Source: Ignavibacteria bacterium
GTDB taxonomy: Bacteria > Bacteroidota > Ignavibacteria > Ch128b
NCBI GenBank assembly: GCA_026415235.1
Contig: JAOAHM010000060.1
Span: 1 to 45,761, forward strand
Length of the DNA: 45,761 nt
Direction: 5' to 3'
Shown here in pieces: positions 1 to 45,761 of the stretch (position 1 is the first letter of the stretch; each line of letters starts with the position of its first letter). The notes below the pieces were generated by a model that was given only the letters and a program-made list of their open reading frames with translations, was not told where the DNA came from and did no database searches. A program made the translations under genes and the position numbers.

Positions 1-450
1 ATGTGGCATATCACCAATAAATTCAGGTTTAGAAGAATCACGCCACACAACTTCAGCCCAATGATTCCAATTTGCAGGAAATTGATACTTCAACATAAAA
101 TCTAATAGTTCAAATCCTCTTTCCTTCTGATTTAAGAAAATAAAGGAATTAATGTTTCGCAGTTCGTATGGAGTGAAATTAACAAAATCGTTTTTTTCCT
201 TTCTTTTTTTGATGAATTGATAATACTTCTCGAATGTATTTTTTAATTCGGATTGTGGTAGATACATATTAAAATTAGTTGGGAAGAAAACAATTGAAGT
301 TGATGTTGGATCGAAATCACCGAGTTCAACACAACCTGGAATGTAATCTATTTTGTGATTTGAAATTGTTTTGTTAATTGAGTTTACAAGATTTTGATGA
401 AAATCATCTCTAATTTTTTTGAAATTCTCGTATTCATCTATTGGACTTTT
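1..450 (-). pseudogene. C-terminal fragment of a glycosidase-like (factor 5/8-type) gene, 5' part lost
   Basis: A minus-strand frame of 150 codons is open from 450 to the window edge and continues beyond base 1. It contains, in order, IPGCVELGDFDPTSTS, FTPYELRNINSF, WNHWAEVVWRDSS and GDMPH. This order resembles the C-terminal part of large secreted (alpha/alpha)6-barrel glycosidase-like proteins, often annotated as discoidin or coagulation factor 5/8 type and usually many hundreds of residues long. A TAA at 451-453 closes the frame just upstream, there is no ATG before the one near 269, and no continuation of the family sequence is visible in any frame further upstream. I infer a decayed or deleted gene; a short expressed product from an internal start is possible but unlikely. 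The family assignment is from recall of the conserved motifs, not from a search. Confidence 0.6.
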
Positions 451-494
451 TTAATCGTAATTATCACCCACAATAATTTAGGATTATTGGACTT
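439..494. repeat. 10-bp direct repeat at the break of the truncated gene
   Basis: TATTGGACTT occurs at 439-448 and again at 485-494, a 46-bp offset. The first copy lies exactly where the open frame of the truncated glycosidase-like gene ends. It could be a deletion microhomology or chance; ten bases is short for AT-rich DNA. Confidence 0.35.
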
Positions 495-828
495 GGAAAG
501 GTAACTGTTCTTAAGTCCTATTGAAGAGTTTATGAAAGTTATAAAACATCAGTAGATAAATCGAAATTTGAATTGTTTTAATTACTAAAGAATAATCAAT
601 TTTAATTTCATGAATTGATACTACTTTATAATAGAAACATGTAACATTACATATAAGTCAGAATTAAATTTTCCCATAAACAGTTAATTAATAAACTTCG
701 AAACGAGCAATAAAAAAATCATTTAATTACTTCACACAAATAATTCTTTTTCTATACCCCCTTTTGATAAATAATTACATCACAATAAATTGTTAAAAAA
801 TTATTGCGAATAAATTCGAGGTGACAAT
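454..828. other. Intergenic region upstream of the M14 peptidase
   Basis: This 375-base, very AT-rich stretch has stops in all frames and no recognisable gene. It holds the second copy of the 10-bp repeat and the ribosome binding site GAGGTGA just before the ATG at 829. I saw no TAnnTTTG element with a matching upstream TTG, so the promoter of the 829 gene is not located. Confidence 0.6.
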
Positions 829-3408
829 ATGAAAAAATTATTTCTCTTTATCCTTCTCTTCGCTTTACAATTTTCTTATGCTCAACTAAAATCTCCTGAA
901 GAATTTCTTGGATTTCCAGTCGGTGCTGATTATAAGGTGGCAGATTATGAAACCATTCAAAAGTATTTCAAACATCTTGCTGAAAATTCTAAGATGATTG
1001 TTTATGAAGAAATTGGTAAGACAGTTCAGAAAAGAGATATGTTTATGGCAATCATAAGCACAGAAGACAATATCAAAGCTCTTGAAAAGTATCGTGAGAT
1101 TTCAATCAAACTTGCTGACCCAAGAAAATTAAATGATGAACTTGCAAAACAACTTATTAAAGAAGGAAAGATTGTTGTTCTTGTAACTTGTAATATTCAT
1201 TCAACTGAAATTGCATCAGCACAAATGTCAATGGAGCTCGCATATAAATTAATTACAAAAACAGCTCCTGAAAAAACAAATCAAGCATTAAATGATGTAA
1301 TTTTCATTTTAATGCCTTCAATAAATCCAGATGGATTAACAATGGTAGTTGATTGGTACAACAAATATCTTGGAACAGAATACGAAGCAAGTCCAATGCC
1401 TTGGCTTTACCATGTATATGCTGGACACGATAACAATCGTGATTGGTTCATGTTTAATCTTCCTGAAACAAAAAATGTAATTGAAATTGCATATCGAAAA
1501 TGGATACCTCAAATATGGTTAGACCAGCATCAAATGGGAAGTAATGGAGCAAGACTTTTCGTTGTACCTTACAAAGATCCAATCAATCCAAATGTTCATC
1601 CATTGATATGGCGTTGGCAAAAAGTAATTGGTGGAATTACAGCATTGGATTTAGAAAAACAAGGATATACTGGAGTTATCGATCAAGCTATCTTCGAAGG
1701 ATGGTGGCAAGGACCAGCAAGTGATTGTGGACTTTGGCATAATCAAATTGCATTGCTATCTGAGATGGCAAGTTGCAACATTGCAAGTCCAATTTATATT
1801 GACCCATCAGAGATAAAAGCAACTCCTGAACTTACTACTTATGATATAAGAACAAACTACCCAAATCCGTGGAGAGGTGGATGGTGGAGATTAAGAGATA
1901 TTGTTAATTATGAATTAGCTTTGACATATAGTTTAATTGAAACTGCTTCTCGATTCAAAGAAGACATTCTCTTCGATTATTATTTAATGGGTAAAGATGC
2001 AATTGAAAAAGGGAAGCAGGGAAATCCTTTTGCTTACATAATTCCAAGAAATCAAAATGATCCTGTAACAGTTTCTAAGATGATTGAAATTTTACAAATC
2101 GGTGGTGTTGAAGTTCATTATTCTAACAAAGATTTTAAAATTGATAATGTAATCTATCCCGCCGAAAGTTACATTGTTTTTCTTGCACAACCTTATGGAA
2201 GATATGCGAAAGATTTATTCGAAGAACAATTTTATCCTGATTTAAGAAAATCTAAAAAAGAACCACCATTGCAACCTTATGATGTTGCAGGTTGGACATT
2301 GCCTTACCTTATGGGAATTAAATTTTATACAATCAATAAACCATTTGAATGTGAAGCTGAGTTGCTGAAAGATGCAAACTATCCTGATGGAAAAGTTATT
2401 TCAAAAATTGGGAAATATTTTATTGCGAAATCAGGATTGAACAACAATAGTATCTTAATTAATCGTTTGCACAAAGATAAAATTCCAGTTTATTGGAACA
2501 CAGAAAAAATCTTCGTTGATGGAAAAGTTTACAATCCAGGTTCAGTTATCTTTCCAATTAATCAACAATCAATAAAACTTGTTGATAAATATGCAAGCGA
2601 ACTTCATTTAGAAATAAATTCTGTGCAAGATTTGGATACAAAAATTTTGAAAGAAATTAAAAAAGTTAAAGTTGGACTTTACAAACCTTTCACTGCAAAT
2701 ATGGATGAAGGTTGGACAAGACTTCTACTCGAAAATTTTGAGTTTGATTTTGTTTCAATGGAAAACAAAGATTTTAAGATGAAGAGATTAAAAGATAAGT
2801 TTGATGTGATAATTATTCCAGATATGAGTTCAGATTTAATTAAAGAAGGAAAATTTACTGGTGAAAGAGCGAGATTTAATCGTCCTAAACCACCAGAGTA
2901 TGATAGCGGAATTGGCAAGATTGGTGTTGAAAATCTTAAAACATTTATTGAAAAAGATGGTGGAACTTTAATTGCACTTGGCGAAGCATGTAACTTTGCA
3001 ATTGAAGATTTAGGATTAAGAGTTACTAATGTTTTAAAGAATTTAAAGAACGATGAATTTTTCTGTCCTGGTTCTTTGATTAGAATTTTAGTTGACAACA
3101 CAAATCCAATTGGGTATGGATTTGAAGAAGAGGCTATAGCATTCTTAAATAACAATCTTGCTTTCCAAACAACAATTCCATTTGGTCAATACGATAGAAG
3201 CATCATTGCAAGATTTCCAACGAAAGATTTATTAAAGTCTGGATTTTTATTTGGTGAAGATAATCTGTACAATCGTGCAGCAATTGTGAATGTGAAACAG
3301 AAAAAAGGAAATGTGATTTTATTTGGAGTGAAAGTTCAAAATCGTCATCAAACTTTTGGAACATTCAAGTTTTTGTTTAATGCAATTCATGCATCAGGTT
3401 TGAATTGA
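829..3408 (+). CDS. Secreted M14 family zinc carboxypeptidase
   Basis: An 859-residue exported metallopeptidase predicted to act in the periplasm or outside the cell on peptide substrates. A signal peptide (about 1-18, ending FSYA) is followed by an M14 domain. The zinc-binding HxxE is H124-S-T-E127 in NIHSTE, the substrate-binding pair is N203-R204 in DNNRDW, the third zinc ligand is probably H234 in DQHQMG, and the likely catalytic glutamate is E312 in LLSEMAS. The part after roughly residue 630 resembles the amidotransferase-like C-terminal domain of long Bacteroidota M14 proteins (IIIPDM, LKTFIEKDGGTLIALGEA). The ATG is preceded by GAGGTGA at good spacing. It is monocistronic, with a strong terminator downstream. 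All key residues are present, so I expect it to be active; the exact specificity cannot be read. Confidence 0.9.
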   Translation: MKKLFLFILLFALQFSYAQLKSPEEFLGFPVGADYKVADYETIQKYFKHLAENSKMIVYEEIGKTVQKRDMFMAIISTEDNIKALEKYREISIKLADPRKLNDELAKQLIKEGKIVVLVTCNIHSTEIASAQMSMELAYKLITKTAPEKTNQALNDVIFILMPSINPDGLTMVVDWYNKYLGTEYEASPMPWLYHVYAGHDNNRDWFMFNLPETKNVIEIAYRKWIPQIWLDQHQMGSNGARLFVVPYKDPINPNVHPLIWRWQKVIGGITALDLEKQGYTGVIDQAIFEGWWQGPASDCGLWHNQIALLSEMASCNIASPIYIDPSEIKATPELTTYDIRTNYPNPWRGGWWRLRDIVNYELALTYSLIETASRFKEDILFDYYLMGKDAIEKGKQGNPFAYIIPRNQNDPVTVSKMIEILQIGGVEVHYSNKDFKIDNVIYPAESYIVFLAQPYGRYAKDLFEEQFYPDLRKSKKEPPLQPYDVAGWTLPYLMGIKFYTINKPFECEAELLKDANYPDGKVISKIGKYFIAKSGLNNNSILINRLHKDKIPVYWNTEKIFVDGKVYNPGSVIFPINQQSIKLVDKYASELHLEINSVQDLDTKILKEIKKVKVGLYKPFTANMDEGWTRLLLENFEFDFVSMENKDFKMKRLKDKFDVIIIPDMSSDLIKEGKFTGERARFNRPKPPEYDSGIGKIGVENLKTFIEKDGGTLIALGEACNFAIEDLGLRVTNVLKNLKNDEFFCPGSLIRILVDNTNPIGYGFEEEAIAFLNNNLAFQTTIPFGQYDRSIIARFPTKDLLKSGFLFGEDNLYNRAAIVNVKQKKGNVILFGVKVQNRHQTFGTFKFLFNAIHASGLN

Positions 3409-3422
3409 GAACATTAAAATTC

Positions 3423-3460
3423 AAGTGGTCAGCTCGTAAATCAAAGCTGACCACTTTTTT
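3423..3460 (+). terminator. Rho-independent terminator of the M14 gene
   Basis: Perfect 12-bp stem: AAGTGGTCAGCT (3423-3434) pairs with AGCTGACCACTT (3445-3456) around a 10-base loop, followed by a run of T to 3460. It lies between convergent genes; the T run favours the plus strand. Confidence 0.9.
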
Positions 3461-3464
3461 ATTT

Positions 3465-5510
3465 TCACTCTACTTTATAATCAACATACTTATCAGGAAT
3501 TTTATCAAAAGAGTTTTTATCCTTCACATAAAAATCAAACCACTCCATCGTACGAATTGCAAAATCAAGTCGTGATTGTGTTCGAGCATTTCCATGTCCT
3601 TCACCAGGATAAATTATCAATCGCACTGGTGCTTGATTTAAAATTTTCAATGCTCGATACATTTCCATTGATTGAGTTACACTAACTCGTGGGTCATCTT
3701 TACCATGAAGAATTAGCATTGGTGTTTTACAATTCGTTGCATATTTCAATGGACTTCTATCCCACACTAAATCAAAATCTTCCCAAGACCAAATTCTCCA
3801 ATGAACATAATAATCTTCATACGGAATATCAGTTGTTCCTCTTTTCGAAATTTGATTTGAAATTCCAACAAACATCACTGCAGCAGCAAATCTATCTGAA
3901 TATTTTGTTGCACCCCAAGCGGAGAAATATCCACCATAACTTCCTCCGCCAATTCCAACACGCTCTTTGTCAACTAATCCTTTATTAATCAAATAATCAA
4001 TTCCATCAATCACATCATCAAATTCTTTTCCACCTAAATCTTTCTGTCCCATTTTCGAAAACTCAACTCCCCTTCCATTACTTGCTCTATAATTTGGCAT
4101 GAAAACAAAATAACCACGAGCAGCAGCCATTTGTCCCCAACTTCCATAACTTGTAACCCAACCATTTTGATCAGCTGCTTCTGGACCACCGTGAACATTT
4201 ACAATTAATGGATATCTTTTACCCTCTTCGTAATTCAAAGGATAAATCAAAACTCCTGTTATTTCCAGTCCATCTCTTGCATTGTATCTTACTTCTTCCT
4301 GACGAGCAAATTTAACTTTATCAAGCCATGGATTTACATTAGTCAATCGTTTGAATTCACCTTTTTTTGTGAATAAATAAATTTCATTCGGATGATTGAA
4401 TTTATTCAAGACTAAAATGTAATTGCCTGAATTCTTATCATAAATTACTCGCCGAATTACTGTGTTTGCTGGAGTAACTAACTTTCTTGATTTATCAGTA
4501 AGTTTTTGTTCACTTAATGGAAGATAAACTCCTTCTTCAGCAGTGAAGAGCAATGTTTGCGAATCTTTCCAACCAACCCAATTAACTGTACCTTCAAACT
4601 TATCAGAATAATTTCTTAGGTCAGAAAATTTTTTCCCTTTATTCGGAACTTCAACAACATACATACTACTCGATGCTGGATCGTAAATATCAACCGCAGA
4701 ATTGAAGACCAAATATTTATCATCAGGACTGAATTCAAAATTTCCAAGTTTACCAGGATTATCAATCAACAATTCTTTTTTATTTGTTGTTAAGTCAATC
4801 AAATGAATTCGTTTAAACATATAACTATCATCAACCAAATTTCTCGGAGCAATTGCAGCAGCAATGTATTTGCCATTATTTGAGACAACAAAGTCGAAAA
4901 CAGTACAGTCACTTGTAATTTGTTCTGATTTTTTCTTTTCTAAATCATACTTGTAGAGATTAATGTGTTGCCAATCTTCTTCGTAAATAATTTGATTAAA
5001 TCCTTTTCTCGTGAGATTACGAACTTTTTCTGGAACAGGATTTTGTGCAGTGAAATAAATTATCTTTCCATCTGGAGAAAATTTGAATTGCTGAATGCTC
5101 TCACTCCATTCAAATAGTTTATATTTTTCTCCACCATCAACTGGAATTGCATAAACTTGTGTTGCTTTATCTTGATCAAATCGTCCAGTGAATACAATTA
5201 ATTTTCCATCAGGTGAGAAAGATATGTTGCCAACACTTACTTTCCCTGTTACGAATGGTCGTTGATTTGTTCCATCACTGTTCATTACATAAAGTTCACG
5301 ATATGAAAATCCTGGTTCATCGTTAACATCTCTTGGAACAATCACGGTATATGCAATCAATTTACCATCTGGTGAAAGTGAAACTTCACCGACTGATTTT
5401 ATTTTTACAACATTGTAAGGAGTTATGATTGTGTCTGATTGTGAATAAACTGAAACAGAAAATAGAAGAAGTAAAATTAATTGTATAAAAAATGATTTTC
5501 GAAATTTCAT
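3465..5510 (-). CDS. Exported S9 family prolyl oligopeptidase/dipeptidyl aminopeptidase
   Basis: A 681-residue serine peptidase that probably removes dipeptides or cleaves short peptides outside the cytoplasm. Signal peptide about 1-23 (ending VYSQ). An N-terminal TolB-like beta-propeller shows repeated blades with SPDGK (near residues 46, 94, 146). The C-terminal alpha/beta hydrolase domain has the nucleophile S524 in GGGSYGG, the acid D605 or D606 in HGKDDPR and H639 in GEGHG, so the triad is complete. Start ATG with GAGGTGA upstream. It is the last gene of a three-gene operon, 11 bases after the MetX-like gene. S9 peptidases of this build are common in peptide-degrading Bacteroidota. Confidence 0.92.
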   Translation of the reverse strand: MKFRKSFFIQLILLLLFSVSVYSQSDTIITPYNVVKIKSVGEVSLSPDGKLIAYTVIVPRDVNDEPGFSYRELYVMNSDGTNQRPFVTGKVSVGNISFSPDGKLIVFTGRFDQDKATQVYAIPVDGGEKYKLFEWSESIQQFKFSPDGKIIYFTAQNPVPEKVRNLTRKGFNQIIYEEDWQHINLYKYDLEKKKSEQITSDCTVFDFVVSNNGKYIAAAIAPRNLVDDSYMFKRIHLIDLTTNKKELLIDNPGKLGNFEFSPDDKYLVFNSAVDIYDPASSSMYVVEVPNKGKKFSDLRNYSDKFEGTVNWVGWKDSQTLLFTAEEGVYLPLSEQKLTDKSRKLVTPANTVIRRVIYDKNSGNYILVLNKFNHPNEIYLFTKKGEFKRLTNVNPWLDKVKFARQEEVRYNARDGLEITGVLIYPLNYEEGKRYPLIVNVHGGPEAADQNGWVTSYGSWGQMAAARGYFVFMPNYRASNGRGVEFSKMGQKDLGGKEFDDVIDGIDYLINKGLVDKERVGIGGGSYGGYFSAWGATKYSDRFAAAVMFVGISNQISKRGTTDIPYEDYYVHWRIWSWEDFDLVWDRSPLKYATNCKTPMLILHGKDDPRVSVTQSMEMYRALKILNQAPVRLIIYPGEGHGNARTQSRLDFAIRTMEWFDFYVKDKNSFDKIPDKYVDYKVE

Positions 5511-5521
5511 AGTTCACCTCT

Positions 5522-6556
5522 TTATTTGTTTAAGAATAAATTAATTTCTTCTCTTACTCTCTCTAAGTTACAATTTACAGAAAGATGTCCACAGTTATCA
5601 TCAAGAATTAAAGTTTTACAATTCATAATCTTTGCAAATTCAATTGCCGATGAAGGATGAAGAATGTGATCTTGAGTAGCAATTATTAAAAATATTTCTG
5701 CTTGAATGTGAGATTTCAAATCATTTTTAGAATTAAATCCACTGGAGATGTCATGTGAAATCATTGCACGAAGTTGATAAAGATAATCGTAACTATTCCA
5801 ATATGTTGGTGCATCTTTGTCAAAACTTTTAAGTATCTCATCGAATTTTTCTCTTGGATTATTCTGAACATACCAATCAGGAGTTCTTGCAACGAGTTGA
5901 GTTAGCATATTAATTGATTTGAAAATTTCTTTCTCACTCATTCCACATTGATGTGCAGAAGTTATTAACTGTTCACGAGTTGACCACAACAACATATCAT
6001 AAGAACTTGACCAAGGAGTTGGAACATAGGCTACAACTTTTTGAACAAAATTAGGATAGGATACTGCAAGTTGAAGTGACTGCATACTTCCCATTGAACC
6101 GCCAATTGCTGCATAAAGTTTTTTGATACCAAATTCTTCAGTCAAAAGTTTATACTGAGTTGCTACAATATCTCGCATTGTAAATTTTGGAAATTTTTCA
6201 TTTCGTTGTTTTAAACTATTCGAAGGTGAAGTTGAAATTCCATTTCCAAGTGCATCAACACAAATGATGAAATAATTTGTCGAGTCAAGCAATTTGTTTT
6301 TATCATCTTTTCCGCCAATCAGATTCCCGAGCATTTGACTTGTTCCACCAAACCATGTAGAGTATAAGACTGCATTTGATTTTTCTTTGTTCAATTTTCC
6401 AAATGTTCGATAACCAATTTTACAATCATAAACTGTATCGCCACTTTCAAGTTTGAAATTTCCAAGCTCAAAAAATTTTTGTTGCGACCAAAGACTATTG
6501 AATAAGAAACTCGTAACGATTAATAGTAATCTTAAGTATTTCATTTTCATTCTCAT
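5522..6556 (-). CDS. Exported MetX-like alpha/beta hydrolase
   Basis: A 344-residue alpha/beta hydrolase of the homoserine O-acetyltransferase (MetX) superfamily. The nucleophile elbow is GGSMGSMQ (S154), and the acid and base are probably D296 (ATQDHILHP) and H324 (CGHLSV). The segment that in true MetX reads roughly HALTG is replaced by YSTWFGGTS. The N-terminus (hydrophobic about 8-22, ending LWSQ) looks like a signal peptide, which would put the enzyme outside the cytoplasm where acetyl-CoA is not available. I therefore infer an esterase or hydrolase rather than methionine biosynthesis. The start overlaps the DUF1684 stop as ATGA; in-frame ATGs at codons 3 and 5 are alternatives. The S9 peptidase gene follows 11 bases later. 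Confidence 0.8.
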   Translation of the reverse strand: MRMKMKYLRLLLIVTSFLFNSLWSQQKFFELGNFKLESGDTVYDCKIGYRTFGKLNKEKSNAVLYSTWFGGTSQMLGNLIGGKDDKNKLLDSTNYFIICVDALGNGISTSPSNSLKQRNEKFPKFTMRDIVATQYKLLTEEFGIKKLYAAIGGSMGSMQSLQLAVSYPNFVQKVVAYVPTPWSSSYDMLLWSTREQLITSAHQCGMSEKEIFKSINMLTQLVARTPDWYVQNNPREKFDEILKSFDKDAPTYWNSYDYLYQLRAMISHDISSGFNSKNDLKSHIQAEIFLIIATQDHILHPSSAIEFAKIMNCKTLILDDNCGHLSVNCNLERVREEINLFLNK

Positions 6557-7185
6557 TTATTGTGATATTTCTTTTCACCTGCTTCAATTCTTATTTGAAT
6601 AAAATCTTCTTCTCTTGGAATTGCGCAGGAATAAATTGGAGTGTAAGCACAGTATGGATTGTATGCTTTGTTAAAATCTAAAGTGTATAAGTAATCAGGA
6701 TCAGGATTTTCTTCTTCCACATCCAAGTAACGACCCACATCATAAGTTTCTTCGCCCGTTGTCAAATCTCTAAACCAAACAGCGAGATAATTTTTCAGAT
6801 ATTCTTTACCTTCTTTGATTGAACTTTCAGGATATTTATACACATTAATCTTATGTGTTTTGCCTTTGTATTGAAATTGAAAATAACCGTATTTGATTTG
6901 GGTTCTTTCTTCACCTTTTGTTCCAAGAACAATTACAGTTTCAGGCAGAGCGTAACGATACAATTTCGATTTGAAAACAAAATCTGGATTGACTTCAAAA
7001 TATTTCAAACCAGTAAACTTAACTGATTTATCTCGATTAAATGGCGAATTTGGATCATATCGGAATGATGAATCTTTTCTTGCTCGATATTCTTCGATTT
7101 CTTTTAAATATTCAGGATTGATTTTTTTATTTGAACAAGAAATAAAAATCAAAGCTAAAACCAAGTACAGAAAGTAAACTCTCAT
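6553..7185 (-). CDS. DUF1684 lipoprotein
   Basis: A 210-residue protein of the DUF1684 family (function unknown). I start it at the ATG at 7185, not at the longer in-frame ATG at 7218: AGGAG lies 10 bases upstream at 7196-7200, and the resulting N-terminus is a clean lipoprotein signal (MRVYFLYLVL then IFISCS, lipidated C17). Family features are VWFRDLTTGEETYDVGRYLD and DFNKAYNPYCAYTPIYSCAI, the latter with two cysteines. It is first gene of the operon with the MetX-like hydrolase (ATGA overlap) and the S9 peptidase. A TATCTTTG element at 7242-7249 could be its -7 box. Confidence 0.85.
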   Translation of the reverse strand: MRVYFLYLVLALIFISCSNKKINPEYLKEIEEYRARKDSSFRYDPNSPFNRDKSVKFTGLKYFEVNPDFVFKSKLYRYALPETVIVLGTKGEERTQIKYGYFQFQYKGKTHKINVYKYPESSIKEGKEYLKNYLAVWFRDLTTGEETYDVGRYLDVEEENPDPDYLYTLDFNKAYNPYCAYTPIYSCAIPREEDFIQIRIEAGEKKYHNK

Positions 7186-7613
7186 TTGAACTATTCTCCT
7201 TTCGTTGAACATATGCACTTAAATTGTAATTAATAATCAGGCAAAGATAAAAATCTTAAAAGAATTTATATGACAAAAATTTATGATTACTATAAAAAAG
7301 CATTCAAAAAAATTTTTATCAACTCTTAAATGATTACTTGGAGGAAACCTAACAAATAAATGCTTAGAAAATTAATGAGAAATGAGCACAAGAGCTTCGG
7401 TTAAAATTGAAAACATAATCTCCAAAATCTTGAATTAGACAAAAAGTATTATTAATGAAATCGAAAAAACATAATTCCACTAACATTTATCATCAATTTA
7501 TTAATTTACATTTCGAAGAAAATATTTTGAGTTTTATAATTGTTCAATTGAATAATTATTTTCACTTCAAAAAAATTCATTTCATAATTTGAATAAAATT
7601 TAGAGAGGTTAAA
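7186..7613. other. Divergent intergenic region, DUF1684 operon / malQ
   Basis: This 428-base AT-rich spacer separates divergent genes. On the minus strand it holds the SD of the DUF1684 gene and TATCTTTG (7242-7249), a possible -7 box; the nearest upstream TTG is 24 bases away, not the 20 seen elsewhere in the window. On the plus strand it ends with GAGAGG before malQ. A 10-bp palindrome TTCAATTGAA lies at 7543-7552, inside a longer imperfect one (7539-7556), and could be an operator for malQ. No gene is visible. Confidence 0.5.
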
Positions 7614-9110
7614 ATGAAATTTGAAAGGTCAGCAGGAATTTTATTACATCCAACATCACTACCGTCAAAATTTGGAATTGGAGACTTAGGACCAAACGCT
7701 TTTCGTTTTATTGACTTTCTTCACGAGACAAAACAAAAACTTTGGCAAATACTTCCACTTGGTCCAACAAGTTTTGGAGATTCACCATATCAATGTTTAT
7801 CTGCTTTTGCTGGAAATCCACTTCTGATTAGCTTAGAAAAATTAGTAGAAGAAGGTTTTGCTCCAAAAGAACTTCTTGAAGATACACCTGAATTTCCAGA
7901 CGATAAGGTGAATTACGGTGATGTAATTGAATACAAGTTTGAAGCTTTAGAAAATATTTTTTCATTTTTCAAAAAAAATTTAAATCCAAAATTCAAAGAA
8001 GAGTTTGAAAGATTTTGTGAAACCGAAAAAAATTGGTTAGAAGATTATGCTTTCTTTGTAGCTTTGAAAGATTACTTTGATGGCAAACCTTGGAATGAAT
8101 GGGAAAAGGAAATTTCTCAAAGAAAACCTGAAGCTATAAAATACTTCCTCAATAACTTAAAAGACGAAATTGAGTATCATAAGTTCATTCAATTTATTTT
8201 CTTCAAACAATGGTTAGAATTAAAAGAATATGCTAACTCAAAAGGGATAAAAATCATAGGTGATTTACCAATTTTCGTAGCTTTTGATTCAGCAGATGTT
8301 TGGGTTCATCGCGATTTATTTGAAGTAAGTGAAAGCGGTGAACCATTGTTTATTGCTGGTGTTCCACCAGATTATTTTTCACCAACAGGACAAAGATGGG
8401 GAAACCCGCACTACAAATGGAATGAAATGAAAAAAGATGACTACAAATGGTGGAGAGAAAGAATTGCGTCTTTGCTTAAAGTAACTGATATAATTCGTAT
8501 AGATCACTTTCGTGGTTTCTACAACTACTGGAAAATTCCTGGTAATGCACCAACTGCCGAAACTGGTGAATGGGTTCTTGGACCTGGCGAACATTTCTTC
8601 TCAACACTCGAAAAATATTTTGGTAAACTTCCAATCATTGCAGAGGACTTGGGGATTTTAGTTCCAGAAGTTTATGAATTGAGAGATAAATTCAATTTCC
8701 CTGGAATGAAAATTCTCCAATTTGCATTTGGAACAAATGGAGAAAAAAAATTTTTACCACATAATCATGTAAAGAACTGTGTTGTTTACTCTGGCTCACA
8801 TGATAACGATACAACTTTAGGTTGGTGGAATTCAATTCAAAATGATGGTACAGACACAAAAGAATTTTTCTTAACATATTCTGGATCAGACGGAAAAGAT
8901 ATTTGCAAAGATATGATTCGTTTAGCTTACTCTTCAGTTGCGGATATTGTGATTATTCCATTACAAGATTTCTTAAGACTCGGTTCAGAAGCAAGAATGA
9001 ATTTTCCTGGCAGACCTGATGGTAATTGGGCTTGGCGTTTTAAATGGGAACAAATTTCAGATGAATTGAAAAATGAAATAAAATATTTCGTGGAAATCTT
9101 TGAGAGATAA
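7614..9110 (+). CDS. malQ: 4-alpha-glucanotransferase (amylomaltase, GH77)
   Basis: A 498-residue cytoplasmic GH77 enzyme that transfers alpha-1,4-glucan segments between maltodextrins, used in glycogen or maltodextrin metabolism. The N-terminus RSAGILLHPTSLPS and GIGDLG are typical. Catalytic residues are the nucleophile D297 (IRIDHFRGF), the acid/base E344 (IIAEDLG) and D397 (SGSHDNDTT). Length matches the short bacterial amylomaltase type without N-terminal carbohydrate-binding domains. GAGAGG precedes the ATG. It is monocistronic, and no other sugar genes lie nearby. Confidence 0.97.
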   Translation: MKFERSAGILLHPTSLPSKFGIGDLGPNAFRFIDFLHETKQKLWQILPLGPTSFGDSPYQCLSAFAGNPLLISLEKLVEEGFAPKELLEDTPEFPDDKVNYGDVIEYKFEALENIFSFFKKNLNPKFKEEFERFCETEKNWLEDYAFFVALKDYFDGKPWNEWEKEISQRKPEAIKYFLNNLKDEIEYHKFIQFIFFKQWLELKEYANSKGIKIIGDLPIFVAFDSADVWVHRDLFEVSESGEPLFIAGVPPDYFSPTGQRWGNPHYKWNEMKKDDYKWWRERIASLLKVTDIIRIDHFRGFYNYWKIPGNAPTAETGEWVLGPGEHFFSTLEKYFGKLPIIAEDLGILVPEVYELRDKFNFPGMKILQFAFGTNGEKKFLPHNHVKNCVVYSGSHDNDTTLGWWNSIQNDGTDTKEFFLTYSGSDGKDICKDMIRLAYSSVADIVIIPLQDFLRLGSEARMNFPGRPDGNWAWRFKWEQISDELKNEIKYFVEIFER

Positions 9111-9242
9111 AATCAATTTTTTTGTTGAAACTCTTAATTTGAAAATTAATTGTTGAATTACATTGTATCTTTCAATTAAGAATTTTCAATAGTTGATATA
9201 ATTTGAGAGATTATTGTAAGAAGATTTACTTAAAGCGATTTA

Positions 9243-9911
9243 TTACTTCTTCAACTTCACATCAAAGTTTTTTAGATACAAAGGCTCGAGGTAATCGTAA
9301 TTTTCGCAAAGATATTTTTGTGGATTTTGCTGAACGATTAATGCGCCAAAGTATGCATCATTTTCAAGAGGTACGATTTCTACATTATTTATTTCATTCA
9401 TCAATAATTGAGCATACTTTTTTTCTGAAATAATAAAATCAAAGTTATGAGAATGGATTTTAAGTTCATCTAATTTCATCAACTCAAAAACATCAAGTTG
9501 AGTAAATTTTTTTTCTAACACTTGAAAAGCTCCAAAGTAAAATTCATTTTGTCTTGAATGTATCACTACTGCTACTTTACCATTAATATTTTTTTCATTT
9601 ATTCCTCTGTATAGCAATTCTTCAAAATTTGTGTAGCCATATAAGTTAACTTTTGCTCCGAACACAATACCTTTTGCAGTTGCAAGTCCAACTCTCAAAC
9701 CTGTAAATGAACCTGGACCTAAATTCACACAAACACCATCAAGTTCTGAAAATTTTAGTTTTAAACTTTCCATCAACTCTTTAATTTTAATTGAAATAAG
9801 TTCAGCATGTCTTCGATTACCTTCCGAAGAGAAAGAATTTAAAATCTTATCATCTTCTACTATTGCTAAACTTAAAATATCTGAAGCTGAGCTAATACTT
9901 AATAATTTCAT
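9243..9911 (-). CDS. tsaB: tRNA threonylcarbamoyladenosine biosynthesis protein TsaB
   Basis: A 222-residue ASKHA-fold partner of TsaD, required for t6A37 modification of ANN-decoding tRNAs. Typical features are the N-terminal LSISSASDILSLAI, HAELISIKIKELM and the signature LGPGSFTGLRVGLATAKG. TsaB lacks the catalytic metal site of TsaD and acts as a scaffold. The ATG overlaps the tsaE stop as ATGA, so the two are translationally coupled. It is the last gene of the rhomboid-to-tsaB operon; tsaD and tsaC are not in the window. No convincing terminator separates it from the convergent malQ. Confidence 0.95.
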   Translation of the reverse strand: MKLLSISSASDILSLAIVEDDKILNSFSSEGNRRHAELISIKIKELMESLKLKFSELDGVCVNLGPGSFTGLRVGLATAKGIVFGAKVNLYGYTNFEELLYRGINEKNINGKVAVVIHSRQNEFYFGAFQVLEKKFTQLDVFELMKLDELKIHSHNFDFIISEKKYAQLLMNEINNVEIVPLENDAYFGALIVQQNPQKYLCENYDYLEPLYLKNFDVKLKK

Positions 9912-10333
9912 TTTTCTTCAATAACAATTCTTCGTTGATTTTCACTTTCACCGAATTCAATATTTACTTCTATGTGATTCTCAGGCAAAATCTCTGCAAA
10001 TAAATTTGCCCACTCAATTAAACAAATACTTTGGTCATTAAAGTAATCTTCGTAACCAATATCATAAAGCTCTTCGATATCCTTAATTCTATAAAAATCA
10101 AAATGATAAATTACATACTTACCATTATATTCATTGATAATTGAGAAAGTAGGACTAAGAGGATTTTGTTTTGCTCCCAAACCTTCACAAATACCTTTTA
10201 CAAAAATTGTTTTACCACTACCGAGATTACCATTCAGTGCAACAATATCACCAGGTTTCAATTCTTCAGAAAAGTTTTTTGCAATTATCAAAGTCTCTTC
10301 GGTTGAGTTAGATATGAATTCTTTTCTTTTCAA
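9908..10333 (-). CDS. tsaE: tRNA threonylcarbamoyladenosine biosynthesis ATPase TsaE
   Basis: A 141-residue P-loop ATPase that drives turnover of the TsaBD complex in t6A synthesis. Walker A is GNLGSGKT (about 35-42), followed by SPTFSIINEY and HFDFYRI, the family signatures. Length is normal. The best start is a TTG at 10331-10333, since the only nearby ATG runs into a stop after two codons; the frame is open further upstream into porX, so the precise start is uncertain. It lies 10 bases after porX and overlaps tsaB by ATGA. Confidence 0.95.
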   Translation of the reverse strand: MKRKEFISNSTEETLIIAKNFSEELKPGDIVALNGNLGSGKTIFVKGICEGLGAKQNPLSPTFSIINEYNGKYVIYHFDFYRIKDIEELYDIGYEDYFNDQSICLIEWANLFAEILPENHIEVNIEFGESENQRRIVIEEK

Positions 10334-10343
10334 TTTTAATCCA

Positions 10344-11906
10344 TCAAGATTTTGGTTCTAAAGTAATCACAGGTAAAATCATTTCTTCCATCGAAATACC
10401 ACCATGCTGAAAAGTATCTCGATAAAGATTTAGATATTTACTATAATCAGTAGGATAAACGAAATAAAAATCTTCTTTCGCAATAATGTAGCTTATTGCA
10501 ATTCCTCTTTTTGGTAATTTATAATCTTCAGCGTTTCTTATGTAAATAGCTTGTTTTTCATCCGCTTTTAAGTTCCGACCAAATTTATAACGAAGATTTG
10601 GGAGAGCTTCTCTATCGCCAAGAACTTTTGCTCCATGAAGACATCTTACACTTCCGTGATCTGTGGTTATTACTATTCGTGTTTTTTTACTTGACGATAA
10701 TGTTCGCAAAGCTTTCAACAAAGAAGAATGATTGAACCAACTCTTTGTTAATGAAAGATATGCTTGTTCATTTGGTGCAATTTCCTTGAGTATTGTCGAA
10801 TCAGATCTGGAATGAGCAATCATATCAAGATAATTTACAACTACTGCAACGAGATTGTGGTCAATTAATGAAAGAATATTTTGTTCAAAATTTTTTCCAT
10901 ATTCAGGGTCAATCAGTTTGATGTACTTTAAATCATTTTTCAAATAGACTCTTTTTCTTTCAAGTAACTTTTCTAAAAGTTCTTTTTCATAACGATTATG
11001 AGAAGTCTCGTCATCATTTGCATGAGTCCAAAGTTCGGGATAATATCTTTCGATTTCCGATGGAAACATTCCAGAGAAAATTGCATTTCGTGAATAAGGA
11101 GTAGAAGTTGGAAGAATTGAATAATATGAAAACTTCTTTATGTTGAAATGTGGTCTAAGAGCATCCTCCATCACCAACCATTGGTCATAACGCATACAAT
11201 CAAGTATAAAGAAAAATACATTATATCCTTCTTTCAATAGAGGAATGACTGATTCCTGAACAACCTCAGTAGAAAGCAATGGTCTATCTTCAGTGGAGTT
11301 AATCCAACTTTTGTAATTTCTTTCGATGTATTTTGAGAATTCTCTTCTTGCTTCACGCATCAAATCATCAAGAGTAGTTTGAAGTTCGAGTTCGGGATGT
11401 TCTTGTAATTCAATTTCCCAATTAATCAGCTTAAGATAAATTTCAATCCATTCATCCCATTCTGGTCCTTCCATTAGTCGTCTTGATATATAATTAAAAT
11501 CTTGTAAATAATCTTTTGAGACATATTGAGCAGAAATGTTTTTACCTTCAAGAAATTTTTTGCAGACCAAAAGAATTTGATTTGGTTTTACTGGTTTCAA
11601 GAGATAATCACTAATTTTGCTTCCAATTGCCTCTTCCATCAACGCTTCTTCTTCATTTTTAGTGATCATAACAACAGGAATGTTAGGATTTATCTCTTTA
11701 ATTTTTGAAAGTGTTTCAAGTCCGCCCATTCCCGTCATCATCTCATCGAGCAGTATTAGGTCATATTGATTTTCTGAAATCATTTCAAGTGCATCTTCAC
11801 CATTCGTAGCAGTATCAACAGCATAACCTTTTTCATTCAAGAAGAGAATGTGAGATCGTAAAAGTTCAATTTCATCATCAACCCAGAGTAACTTTCCCTT
11901 GTTCAT
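10344..11906 (-). CDS. porX: PorX-type response regulator with PglZ phosphatase-like domain
   Basis: A 520-residue two-domain protein like PorX, the regulator linked to the type IX secretion system. I choose the ATG at 11906 (MNKGKLLWVDDE), preceded by GGTGAT, over the TTG eight codons upstream. The receiver domain (1-120) has acidic D10/D11, phospho-acceptor D54 (LILLDEMM) and K104 (LLKPVKP). The C-terminal PglZ/alkaline phosphatase-like domain has probable metal and active-site residues D236 (FILDCMRYD), T269 (PTSTPYSRN), D361/H365 (YLDMIAHS) and D416-H417 (TTDHGS). In Porphyromonas, PorX works with the kinase PorY and a sigma factor, neither of which is in the window. It sits directly upstream of tsaE in the same operon. 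Confidence 0.92.
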   Translation of the reverse strand: MNKGKLLWVDDEIELLRSHILFLNEKGYAVDTATNGEDALEMISENQYDLILLDEMMTGMGGLETLSKIKEINPNIPVVMITKNEEEALMEEAIGSKISDYLLKPVKPNQILLVCKKFLEGKNISAQYVSKDYLQDFNYISRRLMEGPEWDEWIEIYLKLINWEIELQEHPELELQTTLDDLMREARREFSKYIERNYKSWINSTEDRPLLSTEVVQESVIPLLKEGYNVFFFILDCMRYDQWLVMEDALRPHFNIKKFSYYSILPTSTPYSRNAIFSGMFPSEIERYYPELWTHANDDETSHNRYEKELLEKLLERKRVYLKNDLKYIKLIDPEYGKNFEQNILSLIDHNLVAVVVNYLDMIAHSRSDSTILKEIAPNEQAYLSLTKSWFNHSSLLKALRTLSSSKKTRIVITTDHGSVRCLHGAKVLGDREALPNLRYKFGRNLKADEKQAIYIRNAEDYKLPKRGIAISYIIAKEDFYFVYPTDYSKYLNLYRDTFQHGGISMEEMILPVITLEPKS

Positions 11907-11926
11907 ATAATCACCAAAAATTTTTC

Positions 11927-12142
11927 TCAATTAAAAAATTTTCTGAATAACCACATGAGTAATGATAAGAATATGCTCAATAAAATCATCGAAGTGATTG
12001 GAAAATAAAATTTAAAGTTAGGTTTATCTATGACAATATCACCAGGTAATCTGAAAAGAGGTATTTTGCTTAAAAGTGGAAATAGAAGTCCAATCAAAAG
12101 AAAAATAATTCCAACAATGATGAATATCTTTTGAATGTTCAT
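11927..12142 (-). CDS. DUF2905 small membrane protein
   Basis: A 71-residue inner-membrane protein with two predicted transmembrane segments (about 7-28 and 48-68) separated by a conserved cytoplasmic or periplasmic loop RLPGDIVIDKPNFKFYFP, the mark of DUF2905. No function is known for the family. It lies 14 bases after the nucleoside phosphorylase gene and 20 bases before porX. Confidence 0.85.
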   Translation of the reverse strand: MNIQKIFIIVGIIFLLIGLLFPLLSKIPLFRLPGDIVIDKPNFKFYFPITSMILLSIFLSLLMWLFRKFFN

Positions 12143-12156
12143 CTATTCGACCTCAA

Positions 12157-13455
12157 TTAAATCGTTTTGAAAATGAGCGGTTCATCAAGTGGTTTATCGT
12201 CAGTGATTTCAATTGCGTTCAAAAATTTATTAATAAAGTATTCGTGATTTTCTTTATCAGTTCTAATCTCAGCAATTATATCACCAGATTTAATTTCATT
12301 TCCGATTTTTTTGTAGAAAATAAATCCTGCTTTTGGGTCAATAGTATCAGTATATTTCATTCTACCAGCACCGAGTTCAATTCCAAGCATTCCAATTTCA
12401 AATGAATTTATTTTATTTAAGAATCCTCTTCGAGTAGCTTTTACTTCTAATTTGAATTTTGGTTCAGGATATTTTTCAAGATTTTCGATATAGCTTATAT
12501 CACCAGATTGACTTTCAACTATTTCTAAAAATTTTTGATAAGCTTTTCCATTTTCAATCAACTTTTTAGATAACCTAATTCCTTCATCAACCGAAGGAGC
12601 TTTTTCACCAAGATAAATCATCGTGCCAGCTAAAATATGACAAAGCTCAGTAAGCTCATTGTGAACTTCATTCTTAAGTATCTTAACAGATTCGTAAACC
12701 TCCAACCAATTTCCCACAAAATTACCAAGCGGTTGATTCATGTTTGTTATATATGCAATTGTTTTTACTCCAAATGCTTCTGCAATATCTTTTAGATTTT
12801 TTGCAAGATTTTCGGAGTCTTCTAATGTTTTCATGAATGCGCCATTACCAGTTTTTACATCTAATACTAATCCATTAATTCCTTCAGCAAGTTTTTTACT
12901 CATAATACTTGCACAAATTAATGGAATTGATTCAACTGTACCTGTTACATCTCTCAATGCATAAATTTTTTTATCGGCTGGAGCAATTTCTTTTGTTTGA
13001 CCAATCAAACACACTCCAATTTTTTCAATCACATTTAGGAATTCTTCTTTGGAGAGATTTGTCCTAAAACCTGGAATTGATTCTAACTTATCCAATGTTC
13101 CACCAGTATGCCCTAAACCTCTTCCACTAATCATAGGTACAACTACACCAGCAGCTGAAGCAATTGGTGCAATAACAAGAGAAGTTTTATCACCTACTCC
13201 ACCAGTTGAATGCTTGTCAACTTTCTTCCCATGAATTAATGATAAATCAAGGACTTCACCACTATAAAGCATAATCTTCGTTAAAGCAACAGTTTCTTCA
13301 GAAGTCATTCCACGAAAGTAAATTGACATTAAAAAAGCAGACATTTGGTAATCTGGAATTTCTCCGCTTAAAAATCCGTTTATAAAAAATTCAATTTCTT
13401 TTTCGGATAGATTTATTCCATTTCTTTTTTTGATGATGAGTTCAACAGGATTCAT
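12157..13455 (-). CDS. Thymidine/pyrimidine-nucleoside phosphorylase
   Basis: A 432-residue cytoplasmic enzyme that splits thymidine or uridine with phosphate to the base and (deoxy)ribose 1-phosphate, for nucleoside salvage. The phosphate-binding signature KHSTGGVGDKTS is at 81-92, followed by GRGLGHTGGTLDKLESIPG and the substrate segment ALRDVTGTVESIPLICASIM, with the conserved Arg, Ser and Lys. The C-terminal hammerhead domain contains LGAGRMKYTDTIDPKAG. Whether it prefers thymidine (DeoA) or both pyrimidine nucleosides (Pdp) cannot be settled from sequence alone. It is third in the operon, 13 bases after a small lipoprotein gene; no clear SD is seen. Confidence 0.95.
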   Translation of the reverse strand: MNPVELIIKKRNGINLSEKEIEFFINGFLSGEIPDYQMSAFLMSIYFRGMTSEETVALTKIMLYSGEVLDLSLIHGKKVDKHSTGGVGDKTSLVIAPIASAAGVVVPMISGRGLGHTGGTLDKLESIPGFRTNLSKEEFLNVIEKIGVCLIGQTKEIAPADKKIYALRDVTGTVESIPLICASIMSKKLAEGINGLVLDVKTGNGAFMKTLEDSENLAKNLKDIAEAFGVKTIAYITNMNQPLGNFVGNWLEVYESVKILKNEVHNELTELCHILAGTMIYLGEKAPSVDEGIRLSKKLIENGKAYQKFLEIVESQSGDISYIENLEKYPEPKFKLEVKATRRGFLNKINSFEIGMLGIELGAGRMKYTDTIDPKAGFIFYKKIGNEIKSGDIIAEIRTDKENHEYFINKFLNAIEITDDKPLDEPLIFKTI

Positions 13456-13468
13456 ATTAGATCATGGA

Positions 13469-13780
13469 TTAGTTTGACATTTTGATTTGAGTTTGTTGTT
13501 CTTCAAGCCTGCGGATGACTTTTTCAAAAAATTGTTTCCATTTTTCTGTATCTGAGTTATAATACTCTAAAGTTTTTTGAACCATAAAATTGTTTACATT
13601 GTACTTATTGTAAATAGAATCTCGAGCTTTAATGAAAGCAGTATCATTTCCACGATAAATTTCTTTTGCAATAAGCAAGTCAGCATAGATTTGAACAAAA
13701 TTTTCTTCTTCAATTCGAATGTTTGATTTACAATTAAAAGACAAAAAAAGGACTACTATTAAAAAGATGTAATATCTCAT
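13469..13780 (-). CDS. Small lipoprotein, DUF4296-like
   Basis: A 103-residue predicted lipoprotein: hydrophobic signal MRYYIFLIVVLFLSFNC with C17 as the probable lipidated residue. The mature part is helical and charged (FVQIYADLLIAKEIYRG, KARDSIYNKYNV, EKWKQFFEKVI). The pattern of an N-terminal 'YADLLIAKE' helix and a C-terminal 'FEKVIRRLEE' helix resembles DUF4296 proteins of Bacteroidota, which are usually somewhat longer; this assignment is tentative. It lies 8 bases after the rhomboid gene and 13 bases before the phosphorylase gene. Confidence 0.7.
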   Translation of the reverse strand: MRYYIFLIVVLFLSFNCKSNIRIEEENFVQIYADLLIAKEIYRGNDTAFIKARDSIYNKYNVNNFMVQKTLEYYNSDTEKWKQFFEKVIRRLEEQQTQIKMSN

Positions 13781-13788
13781 AAGCTGAA

Positions 13789-14685
13789 CTATAATTTTTT
13801 ACTTGCCTCAAATAAAGTTCTTTTTTCTTTCTCGGTAAGACTTTGATAACCGTATTTACTGATTTTATCCAGAATTCTATCAATTTCTTCTTGATCGAAA
13901 TCGTCTGTTGACTTTTGTTCTTCTTCTATTTCATAATATTCAACATCTTGATATTTGGATTTATAAGATGAATAAGATTTGAAACTTCTTCCATAAAACA
14001 ATTTATCAATCGCACTATCTAATGACCAATTGAAATTTTTCTCAACAAGTATATAAATCAAACCAATTAAAGCTCCACCAATGTGTGCTAAATGAGCAGT
14101 TAATGATAAATCACCAACCGAAAAGAATTCTAAAAGTATCATAAATCCGATTAAATACATCGCTGGAATTGGAATGAAGAAGTAAAGATAAATTGGTCTT
14201 CTTGGAAAATAAATTGCGAAAGCCATAAGCAATCCATAAATTCCACCAGAAGCACCAACCGTGGGACCAACCGAATGTTCAAAAATAGGTGCCAAAAACA
14301 ATTGAGTTAATCCAGCACCAATTCCACAGGTCAAATAATAAATCAGAAATTTCTTCGAACCCCAAAGATTTTCTAATTCCGTTCCAAACATCCACATATA
14401 AAGCATATTAAATAAAATATGAGAAAAACTTCCATGCATAAATTGGAAAGTAATTAACTGCCAAGGCTTAAACCCTTCACCGAGTGGCATTAAGGCAAAA
14501 TATTTAATTAAATAATCTTCAAAGGAAATTGCCCTTCCAAAATCATCCGTAAAATAAAATTGACCAATAAAAACTTGAATAAGAAAAACTATTCCATTGA
14601 TAATCATCAAATATTTTATAACTGGTGGAAAAAATGAAAATCCACCAAACATCCTTGGACGATAATATCTATCGTTAAATGACAT
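13789..14685 (-). CDS. Rhomboid family intramembrane serine protease
   Basis: A 298-residue inner-membrane protease that cleaves membrane-anchored substrates within the bilayer. Six or so membrane segments lie between about 24 and 215. The catalytic pair is S146 (GPTVGASGGIYG) and H201 (AHLAHIGGALIG), and the HxxxN of the oxyanion site is H89-xxx-N93 (FSHILFNM). After residue 215 there is a cytoplasmic tail ending in DRILDKISKYGYQSL and EKRTLFEASKK, which resembles the DUF6576 tail found on many Bacteroidota rhomboids. SD GAGGAAAAGAG before the ATG. It is the first gene of the seven-gene operon ending with tsaB. Confidence 0.93.
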   Translation of the reverse strand: MSFNDRYYRPRMFGGFSFFPPVIKYLMIINGIVFLIQVFIGQFYFTDDFGRAISFEDYLIKYFALMPLGEGFKPWQLITFQFMHGSFSHILFNMLYMWMFGTELENLWGSKKFLIYYLTCGIGAGLTQLFLAPIFEHSVGPTVGASGGIYGLLMAFAIYFPRRPIYLYFFIPIPAMYLIGFMILLEFFSVGDLSLTAHLAHIGGALIGLIYILVEKNFNWSLDSAIDKLFYGRSFKSYSSYKSKYQDVEYYEIEEEQKSTDDFDQEEIDRILDKISKYGYQSLTEKEKRTLFEASKKL

Positions 14686-14829
14686 CTCTTTTCCTCATTT
14701 TCATAAATAAAAATAATGAAAAAATTGTAAATAATAATCTAATTAAGTTTTCAACAAAGTAAATTATTCAAAAATTTATTTGAATGTTGAACTCTCGTAA
14801 AAAATCTTTTGCTGTAGCAAAATTCTAAA

Positions 14830-14860
14830 TTGAGTATGTAATTCATATTGAGTAATTTTG
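14830..14860 (+). promoter_or_regulatory. Candidate gdhA promoter (Bacteroidota type)
   Basis: TTG at 14830-14832, then exactly 20 bases, then TAATTTTG at 14853-14860, matching the Bacteroidota -33/-7 pattern TTG-N19-20-TAnnTTTG. The predicted start of transcription leaves a leader of roughly 90 bases before the gdhA ATG. ATTGAGTA occurs twice with an 18-base offset (14829-14836 and 14847-14854), overlapping these boxes. The identical spacing in the korA and nadE promoters supports the call. Confidence 0.5.
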
Positions 14861-14956
14861 CAATGGATGATTAACAATAATTTTTTTCTACATATTAATA
14901 TTCACAGAGCCCACCAACTCGCAAGTAAAATGTTAATTAAAACTAAATTGAGGTAA

Positions 14957-16300
<1,344 letters not shown>

Positions 16301-16322
16301 AAAAATTTTTTAATTCCCTAAC

Positions 16323-16359
16323 AAGTCACCGAGACAATTCTTGTTTCGGTGACTTTTTT
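16323..16359 (+). terminator. Rho-independent terminator of gdhA
   Basis: A 15-bp stem with one G-T pair: AAGTCACCGAGACAA (16323-16337) pairs with TTGTTTCGGTGACTT (16341-16355), three-base loop, then T to 16359. It ends 23 bases after the gdhA stop. Confidence 0.93.
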
Positions 16360-16676
16360 ATTTTTAATTATCACTTACCATAAAGAATTGAAAAATCTTA
16401 GATAAATGTTTCAAAGCCAAAGTTTTTTAAACTTTAATCTTTCGAAGATTAAAGGTTAAGAATACCATTATAGTATGATAGAAATAAATTTTTCCTCAAT
16501 TACAAAAAATTATTTTGGAGCGCCTCCCCTAATATTAATGCTTAAGATAAGATTTTAATTTGAGTTCTTGTTTTTTATAAAATTGATTATACGATAGTAA
16601 AAATGCTCTTTAATAAAATATTTCTATAAAAAATTTAATTAATCAGATTTATGGAGTGAATTATTTTTTCTAAAAC
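16360..16676. other. Intergenic region between gdhA and pepA terminators
   Basis: About 317 AT-rich bases between convergent genes. No frame long enough for a gene and no RNA gene recognised. It contains one clear inverted repeat (16432-16454) and a small GC-rich patch GGAGCGCCTCCCC near 16520. Neither has an evident role. Confidence 0.5.
16432..16454. repeat. Perfect 10-bp inverted repeat
   Basis: CTTTAATCTT (16432-16441) and AAGATTAAAG (16445-16454) pair perfectly around a TCG loop. There is no T run after it, so it is not a standard terminator. It could be an RNA hairpin in 3' read-through, a protein-binding site, or chance. Confidence 0.5.
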
Positions 16677-16705
16677 AAAAAAGCCGTTACAATAATTGTA
16701 ACGGC
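16677..16705 (-). terminator. Rho-independent terminator of pepA
   Basis: On the minus strand GCCGTTACA pairs with TGTAACGGC (plus coordinates 16683-16691 and 16697-16705) around a five-base loop, followed by a T6 run (16682-16677). It is 27 bases after the pepA stop. Confidence 0.92.
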
Positions 16706-16731
16706 ACAAATCTTCGAAATGAAAATCTTTA

Positions 16732-18246
16732 TCAAAATGAATTTTTCAAGAATTCAATCAATAGTCTTACACCATATCCAGTCATAGTCTTTGACATATA
16801 AGGGATATTATCTTCTTGAAAAGCTGGACCAGCTATATCAAGATGAGCCCATTTATAACTCTCATCAACAAATTTTTCGAGGAAGCAAGCAGCAGTTATT
16901 GCACCAGCCCATCTTCCTCCAACATTTTTAACATCTGCAAAGTTACTTTTAATTAGAGCATGATAATCGTCCCAAAGTGGTAAGCGCCAAACTCTTTCTG
17001 ATGTAACATTGCCAGCTTTGGTTAGCATCTCAGCAAGTTCATCCGAGCGAGTGAAAAGCCCTGCAGCATATTGACCTAATGCAACAACACATGCCCCAGT
17101 TAAGGTTGCAAGATCGACTACAATTTTTGGATTATATCTTTTAGCATATTCGATTGCATCAGCTAAAATTAATCTTCCCTCTGCGTCGGTATTATCAATT
17201 TCAATAGACTTGCCTGAAGCAGTTCTAATAATATCGCCTGGTTTCATGGATTTGCCAGAAGGCATATTTTCAGCAAGTGGAGCAAGGGCAACAAGATTAG
17301 TTTTCAACTTTAATTCAGACGCTGCAAGAAGAGTCGAAACAACCGCTGCTGCACCAGACATGTCACCTTTCATTTCCCACATTCCTGAAGCTGGTTTTAA
17401 ACTAATTCCACCAGAATCAAAAGTAATTCCTTTACCAATTAAAACATTTATATCTTTTGATTTTGGATTTCCGTTGTATTCTAAAATTAAAAAATACGGT
17501 GGGTTATCACTTCCTTTCCCAACTGCTGTAAGACCTCCCATTTTTAATCTTTTTATTTCATTGAAATCCAAAATTTTTACTTTAACAGATTTATTCTTGC
17601 TTGCCTGTCCTTTTACAATTTCTGTAAATCTTTTCGGAGTTAATTCATTTGAAGGTTTGTTTTGTAAATCTCGAGCGAAGTAAACATACTTCATTAATAC
17701 TTCAGTAAAATTGAAAACATCAAGAAGTTTTTCGTCACTAACTTCAGGGTAGTAGACCATTGTAACTACTTGAGTTTTTTCATTTTTGCTCAAGTATTCA
17801 TCGTATTTATAATCACCTAACTTGAATCCTTCTAAATATGTTTGCAAGTAATATTCATGAGTTTTGAAATAACAGTTAATTTCTTCATCGCTTAACTCAA
17901 CTGGTAAGATTAAAGTATTTCCAATTTTGAGTTTGTTTATTTCTCTTATCAGATTTGTTGCAGCTCGTCTAAAAGTATCTGAATGAAGTTTTTTTCTTTC
18001 TCCAACTTTATAAATGAAAACAATTTTATCATTGCTTAATGTGAAGTGATAAATATTATTATTACCATTACTAATGATTGATTGTATTTTTTTTGAAATT
18101 TTTTCATTAGTAAGAGTTGAAAATTTAGTTAATGTTTCTTCGATTGATTCTTTTTCTGAAAAAGTGAAAAGAGAAAAACTCTCGACATTTGAAAATTTTG
18201 ATTCCAATCTTTTTCTTTTCTGTTGAAATAATTCGAATTGAATCAT
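16732..18246 (-). CDS. pepA: Leucyl aminopeptidase (M17)
   Basis: A 504-residue cytoplasmic two-metal aminopeptidase that releases N-terminal residues from peptides. The N-terminal macro-like domain (1-180) is variable; the C-terminal catalytic domain is well conserved. Metal ligands are K272 and D277 (GKGITFDSGG), D295 (MKGDMSGAA), D354 and E356 (NTDAEGRL); the other active-site residues are K284 and R358. All are present. It overlaps the upstream nrnA stop as ATGA, and its SD GGAG lies inside the end of nrnA. Probable role: final breakdown of peptides delivered by the exported peptidases. Confidence 0.96.
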   Translation of the reverse strand: MIQFELFQQKRKRLESKFSNVESFSLFTFSEKESIEETLTKFSTLTNEKISKKIQSIISNGNNNIYHFTLSNDKIVFIYKVGERKKLHSDTFRRAATNLIREINKLKIGNTLILPVELSDEEINCYFKTHEYYLQTYLEGFKLGDYKYDEYLSKNEKTQVVTMVYYPEVSDEKLLDVFNFTEVLMKYVYFARDLQNKPSNELTPKRFTEIVKGQASKNKSVKVKILDFNEIKRLKMGGLTAVGKGSDNPPYFLILEYNGNPKSKDINVLIGKGITFDSGGISLKPASGMWEMKGDMSGAAAVVSTLLAASELKLKTNLVALAPLAENMPSGKSMKPGDIIRTASGKSIEIDNTDAEGRLILADAIEYAKRYNPKIVVDLATLTGACVVALGQYAAGLFTRSDELAEMLTKAGNVTSERVWRLPLWDDYHALIKSNFADVKNVGGRWAGAITAACFLEKFVDESYKWAHLDIAGPAFQEDNIPYMSKTMTGYGVRLLIEFLKNSF

Positions 18247-19250
18247 TTTAAACTCCTTTCATAATTAATTAAATCTTCTTTTGCCTGTTGAATAACTTTG
18301 TTCAGAACATCATCTAATTTCTCTCCATCCAATCGAATACCTGCAGCATTAAGATGCCCACCACCACCAAATTTTTCTGCCAATAAATTAACTGGAAATG
18401 TTCCTTTGCTTCTCAAACTTACTTTGACTCCATTCTTTAACTCAAAGAATAACATACCTAAAATTGTTGATTTCAAACTCAAACAATAATTAACAAAACC
18501 ATCAACATCAAATTCTTCATCACTTGGTACATATTTATTTAAAATATTTCTATCAAGTATCATGTAAGCAATTTTTCCATCCATTTCGAGTTTAATATTG
18601 CAGATTGACTCACCTAATAATTTCAATTTCTCAAAACTAATTTCGTTATAGACTTTATTGTAAATGTAAGTAGCGTTAGTTCCTCGTGCAATTAAATCAG
18701 CCACAACATGATGAACTTCAGGAGTAATTCTTTCAAATCTAAAAGAACCTGTATCTGTCATAATTGCAGTGTACAGAGCATCAGCTGTTTTCTTATCAAT
18801 TAATTTTTCATCATAATTTTTGATGAGATAGTAAATCAAAATTCCAGTTGCAGGTGCATCAACATCCACAAAGATTTCATCTACGAAATTTTGTGGATTA
18901 CGATGATGATCAATAATAATTTTATATGCTTTAGTTCTCTTAAGAATTTCAACCATAGAACGAGTTCTACCAATTGTATTAAAATCAACAGCAATCAAAA
19001 CTTCAGCATTCAAAATCTCTTTATCAAATGAAGAATTATATTTATGAATTAAATTTTCTTCATCTAAGAAAGTATAATTTTCAGGAGTAGAGCTATGATT
19101 TACTATCAAAAATTTTTTATTTAGCTTCTGCAGAAAGTAGGCAAGAGCAAGCTCACTTCCTATTGCATCACCATCAGGATTAACATGAGTAGTAATTATA
19201 AATGAATTATATTTCTGGATAATCTCGATAATTCTATTGTAATTAATCAT
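18243..19250 (-). CDS. nrnA: Bifunctional oligoribonuclease/PAP phosphatase (NrnA family, DHH/DHHA1)
   Basis: A 335-residue cytoplasmic phosphoesterase that degrades nanoRNA to mononucleotides and may also dephosphorylate 3'-phosphoadenosine 5'-phosphate. The DHH domain has THVNPDGDAIGSELAL (motif I, about 21-36), a metal-binding VAVDFN-type segment and the DHH motif in IIIDHHRNPQNF. The C-terminal DHHA1 domain ends with the substrate-binding GGGGHLNAAG. Length is typical. SD AGGTG lies upstream of the ATG, and a small hairpin TGGTTG-AAC-CAACCA (plus strand 19265-19279) sits in the leader. It is co-transcribed with pepA (ATGA overlap). Confidence 0.95.
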   Translation of the reverse strand: MINYNRIIEIIQKYNSFIITTHVNPDGDAIGSELALAYFLQKLNKKFLIVNHSSTPENYTFLDEENLIHKYNSSFDKEILNAEVLIAVDFNTIGRTRSMVEILKRTKAYKIIIDHHRNPQNFVDEIFVDVDAPATGILIYYLIKNYDEKLIDKKTADALYTAIMTDTGSFRFERITPEVHHVVADLIARGTNATYIYNKVYNEISFEKLKLLGESICNIKLEMDGKIAYMILDRNILNKYVPSDEEFDVDGFVNYCLSLKSTILGMLFFELKNGVKVSLRSKGTFPVNLLAEKFGGGGHLNAAGIRLDGEKLDDVLNKVIQQAKEDLINYERSLK

Positions 19251-19347
19251 TTATTACACCTTTTTGGTTGAACCAACCATCACAATTTATAAAAATTTAA
19301 TTGGAATGTTTAAGAATACTTTGAATTCGGTATGTCTTTTTAATGAT

Positions 19348-19384
19348 AAAAAAAAAGTCACCTCGATTAATTCAAGGTGACTTT
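19348..19384 (-). terminator. Rho-independent terminator of korB
   Basis: On the minus strand AAAGTCACCT (plus 19375-19384) pairs with AGGTGACTTT (plus 19354-19363) around an 11-base loop, followed by T to 19348. It separates korAB from nrnA-pepA. Confidence 0.93.
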
Positions 19385-19405
19385 CTAAAAATCAAACTAA
19401 GAATA

Positions 19406-20434
19406 TCACTTGATTTCCCAAGTTGTAGCGTCGAAGAATAATTTTCTTAAATCACCTTCACCTTTTTTCTCTTTAACTTTTCGAATCTGTTCATGAAGCA
19501 TTTCATCATAAGTTGGTTTGTAAATTTGTCTGAACACTCCAACTGGCGTAGGAAGACCTGGTTTCTCATTCATGTGAGCAAGCATAGATGCATAGGCTGG
19601 ATCTTCGTTGAACTCATTATGAATCAACAAATCATCTTTTGACCATTTTCCATCTTTTAATGAGACAACCACTGGTGTCATTCCATCCATTCGAATTCCT
19701 TTATCATTTTCTTTACCGAAGATTAACGGTTCACCATGCTTTAGATAAACAACATTATCTGCTTTATACTCTTTTTCCGTTAAATGGAAAAATGCACCAT
19801 CGTTGAAGATATTACAGTTCTGATAAATTTCAAGAAAAGCTAAACCTTTATGTTGACCAGCTCTCAAAATCATTTCTTGCAAATGTTTCGGGTCACGATC
19901 CATTGACCTTGCTACAAATGTTGCTTCAGTTCCAATCGCTAATGCAACAGGATTAAATGGATAATCAACACTTCCATAAGGTGAACTTTTGGTTACTTTA
20001 TTCAATTCAGAAGTTGGTGAGTATTGACCTTTTGTTAAACCATAAATTCTATTATTGAACAAAAGAATTTTCAAATCTATATTTTTTCTACAAGCATGAA
20101 TGAAATGATTTCCACCAATTGAGAGTAAATCGCCATCACCAGTTGCAACCCAAACAGATAATTTTGGATTAACTAATTTAATTCCAGTAGCAATTGCTGG
20201 AGCTCTTCCGTGAATGCCATGAAATCCGTATAAATCAACATAGTATGGAAAGCGACTTGAACATCCAATTCCCGATACAAATACATAATCTTCTTTTCTA
20301 ATATTCAAAAGTGGAAGAGTTCTTTGAACCTGAGCAAGAATACTGTAATCTCCACAACCTGGACACCATCTTACATCTTGATCAGATTGAAAATCTTTTG
20401 GTGTATATTTTACTTCTGGAGCTATTGTTGTCAT
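19406..20434 (-). CDS. korB: 2-oxoacid:ferredoxin oxidoreductase, beta subunit (probably 2-oxoglutarate)
   Basis: A 342-residue cytoplasmic subunit carrying thiamine diphosphate and a [4Fe-4S] cluster. Four cysteines lie at C24 and C27 (CPGCGD), C58 (GIGCSSRF) and C207 (IYQNCNIFND), closely matching the ligand spacing of two-subunit archaeal-type enzymes. The thiamine diphosphate motif is GDGD (99-102) followed by NNRIYGLTKGQ. With KorA it oxidises a 2-oxoacid to acyl-CoA, CO2 and reduced ferredoxin, or the reverse in CO2 fixation. 2-oxoglutarate is the likely substrate from the subunit type, but this is inference. It begins one base after the korA stop, with AGGAG before its ATG. Confidence 0.93.
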   Translation of the reverse strand: MTTIAPEVKYTPKDFQSDQDVRWCPGCGDYSILAQVQRTLPLLNIRKEDYVFVSGIGCSSRFPYYVDLYGFHGIHGRAPAIATGIKLVNPKLSVWVATGDGDLLSIGGNHFIHACRKNIDLKILLFNNRIYGLTKGQYSPTSELNKVTKSSPYGSVDYPFNPVALAIGTEATFVARSMDRDPKHLQEMILRAGQHKGLAFLEIYQNCNIFNDGAFFHLTEKEYKADNVVYLKHGEPLIFGKENDKGIRMDGMTPVVVSLKDGKWSKDDLLIHNEFNEDPAYASMLAHMNEKPGLPTPVGVFRQIYKPTYDEMLHEQIRKVKEKKGEGDLRKLFFDATTWEIK

Positions 20435-20435
20435 C

Positions 20436-22280
20436 TTACTTTACTCCTAACAATTCATAAATTTTATTTTCAACTTCAGATGATCTGAAAGGTAAACCTT
20501 GGATTTTATTTAATTGATAAACAGGCACTAAATACTTAGCCCTAATCACAAATGCAAGTTGACCCAAATTCAACTCTGGTATTAAAATCTTATTAAAGTT
20601 GTGTAAAATTTCACCAAGGTTTTTCGGCATTGGATTAATGTAGAACAAATGAGCTTGTGATACTTTATAACCTTTTGCACGAACTCGATTAACTGCATCT
20701 CGAATTGCACCAAAAGTTCCACCCCAACCTAAAACCAATAAATCGCCTTCAGGATCTCCGTAAACTTCTTGTGGTGGAATTTCATCAGCAATTTTTTGAA
20801 TTTTTTGTTCCCTCAATTTAACCATAAATTCATGATTTGCAGGGTCACTTGTAACTTCACCAGTAATGTGTCTTTTTTCCAATCCACCAATTCGATGTTC
20901 AAGACCAGGTGTTCCTGGTATTGCCCATGGTCTAACATTCAATTCATTTCTTAAATATGGTTGAAATTTAGTTTCTTGAAAATCTTCTGGTTTAGCAAAA
21001 TTGACTTCGATTTCTGGTAAATCTTCTGGATTTGGAATTCGCCATGGTTCAGCACCTTGAGCGATATATCCTTCAGACATTACAATGACAGGAGTCATAT
21101 ATTTAATTGCAATTCGTGACGCTTCGTAAGCAGCATTGAAACAATCGGCTGGACTTTTTGCAGCAATAATTGGAATTGGAGCTTCACCATTTCTACCAAA
21201 CAATGCTTGTAGTAAATCGCCTTGTTCGGTCTTCGTTGGCATTCCCGTACTTGGACCTGCTCTTTGAACATCAACAATGACAAGTGGAAGCTCAGCCATT
21301 ACTGCAAGACCCATTGCCTCACTTTTGAGTGAAAAACCTGGACCGCTTGTAGTGGTAACTCCCAATCCTCCAGCAAAAGATGCACCTATGGCAGTACAAA
21401 TTCCTGCAATTTCATCTTCTGCTTGAAAAGTTATTACATCATAATTTCTTAATGCACTTAATTCATGAAGAATTTCACTAGCAGGTGTAATTGGATAGGA
21501 ACCTTGGAAAAGTGGAATACCAGCCTTCTTTGAAGCAGCAACAAATCCTAATGCTATAGCTTCATTACCCATTATGTTTCTGTAAATTCCAGGTTCAAGT
21601 TTGGCTGGTTTGACTGAAAATCTCATTGTAAAGATTTCAGCAGTATCACCAAAATAATAACCAGCTTTCAGTGCCTTTTCATTTGCTTCAGCAATTTTTG
21701 GATTTTTACCAAACTTTTCTTTTATCCAATTAATTGTTGGTTCAAGTGGTCTATCAAACATCCAATAAGTTAAACCGAGCACAAAGAAGTTTTTGCAACG
21801 GGTCATTTCTTTCATTGAAAGACCCATTCCTTCGAGAGCATTAAGAGTTAAAGTCGTAATTGGAACTTTGATAACTTGAAATTGAGATAGTGAACCATCT
21901 TCAAGTGGGTTTGATTCAAAGTGAGCTAACTGAAGGTTCTTTTGGTCGAAAGCATCTTCGTTAACAATTATTATTGCCCCTGGATACAAATCCTTCAAAT
22001 TAACTTTAAGCGCAGCAGGATTCATTGCAACTAAGACATCAGGTTGATCACCAGGAGTATAAATTTCTTGCGAACCAAAGTGTAATTGAAAACCACTAAC
22101 TCCGTAAAGTGTACCAGCAGGGGCTCTGATTTCTGATGGATAGTCTGGTAGCGTACTTAAATCGTTACCGACAAGAGCGGTAGTATCCCCAAAGATATTA
22201 CCGGTTAATTGCATTCCGTCGCCTGAATCACCGGCAAAACGAATTGTTACATGAGTTATTTCTTTGATTTCTTTTTCCAT
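20436..22280 (-). CDS. korA: 2-oxoacid:ferredoxin oxidoreductase, fused gamma-alpha subunit
   Basis: A 614-residue subunit fusing the gamma domain (about 1-190: FAGDSGDGMQLTG, LPDYPSEIRAPAGTLYGVSG) to the alpha domain (about 235-614). The alpha domain carries the YPITP motif (GSYPITPASEILHEL), ITFQAEDEIAGICTAIGASF and GVTTTSGPGFSLKSEAMGLA. Length and domain order match KorA of the two-subunit type. GAGGAAC lies before the ATG, and a promoter with good consensus is 30 to 60 bases upstream. No ferredoxin gene is adjacent. GdhA could supply 2-oxoglutarate, making this the step that channels glutamate carbon and electrons to succinyl-CoA and ferredoxin. Confidence 0.94.
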   Translation of the reverse strand: MEKEIKEITHVTIRFAGDSGDGMQLTGNIFGDTTALVGNDLSTLPDYPSEIRAPAGTLYGVSGFQLHFGSQEIYTPGDQPDVLVAMNPAALKVNLKDLYPGAIIIVNEDAFDQKNLQLAHFESNPLEDGSLSQFQVIKVPITTLTLNALEGMGLSMKEMTRCKNFFVLGLTYWMFDRPLEPTINWIKEKFGKNPKIAEANEKALKAGYYFGDTAEIFTMRFSVKPAKLEPGIYRNIMGNEAIALGFVAASKKAGIPLFQGSYPITPASEILHELSALRNYDVITFQAEDEIAGICTAIGASFAGGLGVTTTSGPGFSLKSEAMGLAVMAELPLVIVDVQRAGPSTGMPTKTEQGDLLQALFGRNGEAPIPIIAAKSPADCFNAAYEASRIAIKYMTPVIVMSEGYIAQGAEPWRIPNPEDLPEIEVNFAKPEDFQETKFQPYLRNELNVRPWAIPGTPGLEHRIGGLEKRHITGEVTSDPANHEFMVKLREQKIQKIADEIPPQEVYGDPEGDLLVLGWGGTFGAIRDAVNRVRAKGYKVSQAHLFYINPMPKNLGEILHNFNKILIPELNLGQLAFVIRAKYLVPVYQLNKIQGLPFRSSEVENKIYELLGVK

Positions 22281-22309
22281 TGTTCCTCTAATCTTTCATT
22301 TTTCAATTA

Positions 22310-22340
22310 CAAAGCTAAAGAGATTAAAAAGTATTTGCAA
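22310..22340 (-). promoter_or_regulatory. Candidate korAB promoter (Bacteroidota type)
   Basis: On the minus strand TTG (22340-22338), 20 bases, then TAGCTTTG (22317-22310). The predicted leader is roughly 25 bases and contains the SD of korA. No terminator is seen after dsbD, so korAB may also receive read-through. Confidence 0.55.
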
Positions 22341-22367
22341 TGTAAAAAATGGAACTTGAAAATTTTT

Positions 22368-24152
22368 TCACTCCACTTCTTTCAAAAATTTCAAAAACTC
22401 ATCAGCATTAACGAACGAAGTTATTCTCTTAACTTCATTTCCATTACTATCAAAAAGAATTACCGTCGGAACTCCTACGATTTCATACTTCTTCATTGCA
22501 AGTTGAGTTTCTTCACTTCCTGTCTTTGTTAAATCAACTTTGTATCTTCTAAATTTCTTTGTTTCTTCAATTACTCTTTTATCAGTAAATGTGAATTCAT
22601 CAAGTTCTTTGCAAGGCAAACACCAATCGGCATAAAAATCAACAATTACAGGTTGACCATTACCTAATTGAATTTGTTCAACTTTCACTTTTTCCCATTG
22701 AACTGATTCTTTTTCTTTCGGAATTAAGAGCCAAAGTCCAATTAATGCAATTAAAACTAATACAATATTTTTAATCAAAGAAAATGATTTGATTTGAGCT
22801 CCTGTTTTATCAAAAACAAGGAGATAAACTGAACTTAATATCATGAAGGATGGAAGAATATAACTTCTAAAATTCTCAGGAATTAATGGTAAGAGGAAAT
22901 AAATTGCCATTCCAAGCAAAACAAAACCAAAAATTTTCTTTACTGCTACCATCCATTCGCCACTTCTTGGTAATGACTTTATTTTTCCTGAAAACACAGC
23001 CAAAAACAGATAAGGTAATCCAAGACCGAGTGCAAGAACAAAGAAAATTAAAAAGCCAAATAATGGGTCACCTTTGGCACCAACAAAAGTCAAAAGTCCA
23101 ACAACAAAAGGTCCAATACATGGAGCTGCTACAACTCCCATTGTTAAGCCCATGAATAATGCACCTAAATAACCTGAACGTGCTTCACCAAATTTTGCCA
23201 TCCATGATGAAGGTAATTGAAACTCATATAATCCAAACATACTCAGAGAAAGAGCAACCAAAACCAAAGCTATACCAATCAACACAATTGGATTTTGAAG
23301 TAATGAACCAAATAATGCACCACTCAAAGCTGTAACAACTCCAATAACCGAATAAGTAATTGCCATACCAATTACATAAACAGATGCTAATCCAAAAAGC
23401 CTCGAAGTTTTACTCTCACTTTGTCCACCAAAATAACCTAAAGTGATTGGTATTAATGGATAAACGCAAGGAGTTAAATTGAGCGCAAGTCCTCCTAAGA
23501 AAACAAGTAAAAATGATAAAATTAAACTCTTTCCTTCGAAAAGTGAATCTGAAGTTGTTTTTGTTTCAACGGGTTTTTTCTCAAAAGCACTATAATTAAA
23601 ATTTGAGAACTCAACAACTTCATCTTCACTTTTAACGATTCCAACTTTTACCAAAATTTTTTCTTCTTTTGGAGGCAAGCAAGTTTGATTGTTGCAAGCT
23701 TGATAATTCATTACAACTTCAAATTCATAATCACCTTCACTTAAATTCTCTGGTACACGAATAACAATAGGGATTTCAAACTCACCTTCATAGACAGAAA
23801 CAGGTATATCTGAAAAATCGAATTTTATTTCTTTTGATTCTGGGAAATTTTTTTGAGAAATAAGAAATCCATCTTTTGAATTTATGGTCACATCAGTTGG
23901 AATCAGATAATCTTCCTTAGGTTTATTTGAATTGATGTGCCATTCAGGATTAATCTTAACTTTAAGTAATAAATAAAGATTATCACCACTTTTAATTTTT
24001 GAGTGACTTTGTCTTAGCTCAACCGTTAAAATTTTTTGTGAAGAATTATTTGTTTGGGCACTTCCACTTGATAATTGAAAATCGGAAATGGTTTGAGAAT
24101 AAACTAAAGTTGAAATTAAAAATGTTACGAGTAAAGAAATTATTTTTTTCAT
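22368..24152 (-). CDS. dsbD: Thiol:disulfide interchange protein DsbD
   Basis: A 594-residue inner-membrane protein that carries electrons from cytoplasmic thioredoxin to periplasmic thiols, needed for example for cytochrome c maturation. I start at the ATG at 24152, which overlaps the nadE stop as ATGA and has AGAGGTGG upstream, rather than the GTG two codons earlier. After a signal peptide (ending LVYSQ) come the N-terminal DsbD-alpha domain with C153 and C158 (NYQACNNQTC), a membrane domain with C229 (LNLTPCVYP) and C345 (VAAPCIGP), and a C-terminal thioredoxin domain with C511 and C514 (DWCLPC). All three cysteine pairs are present. It could support the Ccm system, which lacks ccmG and ccmH here. 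Confidence 0.95.
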   Translation of the reverse strand: MKKIISLLVTFLISTLVYSQTISDFQLSSGSAQTNNSSQKILTVELRQSHSKIKSGDNLYLLLKVKINPEWHINSNKPKEDYLIPTDVTINSKDGFLISQKNFPESKEIKFDFSDIPVSVYEGEFEIPIVIRVPENLSEGDYEFEVVMNYQACNNQTCLPPKEEKILVKVGIVKSEDEVVEFSNFNYSAFEKKPVETKTTSDSLFEGKSLILSFLLVFLGGLALNLTPCVYPLIPITLGYFGGQSESKTSRLFGLASVYVIGMAITYSVIGVVTALSGALFGSLLQNPIVLIGIALVLVALSLSMFGLYEFQLPSSWMAKFGEARSGYLGALFMGLTMGVVAAPCIGPFVVGLLTFVGAKGDPLFGFLIFFVLALGLGLPYLFLAVFSGKIKSLPRSGEWMVAVKKIFGFVLLGMAIYFLLPLIPENFRSYILPSFMILSSVYLLVFDKTGAQIKSFSLIKNIVLVLIALIGLWLLIPKEKESVQWEKVKVEQIQLGNGQPVIVDFYADWCLPCKELDEFTFTDKRVIEETKKFRRYKVDLTKTGSEETQLAMKKYEIVGVPTVILFDSNGNEVKRITSFVNADEFLKFLKEVE

Positions 24153-25783
24153 CTCCACCTCTGAACTATTGGGAATCTTCTTCCTGTTCCAAAAGCTTTG
24201 CTTGTAATTTTTAATCCAGGTGCAGCTTGTTTTCTTTTGTATTCCGCTCTATCCACCATTTTCAAAACATTTTGAACAAGTCCACGGTCAAAACCAAGTT
24301 CAACAATTTCATCAACTTCTTTTGCTTCTTCAATATAGTAGTAAAGAATTTTATCTAATACTTCGTATGGAGGTAATGTATCTTGATCAGTTTGATTTGG
24401 TTTTAACTCTGCAGATGGTACTTTATTTATTATCTCTACAGGAATTATTTCCTCCTTTCTATTAATAAACCGAGCGAGGTCATAAACTTTTGTTTTGTAA
24501 ACATCTGAGATTGGTGCAAGTCCACCACACATATCACCATAAAGTGTTGCATAACCTGTTGCAAGTTCTGATTTATTACCCGTTGCAAGTAATAAATAAC
24601 CAAACTTGTTCGAAAGAGCCATCAACAATACACCACGAATTCTTGATTGTAAATTTTCTTCAGTCACATCTTCAGGTAAGTTTTTAAATTCATTTGATAA
24701 ACTTTCTTTGAATTTATCAAACAAATCTTGAATTGGAATGATGGTGCCTTTCACTCTGATATTTTCAATAAGCTTTTGAGCATCTTTAATACTTCCTTCT
24801 GATGAATATTTCGAAGGCATCATCACACACAAAACATTATCAGCGCCTAATGCTTCTTTAGCTAAAACTGCCACCAAAGCCGAATCAATTCCACCGCTTA
24901 ATCCCAACACAACTTTTCGAAAACCAGTTTTATAACAATAATCTCTTATACCTAAAATCAATGCGTTATAAATGTCTTCGTCTTCATTAGGGAAAATATA
25001 ATTTGAAGCTTCATATTCTTTATCAGTATCAAAAAGAACTAAACTTTCTTCGAAACGATTAGATGCAATAATTAAATTGCCGTTGCTATCAAATACCTTC
25101 GAACCACCATCAAAAATCAAATCTGTATTTGCTCCAACTTGATTTACGAATAAAACTTTTCTTTTATGTTTTCTTGCAATAGAAGAAAACATCTCTGTTC
25201 TAATTTTTTCTTTTCCAATGCTAAATGGACTTGCAGATATGTTGATAATAATATCAGCACCAAGACCAACAACTTTTTCGATAGGATCAAATTCATATTT
25301 TCGATGAACCCAAAAATCTTTATCATTCCAAGCATCTTCACAAATTGTTATACCTAATTTTTTTCCGTGGAATTCAACAACATTAATTTCCTTTGATGGT
25401 TCAAAATATCTTACTTCATCAAAAACATCGTAGTTTGGTAATAATGATTTGTGATGAATGGATTTGATTTTACCATCATAACAGAAAATTGCAGAATTAA
25501 AAATGTTCGTTCCAATTTCATCTTCAATTTTCGTTACACTGCCAAAAATTATTCCAATACCTTTAGAAATGTCAACAATTTTTTTATGATAAGAAATCGC
25601 TTCGGTAACGAAAGAGTTTTTATCTAACAAATCAAGAGGTGGATAACCAAGAAGAGAAAGTTCAGGAAAAATAATTAAGTCAGCTTTCAGCTCTTTTGCT
25701 TTTTGAACATAACTAATAATCTTCTCGTAATTTCCCTTTAAATCACCTACTATCGGATTAATACTTGCTAAAACAATATTCAT
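24149..25783 (-). CDS. nadE: Glutamine-dependent NAD+ synthetase
   Basis: A 544-residue cytoplasmic enzyme making NAD+ from nicotinate adenine dinucleotide with glutamine as nitrogen source. The N-terminal nitrilase-type glutaminase domain has E41 (IIFPELSLLG), K112 (HHKSLLPNYD) and C148 (GITICEDAW). The C-terminal synthetase domain has the PP-loop LSGGIDSA (295-302) and GNKSELATGYATLYGD. The start MNIVLASINPIVGD matches the family N-terminus. There is no SD, and a promoter lies only four bases upstream of the ATG, so the transcript is probably leaderless or nearly so. It overlaps dsbD by ATGA. Confidence 0.96.
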   Translation of the reverse strand: MNIVLASINPIVGDLKGNYEKIISYVQKAKELKADLIIFPELSLLGYPPLDLLDKNSFVTEAISYHKKIVDISKGIGIIFGSVTKIEDEIGTNIFNSAIFCYDGKIKSIHHKSLLPNYDVFDEVRYFEPSKEINVVEFHGKKLGITICEDAWNDKDFWVHRKYEFDPIEKVVGLGADIIINISASPFSIGKEKIRTEMFSSIARKHKRKVLFVNQVGANTDLIFDGGSKVFDSNGNLIIASNRFEESLVLFDTDKEYEASNYIFPNEDEDIYNALILGIRDYCYKTGFRKVVLGLSGGIDSALVAVLAKEALGADNVLCVMMPSKYSSEGSIKDAQKLIENIRVKGTIIPIQDLFDKFKESLSNEFKNLPEDVTEENLQSRIRGVLLMALSNKFGYLLLATGNKSELATGYATLYGDMCGGLAPISDVYKTKVYDLARFINRKEEIIPVEIINKVPSAELKPNQTDQDTLPPYEVLDKILYYYIEEAKEVDEIVELGFDRGLVQNVLKMVDRAEYKRKQAAPGLKITSKAFGTGRRFPIVQRWR

Positions 25784-25787
25784 AATT

Positions 25788-25822
25788 CAAAAATACTTAA
25801 AGGTGAAAGTTTATTCAAAAAA
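25788..25822 (-). promoter_or_regulatory. Candidate nadE-dsbD promoter (Bacteroidota type)
   Basis: On the minus strand TTTTTTG (25822-25816), 20 bases, then TATTTTTG (25795-25788), the best match to the Bacteroidota -33/-7 consensus in the window. Only four bases (AATT) separate it from the nadE ATG. Confidence 0.6.
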
Positions 25823-25998
25823 CAGGAATTGTTGTGATTCCACTTTTTACTTAATTCATAAAAAAATTTTTTTCAGATTGATTTATACAATCACAGAAAT
25901 TGAAAGGAAGCTTGATTAAGTAATACTTTTTTGAGATAAGTTAGGGATGATTTGTTAATTCAATTTTCGTTAAACAACTCAATTAAAGGATTTAAAAC

Positions 25999-26035
25999 AA
26001 AAAAGTCATCCCTAATTAAAAAAGGGATGACTTTT
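25999..26035 (-). terminator. Rho-independent terminator of the S46 peptidase gene
   Basis: On the minus strand AAAAGTCATCCCT (plus 26023-26035) pairs perfectly with AGGGATGACTTTT (plus 26001-26013) over 13 bp around a nine-base loop, with T to 25999. Confidence 0.94.
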
Positions 26036-26052
26036 CTTAATAGAAGAAAACT

Positions 26053-28206
26053 TTATTGAACAATCTTACCGTTTAATAATTCGTCAACGATTCTTTTTGC
26101 GCCATAAATGTCGAGTAGAGCTTCTGTCATTCCAGCAGTATGAACGGCAACAGTTCTGTTCTTTGTATCGTCAAAAATAAAGTTGCCAGGTAAACTCTCG
26201 ATGTTTCCATCAAAAGCAAGACCAACAACCTCGAGGTTTTTATTGACAAGTGGACTTCCAGAGTTTCCACCAATAATATCTGCAGTTGAAACAAAATTCA
26301 AAGGTGTGCTTAAATCGAAATTAGCTGGTGGATTTCTCCATTTTTCAGGTAAGTCCCAATCTTGATAACCTTTGAAAGAGAAATATCTATCGTACATACC
26401 ATAGAAAGTTGTGATTGGTGGAGCAATGGTTCCATTATATTCGTAACCTTTGACAACACCGTCGGAAATTCTTAGAGTGAATGTTGCATCTGGTGGTAGA
26501 GAAGTTCCATAAACATCGAAGATTGCATTACCTAATAATTGTACCTTTGCTTGTTCTTTCTGCTGAATTTCCTGATAATTCTTGGTTAACTCTTCACCAT
26601 ATTGTTTTGTAGCCAAAACAAATTTGATGAATGGATCATTTGACTTAAAAATTTCATCAGGATTATTCAACAATTTATCTACTTCATCTTTATTGAAAAC
26701 AATTGTCACATTATCCAATTTTGTTGCAGCTTCATCGGGAGAAGAACCACCGAGCAATTCATTAAGTGCTTTAAGCTCATTTCCAAAAGCATTCTTCATA
26801 TCTTTCAATTGAAGTATGAGAAGAGCAAGTTGAATTTCACGGTCAATATCTTTTGGTAAGAATTTTTCTTTCGTGCTTGCAAGAACCGAATCTTTAAATC
26901 TTGGTGCTCTTTTTTCATCTGGAAGTTTTACTTGTTCAGCAAATTCAACTAAATCTGCTGCAACTTGGAAATATAATGATTTCCCACCTCGAGCTCTAAT
27001 ATTCAAAGCATTAACTTTATAGAAGTACTTTGCTTTTTCTTTTTGATACTCTGCTATTTCTTCCCAAATATTTCCATATTTTGATTTCAAAGTTGGATTT
27101 GAGTTAATAGTATTTCTGAAATTTTGTTCGAAGTCAATTTTCTTTGCCATCAAATAAGGATCTTTAAGCCCACCATGATAACCAGTAAATGCTTTCAACG
27201 AATTCGAGAATCCAAATAACATTGATTGATATTTCAGCTTCTTGTCTGGATGTTTTTTCAAATAATCAGAATAAATATCAACTAATCCTTTTAATAAATC
27301 GAGTTGATATGGATAAGAATAATCACGCAAAAAGTTTAGTTGTGCAACAGTGAATAGACGATTTGTTCTACCAGGGTTACCAATTACAAAGATTAAGTCT
27401 CCTTCCTTTGCACCATCTTTATTCCATTTGAAATAATGCTTTGTCTTAAGTGGTTTACCATTTTCATCATACACACGATAAAATGCGACATCCAAATCAT
27501 ATCTTGGATAAGTGAAGTTATCATAATCACCACCATAGTAGGCAACTTGAGTTTCAGGTGCAAAAACTAATCGAACATCATTATATCTTTTATAACCATA
27601 CATTGAGTATTTTCCACCATTGAAGAAAGTAACAACATTACAAATCAAACCAGTCTTCTTTGAATATTCTCTTTCAAGCTCTCTAATCTTATCTTGTCGC
27701 TTTTGAACTTTTTCTTCATCTGTTTTACCTGATTCAAATGCTGATTTAACCTGCTCTGTTACATCTTCAATCAACACAAGTTGGTCAATGTAAAGATTTG
27801 GGACTTTTCTCTCTTCTTCGAGAGTTTTTGCAAAGAATCCATTTTCAGGAAGATTTTCACCTTCACGATTTACTTGATCCAATGCACTTCTAATGCAATG
27901 ATGATTTGTCATCACAAGACCATCTTCCGAAACAAATGAAGCAGAACATCCAGGCAATCTTAGAGCTGCAAGTCGTGCATTTTCAAACCATTCATCAGAA
28001 GGAGAAAAGTTGTATTGACTTTCAAAATATTTGATTGGAGGAAAATCAAAAGTCCACATTTTGCCATTATCAAAAGTCCCAGCTTTTACATTTTCATAAC
28101 CGGGAGCTTTTTGATAAACTAAATCTTTTGAGCCCGAACATCCTGCTAAAATTGTTAGCGAAATCAAAACAACAAGAAGAAAATTAAGTTGATTTCTCTT
28201 ACTCAT
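26053..28206 (-). CDS. S46 dipeptidyl-peptidase, DPP7-like
   Basis: A 717-residue exported serine peptidase that removes dipeptides from peptide N-termini. The N-terminus is a lipoprotein signal (ISLTILAGC, lipidated C23). The chymotrypsin-like fold is split by a helical domain. The catalytic His lies in TNHHC (H102 or H103), and the nucleophile is S649 in GGNSGSP. G667 in AFDGN occupies the position that is Gly in DPP7 and Arg in DPP11; Gly favours hydrophobic residues at P1, whereas DPP11 takes Asp/Glu. This specificity is inferred from known family work. SD GGAG before the ATG. Monocistronic with its own terminator. S46 peptidases are a hallmark of peptide-using Bacteroidota. Confidence 0.94.
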   Translation of the reverse strand: MSKRNQLNFLLVVLISLTILAGCSGSKDLVYQKAPGYENVKAGTFDNGKMWTFDFPPIKYFESQYNFSPSDEWFENARLAALRLPGCSASFVSEDGLVMTNHHCIRSALDQVNREGENLPENGFFAKTLEEERKVPNLYIDQLVLIEDVTEQVKSAFESGKTDEEKVQKRQDKIRELEREYSKKTGLICNVVTFFNGGKYSMYGYKRYNDVRLVFAPETQVAYYGGDYDNFTYPRYDLDVAFYRVYDENGKPLKTKHYFKWNKDGAKEGDLIFVIGNPGRTNRLFTVAQLNFLRDYSYPYQLDLLKGLVDIYSDYLKKHPDKKLKYQSMLFGFSNSLKAFTGYHGGLKDPYLMAKKIDFEQNFRNTINSNPTLKSKYGNIWEEIAEYQKEKAKYFYKVNALNIRARGGKSLYFQVAADLVEFAEQVKLPDEKRAPRFKDSVLASTKEKFLPKDIDREIQLALLILQLKDMKNAFGNELKALNELLGGSSPDEAATKLDNVTIVFNKDEVDKLLNNPDEIFKSNDPFIKFVLATKQYGEELTKNYQEIQQKEQAKVQLLGNAIFDVYGTSLPPDATFTLRISDGVVKGYEYNGTIAPPITTFYGMYDRYFSFKGYQDWDLPEKWRNPPANFDLSTPLNFVSTADIIGGNSGSPLVNKNLEVVGLAFDGNIESLPGNFIFDDTKNRTVAVHTAGMTEALLDIYGAKRIVDELLNGKIVQ

Positions 28207-28279
28207 TTTTCACTCCATGTTTAGTTTATTATTAAATTTTAAACTTTAATGATTGAAGCAAAATAAATTGATGCTTCTA

Positions 28280-29113
28280 TTAAACTAAGAAAACATCTAC
28301 ACGATTTTTGATTAAACCTTTTTCATAGGCTTTATTAAAGAGTAATTGCAATGCTTTCTCACCTTCTGCGCCCATGTCAATTGTCAATTGATTGACATAC
28401 ATCTTTATAAATTTTTCACCTAACTGGAAATCAAGTCCTCTACCAAATTTTAATGCATAAGTTACTGCATCGTGTAAATTTTGATAACCATATTCAATTG
28501 ACTCTCTTAATTTAGAAGAAATTTTTCTTGCCAAATCTAAACCTAAATCTTTTCTCACCACATCAAGCCCAAGTGGAAGAGGCAATCCAGTTTCCTTCTG
28601 CCATATTTCACCAAAGTCAAGGAGTTTCTTAAATCCCATTTGCTCATAAGTTATTTGTCCTTCGTGAATGAGAACACCAGCATCAACTTCACCTTTATTT
28701 ACTGAATTCATTATCTCATCGAAAGGCATTGCCACTGGAATGAAATCATCGAGATAGATTTTTAATAAAAGCGTTGCCGTAGTATAATCACCTGGATGAG
28801 CGATTTTTTTGTTTTTTAATTCTTGAAGTGAAGAATAATTTTTACTAATTAAAATTGGACCATAACCAATTCCCATACTTGCACCAGTTCTCATAATATA
28901 ATATTTATCTTCTACATAAGGATAAACATGAGCAGAAATTGCAGTTACTTCAAGTTCACCTCGCAAAGCACGAATGTTTAGAGATTGAATGTCTTCCAAA
29001 ACATGTTCGATTTTATAATCATCAATCTTAACATAATCAAAGGCAAGTCCATAAAACATGAAAGCATCATCAGGATCTGGACTGTGACCAACTCGTAAAA
29101 TTTTTCTCTCCAT
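28280..29113 (-). CDS. Menaquinone biosynthesis protein, MqnD-like (MqnA/MqnD/SBP family)
   Basis: A 277-residue protein of the MqnA/MqnD fold. MqnD converts cyclic dehypoxanthinyl futalosine to 1,4-dihydroxy-6-naphthoate in the futalosine route to menaquinone. The N-terminus VGHSPDPDDAFMFYGLA corresponds to the SPCPNDTF-type segment of classical MqnD with altered residues, followed by ALRGELEVTAISAHVYPY, GASMGIGYGPILIS and IAHPGDYTTATLLLKI. SD AGGT precedes the ATG. No other mqn genes are in the window, so MqnD function is inferred; a related substrate-binding role is possible. A TATATTTG (29200-29193) upstream could be a -7 box but has no TTG at the right distance. Confidence 0.78.
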   Translation of the reverse strand: MERKILRVGHSPDPDDAFMFYGLAFDYVKIDDYKIEHVLEDIQSLNIRALRGELEVTAISAHVYPYVEDKYYIMRTGASMGIGYGPILISKNYSSLQELKNKKIAHPGDYTTATLLLKIYLDDFIPVAMPFDEIMNSVNKGEVDAGVLIHEGQITYEQMGFKKLLDFGEIWQKETGLPLPLGLDVVRKDLGLDLARKISSKLRESIEYGYQNLHDAVTYALKFGRGLDFQLGEKFIKMYVNQLTIDMGAEGEKALQLLFNKAYEKGLIKNRVDVFLV

Positions 29114-29231
29114 AATTACCTGTCTTTAATTTTGAGTTTAATCTTAATAATTTGAAAAAAAATTAATCACTTTTAAGTAACTGTTTAACATACAAATATA
29201 AAAGTAATTAAAATTAAAAAGGTATGTTTTT

Positions 29232-30242
29232 ATGATAATCGTGATGAACAAAGATGCAAGACATGAAGACATTGAAAATGTTTTAATGTTAGTTCAAAAA
29301 CTTGGTCTCGAATTTTCGATTCTTAATAATGAAGAAAAAACAATTATTCTAACTCAACAAAGTTATGATTTGAATTCAGACTTGATTAAAGCATTACCAA
29401 AAGTTGAATATGTTGTAACCTTAAACGAAGATTATAAACTCGTTTATAAAAACATCAATAATCTCGAAACAAAAATTAAAGTTGGTGACTGCTTAATTGG
29501 TGGTAAGGAAATAACATTTATTGCTGGACCATGCTCAATTGAGTCAAAAGAACAACTTTTCAAAATAGCTAATCACTTGAAAAATTCTGGCGTTAAGATA
29601 ATTCGAGCAGGTGCATTTAAGTTTAGAACAAGTCCATACTCATTTCAAGGCTTGGGATATAAAGGACTTGAACTTCTGAGAGAATTGAAAGAAGAAACAG
29701 GTCTTTATGTTATCTCTGAGATTTTAGACCATCACGATTTACCATATTTTGAAAAAGTAGTTGATATACTTCAGATTGGTGCTCGCAACATGCACAACAT
29801 AAATTTGCTGAAAGCCGTTGGCGAGTCTCATCTTCCAGTTTTGTTAAAAAGAAGTTATTCAGCAACATTAAAGGAATTTCTTTTTAGTGCTGAATACATA
29901 TTGATGGGTGGTAATAAAAATGTAATTCTTTGTGAAAGAGGTATAAGAACATTCTCAGATTACACAAGAAATACATTAGACATTAGTATCGTTCCTGCCA
30001 TTAAACAACGAAGTCATTTACCAGTAATTGTTGATCCAAGTCATGCAACTGGTAAACGAGACTTAGTCATACCAGTAAGTCTTGCAGCAATTGCAGCTGG
30101 TGCAGATGGTTTAATGGTAGAGGTTCATCATCAACCAGATTTAGCCTATTCTGATTCGGAGCAAGCAATTAGATTAGAACAATTCGACGAATTGATTCGC
30201 AGAAGTAGAAAAATTGCAGAAGCAATTGGAAGAAAATTTTAA
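29232..30242 (+). CDS. aroF: 3-deoxy-7-phosphoheptulonate (DAHP) synthase, type I-beta
   Basis: A 336-residue cytoplasmic enzyme joining phosphoenolpyruvate and erythrose 4-phosphate, the first step of the shikimate pathway. The N-terminal ferredoxin-like regulatory domain (about 1-70) is followed by the TIM barrel with the metal ligand C101 (FIAGPCSIES), the PEP-binding RAGAFKFRTSPYSFQG and DPSHATGKRD. This matches the Thermotoga/AroA(beta) type, whose N-terminal domain senses aromatic amino acids; feedback control here is inference. AAGG lies upstream of the ATG. First of five tightly spaced aro genes. Confidence 0.95.
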   Translation: MIIVMNKDARHEDIENVLMLVQKLGLEFSILNNEEKTIILTQQSYDLNSDLIKALPKVEYVVTLNEDYKLVYKNINNLETKIKVGDCLIGGKEITFIAGPCSIESKEQLFKIANHLKNSGVKIIRAGAFKFRTSPYSFQGLGYKGLELLRELKEETGLYVISEILDHHDLPYFEKVVDILQIGARNMHNINLLKAVGESHLPVLLKRSYSATLKEFLFSAEYILMGGNKNVILCERGIRTFSDYTRNTLDISIVPAIKQRSHLPVIVDPSHATGKRDLVIPVSLAAIAAGADGLMVEVHHQPDLAYSDSEQAIRLEQFDELIRRSRKIAEAIGRKF

Positions 30243-30247
30243 TAAGT

Positions 30248-31330
30248 ATGAAAATCCATCTCCCGCTGAAAGTAAAAAAAGATTTATCCTACCAAATTCA
30301 AATAGGCAATAATATTTTCAAAGATTTACGGAAAATAGTTTTGTCAAAATTTAATCCAGATAAAGCTATTATCATTACTGATGAAAATGTTTTCAACTTG
30401 TATGAACAAAAAATAGAGAACGAATTAATTGGCAATTCTTCAAAATTTGAAATAATTGTAATTGCTGCTGGAGAAGAAAGTAAATCACAACAAACTCGAG
30501 ATGAACTTGAAAATAAAATTATTGATTTGAAACCGACTAGAAGCTCAATGATAATTGCAATTGGTGGTGGTGTTGTTGGTGATATTTCAGGATTTTTAGC
30601 ATCGGTTATTTTGAGAGGCATTAGATATATCCAAGTGCCAACTACAATCATAGCTCAAGTTGATAGTTCAATTGGTGGAAAGACTGGAATTAACACTAAG
30701 CACTCAAAAAATTTGATTGGTACTTTTCATCAACCTTCCTTCATCTTAGTTGACTTTGATTTTTTAAGCACCTTACCTTACGAAGAATATCTAAGTGGAC
30801 TTGCTGAAATTGTGAAGTCATTACTAATTGCATCAAAAAGCGGATTTGAATATCTCGAAAAGTTTTCGGAAAAAATTTTAAATCGAGAAGAAATTTATTT
30901 ACAAAAGTTGATAAAAGAATCTATTCGAACTAAAGCACAGATTGTTGCAAAAGATCCTGAAGAAAAAAATTTACGCAAAGTTTTGAATTTCGGTCATACA
31001 ATTGGACATGCAATTGAAGCACTTAGTAATTACAAAATCAAACACGGTTTTGCAATTGCAGAAGGAATTTTAGTTGAAAGTTATCTCTCATTCATAACAA
31101 ACAAATTAAGTGAAGTAGATTTATTTAGAATTCAATATATTGTTAATAGATTAACTCTTGATAAAAATCTAAGAAAAGAATTTTCGTTTAATGATATTTA
31201 CGAAAAAATGACCTACGACAAAAAAAAGACAGGTGACCAAATAAATTTTTCATTACTGAGAGAAATTGGAAAGTGTGAGATTAATAAAACAGTTAGCAAA
31301 GAATTAATTGAAATTGCTTATAACCATTAG
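30248..31330 (+). CDS. aroB: 3-dehydroquinate synthase
   Basis: A 360-residue cytoplasmic NAD- and metal-dependent enzyme making 3-dehydroquinate from DAHP, pathway step two. NAD-binding GGGVVGDISGF (106 onward), PTTIIAQVDSSIGGKTGIN and the metal-binding SGLAEIVKS and NFGHTIGHAIE are all present. Length is normal. It begins five bases after the aroF stop and ends two bases before aroDE. Confidence 0.96.
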   Translation: MKIHLPLKVKKDLSYQIQIGNNIFKDLRKIVLSKFNPDKAIIITDENVFNLYEQKIENELIGNSSKFEIIVIAAGEESKSQQTRDELENKIIDLKPTRSSMIIAIGGGVVGDISGFLASVILRGIRYIQVPTTIIAQVDSSIGGKTGINTKHSKNLIGTFHQPSFILVDFDFLSTLPYEEYLSGLAEIVKSLLIASKSGFEYLEKFSEKILNREEIYLQKLIKESIRTKAQIVAKDPEEKNLRKVLNFGHTIGHAIEALSNYKIKHGFAIAEGILVESYLSFITNKLSEVDLFRIQYIVNRLTLDKNLRKEFSFNDIYEKMTYDKKKTGDQINFSLLREIGKCEINKTVSKELIEIAYNH

Positions 31331-31332
31331 TT

Positions 31333-32799
31333 ATGCTTGTATTATCCTGCCAACCAAAAAATTATAGAGAATTTAAAAAAATCGTCAAATATGGATTTGA
31401 ACATGGAGCCGATTTAATTGAGGTTAGGGGCGAAAAAATTAAAGACAAAGAATTGATTAAAATTTTTTGCGACGAATCTTCCCCTAAAATTTTTACTTAC
31501 AGAATTAATCAATTCTCCTATTCGAAAATTAAAGATGCATCAAAAAAATATCGTTTAGCTCTCGAAAATAAGGTAGAATATATCGATGTAGATATCAACT
31601 TTGGAAAACACTTCATTAATAAACTGAAAAAAGAAATTTCAAAAACTAAGTTGATTCTCTCTTATCACAATTACGAAAAAACTCCCAAACTAAAACAACT
31701 AATCCAAATTCTTGAATACACAAGAAAAATTTCTGCTGACTACTACAAAATTGTCACTTACGCAAATTCATTTATGGATAATTATTCAATTCTTAAACTT
31801 CTTGAGTTCGCTAATAAAAAATCAATTAATCTCATCTCCCACTGTATGGGAGAATTTGGAAAATCAGGTAGGTTCTTGGCATACAAAAACGGTTCAAAAT
31901 TTTTCTATGCTTCATACAACTCAAGTCATGAAACTGCACCTGGTCAAATTCCCCTTGAATATTTATCAACAATACTTAAAGTTAAAAATTTATATCCTTC
32001 AACTCGTATTTATGGAATTGTTGGAAATCCATTGAAACAAAGTAAGAGTTGGTTATTTCACAATTTTGGTTTTAATCAAACTTGCTCCAATGCTATTTAT
32101 CTAAATTTTTTGATAAATGATTTAGAAGAATTCGTCTATTACTTCAAAAATTATATTCGTGGAATAAGCATAACAATTCCATTCAAAGAAGAAATTCTTC
32201 AACTTCCAAATATTTCATCCAAAATTATTAAAGAGATTGGTTCTGCTAATACTGCAATATTCAAAGATACTAAACCAGTTTTATTCAATACGGATTATCT
32301 TGGATTTAAGGAAATAGTGCAGAATGAAAAATTTTTGAAAAATTCGAATATCCTTGTTGTTGGTGCTGGTGGTTCTGCAAGAACAATTATCTACACGTTA
32401 AAGAAGTTTAACAATCAAATTTTTATAATAAACAGAAGTATTCAAAATGCTGAAATTCTTGCAAAGGAGATGAACATTAATTTGATTAAACATAAAAGTA
32501 AATTTCCTGAAAAAGTAGATGTAGTTATTAACACAACACCTGGGAATAACAAATTTCTTATTAACCTTTTCAAAAAAATTTTGAGTGAAAAAAAGATAAA
32601 GCTTGTAGTAGACCTTGACCTTAACATTAAACAATCAAAATTGCTTTCAATGTGTAGAACAAAGAAAATTAAAACCATAAACGGTTTTGAATTTTTTATT
32701 CACCAAGCAATACATCAATTCAAAATTTTTACTGGCAAGAATATTTCAGTAAGAAAAGTTAGAAAATTTGTATTGGAGAATTATAACAAAGTATTTTAA
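31333..32799 (+). CDS. aroDE: Fused 3-dehydroquinate dehydratase (type I) / shikimate dehydrogenase
   Basis: A 488-residue fusion catalysing steps three and four. Residues 1-215 form a type I dehydratase with the base H112 (LILSYHNYEKTP) and the Schiff-base lysine K139 (YYKIVTYANS), ending SSHETAPGQIPLEYL. Residues 226-488 form shikimate dehydrogenase with VGNPLKQSKSWLFHN at the substrate site, catalytic K285 (ITIPFKEE), D321 (FNTDYLGFKE) and the NADP loop VVGAGGSART. The first substrate motif departs from the usual GxPIxHSxSPxxHN (H to Q, P to W), but both serines and HN remain. This order is known from plants and Chlamydia and is unusual in free-living bacteria. It lies two bases after aroB and before aroA. 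Confidence 0.94.
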   Translation: MLVLSCQPKNYREFKKIVKYGFEHGADLIEVRGEKIKDKELIKIFCDESSPKIFTYRINQFSYSKIKDASKKYRLALENKVEYIDVDINFGKHFINKLKKEISKTKLILSYHNYEKTPKLKQLIQILEYTRKISADYYKIVTYANSFMDNYSILKLLEFANKKSINLISHCMGEFGKSGRFLAYKNGSKFFYASYNSSHETAPGQIPLEYLSTILKVKNLYPSTRIYGIVGNPLKQSKSWLFHNFGFNQTCSNAIYLNFLINDLEEFVYYFKNYIRGISITIPFKEEILQLPNISSKIIKEIGSANTAIFKDTKPVLFNTDYLGFKEIVQNEKFLKNSNILVVGAGGSARTIIYTLKKFNNQIFIINRSIQNAEILAKEMNINLIKHKSKFPEKVDVVINTTPGNNKFLINLFKKILSEKKIKLVVDLDLNIKQSKLLSMCRTKKIKTINGFEFFIHQAIHQFKIFTGKNISVRKVRKFVLENYNKVF

Positions 32800-32801
32800 T
32801 T

Positions 32802-34040
32802 ATGTTCGTTTTCACACCTCCTGGTTCCAAAAGTTTTGCAAATCGTGCTTTAATATTAGCCTCGTTGACGGAAGGAAAATCAATTTTAAAGAATTTCCCA
32901 TTTTGTGAAGATACTCTTTACATGATAAGAGCACTCAAAAAATTAGGAGTAAAAATTGAAAAGAAAGATGATTCTTTGATAGTGCATGGCACAGAAGGAA
33001 AATTCAATAAAGATAATTTAAAAATTTATTGTGGAAATGCTGGAACGACATTTCGATTTTTAACAGCTCTATCAATTTTAAATGAAGGTGAGATTACTCT
33101 AACTGGTTCAAAGAGAATGCTTCAAAGACCAATTGGCGCTCTTGCTGATGCATTAAAACAATTAAATGTTGAAATCGAAACTCAAAATGGATACCCACCT
33201 GTCAAAATTAGAGGTGGTAATTACGAAGCTAAAACTATTACAATTAATTCTGAGATTAGCAGTCAATTTCTCTCTGCTTTGTTGCTAATAATGCCAATCT
33301 TAGGTAAAAAATTTAAAATCATTTCTGAGAACGAAATTCCCTCTTTACCTTATGTGAAATTAACTTTACAATTACTTGAGAAATTTGGTGTGAAGATTAA
33401 TCATGATAATTACAAGAAATATTTTTTAGAAAAAGACTTGAAACTGAAAAGTGCAGAAATTATAATTGAAAGTGATTTATCTTCATCTACTTATTTCTTA
33501 GGTTCAGCAGCAATATTAAAGAGAACCATAAAAATAAATGGAATTAACATAAAAACTACTCAAGCAGATGTTAAGTTTATTAAGGTTTTAGAAAAAATGG
33601 GTTGTGTAGTTGAATGGAATAACGATTATGTCAAACTTAAAGGAAATAATTTAAAAGGTATTTCAATTGATATGCACGACGCACCTGATTCAGTTCCAAC
33701 ACTTGCTGTTGTTTCGTTATTTGCAAAAGGAAAAACTAAAATTAAAAACATCAAAAACCTTAGATATAAGGAATCGGATAGAATTTCTGCCCTTGCAACT
33801 GAAATAAAAAAGCTTGGTGCTGAAGTGAAGGAAGGTGAAGACTTTTTAGAAATAACCCCATCGAATGTTTATCAACCTGCCACAATAGAAACATATAATG
33901 ACCATAGAATTGCTATGAGTTTCGCATTAGCTCAGTTAATGATACCAAATCTAAAAATTAAAAATCCTGAATGTGTAAAAAAATCTTTTCCAAATTTTTG
34001 GTTTGAGTTCAACAAAATGAGAGCAGCATTTAATATATGA
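32802..34040 (+). CDS. aroA: 3-phosphoshikimate 1-carboxyvinyltransferase (EPSP synthase), N-terminally short
   Basis: A 412-residue cytoplasmic enzyme adding enolpyruvate to shikimate 3-phosphate, step six. The substrate motif PGSKSFANRAL begins only at residue 7, where typical family members have 18 to 22 residues first; an in-frame TAA eight codons upstream rules out a much longer start. Other signatures are intact: GNAGTTFRFLTAL, RPIGALADAL, DLSSSTYFLGSAA, LRYKESDR and TYNDHRIAMSFAL. I expect it to be functional because the pathway is otherwise complete here apart from aroC. It overlaps aroK by ATGA. Confidence 0.94.
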   Translation: MFVFTPPGSKSFANRALILASLTEGKSILKNFPFCEDTLYMIRALKKLGVKIEKKDDSLIVHGTEGKFNKDNLKIYCGNAGTTFRFLTALSILNEGEITLTGSKRMLQRPIGALADALKQLNVEIETQNGYPPVKIRGGNYEAKTITINSEISSQFLSALLLIMPILGKKFKIISENEIPSLPYVKLTLQLLEKFGVKINHDNYKKYFLEKDLKLKSAEIIIESDLSSSTYFLGSAAILKRTIKINGINIKTTQADVKFIKVLEKMGCVVEWNNDYVKLKGNNLKGISIDMHDAPDSVPTLAVVSLFAKGKTKIKNIKNLRYKESDRISALATEIKKLGAEVKEGEDFLEITPSNVYQPATIETYNDHRIAMSFALAQLMIPNLKIKNPECVKKSFPNFWFEFNKMRAAFNI

Positions 34041-34543
34041 ACATAGTTTTAATCGGATTTCGTGGAGCTGGAAAATCAGCTCTTGCAAAAATTTTAGCCG
34101 AAAAATTACAAATGCAACTTTTCTCAATTGACAAAATGATTGAAGAAAAAGAAAATAAAAGAATTCGAGAGATAGTTGCTGAAAAAGGTTGGAGTTACTT
34201 CCGTGAACTTGAAACTAAATTTATTGAACAAGTTTCTGAATATGATAATGTAATTATTGATACTGGCGGTGGTATAGTAGAAAATCCAACCAACATCGAA
34301 AACTTAAAGAAAAACGGCTACATAATTTATGTTCAAGCAAGTTTGAAAGATATTAAACAAAGAATTTTGAATGACCCTGATAGACCAAAATTGAATCCAA
34401 CTTTAGATGTAGAAGATGATTTGAATGTAACTTACAATAATCGAACACCACTCTACGAAGAATATTCAGATTTCCGAGTAAATACTTCCACAAATTCACT
34501 CGAAAAATGTGCTGAACAAATTATTGATTACCTGAAGCTCTAA
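34037..34543 (+). CDS. aroK: Shikimate kinase
   Basis: A 168-residue cytoplasmic P-loop kinase phosphorylating shikimate, step five. Walker A is GFRGAGKSA (7-15), the substrate-binding DKMIEEKENKRI and FRELETKFIE follow, and TGGGIV marks the GGG loop. DPDRPKL lies in the lid region. Length is normal. It is the last gene of the aro operon; chorismate synthase (aroC) is not in the window. Confidence 0.95.
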   Translation: MNIVLIGFRGAGKSALAKILAEKLQMQLFSIDKMIEEKENKRIREIVAEKGWSYFRELETKFIEQVSEYDNVIIDTGGGIVENPTNIENLKKNGYIIYVQASLKDIKQRILNDPDRPKLNPTLDVEDDLNVTYNNRTPLYEEYSDFRVNTSTNSLEKCAEQIIDYLKL

Positions 34544-34598
34544 ATCTAAAATTATCTTATAGTTTATTTTTTTACAGAAACTTTTATTTAAAGGATTG

Positions 34599-34623
34599 TT
34601 GTTTATTGCTTAACAATAAACAA
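34599..34623. promoter_or_regulatory. Perfect inverted repeat abutting the SD of the YHS gene
   Basis: TTGTTTATTG (34599-34608) and CAATAAACAA (34614-34623) pair perfectly around a five-base spacer. The right arm directly abuts the SD AAAGGAG before the ATG at 34635. There is no T run, so it is not an aroK terminator. It may be an operator or an RNA hairpin controlling the YHS gene. Confidence 0.5.
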
Positions 34624-34634
34624 AAGGAGTCACC

Positions 34635-34961
34635 ATGAAAAAAACTTCTCTATCCAAAACAAATCTTTTCTTAATTATCTTCCTAACAATGATTTTTTCA
34701 TTAATGCAAGTCAGTTTGGGGTATTCAAATTTACTTCAACAAGAGAAAAAATCAACAAAAGGAACAACTGTTGAAAAGAAAGATGCTTCCAAATCATCAC
34801 AAGAAGTAAAAAAAGCTGAGAAAGAAGAACTCATCTGTGCAGTAACAGGTGAAGAAGCTGACCCTTCATTAAAAATGGAATACAAGGGAAAGACTTATTA
34901 CTTCTGCTGCAAAAAATGCGTTAAGAAATTCAAAGAGAATCCAGAAAAATACATTAAATGA
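34635..34961 (+). CDS. Membrane-anchored or exported YHS-domain protein
   Basis: A 108-residue protein with an N-terminal hydrophobic signal or anchor (about 10-31), a lysine-rich linker (35-65) and a YHS domain: CAVTGEEADP, YKGKTYYFCCKKCVKKF and ENPEKYIK. Cysteines C68, C91, C92 and C95 form a likely metal site, as in YHS/TRASH domains associated with heavy metals, especially copper. Whether it is cleaved or stays anchored cannot be decided. SD AAAGGAG precedes the ATG. It follows aroK by 91 bases with its own putative operator and is followed by a strong terminator, so I treat it as a separate unit. Confidence 0.85.
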   Translation: MKKTSLSKTNLFLIIFLTMIFSLMQVSLGYSNLLQQEKKSTKGTTVEKKDASKSSQEVKKAEKEELICAVTGEEADPSLKMEYKGKTYYFCCKKCVKKFKENPEKYIK

Positions 34962-34980
34962 TTTTTGTAATTTAATTAAT

Positions 34981-35009
34981 AAAAAAGCCAGACAATGTCT
35001 GGCTTTTTT
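34981..35009. terminator. Bidirectional terminator, YHS gene (+) and ccmF (-)
   Basis: AAAAAAGCCAGAC pairs with GTCTGGCTTTTTT around a tiny loop; the A run and T run on either side make it work in both directions. It lies 19 bases after the YHS stop and 22 bases after the ccmF stop. Confidence 0.94.
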
Positions 35010-35031
35010 ATTTTAATTTAAATTAACTCTC

Positions 35032-37425
35032 TCACACTTTAGATTCTTTTAATCTTCTTATCATTGCAATAAAGAAACCTACCACAATCACAACTGTTCC
35101 TAACCAAACCAATCCAACAAACGGTTTTATACTTGCAGTCACTGCTAAAATTTCTTTTCTTGTTAGATTTTCATTTCTTGTTTGATTGTATGGCTCAACC
35201 TGTAAAGTAATCATACCTTGATCAGCGCTCATTGATGCAAGACTAATTTGAAGATTTGCGTCTTTAATCTTTACTGTTTCGTTAAGTCGCTCACCATTTC
35301 GAATTCCATATTTTGGTTCTACTTCATATTTCGAACCATAACTTTTCACAACTATTTTTGCACCAATTTCAAAATCTCCACCTGACATCATTTTTTGCAT
35401 TGCATCTGCTGGCATATTGAAAGATAAAAATTCAATTTCCGCTTCACCTATTTTAACACTTTCACCTTTCTTGATTTGAACTGTTTGAGCTTGTGAATTC
35501 GAAGTCGTACCATCATCATAAGAAATTGGAGAGATATAAATGTCTTTTGTCAAGAATGGAACAATGTCTGGATTTCTCATTATTCCTTGATTGAAATCGC
35601 TATAGTACATTACAGGAGCAGCGGTATATTTTTTACCATTCTTCTCAATTAAAATTTTAAATTGATACTTTCCATCTTCAGTTGGTGAATAACCAGTAAA
35701 AACCATTTTATATCCAAATACTTCAGCAGGTTCACCTTTTACAAGATTTACATCAATTGATTTATCATATTTTGATGAAGCAATTACTCCAATGAATAAT
35801 AGTGCTAAACCCATGTGAGCGATATATGCACCAACCTTTTCAAAATTTCTTCTGAAAATTTTATATGCAATTTCAGCATTAACGAAAAATGCAAAAGCAG
35901 AGGCAAATGCAAACAAAACCATCTTCAAATCTTTCACTCCGACAAAATACATAATCACGGTAGTTATTACAGCAGCAGTAAGTGAGAAAATTGACTTTCG
36001 AAGCAATTCTTTTCCTTCCGATTCTTTCCATTTCACAAGTAAACTCAGACCATTAATTAATCCAATTAAAATACCAAGGGGCAAATTCATTTCGTTATAA
36101 AATTCGATTTGAACCGATTTACCAAGTATCGGAGCTGAAGTACCAAGAAAAGTTACAAGCGCAGATGCACCAAGCACAACCGAACCTGTGAACAATGCAA
36201 ATTCTCGTGAAAGTATATTATTATGGGGAGGTGTAATCTGTTGTAAATATTTCCAACGATAGATTAGAAGTCCTCCGCCTAAAACGATAAATGTTCCCAT
36301 AAAAATTAATAGCAATAAATAAGCAAAGTAGCCTGGGTCAACAAAGCTATGAACCGAAGCATCACCTAAAACTCCACTTCTTGTTAAAAATGTGGAATAG
36401 AGAACAAGAATAAATGAAAGTATGATTAAAACTAAATTAGTCTTAGCAAATGCACCTATACTATTCTCATTAGCAGTTTTTTTCTGAACTAACATTGTAT
36501 GCAAAGCAGCAACAGAAATAATCCAAGGAATGAGAGATGAATTTTCTACTGGATCCCAAGCCCAGTAACCACCCCAACCTAAGACTCCATAAGCCCAGTA
36601 GCCACCAAGCATAATTCCGAGTCCAAGAACCATCGCAGCGAATAATGTCCAAGGCAAAGATTGTTTAATCCATTCTTTGTAATCGTTTTTCATCAAAGCT
36701 GCAAAAGCAAATGAGAAGGGAACACTCATGGCAGCAAAACCGACAAACAAAATTGGTGGGTGTATCTGCATCCAGAAATTTTGCAAAAGTGGATTCAACC
36801 CCCTTCCGTTTATAATAAATTCATTCAAACTTATTCCTGCACTTTTCAATGCATCTACGAGGGATTGGTCAATTTTTACATAATGCATTCCTGTTGAATT
36901 GTCAGTAAAGAAATAATTTGCTAAGAATGGAAGATTAAAGAATTGCGAATTGATTGTATTCGCCGAAGCCATAAATGGTTCAGAATAAATCAAAGCAAAA
37001 GGATTCTTAACAAGCGGTGTAATCATTAAAAGCAAAAACGATTGCACTAATGAATAAACAGCCATCACTCTTGGTTCAAGGTCACCACGACTTGAAGCAT
37101 ATTGTTGAAGAATGATTCCAATTATCGCCATCCAAAGAGCCCATAGCAAAAAACTTCCTTCTTGTCCTGCATAAAAAGTTGAAATCAATAAACCAAGTGG
37201 AAGTGATGTATCACTATAACTATAAACATATTTGTATTGGAATTGATGAGTTAAAATCAAGTAAAGCAAAAAAATACTTGCAAGAATAGTCGAAGTTGCC
37301 ATTGTGTGGAACATTATTCTTGCGAAGTTAAGCGTATTCTGATAACCTTTATAATTTAAGAAATACAAAACACCTGAAGTCGCTGCTGCAATAAATGCAA
37401 TCGAAATTAAAATATTACCAATCAT
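35032..37425 (-). CDS. ccmF: Cytochrome c heme lyase subunit CcmF, enlarged
   Basis: A 797-residue polytopic inner-membrane protein that joins heme to apocytochrome c. The heme-handling WWD region is WGGYWAWDPVENSS (284-297), with H222 in IHPPILFVGF. It is longer than the roughly 650 residues usual for proteobacterial CcmF. Two places account for this: an insertion of about 60 residues (145-207, between NPFALI and GRGLNPLLQ) and a large periplasmic region near the C-terminus (about 555-760) before the last membrane segment (GLVWLGTVVIVVGFFIAM). SD GGGG/GGAT precedes the ATG. It follows ccmE by 15 bases and ends the operon. With no ccmH in the run, these extra regions might take over contacts with apocytochrome; that is speculation. 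Confidence 0.93.
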   Translation of the reverse strand: MIGNILISIAFIAAATSGVLYFLNYKGYQNTLNFARIMFHTMATSTILASIFLLYLILTHQFQYKYVYSYSDTSLPLGLLISTFYAGQEGSFLLWALWMAIIGIILQQYASSRGDLEPRVMAVYSLVQSFLLLMITPLVKNPFALIYSEPFMASANTINSQFFNLPFLANYFFTDNSTGMHYVKIDQSLVDALKSAGISLNEFIINGRGLNPLLQNFWMQIHPPILFVGFAAMSVPFSFAFAALMKNDYKEWIKQSLPWTLFAAMVLGLGIMLGGYWAYGVLGWGGYWAWDPVENSSLIPWIISVAALHTMLVQKKTANENSIGAFAKTNLVLIILSFILVLYSTFLTRSGVLGDASVHSFVDPGYFAYLLLLIFMGTFIVLGGGLLIYRWKYLQQITPPHNNILSREFALFTGSVVLGASALVTFLGTSAPILGKSVQIEFYNEMNLPLGILIGLINGLSLLVKWKESEGKELLRKSIFSLTAAVITTVIMYFVGVKDLKMVLFAFASAFAFFVNAEIAYKIFRRNFEKVGAYIAHMGLALLFIGVIASSKYDKSIDVNLVKGEPAEVFGYKMVFTGYSPTEDGKYQFKILIEKNGKKYTAAPVMYYSDFNQGIMRNPDIVPFLTKDIYISPISYDDGTTSNSQAQTVQIKKGESVKIGEAEIEFLSFNMPADAMQKMMSGGDFEIGAKIVVKSYGSKYEVEPKYGIRNGERLNETVKIKDANLQISLASMSADQGMITLQVEPYNQTRNENLTRKEILAVTASIKPFVGLVWLGTVVIVVGFFIAMIRRLKESKV

Positions 37426-37440
37426 CTTTTATCCCCTTTC

Positions 37441-37830
37441 TTATGATCCACTTGTATTTACATTTTGTCCTTCATATTTCGATGGACATTTGGTTAAGAC
37501 ATCAGTAGCGTGAAAAACTCCATTTTCAAATTTTCCAGTAACAACAACATTTGTAGCAATTTCAAAATTGTTTGGTTTAGTTCCACGATAAATAACTTTC
37601 ATTTCGTTATTGTTTGCATCTCTCAGGTAGAAAACAAAAGTTCTATTTTGAATATCTTCTTGAAATGATTTTTCTTTAACCCAAACACCAGTAGCTTTAC
37701 AGGTTTTTCCAGTCTGCATTACTTTAACAAAATCACTTTCGTATTCAATGTTAGTTCGTGTGAAATTGTAAAATAACAATCCAAGAAAAACTAAAATGAT
37801 TGTTCCACCGATATAATATCTTGCTTTCAT
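37441..37830 (-). CDS. ccmE: Cytochrome c maturation heme chaperone CcmE, Cys type
   Basis: A 129-residue periplasmic heme chaperone with one N-terminal membrane anchor (about 5-22) and an OB-fold domain (GKTCKATGVWV, FVFYLRDANNNEMKVIYRG, VVVTGKF). In classical CcmE heme is attached covalently to a histidine in HxxxY; here the site reads ATDVLTKCPSKY, with C115 in place of His and Y119 retained, i.e. CxxxY. Cys-type CcmE is known from archaea and Desulfovibrio-type bacteria, usually with a reduced Ccm set. A second cysteine, C44, lies in the N-terminal part. The ATG overlaps the ccmD stop as ATGA. Confidence 0.93.
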   Translation of the reverse strand: MKARYYIGGTIILVFLGLLFYNFTRTNIEYESDFVKVMQTGKTCKATGVWVKEKSFQEDIQNRTFVFYLRDANNNEMKVIYRGTKPNNFEIATNVVVTGKFENGVFHATDVLTKCPSKYEGQNVNTSGS

Positions 37831-37970
37831 TCTTTAATTGACTCCTCTAATTTTTTCACTTTTTTATCGAGTTTATACGCAAAAGAAAAAATTCCGATCC
37901 AAACCAATAAAACAATAATTAAAACAATGTAAAGAGAATTTTTTTCTAAGAAATTATAAAGTGTTTCCAC
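37827..37970 (-). CDS. ccmD: CcmD-like small membrane protein
   Basis: A 47-codon frame between ccmC and ccmE: GTG start at 37970 with SD AGGAGAG that overlaps the ccmC stop, and TGA overlapping the ccmE ATG. The product has an N-terminal METLYNFLEKNSLY, one membrane segment (IVLIIVLLVWIGIFSFAY) and a basic tail (KLDKKVKKLEES), exactly the build of CcmD, which stabilises the CcmABC heme-release complex and holo-CcmE. Position, size and topology all agree. Confidence 0.85.
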   Translation of the reverse strand: METLYNFLEKNSLYIVLIIVLLVWIGIFSFAYKLDKKVKKLEESIKE

Positions 37971-37979
37971 AGCTCTCTC

Positions 37980-38705
37980 CTAAATTTCTTTTTGAGAAAC
38001 ATGTTCAAGTTTTAATATTCGATGAGCTAAATTCCAGAACCAAAAAAACAAAATTGTAAAAGCAATAAGAGACAAAAAGAAAACAACTCTCATGTTAGCA
38101 GCCATTTCGAATTTAATAACTGGATTTGAACTTGCTCTAACTTGACCTGTTGCTGGATCAATTTCCAATGAACCAGGGTGAAGACCAATCATCAATCTTG
38201 GCATAATGAAAATGAAAAATGGTGTAGTTAAAAATGCAATAATTGAATAGATAGCTGAAAGTCTTGCTCGTTTTTCTTCACTATCAAGGGCAGACCTTAG
38301 AGCGAAATAAGCACCATAAATAAGTAGAAGAATAAAAATGCTTGTTTCTCTTGGATCCCAATGCCAGAAAGAACCCCAAGTAAATTTTGCCCAAACCGAA
38401 CCTGTGACTGTTGCAAGTATACAGAAAACAAATCCCAGTGCAGCTGCTGAAACTGATTTTATATCATCATACATATCTTTTCTTTTCAAATATCGAATTC
38501 CATAAAACATAGCGAGCAAATAAGCTAATACTGTCAACCATGCAGTAGGAACATGGAAAAATATTATTCGGGCTTTATCTTCTAAACCTGGAATTAAAGG
38601 AAACTCGAAAAAGCTTTTAGGATACTGGACAATTGGTGGAACAAAAGTGCCAATTATTACAATTGTCATTAAAACAAAAAGCAAAAATTTCCAAAAGTTT
38701 TTCAT
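37980..38705 (-). CDS. ccmC: Heme export/handling protein CcmC
   Basis: A 241-residue six-helix inner-membrane protein that loads heme onto CcmE. I start at the ATG at 38705 (MKNFWKFLLF), which has GGAG nine bases upstream; a longer frame from 38765 would overlap ccmB and has no SD. The WWD motif is VWAKFTWGSFWHWDPRETS (about 104-122), flanked by the axial heme ligands H51 (IIFFHVPTAW) and H176 (MIGLHPGSL). It follows ccmB by 47 bases and is 9 bases before ccmD. Confidence 0.95.
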   Translation of the reverse strand: MKNFWKFLLFVLMTIVIIGTFVPPIVQYPKSFFEFPLIPGLEDKARIIFFHVPTAWLTVLAYLLAMFYGIRYLKRKDMYDDIKSVSAAALGFVFCILATVTGSVWAKFTWGSFWHWDPRETSIFILLLIYGAYFALRSALDSEEKRARLSAIYSIIAFLTTPFFIFIMPRLMIGLHPGSLEIDPATGQVRASSNPVIKFEMAANMRVVFFLSLIAFTILFFWFWNLAHRILKLEHVSQKEI

Positions 38706-38752
38706 AATCGCTCCAAAAATATTTTGAATGTTAACAATTTGCAATGAAAGAA

Positions 38753-39415
38753 TTAATCTCTCCAAATAATATCAAATACCAAAATCGAGGCTGTAATCAT
38801 AACTACATCATAAGAAATCAAAACCAAAAGCTCTGCTTCAACATCTGAAATTGGATTTCCTTCCATTGCTGATTTAGTTATCTCAATTAACATTAAGATT
38901 AAAGGGAGAAGAACTGGAAAAGCAAGAACGGGATAAAGCGTCCCTTTCACATTTGCTTTTGAAATTATTGCTGCAATAATTGTAGAAGAAGCTGAAATAC
39001 CAAAATTTCCGAGAACATAAGCAAGTAAAAAACTATTCCAATTCTGAATCAAAAATTCCTGAAATAAAAACATATAGAGTAAAGCAATAACCGAGTTGAT
39101 GAAAAAAATTAATACAAGGTTAAATAAAAATTTACCAAGGAAAACCGTAACGGGATTTGCAATTAATGATAAAATTAATGTTGTTCCTCTTTCTTCTTCC
39201 GAAACAAATACACGAGATAAACCAGACATGGCTGAAAAGAAAACCACAACCCAAAACATTCCTGCATAAACATTTGGAGCTACACTTTCACTGCCAAGAG
39301 AAAATAGAATAGTACTAACTGCAACAACAACAAACATAATCAAAGCATTTAGTGCAAAACGCATTCTAAGTTCTGACGAAAAATCTTTGTAAAAAATGTA
39401 AAAAATCTTTTTCAT
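38753..39415 (-). CDS. ccmB: Heme ABC exporter permease CcmB
   Basis: A 220-residue six-helix permease that forms an ABC complex with CcmA (and CcmC, CcmD) to release holo-CcmE. Family features are the amphipathic N-terminus YKDFSSELRMRFALNAL, FVSEEERGTTLILSL and NPVTVFLGKFLFNL. Length is normal. The start overlaps the ccmA stop as ATGA. Confidence 0.93.
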   Translation of the reverse strand: MKKIFYIFYKDFSSELRMRFALNALIMFVVVAVSTILFSLGSESVAPNVYAGMFWVVVFFSAMSGLSRVFVSEEERGTTLILSLIANPVTVFLGKFLFNLVLIFFINSVIALLYMFLFQEFLIQNWNSFLLAYVLGNFGISASSTIIAAIISKANVKGTLYPVLAFPVLLPLILMLIEITKSAMEGNPISDVEAELLVLISYDVVMITASILVFDIIWRD

Positions 39416-40056
39416 TTGTTTTTGTTGTTTTTGTATTCGTCGAGATTTATAATTCTATTGCCATACTTAAAATCCTGTGACTCATTAGTAGCGATAATTA
39501 CAAATCCATCTTCTCTAAAATTTAAAATCAAATCCTCCACAAAATTTTTTCCTTCTATATCCAAATTCGAAGTCGGTTCATCAATTAATAAAATCAAAGG
39601 ATTGTGTAAAATGGCAGAAGCATATTTAATTCTTTGTTTCATTCCTGATGAATAAGTTCTAAGTAAATCATTTTTTCTTTCCAATAAACCGACACGAGTT
39701 AAGATTTTATTTATTTCATCATCACTAATTTTCAAGTTTCTAATCTTAGCGAACAACGAAAGATTTTCAAAAGCTGAAAATTCATCATATAAAACAAGAT
39801 ATGGCGAAACCAGTCCAATTATTTGATAAATATTTTCACGATCAATTTTTTTTTGATTTAAAATATATTCTACTGAACCCGAAGATTCAGTCAAAACTCC
39901 AGCCAAAATTTTTAACAAAGTTGATTTTCCAGAACCATTCTTGCCAGTTATTACAAGTCGTTCACCTGACTTAACTTCGAAGTTCAGTTTATCGAAGACT
40001 AATCTTCGATTAAAATTTTTCTTTAGCTCTCTAACTCTTAAAATAATTTCATTCAT
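39412..40056 (-). CDS. ccmA: Heme ABC exporter ATPase CcmA
   Basis: A 214-residue ABC ATPase powering release of heme-loaded CcmE. Walker A GKNGSGKST (38-46), signature YSSGMKQRIKYASA, Walker B LILLIDEPTSNLD and the switch IIATNES (His replaced by Asn) are visible. The Ccm assignment rests mainly on its position before ccmB. The start overlaps the end of the MXAN_6640-like gene by eight bases. Confidence 0.93.
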   Translation of the reverse strand: MNEIILRVRELKKNFNRRLVFDKLNFEVKSGERLVITGKNGSGKSTLLKILAGVLTESSGSVEYILNQKKIDRENIYQIIGLVSPYLVLYDEFSAFENLSLFAKIRNLKISDDEINKILTRVGLLERKNDLLRTYSSGMKQRIKYASAILHNPLILLIDEPTSNLDIEGKNFVEDLILNFREDGFVIIATNESQDFKYGNRIINLDEYKNNKNK

Positions 40057-41719
40057 TTACGATAACGATCTTTCCAGTTGATTTTTTATCACCGTTAATC
40101 AAAGTGTAAAAATAAATTCCTGAAGAAACTTTTTTGTTCAACTCATCTTTGCCGTTCCATCTAACCACTATTTTGTCTTCAAAAATCTGTGGAATTTCTT
40201 TTGAAGCAAAAATGAGTTTCATACTTGTTGAATAAATCAAAAGTTGAACCTCTCCAAGCCAATCACTCGGAACAGGAATATTCAAATAACTATGCTTGTT
40301 CAAATTCGCTGGCATTGGAAAGGCAAGCTGAGTTGTGTTCATAAAAATCTGTGAAGCCGTAGAGTCATTAATAATGTAGTATTCACTCCAGTTGTTAATG
40401 TCATTAACTTCAAGCTTTGAAAAAATATTGGAAGAAATTTTTTTGTAGGATGGATCATTTTGATTATTCATTAACTTTATGACATAATTGAATGGTCTCG
40501 AATAACTTGACCAGTTCAAAGCTGAATCAATATTCGCATTTACTAAAATAATCACAATCGAGTCTGGTTGTAATGGAACTCTTGAAATTGAGTCAATTAC
40601 TAAAAAATAATTTGCTGCACAAGGTTGACTACTTCCACTTATCGTTCTTGATGGTTGAATGAATTGAATTGGATAGTTGAAACGAACCAAAGGATAATTT
40701 TTTCCTTCTTCATAATATTTATCTGGTTTAGAACGATATCCTGTATAATAATTATAAACATAAAATTGTGAGAAAACAGATTTGAAAATTCTTCCTCTTT
40801 CTTCAATAGATTTTTTTATAGCTTCTAAAGCAGAATGATTTTTAACTAACTCCCACTGTCTTACAAAAATTGAAAAGTCGTAATTAAAAATTTTGTGAAG
40901 ATAGATATTCCAAATTGCTTGAGAGTAACCATCAAAACTTGTAAATATTTTATCTGGTCGATTAAAAAAAGTTGGAATATAAGCGTAGTAATCATTAATC
41001 GTATCGAACACAAATTCTTCCATCGAAGTAGATGTTAATTCATAAAACCACACATCTCCTTCGGAATAACGATAATTTCCAATTTGAATTGCATGATGAT
41101 ATTCGTGAGCAACAGTTACTCTTGCTGCATCTATTCCCTTTGTGTAATAATCATTTTCATGAAAGCTATCATCAATTACCATAAATGATGAATAACGATT
41201 AGAACCGATAACATCTTCAAATTCTGTATAACCATAAACAGGGCTAATATTGTGTACATATACATCATATCTATCGTCACCACCATTTCCCAAATCATTT
41301 GGTGCAGGAGGAAAACCCATAACGAAAACTTCAAAATAATAGACTGAGTCTAAGGCTCTTGCTAATTCATGAATTGAATACTTTATTGAATTTGCACCTG
41401 TAGTATCATAGTGAATTTTAAATTTCCCACTTGGTGTGATATAAGTTGCTTGCTTAGTTGGGCGTTGTAATACCGATTTAATTTTTTGTTGTTTATCGAG
41501 CGAATAATTTTCAAAATTCATTTTTATGGAATTGACTAAATGAAAACCACATTTTTTATCTTTGATAAAAGAATTGTATTCGTCGCTCAATAATCCTTTA
41601 ATCCTCAAAAAAGCAATATAATTTGAATCACTTCCAATTTGTGAATTAAGCTGAAATTGTTGAGCTACCAAATCAATTGAGAAAAATATTACTAATAGGA
41701 CAATCAATTTTAATTTCAT
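40049..41719 (-). CDS. MXAN_6640-like metalloprotease with T9SS sorting domain
   Basis: A 556-residue secreted protein. Signal peptide about 1-19 (ending DLVA). The zinc site is HEYHH (205-209, the HExxH pattern) in RVTVAHEYHHAIQ, followed by WFYELTSTSMEEFVFD, whose glutamates could give the third ligand. This matches the MXAN_6640-type putative metalloproteases. After about residue 480 comes a type IX secretion C-terminal sorting domain (GEVQLLIYSTSMKL, WNGKDELNKKVSSGIYFY, STGKIVIV). It should cross the outer membrane by the T9SS. Coupled to the upstream FG-GAP-like gene (ATGA) and to ccmA downstream (eight-base overlap). Confidence 0.88.
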   Translation of the reverse strand: MKLKLIVLLVIFFSIDLVAQQFQLNSQIGSDSNYIAFLRIKGLLSDEYNSFIKDKKCGFHLVNSIKMNFENYSLDKQQKIKSVLQRPTKQATYITPSGKFKIHYDTTGANSIKYSIHELARALDSVYYFEVFVMGFPPAPNDLGNGGDDRYDVYVHNISPVYGYTEFEDVIGSNRYSSFMVIDDSFHENDYYTKGIDAARVTVAHEYHHAIQIGNYRYSEGDVWFYELTSTSMEEFVFDTINDYYAYIPTFFNRPDKIFTSFDGYSQAIWNIYLHKIFNYDFSIFVRQWELVKNHSALEAIKKSIEERGRIFKSVFSQFYVYNYYTGYRSKPDKYYEEGKNYPLVRFNYPIQFIQPSRTISGSSQPCAANYFLVIDSISRVPLQPDSIVIILVNANIDSALNWSSYSRPFNYVIKLMNNQNDPSYKKISSNIFSKLEVNDINNWSEYYIINDSTASQIFMNTTQLAFPMPANLNKHSYLNIPVPSDWLGEVQLLIYSTSMKLIFASKEIPQIFEDKIVVRWNGKDELNKKVSSGIYFYTLINGDKKSTGKIVIVNE

Positions 41720-43899
41720 TCTGTAATTCGCTCGATGTTAAATATTGAATAATTCGAAATATAAACAATTTCCGATTTATGCCTCATATTATAATCAACC
41801 GAGAAAATTGTATTTGATGGATAACTTCTAATCGAATAATTAATCGGTTTTCCTTTTCCACTAAAAACAATTTTCTCAAAACTCTTACTCAATTCATTGT
41901 AAAAATAAAAATTATTTTGACTGAAACTATTTTCTCCTTCACATCTACATGTTCCGAAATCATTAATCAAAATTTTATCAATTGAAAAATATTTAGTTGG
42001 ATTTTTTACTGGTATGAGTAACAACATATCTTCTTTTAAGTTAGACAAGTTCAAAAGAGCAAATTTAGTATCACTGAAGAAATCACAAAGAGTTAACTTG
42101 ACTGAGAGAAAATCTTGGTTTTTAATAGATGTTGTTTTAGTCAATTCGAATTTCTTGTAAGTTTGGTCAAACTTTTTAGACCAGAGATGAATTTGATTTC
42201 CAACTAAATCTTTGTTGACGAAAAAAAATGTTCTCGATGTAAAATCAAAAGAAAAGTCTAAAAAGTTATTGTCTGAAATTGATTCATTCAAAATGACTTT
42301 GTTAACTTCAAAAGGTTTGATGATAATCGTTCTAATTTCATTTTTTGATTGAACAATTACATTTAAAGTAACTTTATCAGAAGTTGATGTTTCCTGACCA
42401 ATATCCTTAATCAAACCATCAATTGCTAAATTTTCTCTAAGATAGTTTCCATTTCGTAAATCAATCTCAAAATAATCAAAATGGTAGTTGAGTTGTTTGA
42501 AACAAACCAAGTTAATCTTGTTAGATTTTGCTCTAATAATTTTTATTTTTTCATAAGAATAGCTCAAAGGAATTGAGAATATTTCTTGTGGTGCATTGAA
42601 TTCATTTCGAGTAACGATATTTAATCTATTGCTCCCTCGGTCAATAAAAATTAGCTTTGGATATAACTCATCAGGAACTCTGTAAGTAATCAAATCGGAT
42701 GGATTAGATGAGATTGAATATTTTTCGTTATCAAAACTAAGACTTGAATACACAATTAGAAAAATTCCTTGATTAGTTGAAAATGCTACTCCTTTCGTTG
42801 TAGTAGTTCTATAACTCGCAAGTGAGTAAAGTTTTTCTATTTCAGAAAGAGGAAAAGATATTATCCTTGAGTAATCCGATGCAATTGTTTTAAGATAGAT
42901 TTTTTTGGCATTTCTATCATAAATAATAAAATCATCAATTAAATCACGATTGTAATCGAAAACGACATTATCAGTATACTTTGAAATAGTTTTTATCTTG
43001 AATTTATTCGAAAAGTTACCAACTCCATTTCCTAAGAGTACATACATCACATTAGAAACATTTGAAATTAGCACTATATCATTTATAATATCATCATTAA
43101 AATTTCCAGATAGAATTTCATCAATTCGCTCATCGAAAACATCATAGATGTTTGTTGAGTAATTATAAATTGAATTATTTCGCAAAAGATGAAGTTCTCT
43201 TTTTAAAGGATTATATCCTACAAAATCAATTTTATTATCGCTATTCAGAAAAATTGGAACTAACTTTGCGTAAGTTTCTTCTCCTACTTTACGATAATCA
43301 TATTTATTGTTTTCAAATGTTATAATCCCAATCCCTTTGAAATTTTGTCCGTACAATACCAATTCAAGTTGTGGTGATTTATCAAGATTAACTATAACGA
43401 TTTCTGAAAAGCAACAATCTACTTTTAAATTCAAAAATGGAGAGATTACTCTTTTATAAAATGAAAAAATTTTTATTATACCTTCTACCTTAGAATAAGC
43501 AATTAAATTTACTCTATCGTTTAGATTCAAATTTCTAACTTGAATACCAGTAAATTTTCCTCCAAGCGAGTAACGAACTGGTGAAGTGAATTTGTTAAAA
43601 CCTTGTCCATAATAAACAATTAAATTTTTACCACTCTCATCCAAACCGCCAATATCAATCACACCGTCACCATCCAAATCAAAACTAAAAATATTGTAAA
43701 GAGTAAATTGATTATCAACAAAAATATATCTACCAAATCCGTTCAAAAAAATTTTCTCTGATATCCTTTCAATCTGTGGGAAAATTGTCGAGGGCAAAAT
43801 GCCGAGCCAGATGATGAGAATAAGATTAACTTTTCTTAGCCTGCTCGATCCTATATCCTCTGCGAACAAGAGCTTGCTCATATCTTCTCTTTTGGTCAT
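41716..43899 (-). CDS. Secreted FG-GAP/VCBS-like beta-propeller protein, function unknown
   Basis: A 727-residue protein with no family I can name firmly. A hydrophobic stretch (24-40, ending STIFPQ) looks like a signal peptide with an unusually long N-terminal extension. Several acidic loops resemble FG-GAP repeats of beta-propellers: FDLDGDGVIDIGG (73-85), GNFNDDIINDIVLI and FDYNRDLIDDFIIYD. Spacing is irregular and there is no sorting domain at the C-terminus. The start is uncertain: the ATG at 43899 overlaps the thioesterase gene by 74 bases, the ATG at codon 7 by 56. It overlaps the MXAN_6640-like gene by ATGA, so the two probably work together. Confidence 0.65.
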   Translation of the reverse strand: MTKREDMSKLLFAEDIGSSRLRKVNLILIIWLGILPSTIFPQIERISEKIFLNGFGRYIFVDNQFTLYNIFSFDLDGDGVIDIGGLDESGKNLIVYYGQGFNKFTSPVRYSLGGKFTGIQVRNLNLNDRVNLIAYSKVEGIIKIFSFYKRVISPFLNLKVDCCFSEIVIVNLDKSPQLELVLYGQNFKGIGIITFENNKYDYRKVGEETYAKLVPIFLNSDNKIDFVGYNPLKRELHLLRNNSIYNYSTNIYDVFDERIDEILSGNFNDDIINDIVLISNVSNVMYVLLGNGVGNFSNKFKIKTISKYTDNVVFDYNRDLIDDFIIYDRNAKKIYLKTIASDYSRIISFPLSEIEKLYSLASYRTTTTKGVAFSTNQGIFLIVYSSLSFDNEKYSISSNPSDLITYRVPDELYPKLIFIDRGSNRLNIVTRNEFNAPQEIFSIPLSYSYEKIKIIRAKSNKINLVCFKQLNYHFDYFEIDLRNGNYLRENLAIDGLIKDIGQETSTSDKVTLNVIVQSKNEIRTIIIKPFEVNKVILNESISDNNFLDFSFDFTSRTFFFVNKDLVGNQIHLWSKKFDQTYKKFELTKTTSIKNQDFLSVKLTLCDFFSDTKFALLNLSNLKEDMLLLIPVKNPTKYFSIDKILINDFGTCRCEGENSFSQNNFYFYNELSKSFEKIVFSGKGKPINYSIRSYPSNTIFSVDYNMRHKSEIVYISNYSIFNIERITE

Positions 43900-44320
43900 C
43901 CGTTACTGGTTTAACAAGCGGTGCAAGACAAGGCTTTCCATTCTCATCGAGACTTACAAATGTTAAATATGCTGAGTTTGTGTGTTTAACTTCACCTGTT
44001 TTGATATTTTCAGCGAATACTTTTACTCCAACTTCCATGGAGGTGTTAAAGACACGATTTACTGAGGCTTTAAGTATAACTAATTCGCCAAGTCTTATTG
44101 GATGATGAAAATCAATTTTATCAACCGATGCAGTTACACAAACTCTGTTTGAATGACGAGCTGCAGCAGTTGCTGCACAAATATCAATCCAATGCATCAA
44201 TCTACCACCAAGCAAATTTCCGAGCTGGTTAGTATCGTTTGGTAAGACCAGTTCGGTCATCACCGTTTCAGAGTCAGAAACTAATTTAACTGGTCTTCCT
44301 TCTTCAATAATTTCTTTCAT
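43826..44320 (-). CDS. Acyl-CoA thioesterase (hotdog fold, YciA/BFIT type)
   Basis: A 164-residue cytoplasmic hotdog thioesterase hydrolysing acyl-CoA to free acid and CoA. Typical segments are LPNDTNQLGNLLGGRLMHW, the catalytic D46 in HWIDICAA, ASVDKIDFHHPI and NSAYLTFVSLDENGKP. Substrate chain length cannot be read. The ATG overlaps the bamD stop as ATGA; the 3' end is overlapped by the next gene. Confidence 0.92.
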   Translation of the reverse strand: MKEIIEEGRPVKLVSDSETVMTELVLPNDTNQLGNLLGGRLMHWIDICAATAAARHSNRVCVTASVDKIDFHHPIRLGELVILKASVNRVFNTSMEVGVKVFAENIKTGEVKHTNSAYLTFVSLDENGKPCLAPLVKPVTDDQKRRYEQALVRRGYRIEQAKKS

Positions 44321-45072
44321 GATTTGATTTTTTCGAGTTGTTCAACAATTTTTTCAACATCTTTTTTGTATTCACCACTTGGAAAACGTCTCAAATATTT
44401 TTTTGCTTCTTCTAATGCTTCTTTCTTCCGAGCTTTCTCAACTAACAATTTAATTTTATTATATAGTGCAAGCGATGAATACTTGCTGTCAGGATATTTT
44501 TCAAGCAAAAGGTCATAATAAATAATTGCAGATTTTGTATAATTCATTCTTCGATATTGTTCAGCTGTTTCAAAAACTTTTCGTGCAAGTTTGTCATTAA
44601 GCTCGATAATTTTTTTCTCAGCTTCTTTAATTCTTGGATCTTGCGGGAAAAAATCAATGAATGCTTGATATTCCTCTATTGCTTTTTCTGTAAAACTTTG
44701 ATCAAGAGTATAATGTGGTGACAATTCATAGTAAGATTCAGCTAACATAAACTGAGCATCTTTTACATATTCACTTGTTGGATAATCTCGAATTAACTTA
44801 CTGAACTCATATGCAGCTTTAATATATTCACCACGTTTGAAATAACTATAAGCTAAATAATATTGGGCATCGTCAACAATTCCTGTACCTGAGAATTGTA
44901 TCATAATGCTTTCAAAATCACTTATAGCTTCTAAGTAATCTTTTTTATCGAATTTAGTTTTTGCTAAAGCGAATCTTTCCTCAGGTGTAAGTGAAGATAA
45001 GTCTTTTGAACCTGAACAACTAAAAAAGATTATTGATACCAATAGTATTGTTATTATTTTGAGTGGTTTCAT
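44317..45072 (-). CDS. bamD: Outer membrane assembly lipoprotein BamD
   Basis: A 251-residue lipoprotein, the TPR component of the BAM complex that inserts outer-membrane beta-barrels. Lipobox IIFFSC (C19), then TPR repeats: YLEAISDFESIMIQF, ARYYLAYSYFKRGEY-type (AQYYLAYSYFKRGEYIKAA), AQFMLAESYYE, IEEYQAFIDFFPQ and AIIYYDLLLEKYPDSKY. Length fits BamD. It sits 38 bases after the unknown membrane protein gene and is coupled to the thioesterase. Confidence 0.93.
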   Translation of the reverse strand: MKPLKIITILLVSIIFFSCSGSKDLSSLTPEERFALAKTKFDKKDYLEAISDFESIMIQFSGTGIVDDAQYYLAYSYFKRGEYIKAAYEFSKLIRDYPTSEYVKDAQFMLAESYYELSPHYTLDQSFTEKAIEEYQAFIDFFPQDPRIKEAEKKIIELNDKLARKVFETAEQYRRMNYTKSAIIYYDLLLEKYPDSKYSSLALYNKIKLLVEKARKKEALEEAKKYLRRFPSGEYKKDVEKIVEQLEKIKS

Positions 45073-45110
45073 CTTTCAAAATTAAAATTAATTTAAGTCA
45101 AAAACTAAGA

Positions 45111-45671
45111 TTACTTGCTTCTTACTGTGAAAAAAAGATAAATAATCAAACCAGTTACACTTGTAACTATAGCTGGTTCTACTAATTTTCGCCAGAATGA
45201 AATAGAAGGTAATTTCTCGGTGCTTTGTGCTTCAAAATTGATTGTTGAAATGGGAATTGTATCAGAATATACCTCTTGAAAGTTATTGTTGAAAATTATT
45301 TCTCCATTGGTATAAACTATATAAGTCAAATTCACTGAAATTTTTCTCTTCAACTTTTCTTCACTAAAAATCGGGAATGATACAATTTCTGGATATTCTA
45401 AATTAAAATCTTTTATAATCACTTCTAATTTGTTCTTTGAAGAAGCATCAACATTAATCTTGCTTAACAAATTTGATTTGATTATGGGAGCGAGTTTTGA
45501 ATCATCAGGAAAAATCTTTAATTGAATTGAACTTATTGAATTACTCATAAAAAAATCCTGAATGGGAACTGATGATTTTTCAATTAACCCATTCAGGATT
45601 TCAATTTCGTTTCTTGGTTGACTAATCAGCGAACTCAACAATATGAGAATAAATACAAAAATAAATCTCAT
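45111..45671 (-). CDS. Unknown envelope protein with N-terminal signal and C-terminal membrane segment
   Basis: A 186-residue protein I do not recognise. It has a signal peptide (about 1-17, ending LISQ) and one predicted membrane segment near the C-terminus (PAIVTSVTGLIIYLFF, about 166-181) followed by a short basic tail TVRSK. The middle (SIQLKIFPDD, KLEVIIKDFNLEYPE, LTYIVYTNGEIIFNNNF) suggests beta structure with a small periplasmic domain. Position between htpX and bamD suggests envelope maintenance. Its ATG lies 6 bases after the htpX stop. Confidence 0.75.
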   Translation of the reverse strand: MRFIFVFILILLSSLISQPRNEIEILNGLIEKSSVPIQDFFMSNSISSIQLKIFPDDSKLAPIIKSNLLSKINVDASSKNKLEVIIKDFNLEYPEIVSFPIFSEEKLKRKISVNLTYIVYTNGEIIFNNNFQEVYSDTIPISTINFEAQSTEKLPSISFWRKLVEPAIVTSVTGLIIYLFFTVRSK

Positions 45672-45677
45672 CTAAAC

Positions 45678-45761
45678 TTAAATTCTTCCTTCTGCAATAA
45701 GTCTCAATCTTTTAATTCTCTCTTCAATAGGTGGATGAGTTGAGAACAATTTCATAATTGA
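45678..45761 (-). CDS. M48 peptidase HtpX-like, C-terminal end (partial)
   Basis: The last 27 codons of a minus-strand gene running out of the window at 45761. The sequence KLFSTHPPIEERIKRLR is the conserved C-terminus of M48 metalloproteases such as HtpX, an inner-membrane quality-control protease. The catalytic HExxH part lies outside the window, so activity cannot be judged. It is the most upstream visible gene of the run that continues to ccmF. Confidence 0.85.
   Translation of the reverse strand, partial: SIMKLFSTHPPIEERIKRLRLIAEGRI

What the first reader, a model, noticed from the sequence alone, without database searches (positions are those of the whole stretch)
37441..37830. CcmE with a Cys heme-attachment site (CxxxY) in an Ignavibacteria-like genome
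The conserved HxxxY is replaced by C115-x-x-x-Y119. From established work, Cys-type CcmE occurs in archaea and sulfate-reducing Deltaproteobacteria with a reduced system I. Here ccmABCDEF form one run and neither ccmG nor ccmH/ccmI is present, so apocytochrome reduction and delivery must come from elsewhere; the DsbD in this window is one possible electron source. Whether this variant is general in Ignavibacteria is worth establishing.
Basis: partly seen in the sequence, partly recalled or inferred. Interest (0 to 1): 0.6.

Follow-up and report, generated by a model that had tools for sequence, protein, structure and literature searches.

The report
Ordinary cysteine-type CcmE heme chaperone
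This Ignavibacteria genome carries a working-looking set of genes for attaching heme to cytochromes c whose heme carrier uses a cysteine instead of a histidine; the variant is already known as System I*, and it turns out to be the rule, not an exception, throughout this bacterial class and in every member of its phylum sampled.

Summary
CcmE lies on the minus strand (37830-37441, 129 aa) and carries C115-P-S-K-Y119 where E. coli has HxxxY. The operon is ccmABCDEF without ccmG, ccmH or ccmI.

It is a standard member of a described variant, System I* (Allen 2006; Goddard 2010; Stevens 2011, whose commonest motif is this same CPSKY). In a 149-genome class sample, 143 have CcmE and all 145 genes are CPSKY or CPSRY; none is His-type. 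All 42 CcmE genes read from 24 other families of the phylum are also CPSKY.

The home genome (89% complete) shows no second CcmE with a heme tail, no CcmH or CcmI by profile search, and no System II ResB. It does encode cytochromes c with up to 13 hemes and a CxxCK-type NrfA, so the reduced system must work. Reductant probably comes from the intact DsbD plus TlpA/ResA-type thioredoxins (inferred).

Three things seen on the way are newer than the finding: a CcmE paralogue without the heme-binding tail, in 46 of 149 class genomes (this one included) and between ccmE and ccmF in 17; zinc-ribbon proteins with a CcmH-like domain in some relatives; and a conserved MXAN_6640-type metalloprotease gene overlapping ccmA.

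The parts
37441..37830 (-). ccmE, Cys-type heme chaperone, 129 aa; N-terminal TM helix plus OB fold; motif CPSKY at 37488-37474 (C115, Y119)
   Evidence: PF03100 E 1.2e-17; PDB alignment to 2KCT and 1SR3; AlphaFold pLDDT 86.5, helix 2-25 then beta barrel; best Foldseek hits are CcmE 8CE8, 1LM0, 1J6Q, 1SR3
37827..37970 (-). ccmD, 47 aa, GTG start; its stop overlaps the ccmE start (ATGA)
   Evidence: TIGR04391 27.5 bits, cut-off 24; PF20077 just below cut-off; sequence
37980..38705 (-). ccmC, WWD-domain heme-handling protein; ATG start inferred at 38705 (the mechanical ORF opens upstream with TTG); WGSFWHWDPRETS motif and both periplasmic His (FFHVP, LHPGS) present
   Evidence: PF01578; aligns to E. 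coli CcmC 7F02 E 2.5e-14
38753..39415 (-). ccmB, heme exporter permease
   Evidence: PF03379 E 3.2e-14
39412..40056 (-). ccmA, ABC ATPase
   Evidence: PF00005; TIGR01189 ccmA 115 bits, cut-off 131.6; operon position
35032..37425 (-). ccmF, 797 aa heme lyase; WGGYWAWDPVENSS, periplasmic His (IHPPI, VHSF) present
   Evidence: PF01578 plus PF16327; aligns to Thermus CcmF 6ZMQ E 5e-60
40049..41719 (-). MXAN_6640-family HExxH metalloprotease-like gene overlapping the ccmA start; conserved neighbour, role unknown
   Evidence: NF045524 167.6 bits, cut-off 140; directly upstream of ccmA in 34/42 class loci and 39/41 named loci
22368..24158 (-). DsbD with all three Cys pairs (QACNNQTC; TPCVYP/APCIGP; DWCLPC): candidate electron source
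   Evidence: PF02683, PF11412, PF13098; NF001419 351.8 bits, cut-off 330; sequence

Best explanation
This is a System I* cytochrome c maturation operon (ccmABCDEF). CcmABCD moves heme across the inner membrane and loads it on C115 of the periplasmic OB-fold chaperone CcmE, with Y119 as likely iron ligand. CcmE hands heme to CcmF, which attaches it to CxxCH of apocytochromes without CcmH or CcmI. Apocytochrome cysteines are kept reduced by DsbD and one or more membrane-anchored TlpA/ResA-like thioredoxins. Shown here: the gene set, motifs, fold, absence calls, universality in the class, and presence of cytochrome c substrates. Inferred from D. desulfuricans and M. acetivorans work: heme on Cys, transfer by CcmF. 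Inferred without direct test: the source of reductant.
For: Motif and operon; Cys aligns with D. vulgaris CcmE; fold. One CcmE with a heme tail, no CcmH, CcmI or ResB detected in the genome. 145/145 class CcmE are CPSKY/CPSRY; 42/42 in 24 other families of the phylum; 80/80 named loci, though that search was seeded on the motif. CcmH above Pfam cut-off in 4 of 149 class and 2 of 297 phylum genomes, and the class ones read are zinc-ribbon or otherwise variant proteins with Cys-rich CcmH-like domains. Substrates: ACIII/oxidase cytochromes, 13- and 9-heme proteins, NrfH and NrfA with CWTCK in the 31% of the genome read. Melioribacter roseus, same class, makes functional cytochrome c551/552 and detectable CcmF (PMC5492636). 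System I* and CPSKY described in PMC3601427; the M. acetivorans Cys is required for heme binding (PMC9084895).
Against: The genome is 88.8% complete in 97 contigs, so a missing gene could be in a gap; near-complete relatives agree, however. For D. vulgaris CcmE, ferric heme was reported to bind non-covalently through this Cys in vitro (PMC3884852), so a covalent thioether is not certain. No experiment exists on this protein.
Confidence: 0.93

Rival explanations
1. C115 holds heme only as an axial thiolate ligand, non-covalently, and the chaperone works by coordination rather than by a covalent intermediate.
For: Reported in vitro for D. vulgaris CcmE (cited in PMC3884852).
Against: D. desulfuricans CcmE binds heme covalently when its operon is expressed in E. 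coli (PMC3601427), and M. acetivorans C120 is needed for heme-stainable CcmE (PMC9084895).
Confidence: 0.15
2. CcmH is not lost but replaced: a diverged, Cys-rich CcmH-like domain protein (zinc ribbon, TM helix, one or two CcmH-like domains) does its job.
For: Such proteins occur in about ten class genomes, with F.C.CG.C...C.C motifs and the CcmH-like helix pattern.
Against: Not found in the own genome by PF03918 nor by a custom profile in the 31% of it that was read; absent by PF03918 from most class genomes, although that profile scores them only 20-30 bits.
Confidence: 0.08
3. The operon is a decaying or horizontally acquired remnant and is not used.
For: Some classical components are missing.
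Against: All key residues intact, ORFs overlap, conserved operon in the whole class, many cytochrome c genes and no System II ResB.
Confidence: 0.01

Closest known systems
System I* of Desulfovibrio (Allen 2006; Goddard 2010; reviewed in PMC3601427)
   Same: CcmE with the CxxxY motif (most often CPSKY), no CcmH or CcmG in the operon, ccmD kept, CcmABCF present
   Different: In the Desulfovibrio system CcmI raises yield; no CcmI found here. A fixed upstream MXAN_6640-family gene is a feature of this class.
Archaeal CcmABCEF of Methanosarcina acetivorans (PMC9084895)
   Same: Cys-type CcmE, no CcmH or CcmI
   Different: Archaeal set lacks CcmD and splits CcmF in two; here ccmD is present and CcmF is a single 797-aa protein
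E. coli System I (CcmABCDEFGH)
   Same: Same core proteins and WWD/His motifs in CcmC and CcmF; CcmE OB fold
   Different: HxxxY in CcmE; CcmG and CcmH needed in E. coli, not found here

Membership tests
CcmE (PF03100) | Profile match over the curated cut-off | tested here: met
   64.5 bits against 24.6
CcmE (PF03100) | N-terminal membrane anchor and OB fold | tested here: met
   AlphaFold helix 2-25 and beta barrel; top Foldseek hits are CcmE structures
[quoted passage not shown]
   C115-PSK-Y119; aligned to 2KCT
System I* | ccmABC(D)EF present | tested here: met
System I* | CcmH absent in many but not all cases (not strictly defining) | tested here: met
   No PF03918 match in own genome; genome 88.8% complete
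System I* | Heme bound through the Cys of CcmE | not testable with these tools
   Needs heme stain or mass spectrometry
E. coli-type System I | HxxxY in CcmE | tested here: not met
   Cys instead of His
System II (CcsBA/ResBC) | ResB (PF05140) present | tested here: not met
   No match in own genome; control genomes ring

The most novel reading that the evidence does not exclude
In Ignavibacteria the reduced System I* has gained class-specific helper proteins in place of CcmG/H/I: a CcmE paralogue that ends just before the heme-binding tail and carries a conserved GH-x-H...FH pattern (between ccmE and ccmF in three families, elsewhere in the genome in this one), possibly with the conserved MXAN_6640-type protease and, in some genomes, the zinc-ribbon CcmH-like protein. 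Together they would form a new apocytochrome- or heme-handling module.
Probability: 0.25. Interest if true: 0.5.

Novelty: new member of a known kind. Interest (0 to 1): 0.17.

Why it matters
It shows that Cys-type heme chaperoning is the normal form in an entire large bacterial class and in every sampled member of its phylum that has CcmE, not a curiosity of archaea and sulfate reducers. This genome makes cytochromes with up to 13 hemes and a CxxCK-containing NrfA with no detected CcmH or CcmI, so how the apocytochrome is delivered is a natural question to test in this class.

Tried and rejected
A second His-type CcmE: searched, none; the second CcmE-domain protein lacks the tail. CcmH candidates in relatives: read one by one; they are zinc-ribbon or variant CcmH-like proteins, or a chance match (G206, histidine-kinase-like). 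My first reading of the minus-strand CcmH hits used the wrong strand and was redone. CcmG: no DsbE equivalog over cut-off, only TlpA/ResA-like thioredoxins. System II: none. The Goddard 2010 and Aramini 2012 papers are not held; they are cited through reviews. The named-loci search used the pattern LTKCPSKY, so its 80/80 count is biased and carries no weight on frequency.

Full report
What is there. The ORF lies on the minus strand, window 37830-37441, 129 aa. It matches Pfam CcmE well above the cut-off. The heme-binding position reads V-L-T-K-C115-P-S-K-Y119-E-G. In the alignments to solved structures, C115 falls on the Cys of Desulfovibrio vulgaris CcmE (2KCT) and on the heme-binding His of E. 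coli CcmE. The AlphaFold model from 39 related sequences (mean pLDDT 86.5) shows a membrane helix and a beta barrel with a low-confidence tail after the motif, and its best structural matches are CcmE proteins.

Surroundings. The genes run ccmA-B-C-D-E-F on the minus strand, mostly overlapping or nearly so. ccmD is a 47-aa ORF with a GTG start. CcmC and CcmF keep the WWD motif and the periplasmic histidines seen in 7F02 and 6ZMQ (residues read from the sequence). A MXAN_6640-family metalloprotease-like gene overlaps the start of ccmA. DsbD, about 11 kb from the end of ccmF, has all three cysteine pairs.

The genome (2.14 Mb, 97 contigs, 88.8% complete) has one PF03100 match, no CcmH, no CcmI, no ResB. 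For CcmG, seven thioredoxin-like matches fall below the DsbE cut-off; three read in full are TlpA/ResA-like, one with a membrane anchor. In the 31% of the genome read directly there are proteins with 13, 9, 6 and 4 CxxCH motifs, NrfH, and NrfA with CWTCK, besides the ACIII/oxidase cytochromes. So the reduced machinery has real and demanding substrates.

Is it general? In 149 genomes of the class, 143 have CcmE; four of the six without are under 90% complete. I extracted every gene: 145 CcmE, of which 133 carry CPSKY and 12 CPSRY, none a His. In a phylum sample 193 of 297 genomes have CcmE; 42 genes outside the class, from 24 families, were read and all are CPSKY. CcmH passes its cut-off in 4/149 class and 2/297 phylum genomes.

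What is known. System I* with Cys-type CcmE is described for archaea, Desulfovibrio and, by 2011, other delta-proteobacteria, Chloroflexi and Firmicutes, with CPSKY in 25 of 36 genomes and CcmH kept in about a third (PMC3601427). In M. acetivorans the Cys is needed for heme on CcmE and CcmABCEF suffices (PMC9084895). Melioribacter roseus, a relative, expresses CcmF and a cytochrome c551/552 in its aerobic chain (PMC5492636). I found no paper in the library that states the distribution in Ignavibacteria or Bacteroidota; the library is partial.

Mechanism. Most likely the known System I* route: CcmABCD loads heme on C115, CcmF transfers it to CxxCH. The reductant is not settled; DsbD plus a TlpA/ResA-type protein is the simplest reading, inferred only. 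Whether the heme-Cys bond is covalent differs between two published Desulfovibrio proteins.

Things beyond the finding. A tail-less CcmE paralogue exists in 46 of the 149 class genomes (my count after removing hits on CcmE itself), including this one (G000:C46, 115 aa) and all six sampled members of its family. In 17 genomes of three families it sits by ccmE, between ccmE and ccmF where the locus reaches ccmF. It aligns with CcmE along its whole length up to the last strand (hhalign probability 99.4%) and stops just before the CPSKY tail, with GH and FH conserved. In the phylum sample the listed hits outside the class that I compared coincide with CcmE itself. Some relatives have zinc-ribbon proteins with CcmH-like domains. 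These are better leads than the Cys motif.

Noticed in passing
L324:2416-2763 (G000:C46, minus strand); also L063:4315-4683, L099:4307-4678, L162:1888-2238: CcmE paralogue that ends before the heme-binding tail, with conserved GH-x-H and FHA; 46/149 class genomes, next to ccmE (between ccmE and ccmF) in 17; not seen outside the class in the phylum sample.
   Followed up: partly
window 40049-41719, minus strand: MXAN_6640-family HExxH metalloprotease-like gene overlapping ccmA; directly upstream of ccmA in 34/42 class loci and 39/41 named loci with enough sequence. No paper found on it.
   Followed up: partly
L032, L033-L038, L328, L329, L331 (and L031 without zinc ribbon): Zinc-ribbon plus TM plus one or two Cys-rich CcmH-like domains (F.C.CG.C...C.C); weak PF03918 hits; possible CcmH relatives in about ten class genomes.
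   Followed up: partly
L358 (G000:C86), minus strand: NrfH and NrfA with CWTCK in a genome without detected CcmH or CcmI homologues; how heme reaches the CxxCK site is open. NrfE was not searched for separately.
   Followed up: partly
L135 (G138:C2:96163-96426): One ccmE with an in-frame TAG, in a 78% complete genome; may be an assembly error.
   Followed up: no
G062 (L077, L110) and G115 (L095, L109): Two class genomes carry two Cys-type CcmE genes each.
   Followed up: no
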